The notes under the pieces were generated by a model. It had not been told where the DNA came from. It was given only the letters and a program-made list of their open reading frames with translations, and did not search any database. Positions 1 to 51,936 of a stretch of 51,936 nt of DNA are shown here, piece after piece (position 1 is the first letter of the stretch; each line of letters begins with the position of its first letter). This stretch comes from Filomicrobium sp. GTDB lineage: Bacteria; Pseudomonadota; Alphaproteobacteria; Rhizobiales; Hyphomicrobiaceae. Where the stretch lies: NCBI GenBank assembly GCA_002689605.1, contig NZGY01000087.1:33157-85092 (forward strand), read 5' to 3'. Position numbers and translations under genes: made by a program.

Positions 1-228
1 CGCCTTGGTGAAGATGCCAAGATGGTCATCACTGGTGACCCGTCACAGATTGATTTGCCGCCGGGGCAAAAATCGGGTTTAATGGAAGCGGTTGGGTTGC
101 TGGATGGCGTCTCAGGGATTGAGGCGATCCGCTTTAGTGGCTCGGATGTCGTGCGGCGAGATCTGGTTGCACGAATTGTTGAGGCATATGATGCGTTGGC
201 AGCAAAGCCAGCATCCTTAGGCAAATGA
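1..228 (+). CDS. phoH: PhoH family protein (C-terminal fragment)
   Basis: This is the last 75 codons of a PhoH-like ATPase; the start lies outside the window. The frame is open from base 1, and the fragment contains VITGDPSQIDLP, a signature of the PhoH NTPase core, followed by a short helical tail. PhoH proteins are P-loop NTPases tied to RNA metabolism and are typically encoded just before ybeY in alphaproteobacteria, as here. The stop overlaps the ybeY start (ATGA at 225-228), which implies translational coupling. The Walker A region cannot be checked because it is upstream. Confidence 0.9.
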   Translation, partial: RLGEDAKMVITGDPSQIDLPPGQKSGLMEAVGLLDGVSGIEAIRFSGSDVVRRDLVARIVEAYDALAAKPASLGK

Positions 229-785
229 CGGACAGTTCTGACGGCTCTGCGGCGAACCAGGTGATGGCTAGCCAGGAAGATGAAGAGCCAGACCAACGAT
301 TGACATTCGATGTCGTTACCCAAAGTGGCGATTGGCGCGCGTTCGAGCCCATCGCCAGTCATCTTCAAAGTATTTCCAAGGGTCTTGTTGAGCATCTGCG
401 ACTACCCGCAGCTGACTGCCAGGTTTGTTTAGCGCTGTGCAGCGACGATGCCGTTCAAGCAATGAATGCCCAGTATCGTGCGAAAGATTACGCGACCAAC
501 GTTTTATCTTACCCAGCTATGCGAGCGGTCCCAAACGACAGCGAATATTTGTTTCTCGGCGATCTCGCTATAGCGGATCACGTGCTTCTTTCTGAAGCCG
601 AGGCAATGAACATATCTCCGGCAGCACATTTCTCCCATATCGTCCTTCATGGCGTTCTCCATCTGCTTAGCTTTGATCACATATATGATCAAGAAGCAAG
701 CGAGATGGAGGCGCTAGAGACTGAAATTCTGGCCAAGCTCGGTATCGCCGACCCCTACGCTGAAGCCGAACTTGAACAGGCATAG
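225..785 (+). CDS. ybeY: Endoribonuclease YbeY (rRNA maturation factor)
   Basis: YbeY is a zinc-dependent single-strand endoribonuclease used in 16S rRNA 3'-end maturation and ribosome quality control. The 186-residue product has the family metal site HGVLHLLSFDH near residues 146-156, with three histidines, and the upstream FLGDLAIA segment. The first 35 or so residues are a variable acidic extension, so the protein is slightly longer than the usual 150-170 residues. The ATG overlaps the phoH stop by 4 bp. It is followed after 62 bp by corC. The order phoH-ybeY-corC-lnt is a conserved alphaproteobacterial arrangement. Confidence 0.96.
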   Translation: MTDSSDGSAANQVMASQEDEEPDQRLTFDVVTQSGDWRAFEPIASHLQSISKGLVEHLRLPAADCQVCLALCSDDAVQAMNAQYRAKDYATNVLSYPAMRAVPNDSEYLFLGDLAIADHVLLSEAEAMNISPAAHFSHIVLHGVLHLLSFDHIYDQEASEMEALETEILAKLGIADPYAEAELEQA

Positions 786-847
786 AGCACTGAAATGATA
801 GACATTCCAGACAGATTAGATGTGAAAGGCTCGAGCAGCCAAAACCA

Positions 848-1972
848 ATGAACGACGACAATCCAAGCAGTAGTAGCCCAAGCACTAGTGGCTCAAATAA
901 TAGTGGCCCAACCAGTAGTGGCAAGACGAATGGCAACGGCACGTCATCAGCAGCAACGCAGTCAGGTTGGCTAAACGCAATTCGATCCAGCCTCGGGCTT
1001 CCGGGCGGCAAGACACTTAGAGATTCATTGGAAGCAGCCATAAGTGCTGAAGAAGAGGCCAACGTTTTCTCGGCTGAAGAACGTGCGATGCTATCGCGTC
1101 TGCTCCGCTACGGTGCCTTGCGCATCGATGATGTCATGGTGCCGCGGGCCGACATCATTGCAATCGATGAAGATACGACGGTTGCTGAAGCGCTTGAGAC
1201 ATTCGTCGAGGCAGGGGTATCCAGGTTACCGCTTTATCACGACACACTGGACGATCCGCGCGGCATGGTGCACGTCAAAGATCTTGTGCAGTGGTTGGTC
1301 AAGAGTGGCAGCCTCAGTGAAGTAACAAACACAGAAGATGCGCCGGCGACGTTGGCCTTGGCTGCTGCCAATGGGAAGGCAGTTGAATGGGTAGTTTCTG
1401 GAGAAGAACCTCTGTGCGATCCCAACAAATCAGGATTGGCAGCTAACGCTCACGACGGTAAGTCGATTTTCTCGAAACCCCTGGCCAATGCAAAAGTCCG
1501 CCGGCCTGTTCTCTACGTGCCACCATCAATGCCGGCTATGAACCTGCTACTGAGGATGCAGTCGACGCGCATCCATATGGCGCTCGTGGTTGATGAATAT
1601 GGTGGTACCGATGGCTTGGTGACAATCGAGGATCTGGTTGAGGAAATCGTCGGTGAAATTGAAGATGAGCACGACGAATACGAACCGTCGCAGATCTCTG
1701 ATGATGCAGGTACGACGATGGTGGCAGCAGCGCGTATGCCGATCGAGGACATGGAGCAGCGACTTGGACTGCAACTGCTGGACGACGACGAAACCGACAT
1801 CGACACAATCGGCGGACTGGTATTTTCTCTCGTTGGTCGAGTGCCGGCACGGGGAGAACTTGTCTCCCATCCAGCAGGTGTCGAGTTTGAAGTTCTGGAC
1901 GCAGATCCGCGGCGTATCAAGAAGTTGAAGATCCGCATTTCTGCTCGCCGGACTGCTACTGAAGAGAACTAG
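848..1972 (+). CDS. corC: CorC/TlyC-type CBS-domain protein
   Basis: This is a 374-residue CBS-pair protein of the CorC_HlyC family, linked by homology to magnesium/cobalt efflux or membrane ion homeostasis. No membrane segments are visible. Residues 1-40 are a low-complexity Ser/Asn/Gly/Thr stretch. The first CBS motif (VMVPRADI, HVKDL) starts near residue 97. About 60 residues then separate it from the second CBS motif (VPPSMPAMNLLLRMQ, DEYGGTDGLVTIEDLVEEI). The C-terminal CorC_HlyC domain (GLVFSLVGRVPARGE) follows. The spacer between the CBS repeats looks long for the family. It sits between ybeY and lnt on the same strand, probably in one operon. Confidence 0.93.
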   Translation: MNDDNPSSSSPSTSGSNNSGPTSSGKTNGNGTSSAATQSGWLNAIRSSLGLPGGKTLRDSLEAAISAEEEANVFSAEERAMLSRLLRYGALRIDDVMVPRADIIAIDEDTTVAEALETFVEAGVSRLPLYHDTLDDPRGMVHVKDLVQWLVKSGSLSEVTNTEDAPATLALAAANGKAVEWVVSGEEPLCDPNKSGLAANAHDGKSIFSKPLANAKVRRPVLYVPPSMPAMNLLLRMQSTRIHMALVVDEYGGTDGLVTIEDLVEEIVGEIEDEHDEYEPSQISDDAGTTMVAAARMPIEDMEQRLGLQLLDDDETDIDTIGGLVFSLVGRVPARGELVSHPAGVEFEVLDADPRRIKKLKIRISARRTATEEN

Positions 1973-2031
1973 GGAATGCCTTCGCGTCCTATGTAAAGGA
2001 ACGTGCGGCAAGCTCATTCTAAGAGGTGCGA

Positions 2032-3723
2032 ATGCGCGCGGTTATCCAGCTACAGAACCTGATTGGATATGCGCGCAAAAGTGTAACGGCGGCCCAAGGC
2101 TGGCAAGCTGCACTCCTGGCTTTGATCGCTGGTGGACTAAGTGCTCTCGCATTTGCACCATTCTTCCTGTCGCCAACGCTGTTGGTAACGTTGCCGGTTC
2201 TAATATGGTTGACCGATGACGCGGCCACTCGTGAGAGTGACGGAGATCGGCCGAGATTCGCATTTGATCGAGTTTTAGTGCGACGTGGTGCATGGTGCGG
2301 CTGGTGGTATGGCTTTGGCATCCACATCGCAGGGCTATACTGGATTGGGAATTCTTTCCTTGTTCAAGCGGATGCATTCGCTTGGCTGCTCCCCTTTGCG
2401 ATGGTTATTTTACCGGCCGGGCTTGCAGTTTTTCACGCTGCTGCAATAGCGGTTTTTGCCGGGGTGCAAGGTCCTCCGATCTTCCGCGTAATTGCTTTGG
2501 CTTTGGCGCTTGGCGCCAGCGAGTGGTTGCGCGGAAACATATTCACCGGATTTCCTTGGAACGTGCTCGGTTACGCCCTCACGCAACCGATAGAGTTGAT
2601 GCAGTTCGCAGGCGTGGTCGGAATTTATGGCCTCACCATCATCACGGTGTTGGTCTTTGCAGCTCCCCTGGCTGTGCTTGGAGGCGCGGCAATACCGAGC
2701 GAAGACAAGAGGCTGAAATCAGACATAGTCTCAATTTTCGTGAGCTCAATCGTACCGGTCTTGCTGATGTGGATCACTGGGACTTGGATGTTGAACCAGC
2801 CCTTACCAGCCGATGACAACGGCACCAGACTACTGGTCGTGCAGCCGTCAATCGCTCAGCGAGATAAGTTCGATCGGAACAAGTGGAATAGCATTTTTGA
2901 AGCACACATCGCCTTGACTGCAAAAGGTCTCGTCAAGCAAGCGTCTGGCGCCAGTGCAACAAATATAGTCTTTTGGCCAGAGGCTGCGATGCCGTTCCTG
3001 GCGATTCGCTCACCAAATGTCAGTGCCCGGATTGCTGACGTCCTGCCGGAGAATACTTATTTGGTCGCGGGATTGTTGCGAGCCGAGCAAAGTCAAAATT
3101 CTGCAAACGCGCTTTTGCGTGTCTTCAACTCTGCCGTTGTCTTTGATGCCGGTGGTAAAGCAATCAGCATCTACGACAAATTCCATCTTGTACCGTTCGG
3201 GGAGTACTTACCCTTCCAGGAAACATTGGAGGCCGTAGGTCTGGAGCAACTCACGCGGCAACGCGGTGGCTTCACCAGTGGAACGGCATCAGCACGCCAA
3301 AGAGAGTTGCCTGGACTCGGGCAAGCGGTTTTCCTCATTTGCTATGAGGTGATATTTCCAGACTACAGTTTTGAAGTGGGAAAGCGGCCAAAACTTCTGC
3401 TCAATCTGACAAATGACGCCTGGTTTGGCGAATCAACCGGCCCTTATCAGCACTTCCATCAGTCGCGGGTGAGGGCTGTGGAACAAGGACTTCCTCTCTT
3501 GAGAGCGGCCAATAACGGGATATCCGGTATTGTCGACGCGCAGGGTCGCCTCCGTTCGGTGAGTCCTATTAACGCTGTTGAGGTCATCAGCAGCAGTCTT
3601 CCCCGGCCCGGTCCAGCAACGATCTACAGTCTGTTTGGGGATAGGGTCGCAGCCGCAATGTTCATTATACTCTTGTTATCAACAATTATTATTGGTTGTA
3701 GATGCAGAATGTTAACTGATTAG
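2032..3723 (+). CDS. lnt: Apolipoprotein N-acyltransferase
   Basis: Lnt adds the third acyl chain to lipoproteins in the inner membrane. The N-terminal half is strongly hydrophobic with several membrane spans. The C-terminal half is a nitrilase-type domain carrying the expected triad: Glu in FWPEAAMPF, Lys in YDKFHLVPFGEYLPF and Cys in FLICYEVIFPD. I chose ATG 2032 because AAGAGG at 2021-2026 sits 5 bases upstream; an in-frame GTG at 2026 would add two residues but overlaps that site. The length of 563 residues is normal to slightly long. It is the last gene of the phoH-ybeY-corC-lnt group; 308 bases or more without a gene follow. Confidence 0.96.
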   Translation: MRAVIQLQNLIGYARKSVTAAQGWQAALLALIAGGLSALAFAPFFLSPTLLVTLPVLIWLTDDAATRESDGDRPRFAFDRVLVRRGAWCGWWYGFGIHIAGLYWIGNSFLVQADAFAWLLPFAMVILPAGLAVFHAAAIAVFAGVQGPPIFRVIALALALGASEWLRGNIFTGFPWNVLGYALTQPIELMQFAGVVGIYGLTIITVLVFAAPLAVLGGAAIPSEDKRLKSDIVSIFVSSIVPVLLMWITGTWMLNQPLPADDNGTRLLVVQPSIAQRDKFDRNKWNSIFEAHIALTAKGLVKQASGASATNIVFWPEAAMPFLAIRSPNVSARIADVLPENTYLVAGLLRAEQSQNSANALLRVFNSAVVFDAGGKAISIYDKFHLVPFGEYLPFQETLEAVGLEQLTRQRGGFTSGTASARQRELPGLGQAVFLICYEVIFPDYSFEVGKRPKLLLNLTNDAWFGESTGPYQHFHQSRVRAVEQGLPLLRAANNGISGIVDAQGRLRSVSPINAVEVISSSLPRPGPATIYSLFGDRVAAAMFIILLLSTIIIGCRCRMLTD

Positions 3724-4042
3724 TTATGACAACAACGAAGCTTTTTCAGACGATTAACAATGTTCATGTCCGTCAAGTCCGGGTGATACAAGCCTAAAAT
3801 TTGGTACAAATTTCACGGATCTCGTGCTATCCATGCCGAGCCACTAGCTTGGCTAGGTGGAAGCTAAGATTTCAATCAACCTTGATGAGGTTTGGGCTAC
3901 ACTAGCTAATACAACTTTTAGTTGGTTATTTGGATTAAACCTTCTAACAACAAACGGTAATACTCTGCCGGCTTGGTGCAAGACATACGAAGAGTGTTGA
4001 AATGGGGGTGGGCCATTCCAGTGCGAACCAGAGGACGACGAA
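3724..4042. other. Gene-free interval between lnt and the XRE regulator
   Basis: I see no credible gene in these 319 bases, which are more AT-rich than the flanking genes. They hold a small hairpin at 3841-3860 (CTAGC, loop TTG, GCTAG, with flanking CCA/TGG pairing around one bulged G). There is no T-run after it. The interval probably contains the promoter and leader of the XRE gene, but I could not pick a convincing -35/-10 pair. Confidence 0.5.
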
Positions 4043-4516
4043 TTGGAAAACGGTGATCTCCAAAGTCGGAATGCACGCAAGCCTAATCCGATCGACATTC
4101 ATGTCGGTTCGCGGGTCCGGCTCCGCCGTATGTTGCTCGGAATGAGCCAGGAGAAGCTGGGCGATCGTCTCGGCCTGACCTTTCAGCAGGTACAGAAGTA
4201 CGAAAAGGGCGTAAATAGAATTGGCGCGAGCCGACTTTTCGAACTTGCCGGCGTTCTTGGGGTAAACGTCCAGTTTTTCTATGACGACGCACCGGATTTC
4301 GGACACGCAAGCAATCTGACGGGCATGGCCGAGGAGCCGAAGTGCGATTATGTTGGCGGTTTCCTAAAAAGCGGGGAAGGTATTGAACTAAATCGTGCGT
4401 TCGCAAAGATATCTGATCCTAAGGTCCGCCGATCCGTCGTAGATCTCGTAAGATCTCTTGCTGACGACGACAGCGTTGAACCATCAGTGCAACCACCCCA
4501 ACAACGTTCTGCCTGA
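4043..4516 (+). CDS. XRE-family transcriptional regulator upstream of metK
   Basis: A 157-residue DNA-binding regulator. The helix-turn-helix spans about residues 17-72 (SRVRLRRMLLGMSQEKLGDR then FQQVQKYEKGVNRIGASRLF), typical of the Cro/CI fold. The C-terminal part contains LNRAFAKISDPKVRRSVVDL, a tail seen in rhizobial homologues commonly found just before metK. The start is TTG at 4043; no ATG or GTG fits this frame nearby, and GAGG at 4031-4034 lies 8 bases upstream. A strong hairpin at 4527-4563 follows the stop. The target is unknown; metK or its own gene are guesses from position. Confidence 0.88.
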   Translation: MENGDLQSRNARKPNPIDIHVGSRVRLRRMLLGMSQEKLGDRLGLTFQQVQKYEKGVNRIGASRLFELAGVLGVNVQFFYDDAPDFGHASNLTGMAEEPKCDYVGGFLKSGEGIELNRAFAKISDPKVRRSVVDLVRSLADDDSVEPSVQPPQQRSA

Positions 4517-4526
4517 TAACGTCGAT

Positions 4527-4566
4527 CAAGTTCCCCTGCTTGGTGGCTTCCAAGCAGGACTTGTTT
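4527..4566 (+). terminator. Long hairpin after the XRE gene, possible terminator or metK leader element
   Basis: CCTGCTTGG (4535-4543), loop TGGCTT, then CCAAGCAGG (4550-4558) form a perfect 9-bp stem. It is extended by CAAGT (4527-4531) pairing with ACTTG (4559-4563) across a 3-base bulge. Only a short TTT follows, so it is a weak intrinsic terminator at best. It lies 10 bases after the XRE stop and about 137 bases before metK. Confidence 0.5.
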
Positions 4567-4637
4567 GCCGCGGTTCAACGCTAGCGGAACTTAATGACGC
4601 GCATGGGTGGCCGAAGACCGCATGACGGAAACTTGAC

Positions 4638-4655
4638 CAGTCTCACCAAAGACTG
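4638..4655 (+). repeat. Small hairpin in the metK leader
   Basis: CAGTCT, loop CACCAA, AGACTG: a perfect 6-bp stem about 48 bases upstream of the metK start. It does not match the SAM-II or SAM/SAH riboswitch patterns as I remember them. Its function is unknown. Confidence 0.35.
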
Positions 4656-4702
4656 CAAAACATCCACCGGTTTACCAACATTGATATGATCGGGGGTTCC
4701 AA

Positions 4703-5902
4703 GTGTCAGCACGGACATTCTTCTTCACCAGTGAATCCGTTTCTGAAGGCCATCCAGACAAAGTCTGCGATAGAATCTCCGACGAGATTGTCGATCTGTA
4801 CTTCCGTGAGGCATTGCGCGCAGGCATGGATCCGTGGCAGGTCAGGGTTGCGGCCGAGACGCTAGCAACGACCAATCAGGTCGTAATTGCCGGAGAAACA
4901 CGCGGCCCGGCGGGCATTTCCAAGGATGCTATCGAAGTGGTCGCGCGCGCCGCGATCAAAGACATTGGCTACGAGCAAGAGGGTTTTCATTGGCAGAACG
5001 CGAATGTTCAAATCCTTCTGCACGAGCAATCAGCCGATATTGCGCAGGGTGTAGACGCAGCGGGCAACAAGGACGAAGGCGCTGGCGACCAGGGCATTAT
5101 GTTCGGTTACGCTTGCGGCGAGACACCTGACTTGATGCCGGCGCCGATCTACTACAGCCATAAGATCCTTGAAGATCTGGCACATGCGAGAAAGTCCGGA
5201 GAAGGTCCGGGCAATAAGCTCGGCCCGGACTCCAAGAGCCAGCTTTCCATGCGTTATGAAAACGGCAAGCCCGTCGGTATCACGCACATCGTGCTATCAA
5301 CACAGCATCTCGATGAAGGCATGGCCTCCGAAGATGTCCGTGCGGTCGTTGAACCATTCATTCGCAAGACGCTGCCGGCAGAGTGGGTCACAAACGAAAC
5401 TGAGTGGCACGTCAATCCAACAGGTAAGTTCGTCATTGGCGGTCCTGATGGCGATTGTGGTCTGACAGGCAGAAAGATTATCGTCGACACCTACGGTGGT
5501 GCGGCGCCTCACGGCGGCGGCGCATTTAGTGGCAAAGACCCAACCAAGGTTGACCGTTCAGCGGCCTACGCTGCACGCTATCTGGCAAAGAACGTTATTG
5601 CTGCAGGATTTGCTGAACGCTGCTGCATTCAGCTGTCTTATGCCATTGGCGTATCGCGGCCGCTTTCAATCAACGTCAACCTCTACGACACCGGAAATGT
5701 CGATGAAGCGCGGCTTGAGGGTGTGTTGAACGAGATCGTAGATCTCAGCCCTCGTGGTATTCGTCAGCACCTTGATCTCAACAAGCCGATTTACGCGCGG
5801 TCTGCCGCTTACGGTCACTTCGGACGCCAGCCCGACTCTGATGGTGGCTTCAGCTGGGAAAAGACTGACTTGGTGGATGAACTCAAGTCGGCCATGGCCT
5901 GA
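4703..5902 (+). CDS. metK: S-adenosylmethionine synthetase
   Basis: MetK makes S-adenosylmethionine from methionine and ATP in the cytoplasm. The 399-residue product has the expected motifs: EGHPDKVCD near residues 15-23, [12 protein letters not shown] near 126-137, and [19 protein letters not shown] near 271-289. The start is GTG at 4703 with GGGGG at 4692-4696 as ribosome binding site; the N-terminus [19 protein letters not shown] is typical of the family. It is followed by trmB after 124 bases that contain a perfect 12-bp inverted repeat. The next enzyme encoded, TrmB, consumes SAM. Confidence 0.98.
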
Positions 5903-5942
5903 TTGGCCGTTGCCGAGATGTAAGGCGGCCTTCTGGAGGAAC

Positions 5943-5986
5943 AATCGCACGGTTAGACAGCGCAGAAGTGCTTGAACCGTGCGATT
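5943..5986. repeat. Perfect 12-bp inverted repeat between metK and trmB
   Basis: AATCGCACGGTT (5943-5954) is the exact reverse complement of AACCGTGCGATT (5975-5986), separated by 20 bases. No T-run follows on either strand, so it does not look like a standard intrinsic terminator. It could be a regulatory hairpin, a processing site or an operator. Confidence 0.7.
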
Positions 5987-6026
5987 CACAGAGCTGCGAA
6001 AGCGACAGCTCGATTGATCTGATCCG

Positions 6027-6740
6027 ATGACCAATTCCGATCCGAAGTCGAACCCCGGTGAGCCAGCGGAGCTACGCTCATTTGCCCGGACACGAACACG
6101 CGGGCTGACAGCGCGCCAGCAGGATGTTGTCGATCGCTTATCCGAGGAGGTCACGATCGGCCCTAATGTCAATGACGGCCAGGACGCGGCGGCGCTCTTT
6201 GATGCGAAATTCGACGATGTATGGATAGAGATTGGCTTCGGCGGCGGCGAGCATTTGCTCTGGCAGGCCAGGAACAATCCAGAAGTCGGGCTAATTGGCT
6301 GCGAGCCATTCCGCGATGGCGTCGTGCGAGTGATGACGGCTATCGATAGCGAGAAGCTCACCAATATTCGCTTGCTGGCAGATGACGCCCGGCCTTTGCT
6401 GCGTAGCTTGCAGCCGGAATCCATTGGCCGTGCGTTTGTTCTTTTTGCGGATCCGTGGCCGAAAAAACGACACCACAAGCGCCGGTTAATCAATCCTGGA
6501 CTGGCAGATTTGCTCGCGAGAGTATTGAAACCGAATGCTGAATTGCGTGTCGCCACCGACATCGACGACTATTTGCAGGCGATTCTTCTGACCTTCCACC
6601 TTCACTCGAGTTTTCAGTGGCTGGCAGAAAGACCGACGGACTGGCGTCACCGCCCAGATGACTGGCCTGAAACAAGGTATCAAACCAAGGCAATTCGCGA
6701 AGGCCGATCGTGTGCCTATCTTCGATACAGGCGAATTTAA
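6027..6740 (+). CDS. trmB: tRNA (guanine-N7-)-methyltransferase
   Basis: TrmB methylates G46 in the tRNA variable loop using SAM. The 237-residue product has the SAM-binding motif EIGFGGGEHLLWQA near residues 71-84 and the family signature FADPWPKKRHHKRRLINP near 139-156, followed by the C-terminal VATDIDDY region. The N-terminal 20 residues are variable. ATG 6027 is the first good start. Its placement right after metK recurs in alphaproteobacteria. The gene is followed by a 306-base gap carrying the rimP leader. Confidence 0.95.
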   Translation: MTNSDPKSNPGEPAELRSFARTRTRGLTARQQDVVDRLSEEVTIGPNVNDGQDAAALFDAKFDDVWIEIGFGGGEHLLWQARNNPEVGLIGCEPFRDGVVRVMTAIDSEKLTNIRLLADDARPLLRSLQPESIGRAFVLFADPWPKKRHHKRRLINPGLADLLARVLKPNAELRVATDIDDYLQAILLTFHLHSSFQWLAERPTDWRHRPDDWPETRYQTKAIREGRSCAYLRYRRI

Positions 6741-7046
6741 CCAGGACTTGCAGGCCGGAAGGGCCCCCGCACGTCACCATGTTCAAAAAAAGTGTCAGAA
6801 TGCGCTTGCAATAGGCAAATCATTCACATAAGCTTTACATGCTCATGATCATCTCAACTCTGAGAGTGGGCCCTTCCCGGGCTCGCTCTTTTTTATTGTT
6901 GAAGCAAGCGCGGTCCCGATTGATCCTGAATTTTCTTACCTTAGATAACTCTGATCGCCGCTCGCGGGTGAAAATGTGCGCCCGGGCTGATATTCGAATT
7001 GCTGATATCCAATTTAGTGTGTGCAACAGGGATCACGCAGTCACGT
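6741..7046 (+). promoter_or_regulatory. Leader region of the rimP-nusA-infB operon
   Basis: This 306-base gap has no gene I can support. It contains a strong intrinsic terminator (6863-6894) about 150 bases before rimP. A possible promoter starts with TTGCAA at 6806-6811, but its -10 match is poor. A terminator lying inside the leader of rimP-nusA-infB suggests transcription attenuation. I recall that a predicted rimP leader with a terminator has been described in bacteria, but I have not checked whether this sequence fits that model. Confidence 0.6.
6863..6894 (+). terminator. Intrinsic terminator/attenuator before rimP
   Basis: AGAGTGGGCCC (6863-6873), loop TTCCC, and GGGCTCGCTCT (6879-6889) form an 11-bp stem with two G-U pairs, followed by TTTTT (6890-6894). 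This is a textbook intrinsic terminator. It lies upstream of rimP and downstream of trmB, so it may end trmB transcripts, attenuate the nusA operon, or both. Confidence 0.85.
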
Positions 7047-7682
7047 ATGGGAAACCAGGACGCAGTTTCGCTCGATGACCGTTTCATTAAGGAAAACGGC
7101 AAGGCGGCCCAAATTGCAGAGATTATCGAGCCGTCCCTAGCGGATCTTGGTTTTCGGTTGGTGCGCGTTCAGTTAATGGGACGTGCTGACAAGCAGACTG
7201 TGCAAATTATGGCTGAGCGCGCTTCCGGTGAATTCACAATTGACGATTGTGAAACTATTTCCAGGCAAATTTCGCCGTTACTCGATGCTTTTGACCCCAT
7301 CGATGAAGCCTACCAGCTCGAGGTTTCCTCGGCCGGAATCGATCGTCCATTGGTCAGACGCAGCGATTTTGAGGACTGGGCAGGTTACGAGGCCAAGATT
7401 GAGCTGAAGGACATGCTCGATGGCCGTCGTCGCTTTAGAGGAATAATTGAAGGATTTGCTGACGGAGAGATCCGCCTTGAAGTGGATCTTGATCAACTTG
7501 GCCAGCAAGTTCTTGGCCTGCCTGTTGAGCTAGTTGAGAGTGCACGGCTGGTCCTGACGGACGAGCTTGTTCGCGAATCGCTGAGACGCTCTAAGCAAGC
7601 GCAGGCAGAAGACAGTTCGGAACCTGAAATACAGTCTGAGGCATCGGCTCTAGAGCCAGCTTCGAGTGAAAGGGAAGATTGA
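7047..7682 (+). CDS. rimP: Ribosome maturation factor RimP
   Basis: RimP helps assemble the 30S subunit. The product of about 211 residues has the RimP fold sequence: IIEPSLADLGFRLVRVQ, then DDCETISRQISPLLD and EVSSAGIDRPLVR, followed by the C-terminal SH3-like part. The tail of about 35 residues is acidic and variable. I chose ATG 7047; the frame is open further upstream to a TTG at 6999, but those residues do not look like the family and no ribosome site is clear for either. The stop overlaps the nusA ribosome binding region, and nusA begins 2 bases after it, so the two are coupled. Confidence 0.93.
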   Translation: MGNQDAVSLDDRFIKENGKAAQIAEIIEPSLADLGFRLVRVQLMGRADKQTVQIMAERASGEFTIDDCETISRQISPLLDAFDPIDEAYQLEVSSAGIDRPLVRRSDFEDWAGYEAKIELKDMLDGRRRFRGIIEGFADGEIRLEVDLDQLGQQVLGLPVELVESARLVLTDELVRESLRRSKQAQAEDSSEPEIQSEASALEPASSERED

Positions 7683-7684
7683 CC

Positions 7685-9370
7685 ATGGCTATGGCAGGGG
7701 TCAGTGCAAACCGTATTGAATTGCTGCAGATCGCAGATGCGGTCGCCCGCGAGAAATCGATCGACCGTGTGATTGTCATCGATGCAATGCAGGACGCGAT
7801 CCAGAAGGCGGCCAAATCCCGCTACGGCCTTGAAAACGACATTCGCTGTGCCATCGACCCAAAGACCGGTGCAACTCAGCTGACACGAGTTTTGACCGTT
7901 GTCGAGGAGGTCGAGAATGAATCGACCGAGGTTGCACTCGATATGGCGCGCCGGATGAAAGAAGATGCCGAAATCGGCGAAGAATTGGTCGAAGAGCTGC
8001 CACCAATGGATTTTGGCCGCGTAGCGGCACAAAATGCGAAGCAAGTCATTGTCCAGAAGGTTCGCGATGCCGAGCGTGATCGCCAATACGAAGAATTCAA
8101 AGATCGTGTCGACGAGATAGCCAACGGCACAGTCAAGCGCGTTGAATACGGCAATGTCATTGTCGATCTCGGACGGGCTGAAGCGATAATTCGACGGGAT
8201 GAGATGATCCCTCGTGAGAACGTTCGTTACGGTGATCGTATCCGTGCCTATGTCTATGATGTTCGGCGCGAGCCGCGCGGTCCGCAGATTTTTCTGTCAC
8301 GTGGTCGTCCGGAATTCACGTCGAAGTTGTTCGCCATGGAGGTCCCTGAGATCTACGATGGTGTCGTCGAGATCAAATCTGTTGCCCGCGATCCTGGCTC
8401 ACGTGCGAAGATTGCTGTGATCTCTAAGGACTCTTCGATCGACCCCGTTGGTGCCTGTGTCGGTATGCGCGGCCAGCGTGTGCAGGCAGTCGTCAACGAG
8501 TTGCAGGGCGAAAAGATTGATATCATCCAGTGGAACCCGGAAGCTGCTAGCTTCATCGTGAACGCATTGGCGCCGGCCGAGGTGTCCAAAGTCGTTCTGG
8601 ATGAGGACTCAGAGCGAATTGAAGTGGTTGTGCCGGAAAGCCAGTTGTCACTGGCCATCGGTCGACGCGGTCAGAACGTCCGCCTCGCATCTCAGCTGAC
8701 GGGTTGGGACATCGATATCCTGACAGAGCAGGAAGAGAGTGAGCGCCGACAGAAAGAATTCAATGACCGCTCGCAGCTGTTCATGGCATCCTTCGACGTC
8801 GACGAGGTTATTGCTCAGTTGCTGGTGACAGAAGGCTTCACTTCCGTTGAAGAGGTGGCGTTCGTTGAATTGGACGAAATCTCCAGCATTGAAGGATTTG
8901 ACGAAGAAACCGCCGAGGAAATCCAGACGCGCGCCCGCGAGTACCTGGATCGCGCCGAGCAACAACGCGATGAGCGGCGCAAGGAACTCGGCGTTCAAGA
9001 CGAGTTGGCAAATGTGTCCGGTGTCACCACTGCTATGATGGTCGCGTTCGGTGAGAATGACGTCAAAAATCTGGAAGATCTTGCCGATTGCGCAACCGAT
9101 GACCTCACGGGTTGGGTCGAGCGCAGTAAGGAAAAAGGTGTCGACTCAGTCAAGCACGAGGGCATTCTCAGCAGCTTTGACACCAGCCGCGAAGAAGCTG
9201 AGGAGATGATCCTTGCAGCGCGCATTTTGCTCGGGTGGATCAATCCTGACGATGTTCTCCCAGCGGAAGGCGAGGAGGTAGAACTCGAGGCCGCAGAGGG
9301 CGAAGAAGCTGAAGTTTCGGCTGAGGAAAGCCTAGCCGAAGATGCATCTGCGCCTGCAAGTGCGAACTGA
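7685..9370 (+). CDS. nusA: Transcription termination/antitermination factor NusA
   Basis: NusA binds RNA polymerase and nascent RNA to control pausing, termination and antitermination. The 561-residue product shows the N-terminal RNAP-binding domain (NRIELLQIADAVAREKSIDR), an S1 domain near residues 145-210 (VKRVEYGNVIVDLGR), two KH domains (VGACVGMRGQRVQAV and LAIGRRGQNVRLASQL), and C-terminal helix-hairpin-helix/acidic repeats ending in a Glu/Ala-rich tail. ATG 7685 is preceded by AGGGAAG at 7671-7677; a TTG at 7679 is too close to that site. The two C-terminal repeats are usual in alphaproteobacteria. Confidence 0.97.
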   Translation: MAMAGVSANRIELLQIADAVAREKSIDRVIVIDAMQDAIQKAAKSRYGLENDIRCAIDPKTGATQLTRVLTVVEEVENESTEVALDMARRMKEDAEIGEELVEELPPMDFGRVAAQNAKQVIVQKVRDAERDRQYEEFKDRVDEIANGTVKRVEYGNVIVDLGRAEAIIRRDEMIPRENVRYGDRIRAYVYDVRREPRGPQIFLSRGRPEFTSKLFAMEVPEIYDGVVEIKSVARDPGSRAKIAVISKDSSIDPVGACVGMRGQRVQAVVNELQGEKIDIIQWNPEAASFIVNALAPAEVSKVVLDEDSERIEVVVPESQLSLAIGRRGQNVRLASQLTGWDIDILTEQEESERRQKEFNDRSQLFMASFDVDEVIAQLLVTEGFTSVEEVAFVELDEISSIEGFDEETAEEIQTRAREYLDRAEQQRDERRKELGVQDELANVSGVTTAMMVAFGENDVKNLEDLADCATDDLTGWVERSKEKGVDSVKHEGILSSFDTSREEAEEMILAARILLGWINPDDVLPAEGEEVELEAAEGEEAEVSAEESLAEDASAPASAN

Positions 9371-9394
9371 TGAACGGAGCTTGGCATAGCAGCG

Positions 9395-10117
9395 ATGAGC
9401 GCAAGGTCACAACAACAGGTTCGTACGAATGGGGCAGATCGCCCCATACGGACCTGTATTGCCTCGCGTGAGGAACGTGCGCCAGAAGAGCTCATCCGTT
9501 TTGCACTCTCTCCACAGTCAAAGTTAACGCCAGACCTGGCAAACACTTTGCCGGGGCGCGGCGCCTGGGTAACTTGCTCAAAAGAGCACCTGCAAAAAGC
9601 CCTGAATAAAAAGGCATTTGACCGCACATTCCGTTGCGCAGTCCGCGTTCCGGACAATTTTGTCGACCTCGTGGAAAGGTTGCTAACCGAGCGTGGACTG
9701 CAGAGTTTGAGCTTGGCGAACAAGGCGGGTAATGTTATCACCGGCTTCACTAAGGTTAATGCAGCGGTGAGTACTGGCGCCGTCGATATTCTTGTGCAGG
9801 CTGCTGACGCAAGTATAGATGGTAAAAAACGTCTTGCGAGTAGGTACAAAGCCGTCTGTAGAGAATTGGCTAAAGAGCCAAAAATAATTGATCTTTTCAG
9901 CATCGAGCAATTGAGTTTGGCCATGGGCCGGCCAAATGTGGTACATGCTGCACTCAATCAGGGACGAGTGGCTGACGAATTTGTCTTGGCGGCGCGTCGG
10001 CTAAGCGGATTTCGGCTGTACGATGATGCCAGCACATCAAGCACGCAAGCAGCCATTGTTGAAACATCGCCTTCGGAGTCGGCGAATGATTTAGGACTAG
10101 AGACGGAACAAGCATGA
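9395..10117 (+). CDS. YlxR/DUF448 RNA-binding protein with L7Ae-like domain
   Basis: A 240-residue protein encoded between nusA and infB. The DUF448 (YlxR) domain covers about residues 12-80 ([20 protein letters not shown], then [17 protein letters not shown]). A second half ([18 protein letters not shown] type, here [18 protein letters not shown]) resembles the L7Ae/Gadd45-like RNA-binding fold that alphaproteobacterial homologues carry. YlxR proteins are thought to bind RNA or RNase P and influence translation; the exact role here is unproven. The stop overlaps the infB start by 4 bp (ATGA at 10114). Confidence 0.9.
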
Positions 10118-12948
10118 GCGAATCGAAGGAAACCGACGAGAAACAAACCAAAGGTCGTAAACCTTTGAGTTTGAATAGGACTGTCGACGCCGGGCATGTG
10201 CAGCAAAAGTTTAGCTATGGGCGGTCAAAGTCGGTTGTCGTCGAGAAGAAGCGTAAGCGGATGCTTGCGCAGCCTGACAAACCTGGCGCGCGAAAGCCGG
10301 CTGCTGCCGCTGGAGGTGGCAAGGCGGCGGCGAAATCAGCTGGCGGGCTCTCTCAGGAAGAAGTCGCAAAGCGCGCGGCAGCACTCGCGGCAGCGCAACG
10401 GGCTGCTAAAGATGCTGAGCTTGAAGCGGTCGAGGCGGCCAAGCGACAGGCACAGCTTGATGCCGAGGAAGCCGAGAAGAAGCGGGTAGCTCAGGAAGCC
10501 GCGCAGAAAGAGGCTGCGGCTAAGGAAGCGGAAGCCGCAGAGGCAGCGCGCAAGCTTCATCAGGCCCAACTTGCCGAACAAGAAGCCGAAACTCGTGAAC
10601 TGTCTCAGAAGACAGCCATGACGCCATCGTTGGTTAATCCGCCAAAGCCGGCAGCGCGCTCGGAAGCAAAGGAACAGGCTGCGGAAGCGCCGGCCGCCGA
10701 GCAGAAGCAGGAAGCACCAGTAGCAGCACCAGCAGCAAAAGCTGATGCGAAGCCGCGCTCCAAAGCCAAGGTGCAACCGGAAACACAATCTCCACCTGCA
10801 GCCGCAGCGAGAGCCCCTTCACAGGATCGAAGCGGAGCCGATCAACCGCTGCTCAAATCAGTCGGCATGATCAAGCCGATGATCGTGACCCGGACGGATC
10901 GACCGGAGCCAAAGAAGCCCGAACCTCCCAAGAAGGCTGAGGAAGCACCACGTCGGACGCTCAAGCCGGCAGCACCTGCTCCATCAGCGCGCGAGGAAGA
11001 GGACGATCGCAGGCGGCGCGGCGGCGGTAAGCGCGGCGCTGGCCGCGGTGATGACGGCCGCGTCCGAGGTAAGCTGACGATCACCAACGCGTTCGATGAG
11101 CGCCAACGTGAACGCTCACTCGCTTCTTTGAAGCGCAAGCGCGAGCGTGAAAAGCAAAAAGCGATGGGGATCTCGCAGACTCGCGAGAAGATCTCACGCG
11201 AGGTCATTATCCCGGAAGTTATTACGATCCAGGAACTAGCCAACCGAATGACAGAACGCGCTGTCGACGTCATCAAATATTTGATGAAGCAAGGCGACAT
11301 GCGCAAGATGAACGATGTCGTTGATACTGAAACGGCGCAGCTGATCGTTGAGGAATTCGGCCACACAGCAAAGCTGGTTTCCGAGGCAGACGTTGAAGAA
11401 GGCTTCATCGGCGAAATCGATGACGATGAGACGCTTCTGTCACGTGCCCCGGTTGTGACCATCATGGGCCACGTTGACCATGGTAAGACGTCGCTGCTGG
11501 ACGCCCTCCGAGCTGCAAACGTTGCCAGTGGCGAAGCAGGTGGCATCACGCAGCACATTGGCGCCTACCAAGTCACCACTGAAGCCGGCAGCAAGATCAC
11601 GTTCATCGATACACCAGGCCACGCGGCATTTACGGCAATGCGTGCACGTGGTGCGAAGGTGACGGACATCGTCGTGTTGGTTGTTGCTGCCGACGATGGC
11701 GTCATGCCGCAAACAGTTGAAGCGGTCGCTCATGCCAAGGCCGCGGAAGTGCCATTGATTGTTGCAATCAACAAGATGGACAAGCCTGACGCTGATCCAA
11801 GCCGTGTGAGGACTGAATTGCTTCAGCACGAAGTTATCGTCGAAAGCATGTCTGGTGAGACGCTAGAAGTGGAAGTATCCGCGCTCAAGCAAATGAACCT
11901 CGACGGACTGCTGGAAGCAATCAGCTTGCAGGCCGAACTTCTCGATCTGAAAGCGAACCCGGATCGCTCTGCGGAAGGCTTTGTCATTGAAGCCAAGTTG
12001 GAGCGCGGTCGTGGCCCGGTCGGTACCTTGCTGGTTCAGCGTGGTACGCTGTCAGTTGGCGACATTGTCGTGGCCGGTTCGTCATGGGGCCGTGTCAGAG
12101 CCTTGATCGATGATACCGGGGCCAATGTTGTGAAAGGCGGCCCTTCTTTCCCTGTAGAGGTCCTTGGTTTTGATTCCGCGCCGGAAGCTGGTGACCAGTT
12201 TGCCGTCGTCGAGAACGAAGCCCGGGCTCGGGAAATCACCGATTATCGTGTCCGCAAGCGCCGTGAGACGCTGGGATCTGCCGGTTCTGCTCGTACACTT
12301 GAGCAGATGATGCAACAGCTGCACGAAGAAGGTAAGAAAGAGTTCCCGCTCATCGTCAAAGGCGACGTGCAGGGCTCGGTCGAAGCCATTGCTGGTGCAC
12401 TGTCAAAGGTCGGCAACGAAGAAGTTGCAGCCCGGATCATTCACTCTGGTGTGGGTGGTATCACCGAGTCAGATATCACGCTCGCGACAGCTTCCAATGC
12501 CGTTGTGATTGGCTTTAACGTACGCGCCAATGTTCAGGCCAAGACGGCGTCTGAGCAGGAAGGCGTTGAGATCCGCTACTACAGCATCATCTACGATCTC
12601 GTAGACGACGTGAAGGCTGCCATGTCCGGTATGCTGGATCCGACGCTGCGTGAGATCTTCCTCGGCAATGCTGAGATCCGTGAAGTCTTCAACATCACGA
12701 AGATCGGTAAGGTTGCGGGGTGCTTGGTCACCGATGGTAAGGTTGAGCGCGGTGCCAAGGTCCGGTTGCTACGCGACAACGTTGTGATCCACGAAGGTAC
12801 GCTGTCGACGCTCAAGCGCTTCAAGGACGAAGTCAAAGAAGTTCCAGGTGGTCAGGAATGCGGTATGGCATTCGCAAACTACCAGGATATTCGCGCTGGA
12901 GATGTCATCGAGTGCTTCCAGGTCGAGACTGTTCAAAGAACGCTATAG
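10114..12948 (+). CDS. infB: Translation initiation factor IF-2
   Basis: IF-2 is the GTPase that places initiator tRNA on the 30S subunit. The 944-residue product has a long Ala/Glu/Lys-rich N-terminal region with coiled-coil character (about residues 50-330), an IF2_N domain ([20 protein letters not shown]), and a complete G domain: GHVDHGKT near residue 452, DTPGHAAFT near 499, NKMDKPD near 553. The C-terminal domains that bind fMet-tRNA follow. The ATG overlaps the ylxR-type stop. In relatives rbfA follows directly; here an alpha/beta hydrolase gene intervenes after a 219-base gap. Confidence 0.98.
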
Positions 12949-12954
12949 TGTCGC

Positions 12955-13008
12955 GCATTTGCCGCTTGGTCTCCCTTCGCTGCGAGTTTGAAACCAAGCG
13001 GCAGATGC
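12955..13008. repeat. 16-bp inverted repeat just after infB
   Basis: GCATTTGCCGCTTGGT (12955-12970) pairs with ACCAAGCGGCAGATGC (12993-13008) over 16 positions with a single G-U wobble and a 22-base loop. No T-run follows. It begins 7 bases after the infB stop and could stabilise the 3' end of infB transcripts or act in Rho-dependent termination. Confidence 0.7.
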
Positions 13009-13045
13009 AAAGGCAACACTAGAACTGAGGTAGCAAGATTTGCGT

Positions 13046-13087
13046 CCGCCGTTACTGCTGGAGATGATCTAACAGTTGATACGGCGG
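13046..13087. repeat. 7-bp inverted repeat before the inserted hydrolase gene
   Basis: CCGCCGT (13046-13052) and ACGGCGG (13081-13087) are exact complements separated by 28 bases, about 80 bases upstream of the hydrolase start. It may be part of that gene's promoter region or a chance match. Confidence 0.3.
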
Positions 13088-13167
13088 GCAAGCAGCCACC
13101 CAGTCGACGAATAGTCCTGCGGTTGAGCAGGCGTCATTTGTCCATAAGCGCCATGCGTTGATACGAG

Positions 13168-14070
13168 ATGAGTAACCACGTCAGCCAAATAGAAACATCC
13201 CGCCTCAGCGTTGAGGTGGAGGTTTCAGGTCCGGATACCGGCCGGCCTGTCATGCTGCTGCATGGATGGCCGGACAGTCTGCGTTGCTGGGATCTCGTGG
13301 TGCCTGCTCTCCATGCGGCTGGGATAAGGACAATAGTACCGAGCTTGCGCGCATATGGTGCGACACGGTTCTTGAACCCGGATACGCCGCGCAGCGGACA
13401 GGTTGTAGCCTTGGCCCGGGATGCTCTTGAGCTCGCTGATGCCCTATCAATCGATCGCTTTACAGTTGTCGGACACGATTGGGGCGCGCGTGCCGTTTTC
13501 GATATGAGCACTCTGGCCCCTGAGAGGTTGACGGCTGCCGTGGCCATGTCACTCGGTTGGAAGACGCCCGATCATCTTTTGCCGCTTTCACCAGAACAGG
13601 GGCGTGCTTTCTGGTACCAATGGTATTTCGCGACACGTCATGGCGAGATCGCATTTCGAGACGCGCCGCGGGAGTTTTGTCGCTATCTGTGGGATACATG
13701 GGGGCCGTCGGGTTGGTATTCAGAAGACCAATGGAAAGCAGCCTCAGCGGCCTGGACCAACCCTTACTGGCCGGATGTCGTGCTGCATTTCTATCGCAAC
13801 AGATGGAAGCTCTACCAGCCAGATCCGGCCTACGATGCTGATGAGAAAGTTGTCCGACATGCAACAACGATTTCGGTGCCGACACGCATCATCTATGGTG
13901 CCGCCGATACCTGCTGCCTTCCCGAGATCTCAGAGAACTGCGACCCGTTCTTTCCGGCAGGATACAGTTACAATGTGCTGCCAGATATCGGTCACTTCCC
14001 GCAGTACGAGCGTCCGGATGCAGTTGCCGATTTGATTCTCGATTGGCATCAGAAGAACACGAGCGACTAG
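13168..14070 (+). CDS. Alpha/beta hydrolase, epoxide hydrolase-like
   Basis: A 300-residue alpha/beta-hydrolase with the oxyanion motif HGWPDS near residue 31, the nucleophile elbow VGHDWGAR with Asp near residue 104, and the catalytic His in DIGHFPQYERPD near the C-terminus. An Asp nucleophile in GHDWG is typical of soluble epoxide hydrolases and haloalkane dehalogenases. A Trp- and Tyr-rich cap follows the nucleophile. The substrate is unknown. The gene sits between infB and rbfA, a position normally empty in relatives, and its long upstream gap suggests its own promoter. I infer a lineage-specific insertion. Confidence 0.85.
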   Translation: MSNHVSQIETSRLSVEVEVSGPDTGRPVMLLHGWPDSLRCWDLVVPALHAAGIRTIVPSLRAYGATRFLNPDTPRSGQVVALARDALELADALSIDRFTVVGHDWGARAVFDMSTLAPERLTAAVAMSLGWKTPDHLLPLSPEQGRAFWYQWYFATRHGEIAFRDAPREFCRYLWDTWGPSGWYSEDQWKAASAAWTNPYWPDVVLHFYRNRWKLYQPDPAYDADEKVVRHATTISVPTRIIYGAADTCCLPEISENCDPFFPAGYSYNVLPDIGHFPQYERPDAVADLILDWHQKNTSD

Positions 14071-14105
14071 AGAAAAGCTCTATACAAACTGAAAGGCTTG
14101 TCGCC

Positions 14106-14498
14106 ATGGCGGCTAAATCTGCCCCAAAAGGCCCCTCACAACGCCAATTGCGCGTTGGCGAACTGGTGCGCCACAAACTGTCCGAAATGCTGACCCGCGG
14201 TGAAATTTACGATGAGGAGCTACAGGGCTTCTTCGTGACGATCCCGGAAGTACGCATGAGCCCCGATCTTAAGATCGCAACGGCTTTCGTGATGCGGCTG
14301 GGTGGTGGGGAAATGGACGGTGTCATCAACGCTCTTAATCGCAACAGACGGTATATTCGCGGCGAGGTGGCTAAAGCTGTCGCGCTGAAGTTTGCGCCAG
14401 ATGTAAGGTTCCGTCCGGATGACTCGTTTGACGAGGCGATGCGGATCGATGAATTGTTGGAAACTGACAGAGTTCGCCAGGATACTCGGGAAGACTGA
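14106..14498 (+). CDS. rbfA: Ribosome-binding factor A
   Basis: RbfA assists late 30S maturation. The 130-residue product has the family pattern SQRQLRVGELVRHKLSEML, then VRMSPDLKIATAFV and RNRRYIRGEVAKAVALKFAP. ATG 14106 gives this standard N-terminus, with AAAGG about 11 bases upstream; the frame is open back to 14043 but that part overlaps the hydrolase and lacks family similarity. truB follows after 53 bases. Confidence 0.95.
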   Translation: MAAKSAPKGPSQRQLRVGELVRHKLSEMLTRGEIYDEELQGFFVTIPEVRMSPDLKIATAFVMRLGGGEMDGVINALNRNRRYIRGEVAKAVALKFAPDVRFRPDDSFDEAMRIDELLETDRVRQDTRED

Positions 14499-14551
14499 TC
14501 ACACTGGTCCCGATTGATTTAAGGCGGTGCATGCCGAAGAAGAGCTAGAGA

Positions 14552-15475
14552 ATGGCACGCAAAAAGAAAGGGCGCCCGGTTCACGGCTGGCTGGTTTTGG
14601 ACAAGCCATTGAACATGACGTCGACATCGGCCGTCGCCCGAACAAAGCGGTTATTGTCGGCACAAAAGGCTGGGCACGCTGGCACACTTGATCCGTTGGC
14701 GACTGGAATTCTGCCACTCGCTTTTGGTGAGGCGACAAAAACAGTCTCCTACGCCATGGACGGCGAAAAAGCATATCAGTTCACGGTTCGCTGGGGCGGC
14801 GAGACTGAGACGGATGACACTGAAGGCGAAATCACTCAGCAAAGCGACAAGAGGCCGACGCGTGAAGCAATCGAGGCCTGCCTGGAAAATTTCCGAGGTA
14901 CGATCGAGCAGGTCCCTCCCCGCTTTTCGGCGATCAAATTGGACGGCAACCGCGCCTATGACCTGGCTAGGGATGGTGAGAAGGTCGAGTTGGACGCGCG
15001 CGAGGTCGAAATCAAGCAGCTAGAACTACGCGAAATCGTCGATGACTCAACCGCGGTCTTTTCGGCAACCTGTGGCAAAGGCACATACGTGCGCGCCCTG
15101 GCGCGAGATTTTGGGAGAGAGCTTGGATGTTTTGGTCACGTGATTGCGCTGCGGCGGACCAAGGTCGGGCCGTTCGATGAAAGTACGGCATGGTCCATGG
15201 AACAGCTGGAGCGGGAAGCAGAAGGCCTTGAGACAGGTGCAGAGGCGTCGCAACTCTTGTTGCCGGTTCAGGCAACGCTCGCGGACTTGCCCCACTTTTC
15301 GCTGACGACAACTGACGCTTCGCGGCTCGCACGTGGCCAGGGCGTGTTGCTGCGCGGGCGCGACGCACCGATTGTGGAAGGTGCAGCGTATGCAACTTGC
15401 GAGGGCCGTTTGGTCGCAATCGTCGAGATGGCGAGAGGAGAATTGAGGCCAACGAGGGTCTTTAATCTGGTCTGA
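14552..15475 (+). CDS. truB: tRNA pseudouridine(55) synthase
   Basis: TruB isomerises U55 in the T-loop of tRNAs. The 307-residue product has HGWLVLDKPLNMTSTSAV at the N-terminus and the catalytic motif GHAGTLDPLATGILPLAFG, with the catalytic Asp near residue 47. The later motifs VPPRFSAIKLDGNRAYDLAR and GTYVRALARDFG are also present, along with a C-terminal PUA-like tail (HFSLTTTDASRLARGQ). The length is normal. It lies between rbfA and rpsO as in most alphaproteobacteria. Confidence 0.97.
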   Translation: MARKKKGRPVHGWLVLDKPLNMTSTSAVARTKRLLSAQKAGHAGTLDPLATGILPLAFGEATKTVSYAMDGEKAYQFTVRWGGETETDDTEGEITQQSDKRPTREAIEACLENFRGTIEQVPPRFSAIKLDGNRAYDLARDGEKVELDAREVEIKQLELREIVDDSTAVFSATCGKGTYVRALARDFGRELGCFGHVIALRRTKVGPFDESTAWSMEQLEREAEGLETGAEASQLLLPVQATLADLPHFSLTTTDASRLARGQGVLLRGRDAPIVEGAAYATCEGRLVAIVEMARGELRPTRVFNLV

Positions 15476-15665
15476 CCTGCTGAGATATAGGAATAAGCTC
15501 GCTTTTCCGGAAAATTCGTGTATATAACGCCGACAGTTCGGATCAGGCCGTTTGTCTGTTGTCCGCGTTTATCTTTTGCGGCTCTCGCTGGACGACATCC
15601 CGGCACCGGTCGCAGCCCGGGGGATCCCCCACAAAATGCATCATTATTTGTGAAAGGAACTGCTG
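15476..15665 (+). promoter_or_regulatory. rpsO leader with promoter-like and hairpin elements
   Basis: This 190-base interval holds a perfect 12-base palindrome TTTTCCGGAAAA (about 15503-15514), a likely -10 (TATATAAC at 15521-15528, poor -35), and a second perfect palindrome GGGGGATCCCCC at 15619-15630, 35 bases before rpsO. An alternative pairing of ATCCC (near 15597) with GGGAT (15621-15625) would exclude that palindrome. S15 represses its own translation through leader structures in several phyla, so a switchable leader here is plausible but unproven. Confidence 0.5.
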
Positions 15666-15935
15666 ATGTCGGTAACGGCTGAGCGTAAAGCCGAACTTAT
15701 TAAGGACAATGCCACGAAATCTGGCGATACCGGGTCTCCAGAGGTTCAGATCGCGATCCTGACTGAGCGGATCACTAACCTGACCGAGCATTTCAAGCAG
15801 CACAAAAAGGACAACCACTCCCGCCGCGGCCTTCTCAAGATGGTCAGTCTGCGCAGGCAGTTGTTGGACTATGTGAAAGCTAAAGACGAGGCCCGTTATC
15901 AGGGTATCATCCAGAAACTGGGTATCCGCCGTTAA
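15666..15935 (+). CDS. rpsO: 30S ribosomal protein S15
   Basis: S15 is a primary binder of the central domain of 16S rRNA. The 89-residue length is standard. The sequence carries the family core [23 protein letters not shown] (read in two parts: [15 protein letters not shown] and [14 protein letters not shown]) followed by [26 protein letters not shown] sits just upstream of ATG 15666. pnp follows after a structured intergenic region, the classic rpsO-pnp pair. Confidence 0.98.
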
Positions 15936-15982
15936 TACGGCCGATGCAGAGATGCCGCTATTGGCTCTCCCACTCGGTTCAG

Positions 15983-16056
15983 CCACTTTCGCAAGAAGCT
16001 TCGCGCTGCCGACCAGACGGTCTGCGGCGCCTGCTGTGTTTGCGAAGCTTAAGTGG
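15983..16056 (+). promoter_or_regulatory. Large stem-loop in the rpsO-pnp intergenic region
   Basis: Nested complementary arms are visible: CCACTT (15983-15988) with AAGTGG (16051-16056), AAGCTTCGC (15996-16004) with GCGAAGCTT (16042-16050), and inside them GCCG-CAGAC (16008-16018) with GTCTG-CGGC (16020-16028). In E. coli the pnp leader stem-loop is cut by RNase III and then used by PNPase to repress its own synthesis. This structure sits in the same place, so an equivalent role is a reasonable inference. Confidence 0.65.
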
Positions 16057-16127
16057 TGCGCGGGCACGGCCTGCCACCAATTGGACGTACGACGATGAAG
16101 ATAGAAACGAAAACGAAAGACGAAACG

Positions 16128-18311
16128 ATGTTTGATATTCACCGCCTGGAAATCGACTGGGGCGGCCGTAAGCTGAAGCTGGAAACCGGTCGCATGGCAC
16201 GCCAGGCCGATGCCGCTGTGTTTGCCCAGTATGGCGATACCAGTGTTATGGCAACCGTTGTGGCCGCACGAAGCGTTCGCCCAGGTGTCGACTTCTTCCC
16301 ACTGACCGTCAACTACCAGGAAAAGACTTATGCCGCCGGCAAGATTCCAGGCGGTTTTTTTAAGCGTGAAGGACGCCCAACAGAGAAGGAAACACTCACT
16401 TCTCGATTGATCGACCGTCCGATCCGCCCGCTATTTGTCGATGGCTTTAAGAACGAAACACAGGTCATCACGACAGTTCTGTCATTTGACAATGAGAACG
16501 ACCCAGATGTTCTGGCAATGATCGCAGCAAGTGCCGCGCTGACATTGTCAGGCCTTCCATTCCTCGGTCCGATCGGCGCTGCACGCGTTGGCATGATCGA
16601 TGGCGAATTCGTCCTCAATCCTCTGCTCGACGAAATGGATCAAACCAAACTTGACCTGGTCGTCGCTGGTACGCAGGACGCGGTCATGATGGTTGAGTCC
16701 GAGGCTCAGGAACTGCCTGAATCCGATATGCTTGGCGCAGTTATGTTCGGCCACAAGCACTTCCAGCCAGTGATTGATGCGATCATCAAGTTGGCGGAAA
16801 CAGCAGCCAAAGAGCCTTGGGATATCACACCACCAGATAAGTCCAAGTACGAAGCCAAAGCCAAGGAAATCGCAGAAGCTGATCTGAGAAAGGCTTTTGC
16901 AACTCCTGAAAAGCAGGCTCGCCAGAACATTGTTGCGGAAGCAAAGAAAGCTGTCTTTGACGCGCTGAAGCCAGAAGAAGATGACGGAACCGAGTCGGTT
17001 TTGATCGGTGACGTTTTCAAGAGTTTGGAATCGGACATTGTCCGTGGCGACATCCTCAGCACCGGCAAGCGTATTGACGGTCGTGATCTGAAGACAGTCC
17101 GCCCGATCATTTCTGAAGTCCACGTATTGCCTCGCACGCATGGCTCAGCGCTGTTCACGCGTGGTGAAACCCAGGCTTTGGTCGTGGCAACCCTTGGTAC
17201 CGGTGACGATGAGCAGTTCGTCGATGGTTTGGAAGGTACGCGGCGTGAGCGCTTCATGTTGCACTATAACTTCCCACCATTCTCCGTCGGTGAGACGGGC
17301 CGAATTGGTTCACCGGGTCGGCGCGAGATCGGACATGGCAAGCTGGCATGGCGCGCTGTGCATCCGTTGGTACCAGATGCTGAAGAGTTTCCTTACACTG
17401 TCCGAATCGTCTCTGAGATCAACGAGTCGAACGGTTCCTCGTCAATGGCCACGGTCTGTGGTGCCTCATTGGCTATGATGGACGCCGGTATCCCTCTCAA
17501 GCGACCAGTTGCTGGTATCGCCATGGGATTGATTAAGGAAGGTGATGACTTCGCTGTCCTTTCCGACATTCTCGGCGACGAAGATCACCTTGGCGACATG
17601 GACTTCAAAGTCGCAGGTACAGAAGTCGGCGTTACATCGCTTCAGATGGACATCAAGATCACAGGTATCAACGAAGAGATTATGCGGGTCGCTCTGGACC
17701 AGGCCAAAGACGGCCGTATGCATATCCTCGGTGAAATGGCCAAGGCACTTGGTGAAGCCCGTGACGATGTTGGTGATCATGCACCGCGCATCGAAACCAT
17801 CTCCATTCCAACCGACAAGATCCGTGAAGTCATCGGTAGTGGTGGTTCCGTTATTCGTTCGATCGTCGAAGAAAGCGGCGCCAAAATCGACATTGAAGAT
17901 AACGGGACGGTCAAGATTGCCGGCACCAGCCGCGAGATCATCGATGCAGCTCTAACCCGGATCAAGGCGATCACATCGGAGCCAGAAGTTGGCGAGGTTT
18001 ACAAAGGTAAAGTCGTCAAGATCATGGACTTCGGTGCCTTCGTGAACTTCTTCGGTCCGAAGGACGGATTGGTTCACGTATCCCAGCTGACAAACGAGGG
18101 GCGTCCGAACCATCCGAGCGAGATCGTCAAGGAAGGTCAGGAAGTCTTCGTCAAGCTGCTGGCGATTGAAGACCGCGGCAAAGTCCGCTTGTCCATGAAG
18201 GTCGTCAACCAGGAAACTGGTGAGGAAATTCCTCGTGCAGAAGGCGAAGAGGATGATGATGGTGGCGAACGTCGCCGTCCACCACGCCGCCGCCGTGAGC
18301 GCTCTGACTGA
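16128..18311 (+). CDS. pnp: Polyribonucleotide nucleotidyltransferase (PNPase)
   Basis: PNPase degrades RNA from the 3' end using phosphate, as a trimer and often within the degradosome. The product of 727 residues has two RNase PH domains ([21 protein letters not shown] in the first, read from [29 protein letters not shown] in the second), a KH domain near residue 555 ([19 protein letters not shown]) and a C-terminal S1 domain near 622-695. The tail is Arg/Glu-rich. I start at ATG 16128 ([15 protein letters not shown], the usual N-terminus); ATG 16095 in frame would add 11 residues. No strong ribosome site is seen for either. Confidence 0.96.
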
Positions 18312-18339
18312 TCAGAGCTCAAAAGCGAGGCAATAAAAA

Positions 18340-18362
18340 ACGGCGGGCTCAAAGCCCGCCGT
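18340..18362. terminator. Bidirectional terminator between pnp and fabI
   Basis: ACGGCGGGCT (18340-18349), loop CAA, AGCCCGCCGT (18353-18362) form a perfect 10-bp stem. TATTTATTT follows on the + strand. On the - strand the stem is followed by TTTTT. It therefore serves the convergent pnp and fabI genes. Confidence 0.92.
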
Positions 18363-18392
18363 ATTTATTTAAGCTCGTTGGTCTGCCGATAA

Positions 18393-19250
18393 CTACTCAG
18401 CAGCTTTGGTATCAGCGCGAGCTGCCGCCTCAAGAGCCTTGAGCTGCTCGAGGCTTGGCATCGAGACGGAGTTATAACCGCAATCGACGAAATGCACTTC
18501 GCCTGTAACGCCGCCGGACAAGGGTGACAGCAGGTAGAGTGCTGAACCTCCAACTTCATCTAGCGTTGGTGTACGGCCTAGCGGTGAGTGATCGCGCTGA
18601 TAGTTGAAGATGTAACGCGCGTCCGAAACGCCGGAGCCTGCCAGCGTACGCATAGGGCCCGGTGACAATGCATTCACGCGGATGCCGTCAACGCCAAGGT
18701 CTGTCGCGAGATAGCGTACAGAGGCTTCGAGCGCCGCTTTCGCGACACCCATGACATTGTATGATGGTACCCAGCGAGTGGCGCCGCCGTAAGTGAGGGC
18801 GATCATTGAACCGCCATTCGGCATCAACGCTGCGGCCCGCTTTGCGATCTCGGTGAAAGAGAAGCATGAGATAACCATCGTGTTCACGAAGTTATCGCGT
18901 GTCGTATCAGCATAGCGTCCGGCGAGTTCACGGCGGTCGGAGAAGGCCAAGGCATGCACAACAAAGTCGAGTGAGCCCCAGCTGCTCTCGATCTCAGAAA
19001 ACACGTTATCGACGCTGTCGAGATCGCTCACATCACAGGGAACAATAATCTTGGAGCCGACAGACTCTGCCAATGGGATCGCGCGGCGTCCGAACGCGTC
19101 TCCTTGATACGTAAAGGCGAGTTCCGCACCTTGGCCGGCCAAAACCCGTGCGATGCCCCAGGCGATGGAACGGTCATTGGCAACACCCATAACCAATCCG
19201 CGCTTGCCTGCCATGATCGGTCCGGGCTTGGCGACATCAATTTCTGTCAT
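18393..19250 (-). CDS. fabI: Enoyl-[acyl-carrier-protein] reductase (NADH) FabI
   Basis: FabI reduces the trans-2 double bond in the last step of each fatty-acid elongation cycle. The 285-residue product has the cofactor motif GVANDRSIAWGIA near residues 22-34, the catalytic region SYNVMGVAKAALEA with the Tyr-X6-Lys pair, and the family DFVVHALAFSD segment. ATG at 19250 is preceded by AGGGAAAAG; the frame runs 31 codons further upstream without family similarity. It is the target class of triclosan and isoniazid-like inhibitors. fabB lies upstream on the same strand after 175 bases. Confidence 0.96.
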   Translation of the reverse strand: MTEIDVAKPGPIMAGKRGLVMGVANDRSIAWGIARVLAGQGAELAFTYQGDAFGRRAIPLAESVGSKIIVPCDVSDLDSVDNVFSEIESSWGSLDFVVHALAFSDRRELAGRYADTTRDNFVNTMVISCFSFTEIAKRAAALMPNGGSMIALTYGGATRWVPSYNVMGVAKAALEASVRYLATDLGVDGIRVNALSPGPMRTLAGSGVSDARYIFNYQRDHSPLGRTPTLDEVGGSALYLLSPLSGGVTGEVHFVDCGYNSVSMPSLEQLKALEAAARADTKAAE

Positions 19251-19425
19251 TCGTCTTTTCCCTGAACGTCTTTGGGCTACCGGCCCTTCAGCCTCAAACC
19301 AGCCACATCCGCTCCTATAGAGCCGCATATTTGCACGTCCCAACGCTGTCGATACACTTATACCTGGGGCCGTCAGTCATGCACTCAAATCTGTACACGC
19401 GAATAGGCGCGCGTCAGTTCATTTA

Positions 19426-20655
19426 CTAACTGTCGAGCCGGCGAAACACCAAAGTGGCATTGGTTCCGCCGAAACCGAAGCTATTCGACATGATACAGTT
19501 AAGCGGAACATCATCTTGCCGCTTCTGAACGATGGGGATGTCCTCGAATTCCGGATCAAGGTTACTGATATTGGCGCTTTCGCAGATGAAGCCGTTATTC
19601 ATCATAAGTAACGAGAAGACAGCTTCTTGAACGCCAATCGCTCCGAGTGAGTGCCCTGTTAACGACTTTGTTGCTGAGATCGCTGGGATATCCTTACCAA
19701 ACACGGTTCTGAGCGCTTCTGCTTCCTTCACATCGCCAACTGGCGTCGAAGTCGCATGAGGGTTAATGTAGTCGACTTTGCCGACCCCTTTACCATCCAG
19801 CCCATTCATAGCCTGTTGCATGCAACGCGCGGCACCTTCACCGGAAGGCGCGACCATATCGAAACCATCTGAGGTTGCGCCGTATCCGACGACTTCAGCG
19901 TAAATCTTCGCTCCACGCGCTTTCGCATGTTCTAGCTCTTCCAATATCAGCACACCCGCACCGCCAGCGATGATGAAGCCATCGCGGTCACGGTCAAAGG
20001 CACGACTTGCCGTCTGGGGGCTGTCATTGAAGTTCGAAGACATCGCACCCATCGCGTCAAACAGCGATGACAAAGTCCAGTCAAGTTCCTCACAGCCGCC
20101 AGCAAACACAATGTCTTGCTTGCCCCACTGGATCTGCTCGGTCGCATTGCCAATACAATGCGCGGACGTAGAGCAAGCCGATGAAATCGAGTAGTTTACG
20201 CCTTTGATTTCGAAGCTGGTCGCCAGGACTGCCGATGGTCCAGAGCACATGGCTTTGGGGACCTCGAAAGGACCTATTTTTTTAGGGCCCTTTTCGACCG
20301 CGACGCCGGCAGAACGCACGATTGCGGTCGTCGAAGGACCACCCGAACCCATGATAATACCGGTGCGCTCGTTGACGACTTCATCCTGCTCCAGGCCGGC
20401 GTCACGAATAGCCTGGTCCATGGCGATGTAATTCCATGCCAAGCCAGCTTCCATGAAACGCTTTGGCTTCCTTGGAACAAGTTCCTTCCAGTCTAGTTGC
20501 GGTTCACCATGAACATGGCATCGGAAGCCAAGCTCTTCGTAACGATCCGCATGGACCAGACCAGATTTACCTTCCCGCAACGACGTAACGACCTCTTGCG
20601 CGGAATTGCCTATGCTAGAGACAATTCCCATGCCGGTGACGACAACGCGCCTCAT
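19426..20655 (-). CDS. fabB: 3-oxoacyl-[acyl-carrier-protein] synthase I (FabB)
   Basis: FabB condenses malonyl-ACP with acyl chains and is needed for unsaturated fatty acids together with FabA. The 409-residue product has the active Cys in SISSACSTSAHC near residue 161 and the two catalytic histidines in NPHATSTPVGD and TGHSLGAIGVQEAV, with the Lys in ATKSLTG. The start MRRVVVTGMGIVSSIG is standard. fabA lies 106 bases upstream on the same strand, so fabA-fabB form the usual unsaturated fatty-acid operon. Confidence 0.96.
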   Translation of the reverse strand: MRRVVVTGMGIVSSIGNSAQEVVTSLREGKSGLVHADRYEELGFRCHVHGEPQLDWKELVPRKPKRFMEAGLAWNYIAMDQAIRDAGLEQDEVVNERTGIIMGSGGPSTTAIVRSAGVAVEKGPKKIGPFEVPKAMCSGPSAVLATSFEIKGVNYSISSACSTSAHCIGNATEQIQWGKQDIVFAGGCEELDWTLSSLFDAMGAMSSNFNDSPQTASRAFDRDRDGFIIAGGAGVLILEELEHAKARGAKIYAEVVGYGATSDGFDMVAPSGEGAARCMQQAMNGLDGKGVGKVDYINPHATSTPVGDVKEAEALRTVFGKDIPAISATKSLTGHSLGAIGVQEAVFSLLMMNNGFICESANISNLDPEFEDIPIVQKRQDDVPLNCIMSNSFGFGGTNATLVFRRLDS

Positions 20656-20761
20656 CTCTTATCCTTTTGTTTTCGATCCACTGCGCCCTGTACACAGCTA
20701 TCGCGGCGATACCACGACAGCGGTCTCTCCGGGAAGCGGACAGGCAGCGAGCGCGGATGAA

Positions 20762-21301
20762 TTAAGCGGTATTCTGCACTGTATCCGCAGCGTCGAACAG
20801 GCCAACTTTCAGGTCAGTGGCGGTAAAGATTGTCTCACCGTCTGCCATAACACGGCCGTCAGCTATGCCAAGCTTAAGCTTGCGCAGAATTACCCGTTTG
20901 AAATCAACAACGTATTCAATGCGTCTGACGCTCGGCAGTACCATCCCGGTGAATTTGACTTCGCCAACTCCTAGCGCACGTCCACGACCGGGAGCTCCGA
21001 GCCACCCGAGAAAGAAGCCTGTCATCTGCCAAAGGGCGTCCAAACCCAGGCAGCCGGGCATCACAGGGTCGTCCTTGAAGTGGCAATTGAAAAACCATTC
21101 GCACTGAGGGTTATCGGCAATTTGCATCTCAGCAACAATTTGCCCTTTGCCATTTTCTCCAGCCGTCTCACTGATGGAAGATATCCGTTCGAACATCAGC
21201 ATCGGGGGAAGTGGAAGTTGGGCATTGCCTGGGCCAAACAGCTCACCTCGACCGCAAGCGAGTATATCTTCGTATTCGTAACTCGAACGCCGCTCAGTCA
21301 T
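20762..21301 (-). CDS. fabA: 3-hydroxydecanoyl-ACP dehydratase/isomerase (FabA)
   Basis: FabA dehydrates 3-hydroxydecanoyl-ACP and isomerises the double bond, the branch point to unsaturated fatty acids. The 179-residue product has the catalytic pair His74 in [15 protein letters not shown] and Asp88 in LGLDALWQ, matching E. coli His70/Asp84 with a 4-residue offset. Length and start are standard. It is transcribed away from irr; the 290-base gap between them should hold both promoters. Confidence 0.97.
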
Positions 21302-21467
21302 ATCGATTATCTCAGTCCCCCGTTCGCGCGGCCTACGTCCCGCTGTCGCGCCTTAGATCGCCTTGCTGGTTAACTTTAAGAGAAACACTAGCACACCGGC
21401 TTTGCCGCTTCAAAAAGGCCTGTTAAAGCAATTGGGCCAGTTAAGGCGGTAAGGTCAAGTTCAAACG

Positions 21468-21520
21468 ATCTCAACTGAGATGCCGAGGTATTGATAAACA
21501 GCGCACTGGCAGTATATAAC
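21468..21520 (+). promoter_or_regulatory. Candidate irr promoter with adjacent palindrome
   Basis: TTGATA (21491-21496) lies 18 bases from TATAAC (21515-21520), or 16 bases from TATATA (21513-21518), a fair sigma-70 type promoter reading towards irr. A palindrome, ATCTCA-AC-TGAGAT (21468-21481), ends 9 bases upstream of the -35. It could be an operator, for example for Irr or another regulator. Confidence 0.5.
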
Positions 21521-21593
21521 TAGAGTTCCGGCTGCGACAACCATGGGACGCGATGCTCGAGTCTTGCGCGCAATCCAAGGACAAATACGGCGA

Positions 21594-22016
21594 ATGACAA
21601 ACACTTCAACTGAGCGCCAAGCATGTACGATGGAGCTCCTGCGGCAGGCTAATTTACGGCCGACGCGGCAACGTATCACGCTCTCGTTCCTGCTCTTCGG
21701 TAATGGTGACCGACATGTCACTGCAGAGCACCTCCATGCAGAAGCCGTTGCAGCTGGCGAGAAAGTCTCTTTGGCCACTGTTTACAATACGTTGCATCAG
21801 TTTCGACAAGCAGGATTGTTGCGCGAGCTGGCGATCGACGGTTCGAAAACTTATTTCGATACAAACACGTCAAACCACAGCCATTTCTTTGACGAACAGC
21901 AGGGCGCATTGATCGACATCCCGGAAGACTCGGTCAGGGTCGAGGGCCTGCCGACTCCGCCGCCAGGCATGAGAATTTCGCATGTTGATGTCGTGGTACG
22001 GCTAGTTCGAGAGTGA
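21594..22016 (+). CDS. irr: Iron response regulator Irr (Fur family)
   Basis: Irr is the haem-responsive Fur-family regulator of iron genes in Hyphomicrobiales. The DNA-binding part has LRPTRQRITLSFLLF and VSLATVYNTLHQFRQAGLL; the second half has KTYFDTNTSNHSHFFDE, which matches the Irr His-rich segment, with HSH where many homologues have HHH. The haem regulatory motif found in Bradyrhizobium Irr is absent, as in Rhizobium-type Irr. I start at ATG 21594 (AAGG about 13 bases upstream); an in-frame ATG at 21543 would add 17 residues. It is divergent from fabA, a conserved neighbourhood. Confidence 0.88.
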   Translation: MTNTSTERQACTMELLRQANLRPTRQRITLSFLLFGNGDRHVTAEHLHAEAVAAGEKVSLATVYNTLHQFRQAGLLRELAIDGSKTYFDTNTSNHSHFFDEQQGALIDIPEDSVRVEGLPTPPPGMRISHVDVVVRLVRE

Positions 22017-22094
22017 TTCCGCTGTAGGGTCGCTTCGGGCGCAGCATCAGGTCTAATGCCGAGTTCGGCAGAAGAGCGCTAGAGACCGATTCAC

Positions 22095-22152
22095 GTTCCG
22101 GCCAACAAAGTGAGCAAGTCGAGCGGTGATCCCATCCGGAACGATCTTGCTC
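22095..22152. repeat. Two interleaved inverted repeats (possible pseudoknot) between irr and the SH3 gene
   Basis: GTTCCGG (22095-22101) pairs with CCGGAAC (22136-22142), while GAGCAAG (22112-22118) pairs with CTTGCTC (22146-22152). The order arm1-arm2-arm1'-arm2' is that of a pseudoknot. It sits between convergent genes and just touches the stop codon of the SH3 gene. It may be coincidence. Confidence 0.3.
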
Positions 22153-22679
22153 TAGTTTAGGCGTTCATCTTTATAGACACCCCAAAGCTGCTTTTGCTCT
22201 ATGTACCCGCGGTAGCTGCTTACCGCTATTAAGCACCACTGACCATCGCATGATTTCAGACTGACAAGCGAGCCAGCCTCGAGCTTGGCGACAGGGCTCG
22301 AGCCGGCCCTGCCACGGGATAACAGGCTGGCGTATGTACGCTGGCCCGATTTTGTCTTGTTCCACGGCAAAACGAGAGCTGTCCGTCGACCTGAGAGCAG
22401 CGGCTTCAGGATCCAACCGGTCGCACCTTCCGAGTCTCTGATTCTGCGCCAGTCACCGTATTCCTCATAAATTTCCACCGGCAGTCCCGCTCGTCTGAAG
22501 ATCCAGGCTTTGGGGAATTGGCGGCCTGGTCCCGTCCTGAGATTAACTGGGTTGGACTTGAGGCTGACGAACCGGGGCAGTGGCAACCCACTCTTGCCTA
22601 TCCGCTCCTGAGCTTGCAGAGAAACAAGTGGCCAAATCAGCAAGCTGGCTATTGCTAATTTTGGTAGAAAACTGATCAA
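22152..22679 (-). CDS. Exported SH3-domain protein
   Basis: A 175-residue protein with an N-terminal signal peptide (hydrophobic residues 5-20, likely cleavage after SLQAQ) and two bacterial SH3-like repeats: SNPVNLRTGPGRQFPKAWIF near residues 41-60 and AKLEAGSLVSLKSCDGQWC near 130-150. Such proteins bind cell-wall or other periplasmic targets. The start is TTG at 22679 with GGGAAAGAG just upstream; the nearby ATG is out of frame. It is divergent from the 2-hydroxyacid dehydrogenase gene, a pairing common in related genomes. Its function is not known. Confidence 0.85.
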   Translation of the reverse strand: MISFLPKLAIASLLIWPLVSLQAQERIGKSGLPLPRFVSLKSNPVNLRTGPGRQFPKAWIFRRAGLPVEIYEEYGDWRRIRDSEGATGWILKPLLSGRRTALVLPWNKTKSGQRTYASLLSRGRAGSSPVAKLEAGSLVSLKSCDGQWCLIAVSSYRGYIEQKQLWGVYKDERLN

Positions 22680-22733
22680 GAACTCTTTCCCATTTTCCAG
22701 AACATTAAGGTTGATAGACTTTATGCGATAATG

Positions 22734-22753
22734 CTCACGTCTAATTGCGTGAG
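22734..22753. repeat. Small inverted repeat in the SH3/dehydrogenase divergent promoter region
   Basis: CTCACG (22734-22739) and CGTGAG (22748-22753) with an 8-base spacer lie between two divergent genes (237-base gap). The gap also repeats CCATCTGTT twice (around 22820-22860). Either could be an operator; I see no firm promoter. Confidence 0.3.
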
Positions 22754-22916
22754 ACTTATGTCCTGGCTAGGTCAATCCTGGTTCGGACGTAAAGAATGAC
22801 TATCTTTGTCAAGCAAAGACCCATCTGTTAGACACGCTGATCTGAGCCATCTGTTGATCAGATTCGGGCGACAGATTAGCAAGAGAAGCCAGTTTCATCA
22901 CCATTGAAGTGTCAAT

Positions 22917-23915
22917 ATGCCAAGCACAGCACGCAAGCCCAAAGTTGTCGTCACCCGGAAGCTGCCGGACATTGTCGAAACACGCATGCGAGAACTGTTC
23001 GAAACGCAGCTGAATATCGCTGACACACCAATGTCGCAGGCTGCACTGATCGAAGCAGCGAAGACTGCCAACGTTTTGGTGCCGACGGTGACCGATAAGA
23101 TTGATCGATCTGTACTGGCGCAGGCAGGGCCACAGTTGAAGCTGATCGCGAACTTCGGAACAGGTGTCGACAATGTTGATCTCGACACTGCGCGCAATCG
23201 CTCAATCATCGTAACGAATACGCCAGGCGTTCTGACGGAAGACACCGCTGACATGACCATGGCGTTGATTTTGGCAGTCCCGCGTCGTCTTGCTGAGGGC
23301 ACTGCTTACCTTAAGGAGCAGAATGCCGCCTGGGGTGGTTGGTCACCAACCTGGATGTTGGGGAATCGCATATACGGGAAGCGTCTCGGTATTATCGGTA
23401 TGGGACGCATTGGCACAGCAGTAGCGCGCCGTGCCCGCGCATTCGGGCTACAGATCCACTATCACAATCGCCGACGCGTTGCGGAGGAGATTGAGCAGGA
23501 GCTAGAGGCAACATACTGGGAGAGTCTCGATCAGATGCTGGCCCGGATGGATATCATCTCGGTGAATTGCCCGCATACGCCGGCAACGTATCATCTGCTG
23601 TCGGCACGCCGGCTGAATCTACTTAAACCCACAACATTTATCGTCAACACAGCTCGTGGAGAAGTCATTGACGAGAATGAGCTCTCTCGCCTGATTGAAG
23701 CCGAGAAGATTGCCGGTGCCGGGCTTGATGTGTTCGAGCATGAGCCGGCGGTTAATCCAAAGCTTCTCAGCTCCAGCCGGGTCGTTGCGCTACCTCATAT
23801 GGGTTCTTCCACCATCGAGGGGCGTGTCGACATGGGCGAGAAAGTCATCATCAACATCAAGACTTTTATGGATGGCCATGCACCGCCGGATCGCGTCTTC
23901 CCGGCCATGTTCTGA
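22917..23915 (+). CDS. D-2-hydroxyacid dehydrogenase (glyoxylate/hydroxypyruvate reductase type)
   Basis: A 332-residue NAD(P)-dependent D-2-hydroxyacid dehydrogenase. The nucleotide-binding motif is GMGRIGTAVARRARAFG near residues 162-178. The catalytic Arg is in NTARGEVIDE, the Glu in DVFEHEPAVN and the His in ALPHMGSS. The best match in memory is glyoxylate reductase or D-glycerate dehydrogenase, but substrate cannot be fixed from sequence alone. The next gene, an agmatinase-family enzyme, starts 31 bases downstream and is probably co-transcribed. Confidence 0.9.
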   Translation: MPSTARKPKVVVTRKLPDIVETRMRELFETQLNIADTPMSQAALIEAAKTANVLVPTVTDKIDRSVLAQAGPQLKLIANFGTGVDNVDLDTARNRSIIVTNTPGVLTEDTADMTMALILAVPRRLAEGTAYLKEQNAAWGGWSPTWMLGNRIYGKRLGIIGMGRIGTAVARRARAFGLQIHYHNRRRVAEEIEQELEATYWESLDQMLARMDIISVNCPHTPATYHLLSARRLNLLKPTTFIVNTARGEVIDENELSRLIEAEKIAGAGLDVFEHEPAVNPKLLSSSRVVALPHMGSSTIEGRVDMGEKVIINIKTFMDGHAPPDRVFPAMF

Positions 23916-23946
23916 TTTCCATCCATTACCTCAAAGAGGAAAACCG

Positions 23947-24915
23947 ATGTCTCGCTCGTTCTTGCCGATCTCGGGTTTTGAACTGCCAAGGTTTGCGGGT
24001 GTGCCAACGTTTATGCGTCTACCGCATCTGGAACTTGGCGAACCGGACATTTCGGAGGTGAGCATCGGTTTTGTTGGCGTGCCATGGGACGGTGGGACAA
24101 CCAATCGGCCAGGCGCTCGTCATGGACCGCGCGCACTGCGCGATGCATCAACAATGATCCGGCAGGTCCATCCTGTCTCCGGGCTTAATCCGTTTGAGGC
24201 TGTCAACTGCGCAGACCTTGGCGATGTGGCCGTCAATCCCGCTGACGTGATGGATACGTTGCAGCGGGTGACATCAGTCTATCAGAAGGTCATTGCCGCC
24301 GGAGTTCGTCCGTTTACCGCAGGTGGTGATCACTTGGTCTCGTTGCCAGTCTTACGAGCTGTGGCCAAAGACAAGCCACTCGGCATGATTCACTTCGATG
24401 CCCATACCGATTTCTACAATTCGTATTTCGGCGGTTACAAGTACACGCACGGAACACCGTTTCGCAGGGCTGTTGAAGAAGGTTTGCTTGATCCAAAGAA
24501 AGTCGTCCAAATCGGCATTCGTGGCACGGGCTACGATACTGAAGATATTGATTTTGCGCTCGCCAACGGCGTCCGCCTCGTCAGGATCGAAGAGCTGTTC
24601 AAGCGTGGCGTCGAAGATGTCATGGCCGAGGCGCGCGACATCGTCGGCCAGGACGCAATCTACGTTTCTTTCGATATCGACGGCATTGACCCGTCCTTCG
24701 CGCCAGGGACAGGCACCCCTGAGATCGGCGGGTTCAATACGTTTGAAGCGCAGCAGTTGTGCCGAGGACTTTCAGGCCTGAACATCGCCGCTTGCGATCT
24801 CGTCGAAGTCTCACCACCGTTCGACCCGAGCGGAATGACAGCTTGGGTTGGTGTTTCGATTATGTTCGAACTTCTATGCCCATTGGCAGAGTCGGTGGCT
24901 GCGTCCAATAGTTGA
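23947..24915 (+). CDS. Agmatinase/ureohydrolase family protein
   Basis: A 322-residue member of the arginase-agmatinase superfamily, which hydrolyses guanidino groups to urea with a dinuclear Mn site. The metal-binding motifs are intact: GGDHLVSLP, HFDAHTDFYN and SFDIDGIDPSFAPGTGTPE. ATG 23947 has GAGGAAAA just upstream and gives MSRSFLPIS; the frame is open further upstream only as an overlap with the dehydrogenase gene. The substrate may be agmatine, guanidinobutyrate or guanidinopropionate; sequence does not decide. It converges on the moeB-like gene with 33 bases between stops. Confidence 0.9.
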   Translation: MSRSFLPISGFELPRFAGVPTFMRLPHLELGEPDISEVSIGFVGVPWDGGTTNRPGARHGPRALRDASTMIRQVHPVSGLNPFEAVNCADLGDVAVNPADVMDTLQRVTSVYQKVIAAGVRPFTAGGDHLVSLPVLRAVAKDKPLGMIHFDAHTDFYNSYFGGYKYTHGTPFRRAVEEGLLDPKKVVQIGIRGTGYDTEDIDFALANGVRLVRIEELFKRGVEDVMAEARDIVGQDAIYVSFDIDGIDPSFAPGTGTPEIGGFNTFEAQQLCRGLSGLNIAACDLVEVSPPFDPSGMTAWVGVSIMFELLCPLAESVAASNS

Positions 24916-24948
24916 TGGCTTGGTCGCAATGCAAGTGATGATCTTGCT

Positions 24949-25767
24949 CTAGGCTGCTTGTTCGCTGTGAAGCGACAAATCCCGGATACTGGCGTTTTCG
25001 CCGGAGAGAGGATTGTTGCGATCCCATTTCAAAGTGATCGTCTGAAATCGGCAGCCAAGGGCATCGTATATTAAAAGCTTACCCGCCATGGTGTCGCCCG
25101 CGCCTATGATCTCCTTTAAGACCTCGGTCGCCTGTAAGGTCCCCATCACACCTGCAACTGCACCTAAGACGCCAACCTCGGAACAATTGAACACAGCCTC
25201 GCCGCTGGGCGCTTCCGGAAACACGCATCTGTATGTTGGGTAAGGATTGCCATCGCCGTCTTGCTCGTGCGGCTTGAATGTCGTCAGATATCCGTCGAAT
25301 GGACCAAGCGCTGCGAAGACCAGTGTCTTCTTAGCAAGATAGCAGGCGTCCGATACCAGGTAACGCGTTTCGAAGTTGTCTGAGCCATCAACGATTAAAT
25401 CGTAATTCTCGAACAGCGCTAAGACGTTGTCAGCTCTCACGCGCTCGTTGTGGCAGCGAACGTCAACGTGTGGGTTCAAATGTGAAACCGCATCCTTGGC
25501 ACTGTCTACTTTCGCACGCTCCACATCGCGTGTGCCATGCAGAATCTGCCTCTGCAGGTTACTAAGCGAAACAGTATCATCGTCGACAACACCAATTGTA
25601 CCCACACCTGCAGCTGCCAAGTACACGATAACGGGCGAACCCAAGCCACCGGCACCAACAACCAGAACTTTCGCGGCCTTAAGCTTCTGCTGACCTTGGC
25701 CACCCACATCACGCAGCACGAGATGTCGCTTATAGCGTTCGATTTCGTCAGGGTTGAGAGATGCCAT
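24949..25767 (-). CDS. moeB: HesA/MoeB/ThiF family adenylyltransferase
   Basis: A 272-residue E1-like enzyme that would adenylate the C-terminus of a ubiquitin-like sulphur carrier such as MoaD or ThiS. It has the ATP loop VVGAGGLGSPV near residues 36-46, the ligand segment DGSDNFETRY and the catalytic-Cys region RCVFPEAPSGEAVFNCSEVG. The paired CxxC zinc sites of E. coli MoeB are missing: PTYRC has a single Cys and the C-terminal pair is absent. I recall rhizobial homologues with the same feature. It lies downstream of cysK (86-base gap), which fits sulphur metabolism. MoeB versus ThiF cannot be decided. Confidence 0.85.
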   Translation of the reverse strand: MASLNPDEIERYKRHLVLRDVGGQGQQKLKAAKVLVVGAGGLGSPVIVYLAAAGVGTIGVVDDDTVSLSNLQRQILHGTRDVERAKVDSAKDAVSHLNPHVDVRCHNERVRADNVLALFENYDLIVDGSDNFETRYLVSDACYLAKKTLVFAALGPFDGYLTTFKPHEQDGDGNPYPTYRCVFPEAPSGEAVFNCSEVGVLGAVAGVMGTLQATEVLKEIIGAGDTMAGKLLIYDALGCRFQTITLKWDRNNPLSGENASIRDLSLHSEQAA

Positions 25768-25853
25768 GAATGCTGTTTACTCGACTGTTGGATGCAGGTT
25801 GCAAGTCATCGAAATTGAGCGGCTTTCTCCATAAACAACCGCGCCATATCTCC

Positions 25854-26867
25854 TTACGAGTCTGCCACGCCTTCAGGACCGCTTGCAGCGAAGAGGTCAG
25901 TAGAGAGGTAGCGTTCCGCGTGGGACGGCGCAAATGTTACAATTCTTTTGCCGGCCATATTGTCCCGGACAGCAATCGTCAATGCGGCAGCAACATTTGC
26001 ACCAGTGGAGATCCCGCTAGGGATGCCCTCAACTTTCGCAAGTAAACGGGCAACCTCAAAAGCCATTTCATTCGGCACTTTGATAACCTCATCGACCAAC
26101 TCAGTATTCAGGACTTCGGGAACGAAACCGGCACCGATCCCCTGGATCTTATGAGGTCCGGGAGCCTGACCTGAGAGCACAGCACTATCGGTTGGCTCGA
26201 CACCGACAGCAGTCATGTCCGGACGTCTTGGTTTGAGGATTGTCGCGCAACCAGTGAGCGTTCCACCAGTGCCGACACCGGCAACTATCACATCAACCTC
26301 TCCAGCCGTATCGGACCAAATTTCTTCCGCAGTGGTCACCTCGTGCACAGCCGGGTTTGCAGGATTATCAAACTGTTTCGGCTGGACTGCATTCGGAATG
26401 AGTTCGGTCAGTTCATTGGCCCGCTCGATTGCGCCACGCATACCTTTTTCGGCTGGGGTGAGCTCAAGCTTGGCCCCCATATGTGTGAGGAGGCGGCGGC
26501 GTTCCAGCGACATCGTTTCAGGCATTGTCAGGATGAGGTCATAACCGCGTGAAGCTGCAACGAAGGCTAGCGCTATGCCAGTATTACCAGAGGTCGGCTC
26601 GATCAGAATAGATTCACCCGGTTTGATTTGGCCGCTTGCCTCCATGACATCGACCATTGCAACGCCGATACGATCTTTCACACTACCGAGAGGATTAAAG
26701 AATTCCAGTTTCAACAGGATGTCGGCTTTGACATTGGCCTGTTCGATAAGTTTACCCAGTCTGATTAGCGGAGTTTGACCGATCGTCTCAGTAATATTGT
26801 TGAAGACGCGACCGCGTCCCCAGGATTGCGTGCCTGCTAGCGTCTTAAAAATGGGTTCGCTGCTCAT
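25854..26867 (-). CDS. cysK: Cysteine synthase A (O-acetylserine sulfhydrylase)
   Basis: CysK forms cysteine from O-acetylserine and sulphide with PLP. The 337-residue product has the PLP lysine in [11 protein letters not shown] near residue 64, the substrate loop [14 protein letters not shown], and the phosphate-binding [10 protein letters not shown]. The N-terminus is about 25 residues longer than CysK of E. coli ([18 protein letters not shown] before [13 protein letters not shown]), so an internal start is possible, but ATG 26867 has AGGA upstream. It is followed by the moeB-like gene. Confidence 0.94.
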
Positions 26868-26983
26868 AGTCTTGTGTCCTGATAAACAGGTTGCTCAGTT
26901 TTCCTTATTGTAGTCGATCGCGGGGCACTCTTAAAAGCCGACATTTGTAACGCTGCTCGCTCTGGCGCAGCAACAGGGCTGGA

Positions 26984-27442
26984 TTAGACACCCGTGGATC
27001 CAAATCCACCGTTCGCCCGCTCGGTTGTGTCCAGTTCAAGAGCAATCTCAACACGAGGTTGCTCGACCTTGGCAATCACCAGCTGCGCAATGCGGTCGCC
27101 TCTTGAAAAGCGGAAGTCTTCTTGTCCAAGATTTATCAGGATAACTTTGATTTCACCGCGGTAATCGGCGTCTATTGTACCGGGCGAGTTCAAGACCGTG
27201 ATCCCGTGCTTGAGCGCCAACCCAGATCGCGGCCTGACTTGCGCCTCGAATCCAGCTGGTAATGCGATTGCTAAGCCAGTTGGTACCAGGCAACGAGCAC
27301 CCGGGGCACAGATAAGCTCATCGCTATCTTCAATCGCAGCACGCAGATCCATGCCAGCTGCTTGGGCACTCTCGTACTCAGGCAGAGGCAAATTTTCTCC
27401 ATGAGGCAGAACTTTAATTTTAAGCAGCTGCTGTTGCGGCAT
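26984..27442 (-). CDS. dut: Deoxyuridine 5'-triphosphate nucleotidohydrolase
   Basis: dUTPase hydrolyses dUTP to dUMP, keeping uracil out of DNA and feeding dTMP synthesis. The 152-residue product has the trimeric dUTPase motifs: [46 protein letters not shown] and the C-terminal [13 protein letters not shown] 27442 gives the standard length; the open frame continues upstream over the end of coaBC but without similarity. coaBC-dut is a common bacterial pair (52-base gap). Confidence 0.97.
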
Positions 27443-27494
27443 GTTCCAAGCAATCCCGAAGCACAATTGGTCGGGCAACTGTTTACACTCTAGA

Positions 27495-28703
27495 CTACCT
27501 GCCTGCCAGTTCGTTGGCGGCCTTTCCCATAATCTTGGCAGCGACTTCATGTTTGTCGGCCTCAGGCCAATTCTCGACCCCGATTGAAGATATAATATGG
27601 ACGGTATTGCGTGTCCCACCCATGACGCCGCTCTCTGGTGACACGTCGTTGGCGACAATCCAATCGCACCCCTTCTTCTTGAGCTTGGCCTTGGCGTGAG
27701 TGATCACATTCTCAGTCTCAGCCGCGAAGCCTATCAAGAGGGAAGGGCGTTTCGGTTTCTTCAAACCGGCGACCGTTCGAAGGATGTCCGGGTTCTCAAC
27801 GAATTCGAGGGTAGGCAGATCCTTTCCACTTTTCTTGATCTTCTGATCTGCCTGGGACGCCACGCGCCAGTCTGCAACCGCGGCAGCAAAAATACCGATG
27901 TCAGCCGGAAGCGCTTGTTCAACGGCCTCGAGCATCTCTCTGGCTGCCTCGACGCGCAGAATGTCAACTTTGGCTGGAGCAGCCAAGTTAGTTGGGCCTG
28001 AAATGAGCGTAACCCGAGCGCCAAGCCGCTGTGCCGCTTCAGCAATGGCATAACCCTGGGTGCCGGAGGATCGGTTAGCGATGTAACGCACCGGGTCTAT
28101 TGGCTCATGTGTTGGACCGGCGGTGACTAACACATGCCGACCAGCAAGCGGTTGCGGACGGTCGTCAAGTTGCCCTTCAATTGCAGCAAGAATCTCAGCC
28201 GGCTCGGCCATGCGGCCCTTACCAGCTTCATTGGATTCAGCCATCTCACCGACGTTCGGTCCGACGAAGACAACTCCATCCTGGCTTAACTGAGCGACGT
28301 TGCGCTGCGTTGCCGGGTGTTGCCACATGCGCGGGTTCATAGCAGGTGCCGCAAGCACAGGCTTGTCCGTTGCCATCAATACTGACGTGGCCAGGTCATC
28401 AGCGTGGCCGCCAGCCATTTTCGCCAATAAATCTGCAGTGGCAGGTGCAACGACGATCAAGTCGGCCTCTCGTGAGAGCCGAATATGTCCAATCTCTCGC
28501 TCATCGTTGAGATCGAATAGATCGGTGAACACACGATCATTGGTCAGCGCACCGACGGAAAGCGGCGTTACAAATTCCTGCGCTGCCTTCGTCATAATAG
28601 CACGAACGTCGATACCGTGGTCACGCGCGCGACGGATCAGCTCGAGGCATTTGTAGGCAGCAATTCCGCCGCCGATGATGAGTAGGACACGTTTACGTGA
28701 CAT
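27495..28703 (-). CDS. coaBC: Bifunctional phosphopantothenoylcysteine decarboxylase/synthetase
   Basis: CoaBC carries out two steps of coenzyme A synthesis. The 402-residue product has the flavoprotein CoaC half ([17 protein letters not shown], His near ATQR, and [10 protein letters not shown]) and the CoaB half ([36 protein letters not shown], then [10 protein letters not shown]). ATG 28703 gives the usual N-terminus [17 protein letters not shown]; a TTG four codons upstream is also in frame. dut follows. Confidence 0.96.
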
Positions 28704-28825
28704 GACATCCGCCAACTTTTTTCTGAACCGACTATACCACGTGGATGCGCCGGAATTAGTAAATAAATCCCGTAGTTAATTTAGAGCGATCCGGTCGTTT
28801 CCAGGTCTTCGCGAACCGTTGCCGA

Positions 28826-28846
28826 GACATGCTTTCTTTGCATGTC
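28826..28846. repeat. Small inverted repeat upstream of the DUF1127 gene
   Basis: GACATGC (28826-28832) and GCATGTC (28840-28846) with a TTTCTTT spacer lie in the 223-base gap between coaBC and the DUF1127 gene, about 80 bases before the latter. It is likely an operator or leader hairpin; no T-run follows. Confidence 0.4.
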
Positions 28847-28926
28847 AGGTTTGCTCCTAAATGACTTCAAACTGGCCGAGAAACATCTGATGTCCTGACC
28901 AATCGTAAGAACAAGGAAGTCTGATC

Positions 28927-29169
28927 ATGGCACACACAACAACACTGAAAGGCTCCGGCTGGCTGGAAACAGTCTCACGTTGGATTCCTGACCTGGGTAA
29001 CCCATTCGATGCATTGATTTATGCAGGCAGAAAGCAACGTCAGCTCGACGAGCTGTCCAGGCTTGATAATCATTTGCTGGAGGACATTGGGCTGACGCGT
29101 GGCCATATGATTGTATCGGCGCAACCAGACCACGAATTGATCGTCACAAAGCTCTGCAACATGCGCTAA
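28927..29169 (+). CDS. DUF1127 domain protein
   Basis: An 80-residue protein with the DUF1127 motif near its middle (RKQRQLDELSRLDNHLLEDI, then GLTRGHM). Small Arg-rich DUF1127 proteins of alphaproteobacteria have been linked to RNA binding and turnover and to phosphate or stress responses. This one has a longer N-terminal part than the minimal 47-residue forms. ATG 28927 is preceded by AAGGAAG at 28914-28920. It stands alone: coaBC is divergent and phaR convergent. Confidence 0.85.
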   Translation: MAHTTTLKGSGWLETVSRWIPDLGNPFDALIYAGRKQRQLDELSRLDNHLLEDIGLTRGHMIVSAQPDHELIVTKLCNMR

Positions 29170-29279
29170 TGCGCAGCGTATCGGCTTAAAATCACAAAAG
29201 CTCAATGACTGGGACCAAGCATATGCTATCGGAGCTGTTGCCTGGTTCTTGCGTGATGAGACCAGGAGGCGGCGTTCCT

Positions 29280-29993
29280 TTATGAACTCCGCGAAATCCG
29301 CTCGATGCGTTCCTGCATTGCGGCCAACTCTGCCTTCAAAACATCAATCTCTGACGGTTGTGGCTCGGCCGTACTATCTGCTGTTTCGCTTGCCGGCGCG
29401 TTACCATTCGCTGGTTGCGAAGAGACAGTCTCAGTTTCTGCTGGCGGTTGAGTGGGTGGGGAGGCAGCCCCGTTTAGATCGGACTGCCCGGTTTGTGGTT
29501 CATCAAAGGCCGTCGTATTTGTCTGCACCGGCGACCACATGGCCATGGCCTGCTCGAACATCGCGAGATTTTTACGCGCTTGTTCTTGGTAGGCCTCCAT
29601 TGCGTTCGGTCCCCAGTTCGTAAACTGCGACCGGTAGCGCTCCTGCTCCTTGGTCAACGCGGCCATCGAATATTGCAGATAACTCGGAACCATCTTGCCG
29701 ACGGCGTCGTCGTAGAAACGAATGAGTTGCCGAAGGAATGGCACCGGCAGCAGTGATGGGCCTCCCGCCTTGCTCTCCTGTTCAACAATGATCTGTGTGA
29801 GTACGGAATGGGTGAGATCATCCCCACTCTTGGCATCGTTAACCACGAAATCGCGGTCTGAGCGCACCATCTGGGCAAGATCCTCGAGCGTCACGTATGT
29901 GCTTGTCTCGGTATTATAGAGGCGGCGATTGGCATATTTTTTAACGACAACCGGGCCGAAGCCGTTGGCTGTGCGATCATTTTGAGCCGCCAT
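29280..29993 (-). CDS. phaR: Polyhydroxyalkanoate synthesis repressor PhaR
   Basis: PhaR senses PHB polymer and represses phasin and other pha genes. The 237-residue product has the DNA-binding N-terminal domain (VVVKKYANRRLYNTETSTYV near residues 15-34) and the PHB accumulation domain (VLTQIIVEQESKAGGPSLLP, then FLRQLIRFYDDAVGKMVPSY). The C-terminal 80 residues are Pro/Thr/Ala-rich and end in a short coiled coil. It is divergent from phaA with a 269-base shared control region, which contains three inverted repeats. Confidence 0.94.
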   Translation of the reverse strand: MAAQNDRTANGFGPVVVKKYANRRLYNTETSTYVTLEDLAQMVRSDRDFVVNDAKSGDDLTHSVLTQIIVEQESKAGGPSLLPVPFLRQLIRFYDDAVGKMVPSYLQYSMAALTKEQERYRSQFTNWGPNAMEAYQEQARKNLAMFEQAMAMWSPVQTNTTAFDEPQTGQSDLNGAASPPTQPPAETETVSSQPANGNAPASETADSTAEPQPSEIDVLKAELAAMQERIERISRSS

Positions 29994-30056
29994 GACCAGT
30001 TCATCCCAGATTCAATTGACGTAATTTGTACGTTGCGAAATAGTATCACGCACACG

Positions 30057-30175
30057 AGGCGCGAGCTAGTCGTTTTGTCGCGCCTGTTGCGAATGTAATT
30101 GGAAGTCCAGTTCGTTATTGCCCGAAACAACCATAGTCCTGGTTGTTATTGGCTTCGTTGCGGTGCATCAATGCA
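30057..30175. promoter_or_regulatory. Inverted repeats in the phaR-phaA control region, candidate PhaR operators
   Basis: Three symmetric elements lie between phaR and phaA: AGGCGCGA (30057-30064) with TCGCGCCT (30078-30085), AACAACC (30126-30132) with GGTTGTT (30141-30147), and TGCAT-CA-ATGCA (30164-30175). PhaR proteins of other alphaproteobacteria bind TGC/GCA-type repeats, so the last element is the best operator guess. This is inference from symmetry only. Confidence 0.45.
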
Positions 30176-30262
30176 GGGCAATTGAAGATCGCATTTGTAC
30201 GGAATTCAAGCGGATGAGCGAACACTCGGCCCGTTTGTAATCTACTATCAGGAGAAAACTAT

Positions 30263-31453
30263 ATGAGCGCAGCAGAAGATACGATTGTGATTGCAGGCGC
30301 GGCGCGGACGCCCGTTGGATCGTTCAACGGCACCCTGGCCGGCACAGCCGCCCACGATCTCGGGTCAATTGCGATTAAGGCGGCGCTTGAGCGTGCCAAA
30401 GTTGAGGCAGACTCGGTTTCCGAAGTCATCATGGGACAGATCCTGGCAGCCGGCATGGGCCAGAACCCGGCCCGGCAAGCATCAATTAACGCTGGTATTC
30501 CGGTCGAAGCACCTGCGTGGGGCATGAATCAGCTTTGCGGTTCCGGCTTGCGGGCTGTTGCGCTGGGCGCACAGCAGATTACCGATGGATCTTCCAGCAT
30601 TGTCGTTGCTGGCGGTCAGGAGAACATGAGCATGGCTCCGCACGTCGCACACATGCGCGATGGCACCAAAATGGGCGATACCAAATTCATAGACTCCATG
30701 CTGCGCGACGGTTTGATCGACGCGTTCCACGGCTACCACATGGGCAACACTGCTGAGAACGTTGCACGTGAGTGGCAGATCACGCGCGATGAGCAGGACA
30801 GCTTCGCTGCAGCATCTCAGAACAAAGCTGAGGCTGCGCAGAAGGAAGGTCGCTTTAAAGATGAGATCGTTCCGGTCACCATCAAGACCCGGAAAGGCGA
30901 AGTCGTTTGCGATGCAGATGAGTACATCAAAGCCGGTGTGACGGCCGAAAGTCTGGCAAAGCTGCGTCCAGCTTTTGATCGCGATGCAGGTACAGTCACT
31001 GCAGGCAACGCATCGGGTATCAATGATGGTGCCGCTGCCGTTGTACTCATGACGGGCGCCGAAGCTGACAAGCGCGGCATCGCTCCAATGGCGCGCATCG
31101 TATCTTGGGGGCATGCCGGTCTCGATCCGTCCGTTATGGGAACAGGACCGATCCCAGCTTCCAAGAAAGCCCTGGAGCGTGCTGGTTGGACCGTTGAGGA
31201 CCTCGACCTGATCGAGGCAAACGAAGCATTTGCTGCGCAAGCCTGTGCTGTCAACAAAGGCCTTGGTTGGGATACAGACAGGGTCAATGTTAACGGTGGC
31301 GCAATAGCAATCGGTCACCCAATCGGAGCGTCGGGCGCACGGGTTCTAACAACGTTGCTCTATGAGATGCAGCGCCGTGATGCCAAGAAAGGTCTGGCTA
31401 CCCTCTGCATTGGCGGCGGTATGGGCGTTGCGATGTGTGTTAAGCGAGACTAA
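30263..31453 (+). CDS. phaA: Acetyl-CoA C-acetyltransferase (beta-ketothiolase)
   Basis: PhaA condenses two acetyl-CoA to acetoacetyl-CoA, or does the reverse, as the first step of PHB synthesis. The 396-residue product has the nucleophile Cys92 in [11 protein letters not shown], the His in [17 protein letters not shown] and the second Cys in [10 protein letters not shown]. Length and start are standard, with AGGAGAAAA just upstream. No phaB lies next to it; its reductase partner is not evident in the window. Confidence 0.97.
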
Positions 31454-31495
31454 TTCGAATACTGGTCCGAGCAACCAGAGAATTTGCAAATAAAG

Positions 31496-31526
31496 AAGGC
31501 CGCGGATGATGTCATCCGCGGCCTTT
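31496..31526. terminator. Bidirectional terminator between phaA and the NYN gene
   Basis: AAGGCCGCGGATGA (31496-31509) and TCATCCGCGGCCTT (31512-31525) are perfect 14-bp complements around TG. T-rich sequence follows on the - strand (TTCTTTATTT), and CTTTA on the + strand. It separates the convergent phaA and NYN-domain genes. Confidence 0.88.
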
Positions 31527-31557
31527 ACTCTTGAAGAGGAGTAACCGCTAGGCAGAT

Positions 31558-33453
31558 CTATCCACGTAGTCGATTCCGAACAATGCGTGGGAAGTCTTCT
31601 TCGTTTGCTACTGGCTCGCCGGCAGCAACCGGCTGCGCCGCTGGAGCAGGTGCAGCTTGAACTGGTTGGGTAACAGCAGTTGCCAGTGGCTGCTGCGGCT
31701 GAACAGATTGTTGTGCGGCTGGTGCTGCAGTCGGCTGAAGCCAATCCAAACGTCCACCTGCAGTCATATCCTGAGCGGGCACTGCTTCCGCTTGCTGTGG
31801 AATTGCAGCTGGTGCCTGCTGTGGTTGCGGCTCAGTAGCAGCCTGCACAGTATCACCTTGATCAGCTATTGGTGACCCGGCGAACCATGCATCGATTAGG
31901 TCAAGTTCAGCGGCCGATAGGTTGAGACCATGGTCTCGACATTTCGAAACAACAAAGTTTCGGAAACGGCTGGCAAACAACGAAGCTGAAGCACCGTTCT
32001 CAAACCAAGGATCAGCCTCACTGATTGCGTCAAGAACATAACGGGCATCGTCCTGTTTGACATCAAGGCCAAGGCTGCCAGCGCGTGTGATGACATTTTG
32101 CAGTGTCTTCACACCTTGCAATTGGTTCTCGCTGATCTCTTGCGCCATAATGCTGAACAGTGCGCGATACTCTGGTGGAGAGAAAGGTGGCGCCTGGGAA
32201 GCTTCATGGATGCGTGAGATTGACTGTTGCAGATCACCGGCAGCTATAGTTTGTGCCGGTTGCTGCTCAGCAACTGGTTGAGCCTGTGGCTGTTCGACAG
32301 GCATTGGCGCTGCCGCGGCTGGCTGTGCGATCGGAGCAACTGGTGCAACCGGGGCAACAGGTTCTTGGATCTGCTGCTGTGGTGCTGGTGATGCTATAGG
32401 AGCAGGTGCTTGCGCTAGAGTCGCAGCAACAGCCTCTGGCTGAGCAACCTGTGCAACCGCAACACCGGCATCTAACCCGGTTGCTGCAGGCGCAGGTGCA
32501 GGTGTCGGCGCTGGGACAGGTGCAGTTGGAACCGGAGACGATTGCAGCTGAGGCTGTGGAGTTGGTGCGGGCTGTTGTGGGATCGCCCGCGATGCTTCAT
32601 AGGCAAGATAAGGTGGCTCACCGGTCAGCTTGATGGAGTCTGGTAGTTCCGCAATAAGCAGATCGCGGAAGCTACCGGCATCTGCCCAGTTTGCGCCGGC
32701 AGTCTTATCATGACCGAGCGCGCGGATTGCACGATCTGCCAGGGCTTCAAGCGGTAGTGGGGTGTCAGCTTCGAGAACTGCCTGTACCACCTGATCAATG
32801 ATCTGGCCGCGAACAGTGGCAGCATCCTCGCCTGCAGGAAGTGCAGTTTTAACTTCAGCACCAATCTTGCCGCCAATCAGATATTCAATCAGATCAGCTT
32901 CGCGAACTTCGCCGTCGCTCAGCGCAGTGTATGGAGCAACGGTATTGTCATTGGCAAAAATAACAGTCCGCTTTGCGTGGGAGCGGAGGCGATGAAGAAC
33001 AGGTGTGAAGTCCGCGTCGCTCGAAAGGATGATGAATTCATCAAAGTTGGTCTTGTGATCGAGATAGTCTCGAACATCCATAACCATACGAATGTCAGAT
33101 GAATTCTTCAGCTGAGCTGTGAGTGGTGGGCAGTCAATAATCTCGAAGCCTGACCTAAGGAAGTGGTGCCTAACAAAGGCAAATGAATTCATGTCAGTTG
33201 AGTTGTCAGCCTGGTTTCGTCGAGGAACCGGATTGCCATAGCAACGGTTCATCACAAGACGACGCTCAACGTTACCGCCAAAAGCATTGGTCGGTGTTAT
33301 GATCTCGCCAGAGGCAATAGCCTGGATCCAGCTGGCAGCGTCTTTTGCAAAACGCTTCGCAGCTTCCTCATTCTTGCGCTTCAGCGACAGGTAAACGTTG
33401 TCATAGTCAACAAAAACGGCACTTAAAATGGGCCTAGAAGACTCATTCTGCAT
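31558..33453 (-). CDS. NYN-domain protein with OST-HTH-like and low-complexity regions
   Basis: A 631-residue protein. Residues 10-195 form an NYN (PIN-like) nuclease domain with the acidic residues expected for metal binding: FVDYDNVY (Asp16, Asp18), NSSDIRMVMDVRDY (Asp120, Asp126) and LSSDADFTPV (Asp146, Asp148). Residues about 212-285 resemble an OST-HTH/LOTUS RNA-binding domain. About 180 residues of Pro/Ala/Gln repeats follow, then a helical domain (about 470-600) and a conserved-looking end, EEDFPRIVRNRLRG. ATG 33453 is chosen because the family begins near SAVFVDYDN; the open frame extends 71 codons upstream. Likely a ribonuclease; its target is unknown. Confidence 0.82.
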   Translation of the reverse strand: MQNESSRPILSAVFVDYDNVYLSLKRKNEEAAKRFAKDAASWIQAIASGEIITPTNAFGGNVERRLVMNRCYGNPVPRRNQADNSTDMNSFAFVRHHFLRSGFEIIDCPPLTAQLKNSSDIRMVMDVRDYLDHKTNFDEFIILSSDADFTPVLHRLRSHAKRTVIFANDNTVAPYTALSDGEVREADLIEYLIGGKIGAEVKTALPAGEDAATVRGQIIDQVVQAVLEADTPLPLEALADRAIRALGHDKTAGANWADAGSFRDLLIAELPDSIKLTGEPPYLAYEASRAIPQQPAPTPQPQLQSSPVPTAPVPAPTPAPAPAATGLDAGVAVAQVAQPEAVAATLAQAPAPIASPAPQQQIQEPVAPVAPVAPIAQPAAAAPMPVEQPQAQPVAEQQPAQTIAAGDLQQSISRIHEASQAPPFSPPEYRALFSIMAQEISENQLQGVKTLQNVITRAGSLGLDVKQDDARYVLDAISEADPWFENGASASLFASRFRNFVVSKCRDHGLNLSAAELDLIDAWFAGSPIADQGDTVQAATEPQPQQAPAAIPQQAEAVPAQDMTAGGRLDWLQPTAAPAAQQSVQPQQPLATAVTQPVQAAPAPAAQPVAAGEPVANEEDFPRIVRNRLRG

Positions 33454-33687
33454 ATTGAACGACCCCCACTCGTCGCGGCTGAAATTAATTCTGGTCGAAG
33501 CTTTGTCCGAGTCGCCGGGTAGCCGCAAGAACGGACGGGCCGCACTTATATTTAGGTGTGGAAATATAATAAATTTCAGGCGCTTATGCTGAGTGCGGGC
33601 ATAAAAATAGTCGTGGAAAAGTTGTTGTGCTGATAGCTTTGAGTTGCCGGATAACGAGCAAAACATCGAGCTCTTCGCAGAATCGTC

Positions 33688-34113
33688 TCAACCTGGATTG
33701 AATTCCGCTGAGGCCATCTCAAACCCAGAGAATTCGAAGCCCGGTGCTACGGTGCAGCCGACAAGTGTCCAATCCCCAAGCGATTGAGCTTGCTGCCAAA
33801 AGTGTGCCGGAACAACGGCTTGTGGTCGCTGGCCGGCACTCCAATCCATACCCAGCTGAACATGATCGACAGGGCCAGCTGCATCTGGCGAAATTGATAA
33901 TTTGAGTGCGGCACCAGCATACCAATGCCACATCTCAGACGCATCGACCTTGTGCCAGCGGGAGACTTCACCGGCGCGCAGCACGAAGTAGATCGCGGTT
34001 GATGCTGCTCTGCCATCACTTGACTGAACTGAATCTCTGAAAGTTTCTTTGAAATACCCGCCTTCCGGATGGGGCTCCAACTCAAGCAGTGCGATTATCT
34101 CATCGGCATCCAT
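33688..34113 (-). CDS. Cupin, DUF985 (cupin_5) family
   Basis: A 141-residue single-domain cupin. The family pattern is clear: LLELEPHPEGGYFKETF at the start, TAIYFVLRAGEVSRWHKVD and EMWHWYAGAALKLSI with possible metal ligands, and VGCTVAPGFEFSGFEMA at the end. The function of this family is not established; some members are annotated as sugar epimerase-like. It is encoded 63 bases downstream of the NTF2-like gene and may be in the same transcript. Confidence 0.88.
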   Translation of the reverse strand: MDADEIIALLELEPHPEGGYFKETFRDSVQSSDGRAASTAIYFVLRAGEVSRWHKVDASEMWHWYAGAALKLSISPDAAGPVDHVQLGMDWSAGQRPQAVVPAHFWQQAQSLGDWTLVGCTVAPGFEFSGFEMASAEFNPG

Positions 34114-34176
34114 ATCTATCGACCAAACGTTTCGAATTGCTACCAGAGCTGGCTAGACGCGCTTTCTAGGAACTGC

Positions 34177-34578
34177 TCATGCGGCGAAACTCGAGCGCAT
34201 CTCCGCAGCCCACTCCCCATTCTTGCTTGTTATCACCCAAAGAGACCGAAAGGCACCCATGGTCTGAGCTGCTTCATTGTAGCGGATGAATGCAACATCG
34301 AGATGGACTTTCTCAGCACTCGCGGCAACGATGTTGCGGAACAGAAACTCGCTCCGCGCCCAGCCGTCCCCCGCACGCGCAAAGAAGTCGTAAAGATAGG
34401 TATCCGGCGTCTCCCAGATCTTCATCCCGTCGAGGCCCATTCTATAGTGCGGAAAGTGGAGCGTCTGCGCTAATGCGGATGCATCACGGGCATTGAGGGC
34501 TCGGAAGTGTTCGTCGAGTACGCCGAGGGCTGCGCTAACAGCGACTGTATTTGGCTCTGAGGCAACCATCGAACTCAT
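34177..34578 (-). CDS. NTF2/SnoaL-like protein
   Basis: A 133-residue protein with the pattern of the NTF2-like/SnoaL superfamily: an N-terminal helix pair (LDEHFRALNARDASALAQTL), then strands FPHYRMG, HLDVAFIRYNE and RSLWVITSKNGEWAAEMRSSF. Such folds bind small hydrophobic ligands or act as isomerases or dehydratases; the function here is unknown. It starts 11 bases after the M24-fold gene stop, so they are very likely co-transcribed and may act on the same compound. AGAGGAC precedes the ATG. Confidence 0.78.
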   Translation of the reverse strand: MSSMVASEPNTVAVSAALGVLDEHFRALNARDASALAQTLHFPHYRMGLDGMKIWETPDTYLYDFFARAGDGWARSEFLFRNIVAASAEKVHLDVAFIRYNEAAQTMGAFRSLWVITSKNGEWAAEMRSSFAA

Positions 34579-34589
34579 GGCCGTGTCCT

Positions 34590-35750
34590 CTACTTCTTAA
34601 CGATGAGATCGAGTGGAGCCTTGCTCAATGATTCCGAGCCGCTTGCAGTCACAAGGCTGGTACGCCCATTGGTTGCTGCCAGCCCTGTATCATCGTCAAA
34701 AATGATCATGTGAAGAAAGAACACCATGCCTTCTTTGAGTTCTACAGGATTGCCGTCGTAAATCATTGGTGGGTCCATCCAGCAAGGTGCATAGGTGGTA
34801 CCCTGTGAGTAACCGCAGGCGTTCAGCCGGTAAGCGTTGAGGCCGGCTTTGTCCAAAGTATCAGCATGCGCTTGGAACACGTCACCTACGGTATTCCCAG
34901 GCTTGAGTGAATCTTCGCAGGCCAGCAGGGCGTCGGTTGCTGCAGAGTAAAGGTATTGCTGGCGCTCAGGTGCCGACCCAATGGCAAAGGTTTTCATCAT
35001 CGAGCAATGATAGTGACGGTACGTTCCGGCAAACTCGAGCGTAAGCTGGTCTTGCGCATCAAGTTTGCGGCGTCCGCTATAATAGCGGCACATCATGGCG
35101 CCCGGGCCGGATCCAATAATAAACTCGTTCGCTGGATCGTCACCACCTGCGCGGAAGATAGCGCTATGCATGTCTGCAAGGATGTCACTCTCATCCACGC
35201 CCGGGCCAGCCCGTTGGATCGCAGCTTCCAGTGCGAGATCGCACAGCTCGGCAGCACGTCGAACGTACGCCAGTTCGGCCGGACTCTTGATAATCCGCAA
35301 TTCACCGACCAGGCTGGACGCATCAACCAGCTCTGCGAAACCGGCAATGCTTTCCTGGATTTGAATGTAATTGTGTGCTGTCAACCCGACCGTATCAAAC
35401 TCAGCACCGAGCTTGCCGCCTTTAAGCCCCAGGTCTTCTAGCATAGCTCTCAGGTCATTGGCCGGCTTTGCATCCGCTCCGTCTTTCCAGACCCGAATAT
35501 CTACCAACGTCGACGTAAACTTTGCCTGACGAAGATCGGGAGCGCGCGTCAGCAATGCCGTGCGTCCGTCAGCAGTTACAACAAGGCACTGGAAGAAACA
35601 GTAGCCGAAGGTGTCATAGCCCGTCAGGTAAAACATCGACTCTTGCCGAAACACGAGTACCGCATCCAATCCCTCGGCCTCAATCTTGGCGCAGGCTGCT
35701 GCGCGGCGTGCTTCGAATTCGGAGACATCAAAATGCAGATGCTTGGCCAT
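34590..35750 (-). CDS. M24-fold (creatinase/Xaa-Pro peptidase-like) protein lacking metal ligands
   Basis: A 386-residue protein with the two-domain M24 layout: an N-terminal creatinase domain (residues 10-140, ESMFYLTGYDTFGYCFFQ) and a pita-bread domain. Every canonical M24 metal or catalytic position seems replaced: the first Asp by Glu (LTLEFAGTY), the second by Ser or Cys (HYHCSMMKT), the His by Tyr (CGYSQGTTY), the first Glu by His (MVFFLHMII) and the last by a residue in NGRTSLVT. A metal-dependent peptidase is therefore unlikely; a metal-free C-N hydrolase in the style of creatinase is possible, though creatinase catalytic residues are not matched either. It is divergent from an SDR gene and co-directional with the NTF2-like gene. 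Confidence 0.82.
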   Translation of the reverse strand: MAKHLHFDVSEFEARRAAACAKIEAEGLDAVLVFRQESMFYLTGYDTFGYCFFQCLVVTADGRTALLTRAPDLRQAKFTSTLVDIRVWKDGADAKPANDLRAMLEDLGLKGGKLGAEFDTVGLTAHNYIQIQESIAGFAELVDASSLVGELRIIKSPAELAYVRRAAELCDLALEAAIQRAGPGVDESDILADMHSAIFRAGGDDPANEFIIGSGPGAMMCRYYSGRRKLDAQDQLTLEFAGTYRHYHCSMMKTFAIGSAPERQQYLYSAATDALLACEDSLKPGNTVGDVFQAHADTLDKAGLNAYRLNACGYSQGTTYAPCWMDPPMIYDGNPVELKEGMVFFLHMIIFDDDTGLAATNGRTSLVTASGSESLSKAPLDLIVKK

Positions 35751-35786
35751 TTATCGGTTCTCTTTTGAAGGATTGTTGGGACTGGC

Positions 35787-35801
35787 AGGCCGTTCCGGCC
35801 T
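35787..35801. promoter_or_regulatory. Palindrome in the M24/SDR divergent promoter region
   Basis: AGGCCG (35787-35792), TTC, CGGCCT (35796-35801) is a perfect 6-bp palindrome in the 92 bases between two divergent genes. It is a candidate operator for their joint control. Confidence 0.4.
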
Positions 35802-35842
35802 ATGCTGCATCCAACCACGCAAATTCAGGGAGGACAAAGACC

Positions 35843-36622
35843 ATAGAGCTGCAAGACCAGGTCGCAATCGTCACAGGTGCCGGACAGGGCATAGGACTGG
35901 CCTGCGTACTCAAGCTGGCAGAAGCGGGCGCGAACGTGGTTTGTGCCGATATTAACGGTGAGAAGGCAGAACAAGCGGCTCAGGCTGCGAAGAGTTTGGG
36001 TCGAAAAGCGCTCGTCGTAATGGCAGATCTCGGGGACGTCGGTGAGATAAGCCGGATGATTGAGGAGACTGTTGCCGAGTTTGGCCGTCTGGATATCATA
36101 GTCAATAACGCGGGCGTTACGCGCCGCGCGTACATCATGGATCTGACGGAAGAAGACTTTGACCGTATCAATCGCGTCAACGTCAAAGGTGTGTTCTTCT
36201 GCATGCAGCGCGCCGCCACCGAAATGATCAAGCAGAAATCAGGGCGCATCATCAATATCGCATCGATCGCCGGCAAGGGGTTCTACGGCACGTCCAACGC
36301 CATTTATGCGGGAACTAAGGGCGCCGTGCTGGCAATGACTAAGACTGCGGCGCAGCAACTTGGTCAACACAACATCAACGTCAATTCGGTTTGCCCCGGT
36401 ATTGTATTCACTGACATCTACAAAGGTATTATCGAGGCCGACGCCAAAAAGACTGGAAAGACACCAGAAGAGGTGCAGGCAGCAGCAGTTGCAACCGTCC
36501 CGATTAGTCGCGGCAATGAGCCGGCGGACATAGCGGACATGGTTGTCTTCCTCGCCTCCCCCCGCGCCCGCAATATCACCGGCCAAAGCCTTAACGTTGA
36601 TGGTGGCTTGGTACCAAGCTGA
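35843..36622 (+). CDS. Short-chain dehydrogenase/reductase with apparent ATA start
   Basis: A 259-residue classical SDR. It has the cofactor motif VTGAGQGIG near residues 10-18, an Asp after the second strand (VVCADING, favouring NAD), NNAG, the catalytic Ser in NIASIAG and the Tyr-X3-Lys in IYAGTKGA. The family-type start would be at MELQDQVAIVTG, but the codon there is ATA (35843-35845). GGGAGGA at 35828-35834 lies 8 bases upstream, and no ATG, GTG or TTG fits nearby. The substrate is unknown. It is divergent from the M24-fold gene and followed by a second SDR, suggesting one catabolic unit. Confidence 0.8.
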   Translation: MELQDQVAIVTGAGQGIGLACVLKLAEAGANVVCADINGEKAEQAAQAAKSLGRKALVVMADLGDVGEISRMIEETVAEFGRLDIIVNNAGVTRRAYIMDLTEEDFDRINRVNVKGVFFCMQRAATEMIKQKSGRIINIASIAGKGFYGTSNAIYAGTKGAVLAMTKTAAQQLGQHNINVNSVCPGIVFTDIYKGIIEADAKKTGKTPEEVQAAAVATVPISRGNEPADIADMVVFLASPRARNITGQSLNVDGGLVPS

Positions 36623-36725
36623 TGAAGCAGAAGTGATCCTGCCCAAGCTCTGTTGCTTCTCCTGCGGCTCAAGCATGGCAGGGCAAGCGATATAAAGCAG
36701 CAAATCGATAGAATGGAGATTGCCA

Positions 36726-37481
36726 ATGACAATTGCAGCGAGAGCGCTTCCAACGTCGCTTAGTCTTGAAGGTAAGAAGGTCATTGTAACTGGTGCGGCC
36801 AGTGGCATCGGTCGCGCGTGCGCCTTTGCCGCCATAGAGTTGGGCGCGAGTGTCTTAGTCAATGATCGGGATTCACTTGATGAAGTGGCAGTAGATCTAC
36901 GCGCGCAAGGTGGTGACGTGGAGACTTTGCAGGGCGATCTCACCGAGCCAGGCTTTATAGACAAACTGATCGCGAAAGGCCCGATCTACGGACTTGCACA
37001 TTGCGCCGGAATTCTTGGCCGTACACCGCTTCATGATCTGGATGATCCACGTGAGCGCTTTATGGAAACTATGGATGTTAACGTCCGCGTCCCCGTCGAT
37101 CTGGGTATCGCGTTGACCGATCACATGGCGGAGAATGGCGGTGGCGCGATCGTTATGATCGGCTCCGTAGCAGGCAGAACAGGCGGCACGTCCCTATCAA
37201 CACCGATCGACTATTCCGCATCAAAGGGTGCAGTGCATGTCGTTATCCGTTGGCTGTCGCGCCGCGCGGTTGGGAAGGGCGTACTTATCAATGGCATAGC
37301 ACCTGGGCCGATCGATACACCTATGACCGTCGGCAACACGACCATTGCGGACAAACTTCCCACTGGACGCAAGGGGCGGCCAGACGAGATGGCTTGGATG
37401 GTGATGATGTTGCTGACACCAGCGGCATCGTATGTGTCTGGTGCTATCCTCGATTGCAACGGCGGTTCATACGTTGGTTGA
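36726..37481 (+). CDS. Short-chain dehydrogenase/reductase (second)
   Basis: A 251-residue SDR with the cofactor motif VIVTGAASGIGRACAFA, HCAG in place of the usual NNAG, the catalytic Ser in MIGSVAGRTGG and the Tyr-X3-Lys in DYSASKGAVH. The family NGIAPGPIDTPM and CNGGSYVG ends are present. GGAGA at 36715-36719 precedes ATG 36726. It lies 103 bases after the first SDR on the same strand. The substrate is unknown. Confidence 0.88.
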   Translation: MTIAARALPTSLSLEGKKVIVTGAASGIGRACAFAAIELGASVLVNDRDSLDEVAVDLRAQGGDVETLQGDLTEPGFIDKLIAKGPIYGLAHCAGILGRTPLHDLDDPRERFMETMDVNVRVPVDLGIALTDHMAENGGGAIVMIGSVAGRTGGTSLSTPIDYSASKGAVHVVIRWLSRRAVGKGVLINGIAPGPIDTPMTVGNTTIADKLPTGRKGRPDEMAWMVMMLLTPAASYVSGAILDCNGGSYVG

Positions 37482-37508
37482 CGTGACCACCTCGTAGACG
37501 ACCGCGCG

Positions 37509-38624
37509 TTAATCCTCATCCAGCACAATCTTGGCGCGGCAGTTGCTGTTTTTATAGTCGCCAGGACCACGTGGCGTCGCATCCGGATAGAACGTGATGA
37601 TGCCTTGCTGATTGCGCACAAGGACCGTGGTGAAATCTCGTCCATCAGCCCGCACTGGTAACCAGCAACCGAGCTTCCTGCCCTTTTTGGACTTGGGGTT
37701 TTCTTGCAGCGCGCGCGTTGCAATCTTGAATATGTCCAGCGCACTTAGGGTCAGGCCGTATCCTTTAATCGGGCTGATCAACTCACCACCGGTCGGGCTC
37801 TTCAAGCGAACGCCCATTGAGTAAATCAGGCCTGGCTCAGCTTCGTTGCGTCCACCCGGCAGGCGGCAAGCTTGATTGGATTTCTGCAACTGGACATACC
37901 GGCCGTGATGATGCAATCCGCCAATCGATGTCACGCCGTTCCTAGTCTTACCTCGTTCACCACAGAATACGTGGTTGAACCCATCCTTTTTGAACCACGC
38001 ATCTGTCAGGTCGTTGAGATAGTCCTCCGGGGCAGAGCGCGCCGGTCGGTCAGCAAACACGCGCCCGTCGGTAAACTCCCTCAACTCCATCAAGATGTGC
38101 GAGTATTCGCGCATCATATCTTTGAACTCGTTCCGCGTTACGCGTTTCAGAGGTGCCCCGCAAACCCTCAAAACGGCTCGGTCAAAGTCATTGAGAACAG
38201 GTTCTTCCGGTGTGATGTCTACCTTTCGCCCGCTGTTGCCGAGCGCTACAGGGTTATCTTTGTCATCAAAGAACGGAAGGCAGGTTTGGCCGCTTGAGCC
38301 CGCGGCTTGGTTGCTGGCTGTTTGCGGCGCTGCATCAGAGAATTTTCCGCAAGAAAGGCGAACCCACTTGTTCGATGAGCCAACGCGTACAAATGCGTGA
38401 GTAGCACCGTTCTTTTTGTTGAGGCCGCGGCTGTTGAGTGTGTCTCCGGGTTGCAGTTTCGTTGGGCTGCCGCCTTTCAGTGAACGGGTTGCCTCACACG
38501 GCTTCTCAACAACGAACTGGCGCTCGTCGTCGAAGAAATGCTGCGCCTGCACCGAGTTCGCCGCAAGACAAAGCAGAGGTATCAGCGCTGTAATCTTGGC
38601 AACGCGAGAAACGGTTTGGCTCAC
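37509..38624 (-). CDS. Exported EndoU-like endoribonuclease (predicted)
   Basis: A 371-residue protein with a signal peptide (residues 8-27, likely cleavage after SVQAQ). Residues about 140-370 resemble the EndoU/XendoU fold: DAWFKKDGFNHVFCGE with a candidate catalytic His218, IGGLHHHGRY with His238-240, and an end strand GIITFYP like the terminal TxYP of that family. Residues 30-95 are a separate Cys-containing region, and a Ser/Ala linker joins them. The start is GTG at 38624 with GGAG 7 bases upstream. EndoU enzymes cut RNA at uridines; export suggests an extracellular or periplasmic role. No immunity-like partner is seen beside it. Confidence 0.62.
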   Translation of the reverse strand: MSQTVSRVAKITALIPLLCLAANSVQAQHFFDDERQFVVEKPCEATRSLKGGSPTKLQPGDTLNSRGLNKKNGATHAFVRVGSSNKWVRLSCGKFSDAAPQTASNQAAGSSGQTCLPFFDDKDNPVALGNSGRKVDITPEEPVLNDFDRAVLRVCGAPLKRVTRNEFKDMMREYSHILMELREFTDGRVFADRPARSAPEDYLNDLTDAWFKKDGFNHVFCGERGKTRNGVTSIGGLHHHGRYVQLQKSNQACRLPGGRNEAEPGLIYSMGVRLKSPTGGELISPIKGYGLTLSALDIFKIATRALQENPKSKKGRKLGCWLPVRADGRDFTTVLVRNQQGIITFYPDATPRGPGDYKNSNCRAKIVLDED

Positions 38625-38803
38625 GACAATGCTCCGCGATCAGTTTGGCTCGAAACAATAGATTAGAGATGCAGTGTGCAAGGCTTATGGCGGCCATTCT
38701 CCTGTGAGCGTAGATCTGTCTTGCCAGATACAACTGCGGCGCGGGCTCCTGCTATGGAAACTCGCGCCGCAAACAAGCATCTGGATTTTGTGACAGAGAT
38801 CGC

Positions 38804-39433
38804 CTAGCTGACCAACGTCGCCTCTGTCTTGGCGTTGACTTCGTCCATGTCGACATCAGGTGCCAACTCAACAACTTTGAGACCACCTTCAACAACGTCG
38901 AACACACCGAGATTGGTAATGATGCGGTTGACCACACCAGCACCAGTCAACGGCAGGGTGCACTCCTTGAGAAGCTTCGACTCACCCTTCTTGTTGGCAT
39001 GGTCCATGATCACGAGTACGCGACCAACTCCGGCAACGAGGTCCATGGCACCGCCCATGCCTTTGACCAGCTTGCCTGGGATCATCCAGTTGGCGAGGTC
39101 GCCGTTTTCTGCGACTTCCATCGCCCCAAGAATAGCAAGGTTGATATGGCCGCCACGGATCATGGCAAAGCTGTCCGCGGATGAGAAATAGCTCGTGCGA
39201 TCGAGCTCTGTGATCGTTTGCTTGCCGGCATTGATGACATCTGCATCGATCTCATCGTCGGTCGGGAATGGTCCCATGCCGAGCATGCCGTTCTCTGACT
39301 GAAGCGTGACGTCGACACCTTCCGGGATATAGTTTGAAACAAGTGTTGGTATGCCGATGCCGAGATTGACGTAGAAACCGTCTTCAAGTTCTTGGGCTGC
39401 CCGAGCAGCCATCTGATTGCGATCCCAAGGCAT
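38804..39433 (-). CDS. 3-oxoacid CoA-transferase subunit B
   Basis: The 209-residue beta subunit of a two-subunit 3-oxoacid CoA-transferase (ScoB/AtoA/PcaJ type). It has [19 protein letters not shown] and the catalytic Glu in [14 protein letters not shown] near residue 47, then [14 protein letters not shown] and [16 protein letters not shown] precedes the ATG. The alpha subunit gene ends 24 bases upstream. The pair transfers CoA from succinyl-CoA (or another donor) to acetoacetate or a similar keto acid. Confidence 0.93.
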
Positions 39434-39457
39434 GAGATGCTCCTTTAATCTAGCTGC

Positions 39458-40153
39458 TTATGCTGCCCGCGTAGTGCGTTGTTCGATGCGCTTCTCATGC
39501 TCGCCTTGCAAAATGCGCTGCACGAAAATACCGGGCGTATGGATGAGATCCGGGTCCAGACTGCCGACAGGGACCAGCTCTTCGACTTCGGCAACTGTGA
39601 ACACCCCGGACATGGCGCAGACGGGGTTAAAGTTGCGCGCAGCTTTGCGATAAATCAGGTTGCCTTGCTCATCGCCTTTCCAGGCTTTGACGATAGCAAC
39701 ATCGGCTTTGATGCCGCGCTCCATGATGTAGGTTTCGCCGTCAAACTCTTTGTGTTCTTTGCCTTCAGCAATCTGGGTTCCAACGCCAGTCTTCGTGTAG
39801 AAGCCCGGAATGCCTGAACCACCGGCACGCAAGCGCTCAGCGAGTGTGCCTTGCGGATTGAACTCAATCTCCAGTTCGCCCGACAAATACTGCCGCATGA
39901 ACTCGTCATTCTCACCAACGTAGGATGACACCATTTTTTTGACCTGCTTGGTCTGCAGGAGGAGGCCGAGACCAAAATCATCCACGCCGGCATTGTTTGA
40001 GACGACAGTCAGGTCCTTGACGCCCGAGTCACGGATCGCCGTGATCAGGTTCTCAGGAATTCCACAAAGTCCGAAGCCACCAGCCGCGATCAGCATCCCG
40101 TCTTTCAGGGCGCCATCCAACGCTTCGGTGGCGCTGGAACATACCTTCTTCAT
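39458..40153 (-). CDS. 3-oxoacid CoA-transferase subunit A
   Basis: The 231-residue alpha subunit. The family motif [15 protein letters not shown] lies near residues 23-37, followed by [15 protein letters not shown], the SSYVGEN segment and [24 protein letters not shown] precedes the ATG. It is encoded after the beta-keto-acid cleavage enzyme (33-base gap) and before subunit B, in one operon. Acetoacetate is the most likely acceptor because the cleavage enzyme releases acetoacetate or its CoA ester. Confidence 0.94.
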
Positions 40154-40186
40154 CCAATCCTCCTCACAAGCCTGGTGCGCGAGGCA

Positions 40187-41020
40187 TCAAGCCGCCAATT
40201 GCAAACCAAGAATTTCGCGTGCCTGCTGCCAGGTGGCAACGGGGCGCTCGTACTTTTCACACATGTCCGCTGCAACCTTAACTAGGGCTGCGTTCGATGG
40301 TGCCAACGTATGGCGGTCGAGGCGGACGTTGTCCTCCATGCCGGTCCGCACGTGGCCGCCCTCAGAAATGCACCACTCGTTCAGCTTGATCTGGTTCGGG
40401 CCGATACCGGCACCGCACCACTTGGCATCAGGAGCCAAACGCTCAACCGTCTGCTTATAGAAATCAAACACCTGACGGTCACCGGGCATTGCATTCTTGA
40501 TACCCATGACGAATTGAACATAGAGCGGCCCTTTCAGCCGACCGTCCTCTACCATCTTCACTGCCTGGAAGATGTGCGACAGGTCAAAGGCCTCAATCTC
40601 CGGCTTGACGTTGTACTTGATCGTTTCGGAAGAAAGCCAGCTTATCAGTTCTGGTGTGTTCTCGTAAACCCGGTTTGGGAAGTTGTTCGAACCAACCGAT
40701 GGCGAGGCCATGTCCGGCTTCAACGACAGCATGCCACCGCGTTCACGACCATTGCCTGTTCGCCCACCAGTGGAAAGCTGAACAATCATGCCAGGGCAGT
40801 GCTTGCGCAGACCTTCTGTCAGACGGGCAAACTTTTCAGGGTCAGCGGTCGGGGTCTGATCATCGTTACGGACGTGGCAATGGGCAATGGATGCACCTGC
40901 ATCGAACGCTTCGTGTGTCGATTCAATCTGCTCTTCAACAGTTATCGGAACGGCAGGGTTGTCGGCCTTGGTTGGCACCGAACCAGTGATCGCTACGCAA
41001 ATGATGCAGGGATTGGACAT
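40187..41020 (-). CDS. Beta-keto acid cleavage enzyme (BKACE, DUF849)
   Basis: A 277-residue member of the BKACE family, which combines a beta-keto acid with acetyl-CoA to give acetoacetate and a new CoA ester. The zinc-binding His47 and His49 are in GASIAHCHVRND, and the later EGGHVRTGMEDN supplies the conserved Glu. Known members act on 3-keto-5-aminohexanoate in lysine fermentation or on dehydrocarnitine; the substrate here cannot be read from sequence. ATG 41020 is chosen over a longer frame reaching 41137. The gene is followed by the CoA-transferase pair. Confidence 0.92.
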   Translation of the reverse strand: MSNPCIICVAITGSVPTKADNPAVPITVEEQIESTHEAFDAGASIAHCHVRNDDQTPTADPEKFARLTEGLRKHCPGMIVQLSTGGRTGNGRERGGMLSLKPDMASPSVGSNNFPNRVYENTPELISWLSSETIKYNVKPEIEAFDLSHIFQAVKMVEDGRLKGPLYVQFVMGIKNAMPGDRQVFDFYKQTVERLAPDAKWCGAGIGPNQIKLNEWCISEGGHVRTGMEDNVRLDRHTLAPSNAALVKVAADMCEKYERPVATWQQAREILGLQLAA

Positions 41021-41063
41021 GAACGCATACTCCCAGGTCTTAGTCTTTTTAGATTGGCCGCGA

Positions 41064-42029
41064 TCAGAGCATCGCCAGCTTGGTTCCAATGTTCCGGAAC
41101 GTGGTTTTGACACGGCGAACCGTACCAGTTTCGGCACGCATCACGACGGTCTCAGTCTCCGCAAAGTCGCCGCGGAAATGCACGCCCTCAAGGAGTGAGC
41201 CGTCAGTAACGCCAGTCGCGGAGAAGATCACATCACCAGAGGCCATGTCATTAATGCTGTATTTCTTCTGGACGTCAGCACCCATCTTCTCGGCCCGTAC
41301 CCGCTCTTCGTGGTTTGATGGCAGAAGACGACCTTGCATTTGGCCGCCAATGCATCGCAGAGCGGCCGCCGCAAGAACACCTTCTGGGGCTCCACCGGAA
41401 CCAAGATAGATGTCGATGTTGGTTTGATCAGTATCAGTCGTCCAAATGACGCCTGCAATGTCCCCGTCGGGGATCAGTTGGACCGCAGCACCAGTACCGC
41501 GAACAGCTGCTATTAGCTCAGCATGCCGCGGACGGTCCAGAATGCAGGCCGTTATTTCTTCAACAGTCACCCCTTTGGCTTTGGCAAGCGCATGAACGTT
41601 GTCTTCAGCCGAAGCATCGAGGTCAACGAGACCATCAGGCAGGCCAGGGCCCACCGCGATTTTGTCCATATACATATCTGGGGCATGCAGCAGGCCACCA
41701 CGTTCGGCGATTGCTAGAACAGCCAGAGCATTCGGCATGGCCTTGGCACAGATTGTTGTGCCTTCCAAAGGATCAACTGCGATATCGACGGCAGGACCCT
41801 GTCCCGTGCCAACCTTTTCGCCGATATAAAGCATCGGCGCTTCGTCCATCTCGCCTTCGCCGATAACCACGAGGCCATCTATATTAATGCGTCCCAATTC
41901 CTTGCGCATTGCATCTACAGCGACTTTATCGGCAGCTTTGACATCACCGCGGCCCCGCAATTTGGCAGCGGCTATAGCAGCCCCCTCTGTTACCCGGCCG
42001 ACTTCCAGAACCAGTGTACGTCCCAGCAT
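41064..42029 (-). CDS. glpX: Fructose-1,6-bisphosphatase class II
   Basis: GlpX hydrolyses fructose 1,6-bisphosphate in gluconeogenesis and related pathways. The 321-residue product has the class II motifs VVIGEGEMDEAPMLYIGE and DIAVDPLEGTTICAKAMP, then the metal region IDIYLGSGGAPEGVLAAAAL. ATG 42029 follows a strong GGGAGGAG site; seven further in-frame codons exist upstream. It sits after hom (54-base gap), an order shared with rhizobia, where recJ commonly follows; here the keto-acid cleavage operon follows instead. Confidence 0.95.
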   Translation of the reverse strand: MLGRTLVLEVGRVTEGAAIAAAKLRGRGDVKAADKVAVDAMRKELGRINIDGLVVIGEGEMDEAPMLYIGEKVGTGQGPAVDIAVDPLEGTTICAKAMPNALAVLAIAERGGLLHAPDMYMDKIAVGPGLPDGLVDLDASAEDNVHALAKAKGVTVEEITACILDRPRHAELIAAVRGTGAAVQLIPDGDIAGVIWTTDTDQTNIDIYLGSGGAPEGVLAAAALRCIGGQMQGRLLPSNHEERVRAEKMGADVQKKYSINDMASGDVIFSATGVTDGSLLEGVHFRGDFAETETVVMRAETGTVRRVKTTFRNIGTKLAML

Positions 42030-42083
42030 CCCCAATCTCCTCCCAGTCACCGTGTCCGGTCTATAGTCTCACTCTAGTGCGCT

Positions 42084-43415
42084 TTACCGCAGTTGCTCTA
42101 TTCTTATCATTTGCGGTGGATGCGCAATTTTACCGTCTTTCTCAATAGCTTCCAGCGCCGCACGTATCGCTGCTTCAGTTGTTTCATGTGTGATCAAAAC
42201 AACCGAAGTTGGGCTTCCAAGTTCCGGTCGAACGCCCGTTCCGGGCAGCTGATGCTTGGGACGACGCTGGACAATGCTTTCCAGGGAAACTTCCTGCTCT
42301 GCCATGCGCGTTGCGATAGCCGCCATCGCGCCTGGTCGATCATAGACTGATAGCCGGATGTAGTAGGCTCCGGTGTGTTGGCCCAACGTGGCCCTTTGAT
42401 AGGGAGCGAGTGACCAGGCTGGCGTTACGAAAGGCGCACCGGTCAAGCCATAACAGGCCACATCACGAATATCGCTCATCACCGCTGAAGCAGTCGCTTC
42501 TGCACCGGCTCCGGGCCCAACAAGCAGAAGATTGCCAACAAAATCGCCGTCGATCGCAACGCAGTTGGTTACGCCAGAGACTTCGGCAATGGCTGAATGC
42601 TTGGCAACCATCGCCGGGTGAACGCGCTGATCAATACCGGTCTCGGTGCGCACCGCAACGCCCAGCAGTTTGATCCTGTAGCCAAGCTCATCTGCGGCTT
42701 CGATGTCTGCAGGCGATATCGACTCGATGCCTTCGAGATGAATCTGATCAAAAGCGACCTGGGTATCGAATGCAATACTCGTCAGTAGTGAGAGTTTGTG
42801 AGCCGCATCATGACCGCCAATGTCGAAAGTCGGGTCGGCTTCGGCATAACCGAGGTCTTGCGCTTCTTCAAGAACGTCCTCGAACGGCAGACCTTCTTCC
42901 TGCATTTTGGTGAGGATGTAATTGCAGGTGCCGTTCAGGATACCGTAGACGCGACTGACCTCGTTGCCAGCGAGAGCTTCCCGCAGTGTCTTGATGACTG
43001 GGATGCCGCCAGCAACAGCTGCTTCGTAGGCGAGCGAGACACCCTTGTCTTCAGCAATCGAAGCTAATTCAACGCCGTGCTTTGCAAGCAATGCTTTATT
43101 GGCTGTCACAACATGCTTGCCTGCTGCCAAGGCCGCAGCTACGGCATCATGCGCTGGTCCGTCTTCACCACCTACAAGTTCGACGAATACATCGATGTCG
43201 TCGGAGCTGGCCAATGCGACCGGATCATCGAACCACTTGGCAGCGCTTATGTCGATCCCGCGGTCCTTGTTGCGGTCACGCGCCGAAACGGCAGTTACAT
43301 TTAGCGTTTTACCTGTGGCAGTCTGCAGGCGCTCGCGGTGTTTTTCGAGGAGGCGAACAAGTCCCGCACCTACGGTACCCAGTCCGGCAATGCCCAGTCT
43401 CACGGTATTCTCCAT
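42084..43415 (-). CDS. hom: Homoserine dehydrogenase
   Basis: Homoserine dehydrogenase reduces aspartate semialdehyde to homoserine, the precursor of threonine and methionine. The 443-residue product has the NAD(P) motif IAGLGTVGAGLV near residues 9-20, the catalytic region YEAAVAGGIPVIKTLREAL and GGHDAAHKLSLL, and a C-terminal ACT domain (YYIRLSVYDRPGAMAAIATR) that usually senses threonine. It lies 7 bases after the aminotransferase gene, so they are co-transcribed. The metY product downstream in the pathway is encoded 4 kb away. Confidence 0.97.
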   Translation of the reverse strand: MENTVRLGIAGLGTVGAGLVRLLEKHRERLQTATGKTLNVTAVSARDRNKDRGIDISAAKWFDDPVALASSDDIDVFVELVGGEDGPAHDAVAAALAAGKHVVTANKALLAKHGVELASIAEDKGVSLAYEAAVAGGIPVIKTLREALAGNEVSRVYGILNGTCNYILTKMQEEGLPFEDVLEEAQDLGYAEADPTFDIGGHDAAHKLSLLTSIAFDTQVAFDQIHLEGIESISPADIEAADELGYRIKLLGVAVRTETGIDQRVHPAMVAKHSAIAEVSGVTNCVAIDGDFVGNLLLVGPGAGAEATASAVMSDIRDVACYGLTGAPFVTPAWSLAPYQRATLGQHTGAYYIRLSVYDRPGAMAAIATRMAEQEVSLESIVQRRPKHQLPGTGVRPELGSPTSVVLITHETTEAAIRAALEAIEKDGKIAHPPQMIRIEQLR

Positions 43416-43422
43416 TGCACTA

Positions 43423-44649
43423 TCAAGCCGACCGCTGCTGATCCATTGCTACCATGTTGTGCAATGTGTCAGGAGCTTGCGACAGAAATCGTTTTATATT
43501 GCGGGCCGCCTGGCGAATGCGGTGCTCATTCTCAACCAAGGCAATCCGGACATAACCTTCGCCGTGCTCGCCAAAGCCAACCCCTGGTGACACTGCTACG
43601 TCGGCTTTCTCAATCAACAGTTTAGAGAAGCCCACCGACCCCATGTCTTTGAATTGATCCGGCACAGGTGCCCAGGCAAACATTGTCGCAGGCGGCGGCG
43701 GAACGTCCCAACCTGCACGTGAAAAGCTACCCACTAACGCGTCGCGCCGGCCTTTGTAGACCGCGCGAATTTCGTCGATGCAATTCTGCGGGCCATTCAG
43801 TGCGGCGGTAGCTGCAACTTGCACTGGCGTAAACGCGCCATAGTCGAGATAGGATTTGACACGAGCGAGAGCTGCAATCAGTCGTTCGTTGCCGACAGCG
43901 AAGCCCATTCTCCATCCCGGCATATTGTAGGTTTTCGAGAGTGAAGTGAATTCAACGGCGATATCCATCGCGCCAGGCACTTGCAGCACCGAAGGCGGTG
44001 GCACGTCGTCAAAGTATATTTCTGCGTAGGCGAGATCCGAAAGAATGATGAGGTCTTCTTTCTTCGCCAATTGCACAGCTTCGGTATAGAAGTCGAGACC
44101 CGCAGTCATGGCCGTCGGGTTTGATGGGTAGTTCAGAACCATCGCTATTGGCTTTGGGACGGTGTGCCGGCAGGCCCTTGATACGGCGGCCAGAAATTCG
44201 TTACCGCTCGTCGCCGGCAGATGGCGTACTGACGCGCCCGAGATAATGAAACCAAACTCGTGAATCGGATAAGTCGGATTAGGAGTCAGGATCATATCGC
44301 CAGGTGCAGTAATCGCCTGCGCCATGTTGGCGAAGCCTTCCTTTGAACCAAGCGTGGCCACGACCTGAGTGTCCGGATCAAGCTTCACTCCGAAGCGGCG
44401 GCCGTAGTAATTGGCCTGCGCCCGGCGCAGGCCTGGGATGCCCTTCGAAGCCGAGTAACGATGCACTCGCGGCTTGCTGACTGTTTCAACCAGCTTGTCC
44501 ACGATGTGCTGAGGCGTCTGCATGTCGGGATTGCCCATCCCTAGATCGATGATATCGGCTCCCGCCGCGCGCGCGTCCGCCTTGAGTGCGTTCACTTCAG
44601 CGAAAACATAAGGAGGCAAGCGCTTAATGCGATGGAAATCTTCGATCAC
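43423..44649 (-). CDS. alaC: Class I/II aminotransferase, AlaC/DapL-like
   Basis: A 408-residue PLP aminotransferase of the class commonly named AlaC or LL-diaminopimelate aminotransferase in alphaproteobacteria. Motifs are MGNPDMQTPQHIVDKL, HRYSASKGIPGLRRA, NPTYPIHEFGF, NYPSNPTA and the PLP lysine in SLSKTYNMPGWRMGF. AlaC-type enzymes transaminate pyruvate and glutamate; the exact substrate is not proven by sequence. The start is GTG 44649 with GAGAGGG upstream. hom follows after 7 bases. Confidence 0.9.
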   Translation of the reverse strand: MIEDFHRIKRLPPYVFAEVNALKADARAAGADIIDLGMGNPDMQTPQHIVDKLVETVSKPRVHRYSASKGIPGLRRAQANYYGRRFGVKLDPDTQVVATLGSKEGFANMAQAITAPGDMILTPNPTYPIHEFGFIISGASVRHLPATSGNEFLAAVSRACRHTVPKPIAMVLNYPSNPTAMTAGLDFYTEAVQLAKKEDLIILSDLAYAEIYFDDVPPPSVLQVPGAMDIAVEFTSLSKTYNMPGWRMGFAVGNERLIAALARVKSYLDYGAFTPVQVAATAALNGPQNCIDEIRAVYKGRRDALVGSFSRAGWDVPPPPATMFAWAPVPDQFKDMGSVGFSKLLIEKADVAVSPGVGFGEHGEGYVRIALVENEHRIRQAARNIKRFLSQAPDTLHNMVAMDQQRSA

Positions 44650-45094
44650 AACACCCTCTCGAGGATTGGTATTTGTTTGGTTGGACGACGAACAACAGTC
44701 GGTGCGCTGTGTTTAGAGCATCGGACGCTAAATTGGAACCGTTCTGCTCGGTTGGTTTGGGCTTATAGAACGATTGTTCGCCTGATGATCAGTTTGAACG
44801 CGTTTTGAGATCGATCAATGCTTCAGTCGTGCCGAATTGCTTAGTTTTGATGGCTGAGTTCCCAATTTCTGCGATGAAAACAATAGAAAATTACCTTTTA
44901 CCACCTGGAGAGGTATGCAATTTTCGAGTACCTTAGGTTCACGCTCAATTGTTTGACAATCGCACTGGTTCGGCGTCCCCTGAAAATCAGTCACGACAGC
45001 GAACTATGGGTATCCACCAGCAACGCCCTATATTACCAGTAGATAGTCCGATCTGTGATCAATGATCCACGGCCCTACGACCCACGGAATTGAC
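44650..45094. other. Gene-free divergent region between alaC and phaC
   Basis: I see no gene in these 445 bases, the longest gap in the window. The middle (about 44860-44945) is AT-rich. TTGACA occurs near 44954 but has no good -10 at 16-18 bases, so I do not call a promoter. The region must carry the promoters for alaC-hom-glpX and for phaC, and could include PhaR sites, which I could not identify with confidence. Confidence 0.5.
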
Positions 45095-46912
45095 ATGACA
45101 AAAACACCGATCAATCTCGACGCTTCCGCCTACTCAATCAAAGACCCGCAGGAATTTGCGAAGAATATGCTCCAATTGATGGAGGAGAGCAGCAAAGCGC
45201 TGAGCGGGTTGGCGACAAGTGCAGAAAGCGCTCCGACGCCCTTCTCAAATGCGCAGGAGGTGCAGGACGCTGCGCGCACAGTCAGCGATATCTCACAGAG
45301 ATGGATGACGGACCCTGCCAAGTTTATGGAAGCCCAGTCCGAGCTGATGCAGAATTATGCCGAGGTCTGGAATTCGACAGTTCAGAGAATGTTTGGCCAG
45401 GAACCGGAGCCGGTTGCCAAGCCTGAGCGCGGCGACAACCGTTTCAAAGATCCAGACTATGAGGCCAATCCTTACTTCGATTACTGGAAGCAGGTTTATC
45501 TGGTAACCACGCGCTGGGCCGAAGACGTGCTCGAAAAGACGGATGGCCTGGACGAATCGGAAAGGCAAAAGGCGCGCTTTCATCTCAATCAAATTTCAAG
45601 CGCGTTGGCCCCAACCAACTTTCCAGTGACCAATCCGGAAGTTTTCCGCGAGACGCTGGCAACCAACGGCAAGAACCTTGTCGAGGGTATGACCAACCTG
45701 GTCAAGGACATGGAGAAGTCTGACGATCTGTTAAAGATCAGCCAGACGGACAGCGAGGCATTCGAGGTTGGTCGCAACCTGGCTATGACGCCGGGAAAGG
45801 TCATTTATCAAAACGATATCATCCAGCTCATCCAATACGAGCCGGCAACAGACGATGTCCATCGCACGCCTTTGCTGATTGTGCCGCCATGGATCAACAA
45901 GTTTTACATTCTCGATCTGACAGAGAAGAAGTCGTTTATCCGTTATGTCGTGTCTCAAGGGTTCACTGTCTTCGTTGTGTCCTGGGTCAATCCTGACGAG
46001 AAGCTCGCCGAGAAGACTTTTGAAGACTACATGCAAGAGGGCATTCTCTCGGCGGCTGCAGCAGTTCAACGCGAAACCGGCGAAGCCCAGTGCAATGTCC
46101 TGGGCTACTGCGTAGGCGGTACGCTTCTGGCGTCTACACTGGCTTATCTTGCTCGCCGCGGCGACGATCCTTTCAGCTCCGCTACTTTCCTCACCACACA
46201 GGTTGACTTCAGTAGAGCCGGCGATCTGCAGGTGTTCATTGACGATAGTCAGCTACATTCGCTTGAGGCGATGATGCGCGAGCGCGGCTATCTCGACGGT
46301 TCGCGTATGGCAAATGTCTTCAACATGCTGCGGCCTCGGGATTTGATCTGGCCCTACATCGTCAATAACTACATGCTTGGTAAGCAGCCGATGGCATTCG
46401 ACCTGCTCTATTGGAACCAGGACTCAACGCGATTGCCAGCAGCGAACCACCAGTTCTATCTACGCTCATTCTATCACGAGAACCGGTTGGCCAAAGGCGA
46501 ACTGAACTTGTGTGGCGTTGATTTGGATATGAGCAAGGTCAAGGTACCGGTTTATGATCTGGCAGCGCGGGAAGACCATATCGCACCAGCTGAATCGGTT
46601 CTCAAAGGTGCCAAGCTTTTCGGCGGCTCGGTTGAGTATGTCCTGGCTGGATCTGGGCACATTGCCGGTGTGATCAACCCTCCAAACCTGGAAAAGATCA
46701 AGTATCAGTACTGGACCAATTCAGAGGGCATCAAGGCCGACACCGTCAAGACTTGGCTCAAGACCGCTGAGGAAACACCTGGTTCCTGGTGGGGACATTG
46801 GACGGAATGGCTAGCGTCACACTCGGGTGAGAAGATCGCGCCACGGCAACCGGGAGCAACTTCAGGCGTGATCGAGGATGCTCCGGGGTCCTATGTGAGA
46901 AACCGCCACTAG
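45095..46912 (+). CDS. phaC: Class I poly(3-hydroxyalkanoate) synthase
   Basis: PhaC polymerises 3-hydroxyacyl-CoA to PHB on granules. The 605-residue product has the N-terminal PhaC domain (PNRFFKDPDYEANPYFDY-type region, here DNRFKDPDYEANPYFDYWK) and the lipase-like box NVLGYCVGGTLLAS with nucleophile Cys339. The Asp is in YDLAAREDHIAP and the His in GSGHIAGVINPP. The size fits class I. I chose ATG 45095 (GGAA 5 bases upstream); an ATG at 45062 would add 11 residues. phaA and phaR lie 14 kb away. Confidence 0.96.
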   Translation: MTKTPINLDASAYSIKDPQEFAKNMLQLMEESSKALSGLATSAESAPTPFSNAQEVQDAARTVSDISQRWMTDPAKFMEAQSELMQNYAEVWNSTVQRMFGQEPEPVAKPERGDNRFKDPDYEANPYFDYWKQVYLVTTRWAEDVLEKTDGLDESERQKARFHLNQISSALAPTNFPVTNPEVFRETLATNGKNLVEGMTNLVKDMEKSDDLLKISQTDSEAFEVGRNLAMTPGKVIYQNDIIQLIQYEPATDDVHRTPLLIVPPWINKFYILDLTEKKSFIRYVVSQGFTVFVVSWVNPDEKLAEKTFEDYMQEGILSAAAAVQRETGEAQCNVLGYCVGGTLLASTLAYLARRGDDPFSSATFLTTQVDFSRAGDLQVFIDDSQLHSLEAMMRERGYLDGSRMANVFNMLRPRDLIWPYIVNNYMLGKQPMAFDLLYWNQDSTRLPAANHQFYLRSFYHENRLAKGELNLCGVDLDMSKVKVPVYDLAAREDHIAPAESVLKGAKLFGGSVEYVLAGSGHIAGVINPPNLEKIKYQYWTNSEGIKADTVKTWLKTAEETPGSWWGHWTEWLASHSGEKIAPRQPGATSGVIEDAPGSYVRNRH

Positions 46913-46956
46913 ATCGGTTTTAGCAAATTTGGCTTTTGGCCAGAGTTCAAATTAGC

Positions 46957-46986
46957 AGCGGCGCTGTTGATCCAGCGCCGCTTTTT
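46957..46986. terminator. Intrinsic terminator after phaC
   Basis: AGCGGCGCTG (46957-46966), loop TTGATC, CAGCGCCGCT (46973-46982), then TTTT: a perfect 10-bp stem with T-run on the + strand. It ends phaC, 44 bases after the stop, and lies before the convergent metY. Confidence 0.92.
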
Positions 46987-47019
46987 CTTTGCCATTGATC
47001 TTACAGACTGCTGCCCGGA

Positions 47020-48324
47020 TCAGGCCGTCACAGCTTCCAAGGCTTGGCGGATGTCGCCAATGATATCGTCCTTGTCCTCGATCCCGACTGACAATCGAAC
47101 GACATCTGGCCCGGCGCCAGCCGCTGTTCGCTCTTCATCGGTCAACTGGCGGTGGGTCGTTGAAGCGGGGTGAATAACCAAGCTGCGGGTATCGCCAATA
47201 TTTGCCAAGTGGCTGAACATATTGAGGTTCTCAACGAACTGAACGCCAGCGTCGTAGCCGCCCTTTAAGCCAAATGTAAACACTGCACCCGCGCCTTTTG
47301 GACAGATCTTCTTGTGCATTTGGTGATACTTGTTGTCTGGCAGTCCGGCGTAACTGACCCAGCCAACCTTGTCGTGCCCTTGTAGGTATTGAGCAACGGC
47401 AAGTGCGTTTTCACAATGCTTCGCCATGCGCAGAGCCAACGTCTCAACACCGTTCAGAATAAGGAACGAGTTCATCGGTGAAATTGCTGGGCCAAGGTCG
47501 CGCAGACCCATCACGCGGCAGGCGATGGCAAAAGCGAAATTCCCGAATGTTTCCGCCAACTTCATCCCGTTGTAGGACGCATTGGGCTCAACAAGTGTGC
47601 TGTAGCGGTGCTTGGCGCCCATCCAATCGAACGTACCGCAGTCGACAATGATGCCGCCGATGGAGTTGCCGTGTCCGCCGATGAATTTGGTCAGAGAGTG
47701 GAGAACAATATCGGCACCGAAGTCGATTGGACGGCACAGGTAAGGTGTCGCCATTGTGTTGTCGACAATCAACGGAACGCCGGCTTTCTTGGCAACCGCG
47801 GAGATCGCCTCTATATCGACGATCACGCCGCCAGGGTTTGCAATGCTCTCAATGAAAATGGCGCGAGTTTTATCGGTGACGGCGGTTTCAAATGTAGACG
47901 GATCAGTCGCATCGGCCCAGACCACATTCCAGCCGAACTTTTTGTAAGCGTGGTTGAACTGGTTCACCGATCCGCCATAGAGCTGGCGGCCACAGATGAA
48001 CTCATCGCCTTGCTCGAGCAAGGAGTGAAACGTCAGAAACTGCGCAGCATGACCAGATCCAACAGCAAGCGCAGCAGTGCCGCCTTCGAGGGCAGAGACG
48101 CGTGCTTCAAGCACCGACTGCGTTGGGTTCATAATGCGCGTATAGATGTTCCCAAACGCTTCTAGCCCAAAGAGCGAGGCTGCGTGGTCGGCGTCATTAA
48201 ACACGAATGAAGTGGTCTGGTAGATCGGTGTTGCGCGTGCGCCAGTTGCAGGGTCAGGAGCCGCGCCGGCATGCACTGCCAACGTATCAAACTTCGGTTG
48301 AACTTCATTTGTGCCGTCTGACAT
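47020..48324 (-). CDS. metY: O-acetylhomoserine sulfhydrylase
   Basis: MetY forms homocysteine from O-acetylhomoserine and sulphide with PLP. The 434-residue product has ATPIYQTTSFVF, YTRIMNPTQSVLEARVSALE, FICGRQLYGGSVNQF, VDNTMATPYLCRPIDFGAD and the PLP lysine in HSLTKFIGGHGN. Long insertions distinguish MetY from cystathionine gamma-synthase, and the length fits. GAGGAG precedes the ATG. Together with hom and metK in this window it belongs to methionine synthesis and use. No SAM-II riboswitch is recognised upstream. Confidence 0.95.
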   Translation of the reverse strand: MSDGTNEVQPKFDTLAVHAGAAPDPATGARATPIYQTTSFVFNDADHAASLFGLEAFGNIYTRIMNPTQSVLEARVSALEGGTAALAVGSGHAAQFLTFHSLLEQGDEFICGRQLYGGSVNQFNHAYKKFGWNVVWADATDPSTFETAVTDKTRAIFIESIANPGGVIVDIEAISAVAKKAGVPLIVDNTMATPYLCRPIDFGADIVLHSLTKFIGGHGNSIGGIIVDCGTFDWMGAKHRYSTLVEPNASYNGMKLAETFGNFAFAIACRVMGLRDLGPAISPMNSFLILNGVETLALRMAKHCENALAVAQYLQGHDKVGWVSYAGLPDNKYHQMHKKICPKGAGAVFTFGLKGGYDAGVQFVENLNMFSHLANIGDTRSLVIHPASTTHRQLTDEERTAAGAGPDVVRLSVGIEDKDDIIGDIRQALEAVTA

Positions 48325-48635
48325 GGTTTGTCTCCTCGTTCTTCGGCCTTCTATTGCGCTATGTTCAGGGCCAATAATCTGCGCAAGTCAATCATTGATC
48401 GTACGGTCGCGACGGCAGTTGACGACGCAAACCGCCAAATATGGGCTGCAAATCACCCAAAAGTAGAAAACTATGCTTTAGCTCGGGGTGCGGTGAGCAA
48501 CAGGAATGCTTTAATGCATTGACCGCACAATGGCGAGGCGAATTGCAGCAATCTAGCTGAGGTCGATGTGTTCGCTAATAGGGTCGAGCGATCGGTCTTG
48601 TCTGGGCCGCATGACGATCGGCGATGGAGTGTAAT
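48325..48635. other. Gene-free divergent region between metY and the small membrane gene
   Basis: No gene is supported in these 311 bases. A nested hairpin is visible: GTGCGGT (48488-48494) with ACCGCAC (48522-48528), enclosing AATGC (48505-48509) with GCATT (48516-48520). It lies about 165 bases upstream of metY. On the metY strand a TTGACT lies near 48390-48395 without a clear -10. The stem could be a leader element for metY, but it does not match riboswitches I can recall. Confidence 0.45.
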
Positions 48636-48926
48636 ATGGAGATGTTAATCCCAGCACTCACTGGAGCAATCGGTGGGCTGTTTGGCGGAAATCTTTTTGG
48701 ACGCCTGATTGGCGGCGGGCAGGTCGGTCTGGCAACCGGTTCACTCGTTGGCATCGTTGGTGGGCTAGTGGGTCAGTTCTTGCTTGGTCCAGAACTCGGC
48801 CCCATCGTCGGTGCGACGGCTGCAAATACTGATGTGATGACGATTTTTGCCAATCTGTTGTCCGGTACTGCAGGCGGTGGCGTACTCGGTTTTGTGCTCG
48901 GTATTATTCGGCGCGTTGCGAGTTAG
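48636..48926 (+). CDS. Small glycine-rich membrane protein
   Basis: A 96-residue protein made of two hydrophobic Gly-rich stretches (about residues 5-50 and 70-92) with glycine-zipper spacing (GAIGGLFGGNLFGRLIGGG). It ends in Arg-Arg. Likely a small inner-membrane protein; the family is not recognised. GGAG at 48626-48629 precedes ATG 48636. Its 3' end overlaps the 3' end of the convergent peroxidase gene by 23 bp. Confidence 0.7.
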   Translation: MEMLIPALTGAIGGLFGGNLFGRLIGGGQVGLATGSLVGIVGGLVGQFLLGPELGPIVGATAANTDVMTIFANLLSGTAGGGVLGFVLGIIRRVAS

Positions 48927-49974
48927 GCTGCGCTGGGCTGATGTCCGAAGAAAGCGTTCCAAGAAACGCAACCAGATCATTGCGCTCCTGTGGACTGAGC
49001 TTGAGATCACGAACCACATTTGCAGCCAGTGACGCGCGCTGCTCGAAACCACCGTTGTAGTGTTCAATGATCTGCCTGAGAGAGGCCATCGATCCGTTAT
49101 GCATATAAGGCTTTGAGTGAGACAGCTCCCGCAAGCCAGGTGTCTTAAATCGCGGAGCCCGCGGTCCATCGGGACTCGCAAGGGCACCTCGGCCTAAGTC
49201 AGTTGTCTTAAGGCCGATGTCGTGGAAGCGATCGTCTGTAAACCGCCATCCGCCATGACAGGCCAGACATCCGGCTTTGCCTACGAATAGTTGAAAACCG
49301 CGATACTCCTGAATTGTGATCGCTGAAGTGGCACCTTCGATCCATTGATCAAACCGCGTTCGAGGAGAAACCAGAGATCGCTCAAAACTGCCGATTGCCT
49401 GAAGTATAGTCTCAGCGCTGATCATTCCAGACGCTGGGAAGGCCCGCTGAAATCGACGACGATAATCAGCAACTCCTTGCAGTAAGACCGCAACGTCTCG
49501 AAGCGACCCACCCATCTCGTTTGGATGTTCAATTGGAACGCGCGCCTGTTCTTCAAGTGATGGTCTGCGTCCGTCCCAGTAGAATGATTTTGCCCAGGCG
49601 AGATTCCACAACGACATCGTGTTGCGCTTCAGTGGCTGACCGTTTCGACCAAGGGCCGTCATGCGGCCATCAGAAAAGCCCTTGGCTGGATCGTGGCAGC
49701 TTGCGCAGTTGCGCCGACCTTCACGGGAAAGGCGTTTGTCAAAGAACAAGGATCGTCCGAGTGCGATTTTCTCTTTGGTCAGTGGATTGTTTTTTGGCGA
49801 TGGAATGGTGTCGGGCCGCGAAAAAATGCTGCGCCAAATGTCGGCAGGCGCCGGAACAGAATCGACCGCTTGTGATCGGCCAGATGACCGCGCAGCATCC
49901 AGAACCAGTATCGCGGTTGCACAAAGAACTACCGCAAAGATATTAATCCAGCTGCCTGCCGTTCGAACAATCAC
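48904..49974 (-). CDS. Di-heme cytochrome c peroxidase (CCP/MauG family)
   Basis: A 356-residue exported protein with two CxxCH haem sites: CASCH at residues 90-94 and CLACH at 236-240. The surrounding motifs GRSLFFDKRLSREGRRNCASCHDP, read from ALGRSLFFDKRLS, and HNGSMASLRQIIEHYN fit periplasmic di-haem peroxidases. An N-terminal hydrophobic segment (residues 9-26) acts as signal or anchor. The start is GTG 49974 without a clear ribosome site. Reduces peroxide or acts in MauG-like oxidation; substrate not known. Its end overlaps the small membrane gene. Confidence 0.92.
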   Translation of the reverse strand: MIVRTAGSWINIFAVVLCATAILVLDAARSSGRSQAVDSVPAPADIWRSIFSRPDTIPSPKNNPLTKEKIALGRSLFFDKRLSREGRRNCASCHDPAKGFSDGRMTALGRNGQPLKRNTMSLWNLAWAKSFYWDGRRPSLEEQARVPIEHPNEMGGSLRDVAVLLQGVADYRRRFQRAFPASGMISAETILQAIGSFERSLVSPRTRFDQWIEGATSAITIQEYRGFQLFVGKAGCLACHGGWRFTDDRFHDIGLKTTDLGRGALASPDGPRAPRFKTPGLRELSHSKPYMHNGSMASLRQIIEHYNGGFEQRASLAANVVRDLKLSPQERNDLVAFLGTLSSDISPAQPNSQRAE

Positions 49975-49992
49975 TATATCGCCGAATTCTGC

Positions 49993-50547
49993 TTACCCAA
50001 TTTGTCCCCTACGCGCGGATAGAAGGAGATTCTGGTAGCCAGTCTTGGCGAGACGAGGGCGAGCACTGCTGATCACGCCATAGTCAACGCCAACCCATCC
50101 GATCTCTCCGGACAGGCGGCCATACTCAATTTTGGGGCAGCGGTTCATCACAACCGTCAGTCCGGCCTCTTCCGCTAATTTCGCAGCCTCTTCGTTTCTA
50201 ACACTCAGCTGCATCCATACAACTTTAATGCCGAGTTTGTCTTTGAGGCGAATAGCATCCTTCGTAATCTCCAAAGCCTCGTCCGCACCACGGAAGATAT
50301 CGACCATCTCCACTGGACCAGGGACATCCTCAAGGCTCCCATAAACCTTTTGGCCCAGCAGGATTGACCCAGCCATGGTTGGATTGACGGGGTGCACAAT
50401 ATAGTCCTTGCCAAGCAGATACTTCAGAGCGAAGTAGCTGGGCCTGTTGGTGTTTGCGCTCGCACCAACCATGGCAATAGACCGGACCGACGTCAGAATG
50501 CCGGTTATGTAATGGTCGCTGTAGTGGTCATGATCCATCATTGTCAT
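49993..50547 (-). CDS. CoA-binding domain protein (YccU-like)
   Basis: A 184-residue protein with a Rossmann-type CoA-binding fold (CoA_binding_2): SIAMVGASANTNRPSYFALKY near residues 23-43, VHPVNPTMAG, then VDIFRGADEALEI and VVWMQLSVRNEEAAKLAEEAGL and a final NRCPKIEY. Function is not established; homologues are often annotated as CoA-binding. The stop of the upstream VOC gene lies one base from its start, so the genes are tightly coupled. Confidence 0.88.
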   Translation of the reverse strand: MTMMDHDHYSDHYITGILTSVRSIAMVGASANTNRPSYFALKYLLGKDYIVHPVNPTMAGSILLGQKVYGSLEDVPGPVEMVDIFRGADEALEITKDAIRLKDKLGIKVVWMQLSVRNEEAAKLAEEAGLTVVMNRCPKIEYGRLSGEIGWVGVDYGVISSARPRLAKTGYQNLLLSARRGQIG

Positions 50548-50548
50548 C

Positions 50549-50989
50549 TCATTGCGCAGCCGGTGGAGGCAGCGTCATTCTTCCATTTTCATCGAGAGGG
50601 GAGTGCGGATTGAAAGCGACTTCCCATAAGCGTCCGTCAGGATCGGCGAAGTATCCAGAATAACCACCCCAGAATACCTTCTCCGCAGGCTTTTTAATCT
50701 CAGCGCCGCAGTCCTCAGCAAATGCCAGAGCGTCATCAACGGCTTGTTCGTTCGCGAGGTTGAGAGCCAAAGCGACGCCTCTGAAACCCTGTCCTTGAGG
50801 TTCGACTGTTGCATCCTTGGCGAGTGCATCATGTCCATATAGACCGAGGACAACACCATTCATATCGAAGAACCGCACATCCGGACTATCGAACTCTGCT
50901 GGCCGAAATCCAAGTGCTTCGTAGAACGACGCAGAACGAGCAATATTACTCACTCCGAGCGTGATCATAGTCAGGCGCTGTGGCAGCAT
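50549..50989 (-). CDS. VOC (glyoxalase/bleomycin-resistance) family protein
   Basis: A 146-residue protein with the paired beta-alpha-beta pattern of the vicinal oxygen chelate fold: MITLGVSNIARSASFYEALGF at the start and GGYSGYFADPDGRLWEVAFNP in the second half, with a possible metal Glu in LWEVAF. Substrate unknown. ATG 50989 has GGAGAG 6 bases upstream (the site lies inside the end of the crotonase gene). The gene is the middle of a compact crotonase-VOC-CoA-binding operon. Confidence 0.88.
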   Translation of the reverse strand: MLPQRLTMITLGVSNIARSASFYEALGFRPAEFDSPDVRFFDMNGVVLGLYGHDALAKDATVEPQGQGFRGVALALNLANEQAVDDALAFAEDCGAEIKKPAEKVFWGGYSGYFADPDGRLWEVAFNPHSPLDENGRMTLPPPAAQ

Positions 50990-50992
50990 CAA

Positions 50993-51829
50993 TTACTCTC
51001 CGGTCCATACCGGATTACGTTTTTCGATGAAGGCGCCAATACCTTCCTCTGCATCACGCGCCATCATGTTCTTGACCATCACACCCGCAGCATAGTCGTA
51101 GGCTTCAGCAAGTGGCATCTCGAGCTGCTTGTAAAATGCTTCCTTCCCGATCGCGACGGTCAGGGGCGACTTGCTCGCGATCTGATCTGCCAGGCCACGC
51201 GCTTCGTTCATCAAATTTTCTGGTGAAGACACGCGATTTACAAGTCCGTTTGCGTTGGCGTCTTCCGCTGAGAGTATGTCGCCCAGAAGGAGCATTTCCA
51301 TTGCATGCTTTCGCGAGACGTTGCGGGACAGTGCAATCATTGGTGTTGAACAGAACAATCCAATGTTCACCCCGGGGGTCGCGAATTTTGCCTCGGTTGA
51401 AGCAACGGCAAGGTCGCATGTTGCTACCAGCTGGCAGCCTGCGGCTGTTGCAATGCCATGCACAGCCGCAATGAAGGGCTTGGGGGAGCGTACGATTGAT
51501 TGCATCATGTTGGAGCATGCATGCATGGTCTCTTCGAAGAACGCACGACCGCGGTCGTCATCTCTGCGGCGTGCCGTCATTTCCTTGAGATCGTGTCCAG
51601 CACAAAAGCCGGGGCCATTCGCGGCTAGAATGACTGCAGAAATTTCCCTGTCCTCGGAAACCTCGGACACGGCGCTGGTGACGGCAGCAATCATTGGCAG
51701 GGAGAGCGCATTCCTGGCTGGCGGACGATTGAGCGTCAGCGTTGCCACTGCACCATCTTTTTGGATGATGACGGGATTGTCCTCGATTCCTGCTTTTGAC
51801 GAATCATTCTGAGCAACATGATCCTGCAT
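50993..51829 (-). CDS. Crotonase family protein, ECHDC3-like
   Basis: A 278-residue enoyl-CoA hydratase-superfamily protein. The oxyanion-hole motifs FCAGHDLKEM and HGIATAAG are present, but both catalytic glutamates of true hydratases are replaced: the first falls in GCQLVATCD (Gln for Glu) and the second in TPGVNIGL (Gly for Glu). This pattern matches ECHDC3-like proteins, whose reaction is not settled. A canonical hydratase activity is therefore doubtful. It heads a tight operon with the VOC and CoA-binding genes. Confidence 0.88.
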   Translation of the reverse strand: MQDHVAQNDSSKAGIEDNPVIIQKDGAVATLTLNRPPARNALSLPMIAAVTSAVSEVSEDREISAVILAANGPGFCAGHDLKEMTARRRDDDRGRAFFEETMHACSNMMQSIVRSPKPFIAAVHGIATAAGCQLVATCDLAVASTEAKFATPGVNIGLFCSTPMIALSRNVSRKHAMEMLLLGDILSAEDANANGLVNRVSSPENLMNEARGLADQIASKSPLTVAIGKEAFYKQLEMPLAEAYDYAAGVMVKNMMARDAEEGIGAFIEKRNPVWTGE

Positions 51830-51874
51830 CTGGTCTGCCCTTCTAGATAGTCACTGCAACCTGAATGCGATTGT

Positions 51875-51896
51875 CGCCAATGCTCCCACATTGGCG
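51875..51896. promoter_or_regulatory. Palindrome upstream of the crotonase operon
   Basis: CGCCAATG (51875-51882), CTCCCA, CATTGGCG (51889-51896) is a perfect 8-bp inverted repeat about 45 bases upstream of the crotonase start (which reads on the - strand). It is well placed to be an operator in that promoter. The remaining bases to 51936 show no gene. Confidence 0.45.
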
Positions 51897-51936
51897 CTGC
51901 TAGGCATCTGATTGATCGAATTAGTAGGACCACAGG

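What the first reader, a model, noticed from the sequence alone, without database searches (positions are those of the whole stretch)
37509..38624. Exported EndoU-like endoribonuclease without visible immunity partner
A signal peptide is joined to a C-terminal region with DGFNHVFCGE, GGLHHHGRY and a TFYP-type end, matching the EndoU pattern. Bacterial EndoU domains are mostly toxin tips with immunity genes. Here it stands alone in an ordinary Sec-exported protein with its own N-terminal region, so a periplasmic or environmental RNA-degrading role is possible.
Basis: partly seen in the sequence, partly recalled or inferred. Interest (0 to 1): 0.55.

Follow-up and report, generated by a model that had tools for sequence, protein, structure and literature searches.

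The report
Exported EndoU ribonuclease, not toxin-linked
This gene encodes a secreted RNA-cutting enzyme of the EndoU family whose predicted shape resembles the animal version more than the short bacterial ones, and it carries no sign of a poison-antidote pair; the activity has not been tested.

Summary
37509-38624 (-) encodes a 371-aa Sec-exported protein. Its C-terminal part is a strong EndoU_bacteria match (PF14436, 71.4 bits against a 25.3 cut-off). An AlphaFold2 model (pLDDT 92) superposes best on calcium-activated human EndoU (Z 14.8) and Xenopus XendoU (Z 13.5). His218, His238 and Thr344 are invariant in 47 of 47 aligned family members, Lys287 in 46.

The premise that bacterial EndoUs are mostly toxin tips does not hold for these relatives: in a sample of 385 Alphaproteobacteria genomes 20 carry EndoU and all 20 look exported. 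Relatives with this long layout occur in Hyphomicrobiaceae, Thiothrix, Cellvibrio and many Nostocales. No neighbouring gene is shared between cyanobacteria and proteobacteria. An Anabaena member, assigned here by gene order, is reported in the exoproteome (PMC10957091).

Two points are new to me. A helical region overlays an extension that a recent paper calls eukaryote-specific and calcium-sensing. Paired cysteines could replace immunity by making folding depend on export. I read it as an extracellular or periplasmic RNase. Uridine preference, calcium dependence and biological role are inferred, not shown.

The parts
37509..38624 (-). complete gene, 371 aa, GTG start, stop at 37509-37511
   Evidence: homologues in relatives
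38544..38624 (-). signal peptide, residues 1-27 (VQA/Q)
   Evidence: hydropathy; cleavage site read by eye, no signal-peptide program was available
38319..38543 (-). SH3-like (SH3b-type) beta domain, residues 28-102, with Cys43 and Cys92
   Evidence: model; VIA Z up to about 9 to bacterial SH3-like domains; alignment A5; no Pfam match
37989..38285 (-). helical region PFFD...CG...W, residues 114-212, before the EndoU core; Asp120, Asp136 near-invariant, Cys155 invariant
   Evidence: overlays part of human EndoU 161-409
37578..37988 (-). EndoU catalytic core, residues 213-349
   Evidence: PF14436; fold
37971..37973 (-). His218, aligned to human His285
   Evidence: 47 of 47; alignment
37911..37913 (-). 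His238, aligned to human His300
   Evidence: 47 of 47; alignment
37764..37766 (-). Lys287, candidate for the catalytic lysine (human Lys343)
   Evidence: 46 of 47; equivalence to Lys343 inferred
37593..37595 (-). Thr344 of the TFYP strand (Tyr346 two residues on)
   Evidence: 47 of 47 and Tyr 45 of 47; a stretch of coronavirus 229E NSP15 aligns here weakly

Best explanation
The gene encodes a Sec-exported, disulfide-stabilised endoribonuclease of the EndoU superfamily with an XendoU-like catalytic unit. Shown by sequence and prediction: signal peptide, SH3-like N-domain, a helical region plus EndoU core with two invariant histidines, a near-invariant lysine and an invariant threonine, and paired cysteines. 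Inferred: after export the protein folds oxidatively in the periplasm (or outside) and cuts RNA there, preferably at uridylates, by RNase A-like acid-base catalysis leaving 2',3'-cyclic phosphate. The likely use is destruction and salvage of RNA outside the cytoplasm. The producer would be safe because the enzyme becomes active only outside the cytoplasm, so no immunity gene is needed. The SH3-like domain probably holds it to the cell wall or another surface.
For: PF14436 over cut-off; 47 of 47 aligned members match PF14436. Model pLDDT 92.1 superposes on 9ftw (Z 14.8, rmsd 3.6, 201 aligned), 2c1w (Z 13.5, rmsd 3.9, 197 aligned) and NSP15 entries (Z up to 11.9, rmsd 2.9, 146 aligned). Profile search finds 9ftw (E 1.5e-4) and 2c1w (E 6.2e-4) with the two histidines aligned. 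Catalytic positions conserved. Cys155 and Cys221 are in 47 of 47; Cys115 and Cys253 occur together in 16 and are both absent in 31; Cys43/Cys92 co-vary (19 both, 4 only the second, 24 neither); Cys320 in 44 and Cys362 in 46 of 47. Hydrophobic N-terminal segment in 55 of 57 relatives, the other two just under the threshold of 1.8 at 1.76 and 1.77. No neighbour family within 1.5 kb is shared between cyanobacteria and proteobacteria in 60 loci. An EndoU-like protein, All2314, was detected in the Anabaena exoproteome (PMC10957091, passages); it is numbered next to a ketol-acid reductoisomerase and an aldo/keto reductase (All2315, All2316; PMC4390845, passages), the neighbours found in loci L052, L058, L082 of this family. 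The window's genome also encodes an RNase T2, an enzyme type that is usually exported (recalled).
Against: No activity, localisation or substrate has been tested. All2314's membership rests on gene order, not on its sequence, and that exoproteome holds 98 predicted cytoplasmic proteins, so lysis is possible. The SH3-like domain has no Pfam match. The gene is patchy (8 of 103 genomes of the family, own included), so it is not a core function.
Confidence: 0.7

Rival explanations
1. It is an antibacterial toxin like CdiA-CT or MafB EndoU tips, delivered to neighbours, with an immunity gene elsewhere or none needed.
For: Same Pfam family as toxin EndoUs; MafB EndoU toxins have a cognate immunity protein (PMC4287609, passages); toxin-type copies exist in the phylum sample (L120 in a 563-aa ORF, L121 in a 1111-aa ORF). 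Seven Nostocales loci share a small upstream ORF family without a Pfam match that could be a partner there.
Against: No toxin trafficking domain or variable tip; the N-domain and core are conserved together and orthologues align at nearly full length; no conserved neighbour across lineages; PADLOC and PHROGs scans are empty.
Confidence: 0.12
2. It acts on eukaryotic cells, as the periplasmic RNase Ribocin of Pseudomonas aeruginosa acts on ribosomes of nematodes that feed on it.
For: Precedent of a signal-peptide RNase of the related RNase A fold without a known dedicated secretion route (PMC13189344, passages).
Against: Ribocin is a different family; the relatives here include many cyanobacteria and Thiothrix; nothing links the gene to hosts.
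Confidence: 0.07
3. It is an envelope protein with an EndoU fold whose RNase activity is weak or lost and whose main role is binding (RNA, peptidoglycan) through the SH3-like and helical parts.
For: The window copy sits on a long branch (0.75) and has Asn where most relatives have Asp or Glu before His218.
Against: All catalytic positions are kept.
Confidence: 0.06

Closest known systems
Eukaryotic EndoU/XendoU (PF09412; 2c1w, 9ftw)
   Same: Best structural match over about 200 residues including a helical part before the core; animal EndoUs have a signal peptide and a His/His/Lys set (PMC11275989, abstract, sections 25, 26, 28 and passages).
   Different: Window protein has no PF09412 match; other family members reach only weak scores (27 of 47 at E up to 1, best 4.9e-4). 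The Ca-site acid Glu284 is Asn217 in the window copy, though acidic in 38 of 47.
Bacterial EndoU toxins (MafB, CdiA-CT; PF14436)
   Same: Same Pfam family and catalytic motifs.
   Different: No immunity gene, no toxin trafficking parts, extra helical region, several conserved cysteines, SH3-like domain.
Short exported EndoUs of Alphaproteobacteria (L014-L019, L021-L029, L031, L032)
   Same: Exported-looking and standalone; PF14436.
   Different: 144-286-aa open frames with the first histidine soon after the hydrophobic segment where read; none of the 10 scanned shows a PF09412 match.
Coronavirus NSP15 (NendoU)
   Same: Fold Z up to 11.9 over 146 residues; GGLH and TFYP motifs align (weak).
   Different: No shared N-terminal domains shown; PF19215 match at E 0.12, below its cut-off.
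All2314 of Anabaena sp. PCC 7120
   Same: Described as putative endoU-like nuclease, found in the exoproteome (PMC10957091, passages); neighbours match this family's loci.
   Different: Its sequence was not seen; the family members with the same neighbours (L052, L058, L082) lack the SH3-like domain.

Membership tests
EndoU_bacteria (PF14436) | Score over Pfam's gathering cut-off over the full model | tested here: met
   71.4 against 25.3 bits, model positions 2-129 of 129
EndoU superfamily | Two catalytic histidines, lysine, and Thr/Tyr in the last strand | tested here: met
   47/47, 47/47, 46/47, 47/47 and 45/47; the histidines align with human His285 and His300; Lys by conservation and position only
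EndoU superfamily | EndoU fold | tested here: met
   predicted model; Z 10.4-14.8 to 27 EndoU-superfamily entries, which are rows 1-27 of the 50 shown
EndoU superfamily | Uridylate-preferring cleavage with 2',3'-cyclic phosphate product | not testable with these tools
   needs an assay
XendoU (PF09412) | Score over Pfam's gathering cut-off | tested here: not met
   no match for the window protein at E up to 10; weak matches in 27 of 47 family members
XendoU (PF09412) | Helical N-terminal extension packed on the core | tested here: inconclusive
   201 residues of model 92-323 superpose on 9ftw 161-409, so at least 63 of the 94 residues 92-185 are included; but the helical part alone found no EndoU entry in the rows returned from 275 chains aligned and no sequence match
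Calcium-activated EndoU | Acidic residue at human Glu284 (Ca site 1) | tested here: not met
   Asn217 in the window copy; acidic in 38 of 47 family members and in 1 of 13 short alphaproteobacterial ones with a readable motif
Calcium-activated EndoU | Glu290 linking the calcium site to catalytic His285 | tested here: met
   Glu223 in the window; Glu or Asp in 44 of 47; but the Glu is also common in short EndoUs, so it is not diagnostic
Polymorphic toxin with EndoU tip | Adjacent immunity gene | tested here: not met
   no partner ORF beside the gene; no neighbour family shared across lineages in 60 loci
Polymorphic toxin with EndoU tip | Trafficking or repeat domains N-terminal to the tip | tested here: not met
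   only PF14436 over its cut-off in Pfam; SH3-like plus helical region in the model
Bacterial SH3 (SH3b) | SH3-like barrel | tested here: met
   model residues 1-75, Z 7.4-9.1, mostly to SH3-like chains; middling Z, no Pfam match, ligand unknown

The most novel reading that the evidence does not exclude
Bacteria hold a bona fide XendoU-type lineage: an exported EndoU with the helical extension thought to be eukaryote-specific and, in most members, the acidic calcium site next to the first catalytic histidine. The enzyme would be off in the low-calcium, reducing cytoplasm and switched on by calcium and disulfides after export. That would replace an immunity protein and make the calcium switch older than eukaryotic EndoUs, or shared with them by transfer.
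Probability: 0.25. Interest if true: 0.7.

Novelty: new variant of a known kind. Interest (0 to 1): 0.42.

Why it matters
PMC11275989 (a 2024 preprint; passages and sections 25, 26 and 28 read) attributes calcium control of EndoU to an N-terminal extension that it calls eukaryote-specific and describes bacterial EndoUs as smaller. A bacterial family that carries a comparable helical region, is exported, and is present in culturable cyanobacteria makes that statement testable with simple enzymology. It also shows that EndoU is not mainly a toxin domain in the alphaproteobacterial sample, which matters for annotation: a PF14436 hit alone should not be called a toxin.

Tried and rejected
RNase T2 link: I recalled that alphaproteobacterial RNase T2 proteins carry a similar N-terminal domain. 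Tested on 18 RNase T2 loci from 17 of 190 genomes: no significant match of the SH3-like profile (best E 0.16). Rejected for this sample.

Other partners of the SH3-like domain: searches in class samples (289 genomes, E up to 0.01; 240 genomes, E up to 0.1) found only this EndoU family strongly; the other five matches were marginal (E 0.004 to 0.055), on open frames of 58-175 aa.

Single-sequence scans led nowhere: genome contigs with the window protein alone confirmed 0 of 30 candidates; viral contigs with A2 confirmed 0 of 66; phmmer and a 7-row profile against PDB found no EndoU. NCBIfam, PHROGs and PADLOC had no match.

Helical region alone: profile search against PDB gave one chance hit (E 2.1), and its own model (pLDDT 91.7) matched no chain with Z of 5 or more. 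EndoU entries are absent from that list, so the equivalence to the eukaryotic extension rests on the whole-protein superposition.

Horizontal origin: GC (0.551) and GC3 (0.616) are like the neighbours, so no composition signal. The tree (56 of 59 loci plus window; L076, L078, L084 left out as partial or broken) places the window on a long branch with weak support (85/47), so its exact place is unsure.

Rows dropped: the 47-row alignment A4 used 46 of 59 loci (3 partial or broken, 10 near-copies removed), and for ten rows only the part from just before PFFD on. In the short-EndoU motif count L022, L024, L027 and L032 were not read by the pattern. L119's frame was not recovered and it is not counted. 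In the 57-relative hydropathy count L076 and L084 were left out.

Promoter and terminator scans gave nothing usable. An operon with the upstream CoA-transferase genes is neither shown nor excluded.

Full report
What is there. The window gene 37509-38624 (-) is an intact 371-codon frame with a GTG start. It is the only PF14436 match in its genome. Residues 1-27 look like a Sec signal peptide (cleavage site by eye). The mature protein was modelled with AlphaFold2 on 47 aligned sequences: mean pLDDT 92.1, with only a linker at mature residues 74-84 under 50. Three parts follow: an SH3-like barrel (mature 1-75), a helical region (about 87-185) and the EndoU core (186-322).

Is it EndoU? Yes. Pfam gives E 1.2e-19. 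The model's best structural matches are calcium-activated human EndoU (9ftw, Z 14.8, rmsd 3.6, 201 aligned) and Xenopus XendoU (2c1w, Z 13.5, rmsd 3.9, 197 aligned), then 25 coronavirus NSP15 entries (Z 10.4-11.9, 137-146 aligned); the next rows, mostly SH3-like matches of the N-domain, have Z 9.1 and lower. A profile of the family finds 9ftw (E 1.5e-4) and 2c1w (E 6.2e-4) in PDB sequences and aligns the two histidines with human His285 and His300, the pair whose alanine mutants are dead in the human enzyme (PMC11275989, section 26). Across 47 rows His218, His238 and Thr344 are invariant, Lys287 is in 46, Tyr346 in 45.

How common is it? Within its taxonomic family 8 of 103 genomes have it, own included. 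The family is Hyphomicrobiaceae, inferred from contigs of these genomes that reappear with titles. In a sample of the order 2 of 297 genomes have a PF14436 match, in the class 20 of 385, in the phylum 6 of 299, own included each time. With an alignment query, 59 loci were found in named genomes: Hyphomicrobiaceae, Thiothrix, Cellvibrio, Colwellia, a few other proteobacteria, and a majority of cyanobacteria, mostly Nostocales. The N-terminal module varies: SH3-like in 19 of 47 rows, two SH3-like repeats in L053, an unassigned beta-rich-looking module in several Nostocales copies, nothing in others; the helical region plus core is what all share.

Toxin or not? In the class sample all 19 non-window EndoU loci have a strongly hydrophobic 12-residue segment (KD mean 2.08-3.19): upstream of the first histidine in the 15 where the motif was read, and in the N-terminal part of the frame in the other four. 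The window protein has one too. Two of the 19 (L020, L030) have the window's long layout; the rest are short standalone proteins. Toxin-type copies were met only in the phylum sample: a 563-aa and an 1111-aa frame. For the long family, ORFs within 3.5 kb in 60 loci were clustered. Within 1.5 kb no cluster is shared between cyanobacteria and proteobacteria or between Hyphomicrobiaceae and Thiothrix; the widest ones are a ketol-acid reductoisomerase and an amidase-like gene (named from their sequence, by eye), within cyanobacteria. One exception deserves mention against my reading: seven Nostocales loci share a small same-strand ORF family upstream with no Pfam match, which could be a partner there.

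Self-protection. Eight cysteines of the window protein fall into patterns expected of disulfides: 155 and 221 in 47 of 47; 320 and 362 in 44 and 46; 115 and 253 both present in 16 and both absent in 31; 43 and 92 together in the SH3-like domain (19 both, 4 only the second, 24 neither). I infer an oxidatively folded enzyme that is harmless before export. This is an inference from conservation and co-occurrence; no distances were measured.

Where does it go? In Anabaena sp. PCC 7120 a 'putative endoU-like nuclease', All2314, is among four proteins less abundant in the exoproteome of a zur mutant (PMC10957091, passages). The next locus numbers, All2315 (ketol-acid reductoisomerase) and All2316 (aldo/keto reductase), are named in PMC4390845 (passages). 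In L052, L058 and L082 a ketol-acid reductoisomerase gene ends 104-161 nt before the family gene on the same strand, and an aldo/keto reductase also lies near. So All2314 very probably belongs here, by gene order. That exoproteome includes 98 predicted cytoplasmic proteins, so the detection is supportive, not decisive.

What is unusual? PMC11275989 says that bacterial EndoUs have a smaller catalytic domain, and that an N-terminal alpha-helical extension is eukaryote-specific and senses calcium through sites probed by Glu284 and Asp179 mutants, with Glu290 as relay. In the window model 201 residues between 92 and 323 superpose on 9ftw 161-409; since the core from 186 to 323 has 138 residues, at least 63 of the 94 residues before it take part. 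PF09412 (XendoU) weak matches occur in 27 of 47 family members (best E 4.9e-4) and in 0 of 10 short exported EndoUs scanned, of 17 held. The residue aligned with Glu284 is acidic in 38 of 47 members but is Asn in the window copy, and acidic in 1 of 13 short ones with a readable motif. The Glu290 position is Glu or Asp in 44 of 47 but is also common in short EndoUs, so it says little. Against this: the helical region alone did not find an EndoU entry, and the window protein itself has no PF09412 match. The claim 'XendoU-like architecture' is therefore moderately supported, and 'calcium-activated' is open, least likely for the window copy itself.

Literature. Searches in the open library: EndoU with bacteria and signal peptide, EndoU with cyanobacteria, XendoU with Nostoc (none), all2314 (one paper), XendoU with bacteria and homolog, EndoU with ribonuclease A, EndoU with extracellular, ribonuclease and SH3. 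In the listings and passages seen I found no description of this long exported family, but the library lacks most subscription papers, and I recall, from no call, that early nidovirus papers aligned XendoU with a Nostoc protein. So parts of it may be in print.

Verdict. Real, correctly identified, and probably ordinary in its enzymology, with an architecture that makes one published generalisation testable.

Noticed in passing
   Followed up: no
   Followed up: no
L049, L059, L060, L061, L064, L068, L074, upstream of the EndoU gene: A small same-strand ORF family (163-174 aa in the longer copies seen) with no Pfam match in the three members scanned recurs before the Nostocales EndoU; possible partner or plain synteny.
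   Followed up: partly
L047, L049, L059-L061, L064, L068, L072-L074 and the partial L076: In these Nostocales copies the SH3-like domain is replaced by another module of about 150 aa; Pfam found nothing for it in the one scanned (L047).
   Followed up: partly
L053:3431-4735: A cyanobacterial copy with two SH3-like repeats in tandem before the helical region.
   Followed up: no
   Followed up: no
L103 (window genome, contig C130:42822-43340): The window's genome also encodes an RNase T2, a second RNase of a usually exported type.
   Followed up: partly
window 35780-43415: Neighbours are ordinary metabolic genes: SDRs, two CoA-transferase subunits, a beta-keto acid cleavage enzyme (Pfam), then by eye a class II FBPase and a homoserine dehydrogenase.
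   Followed up: partly
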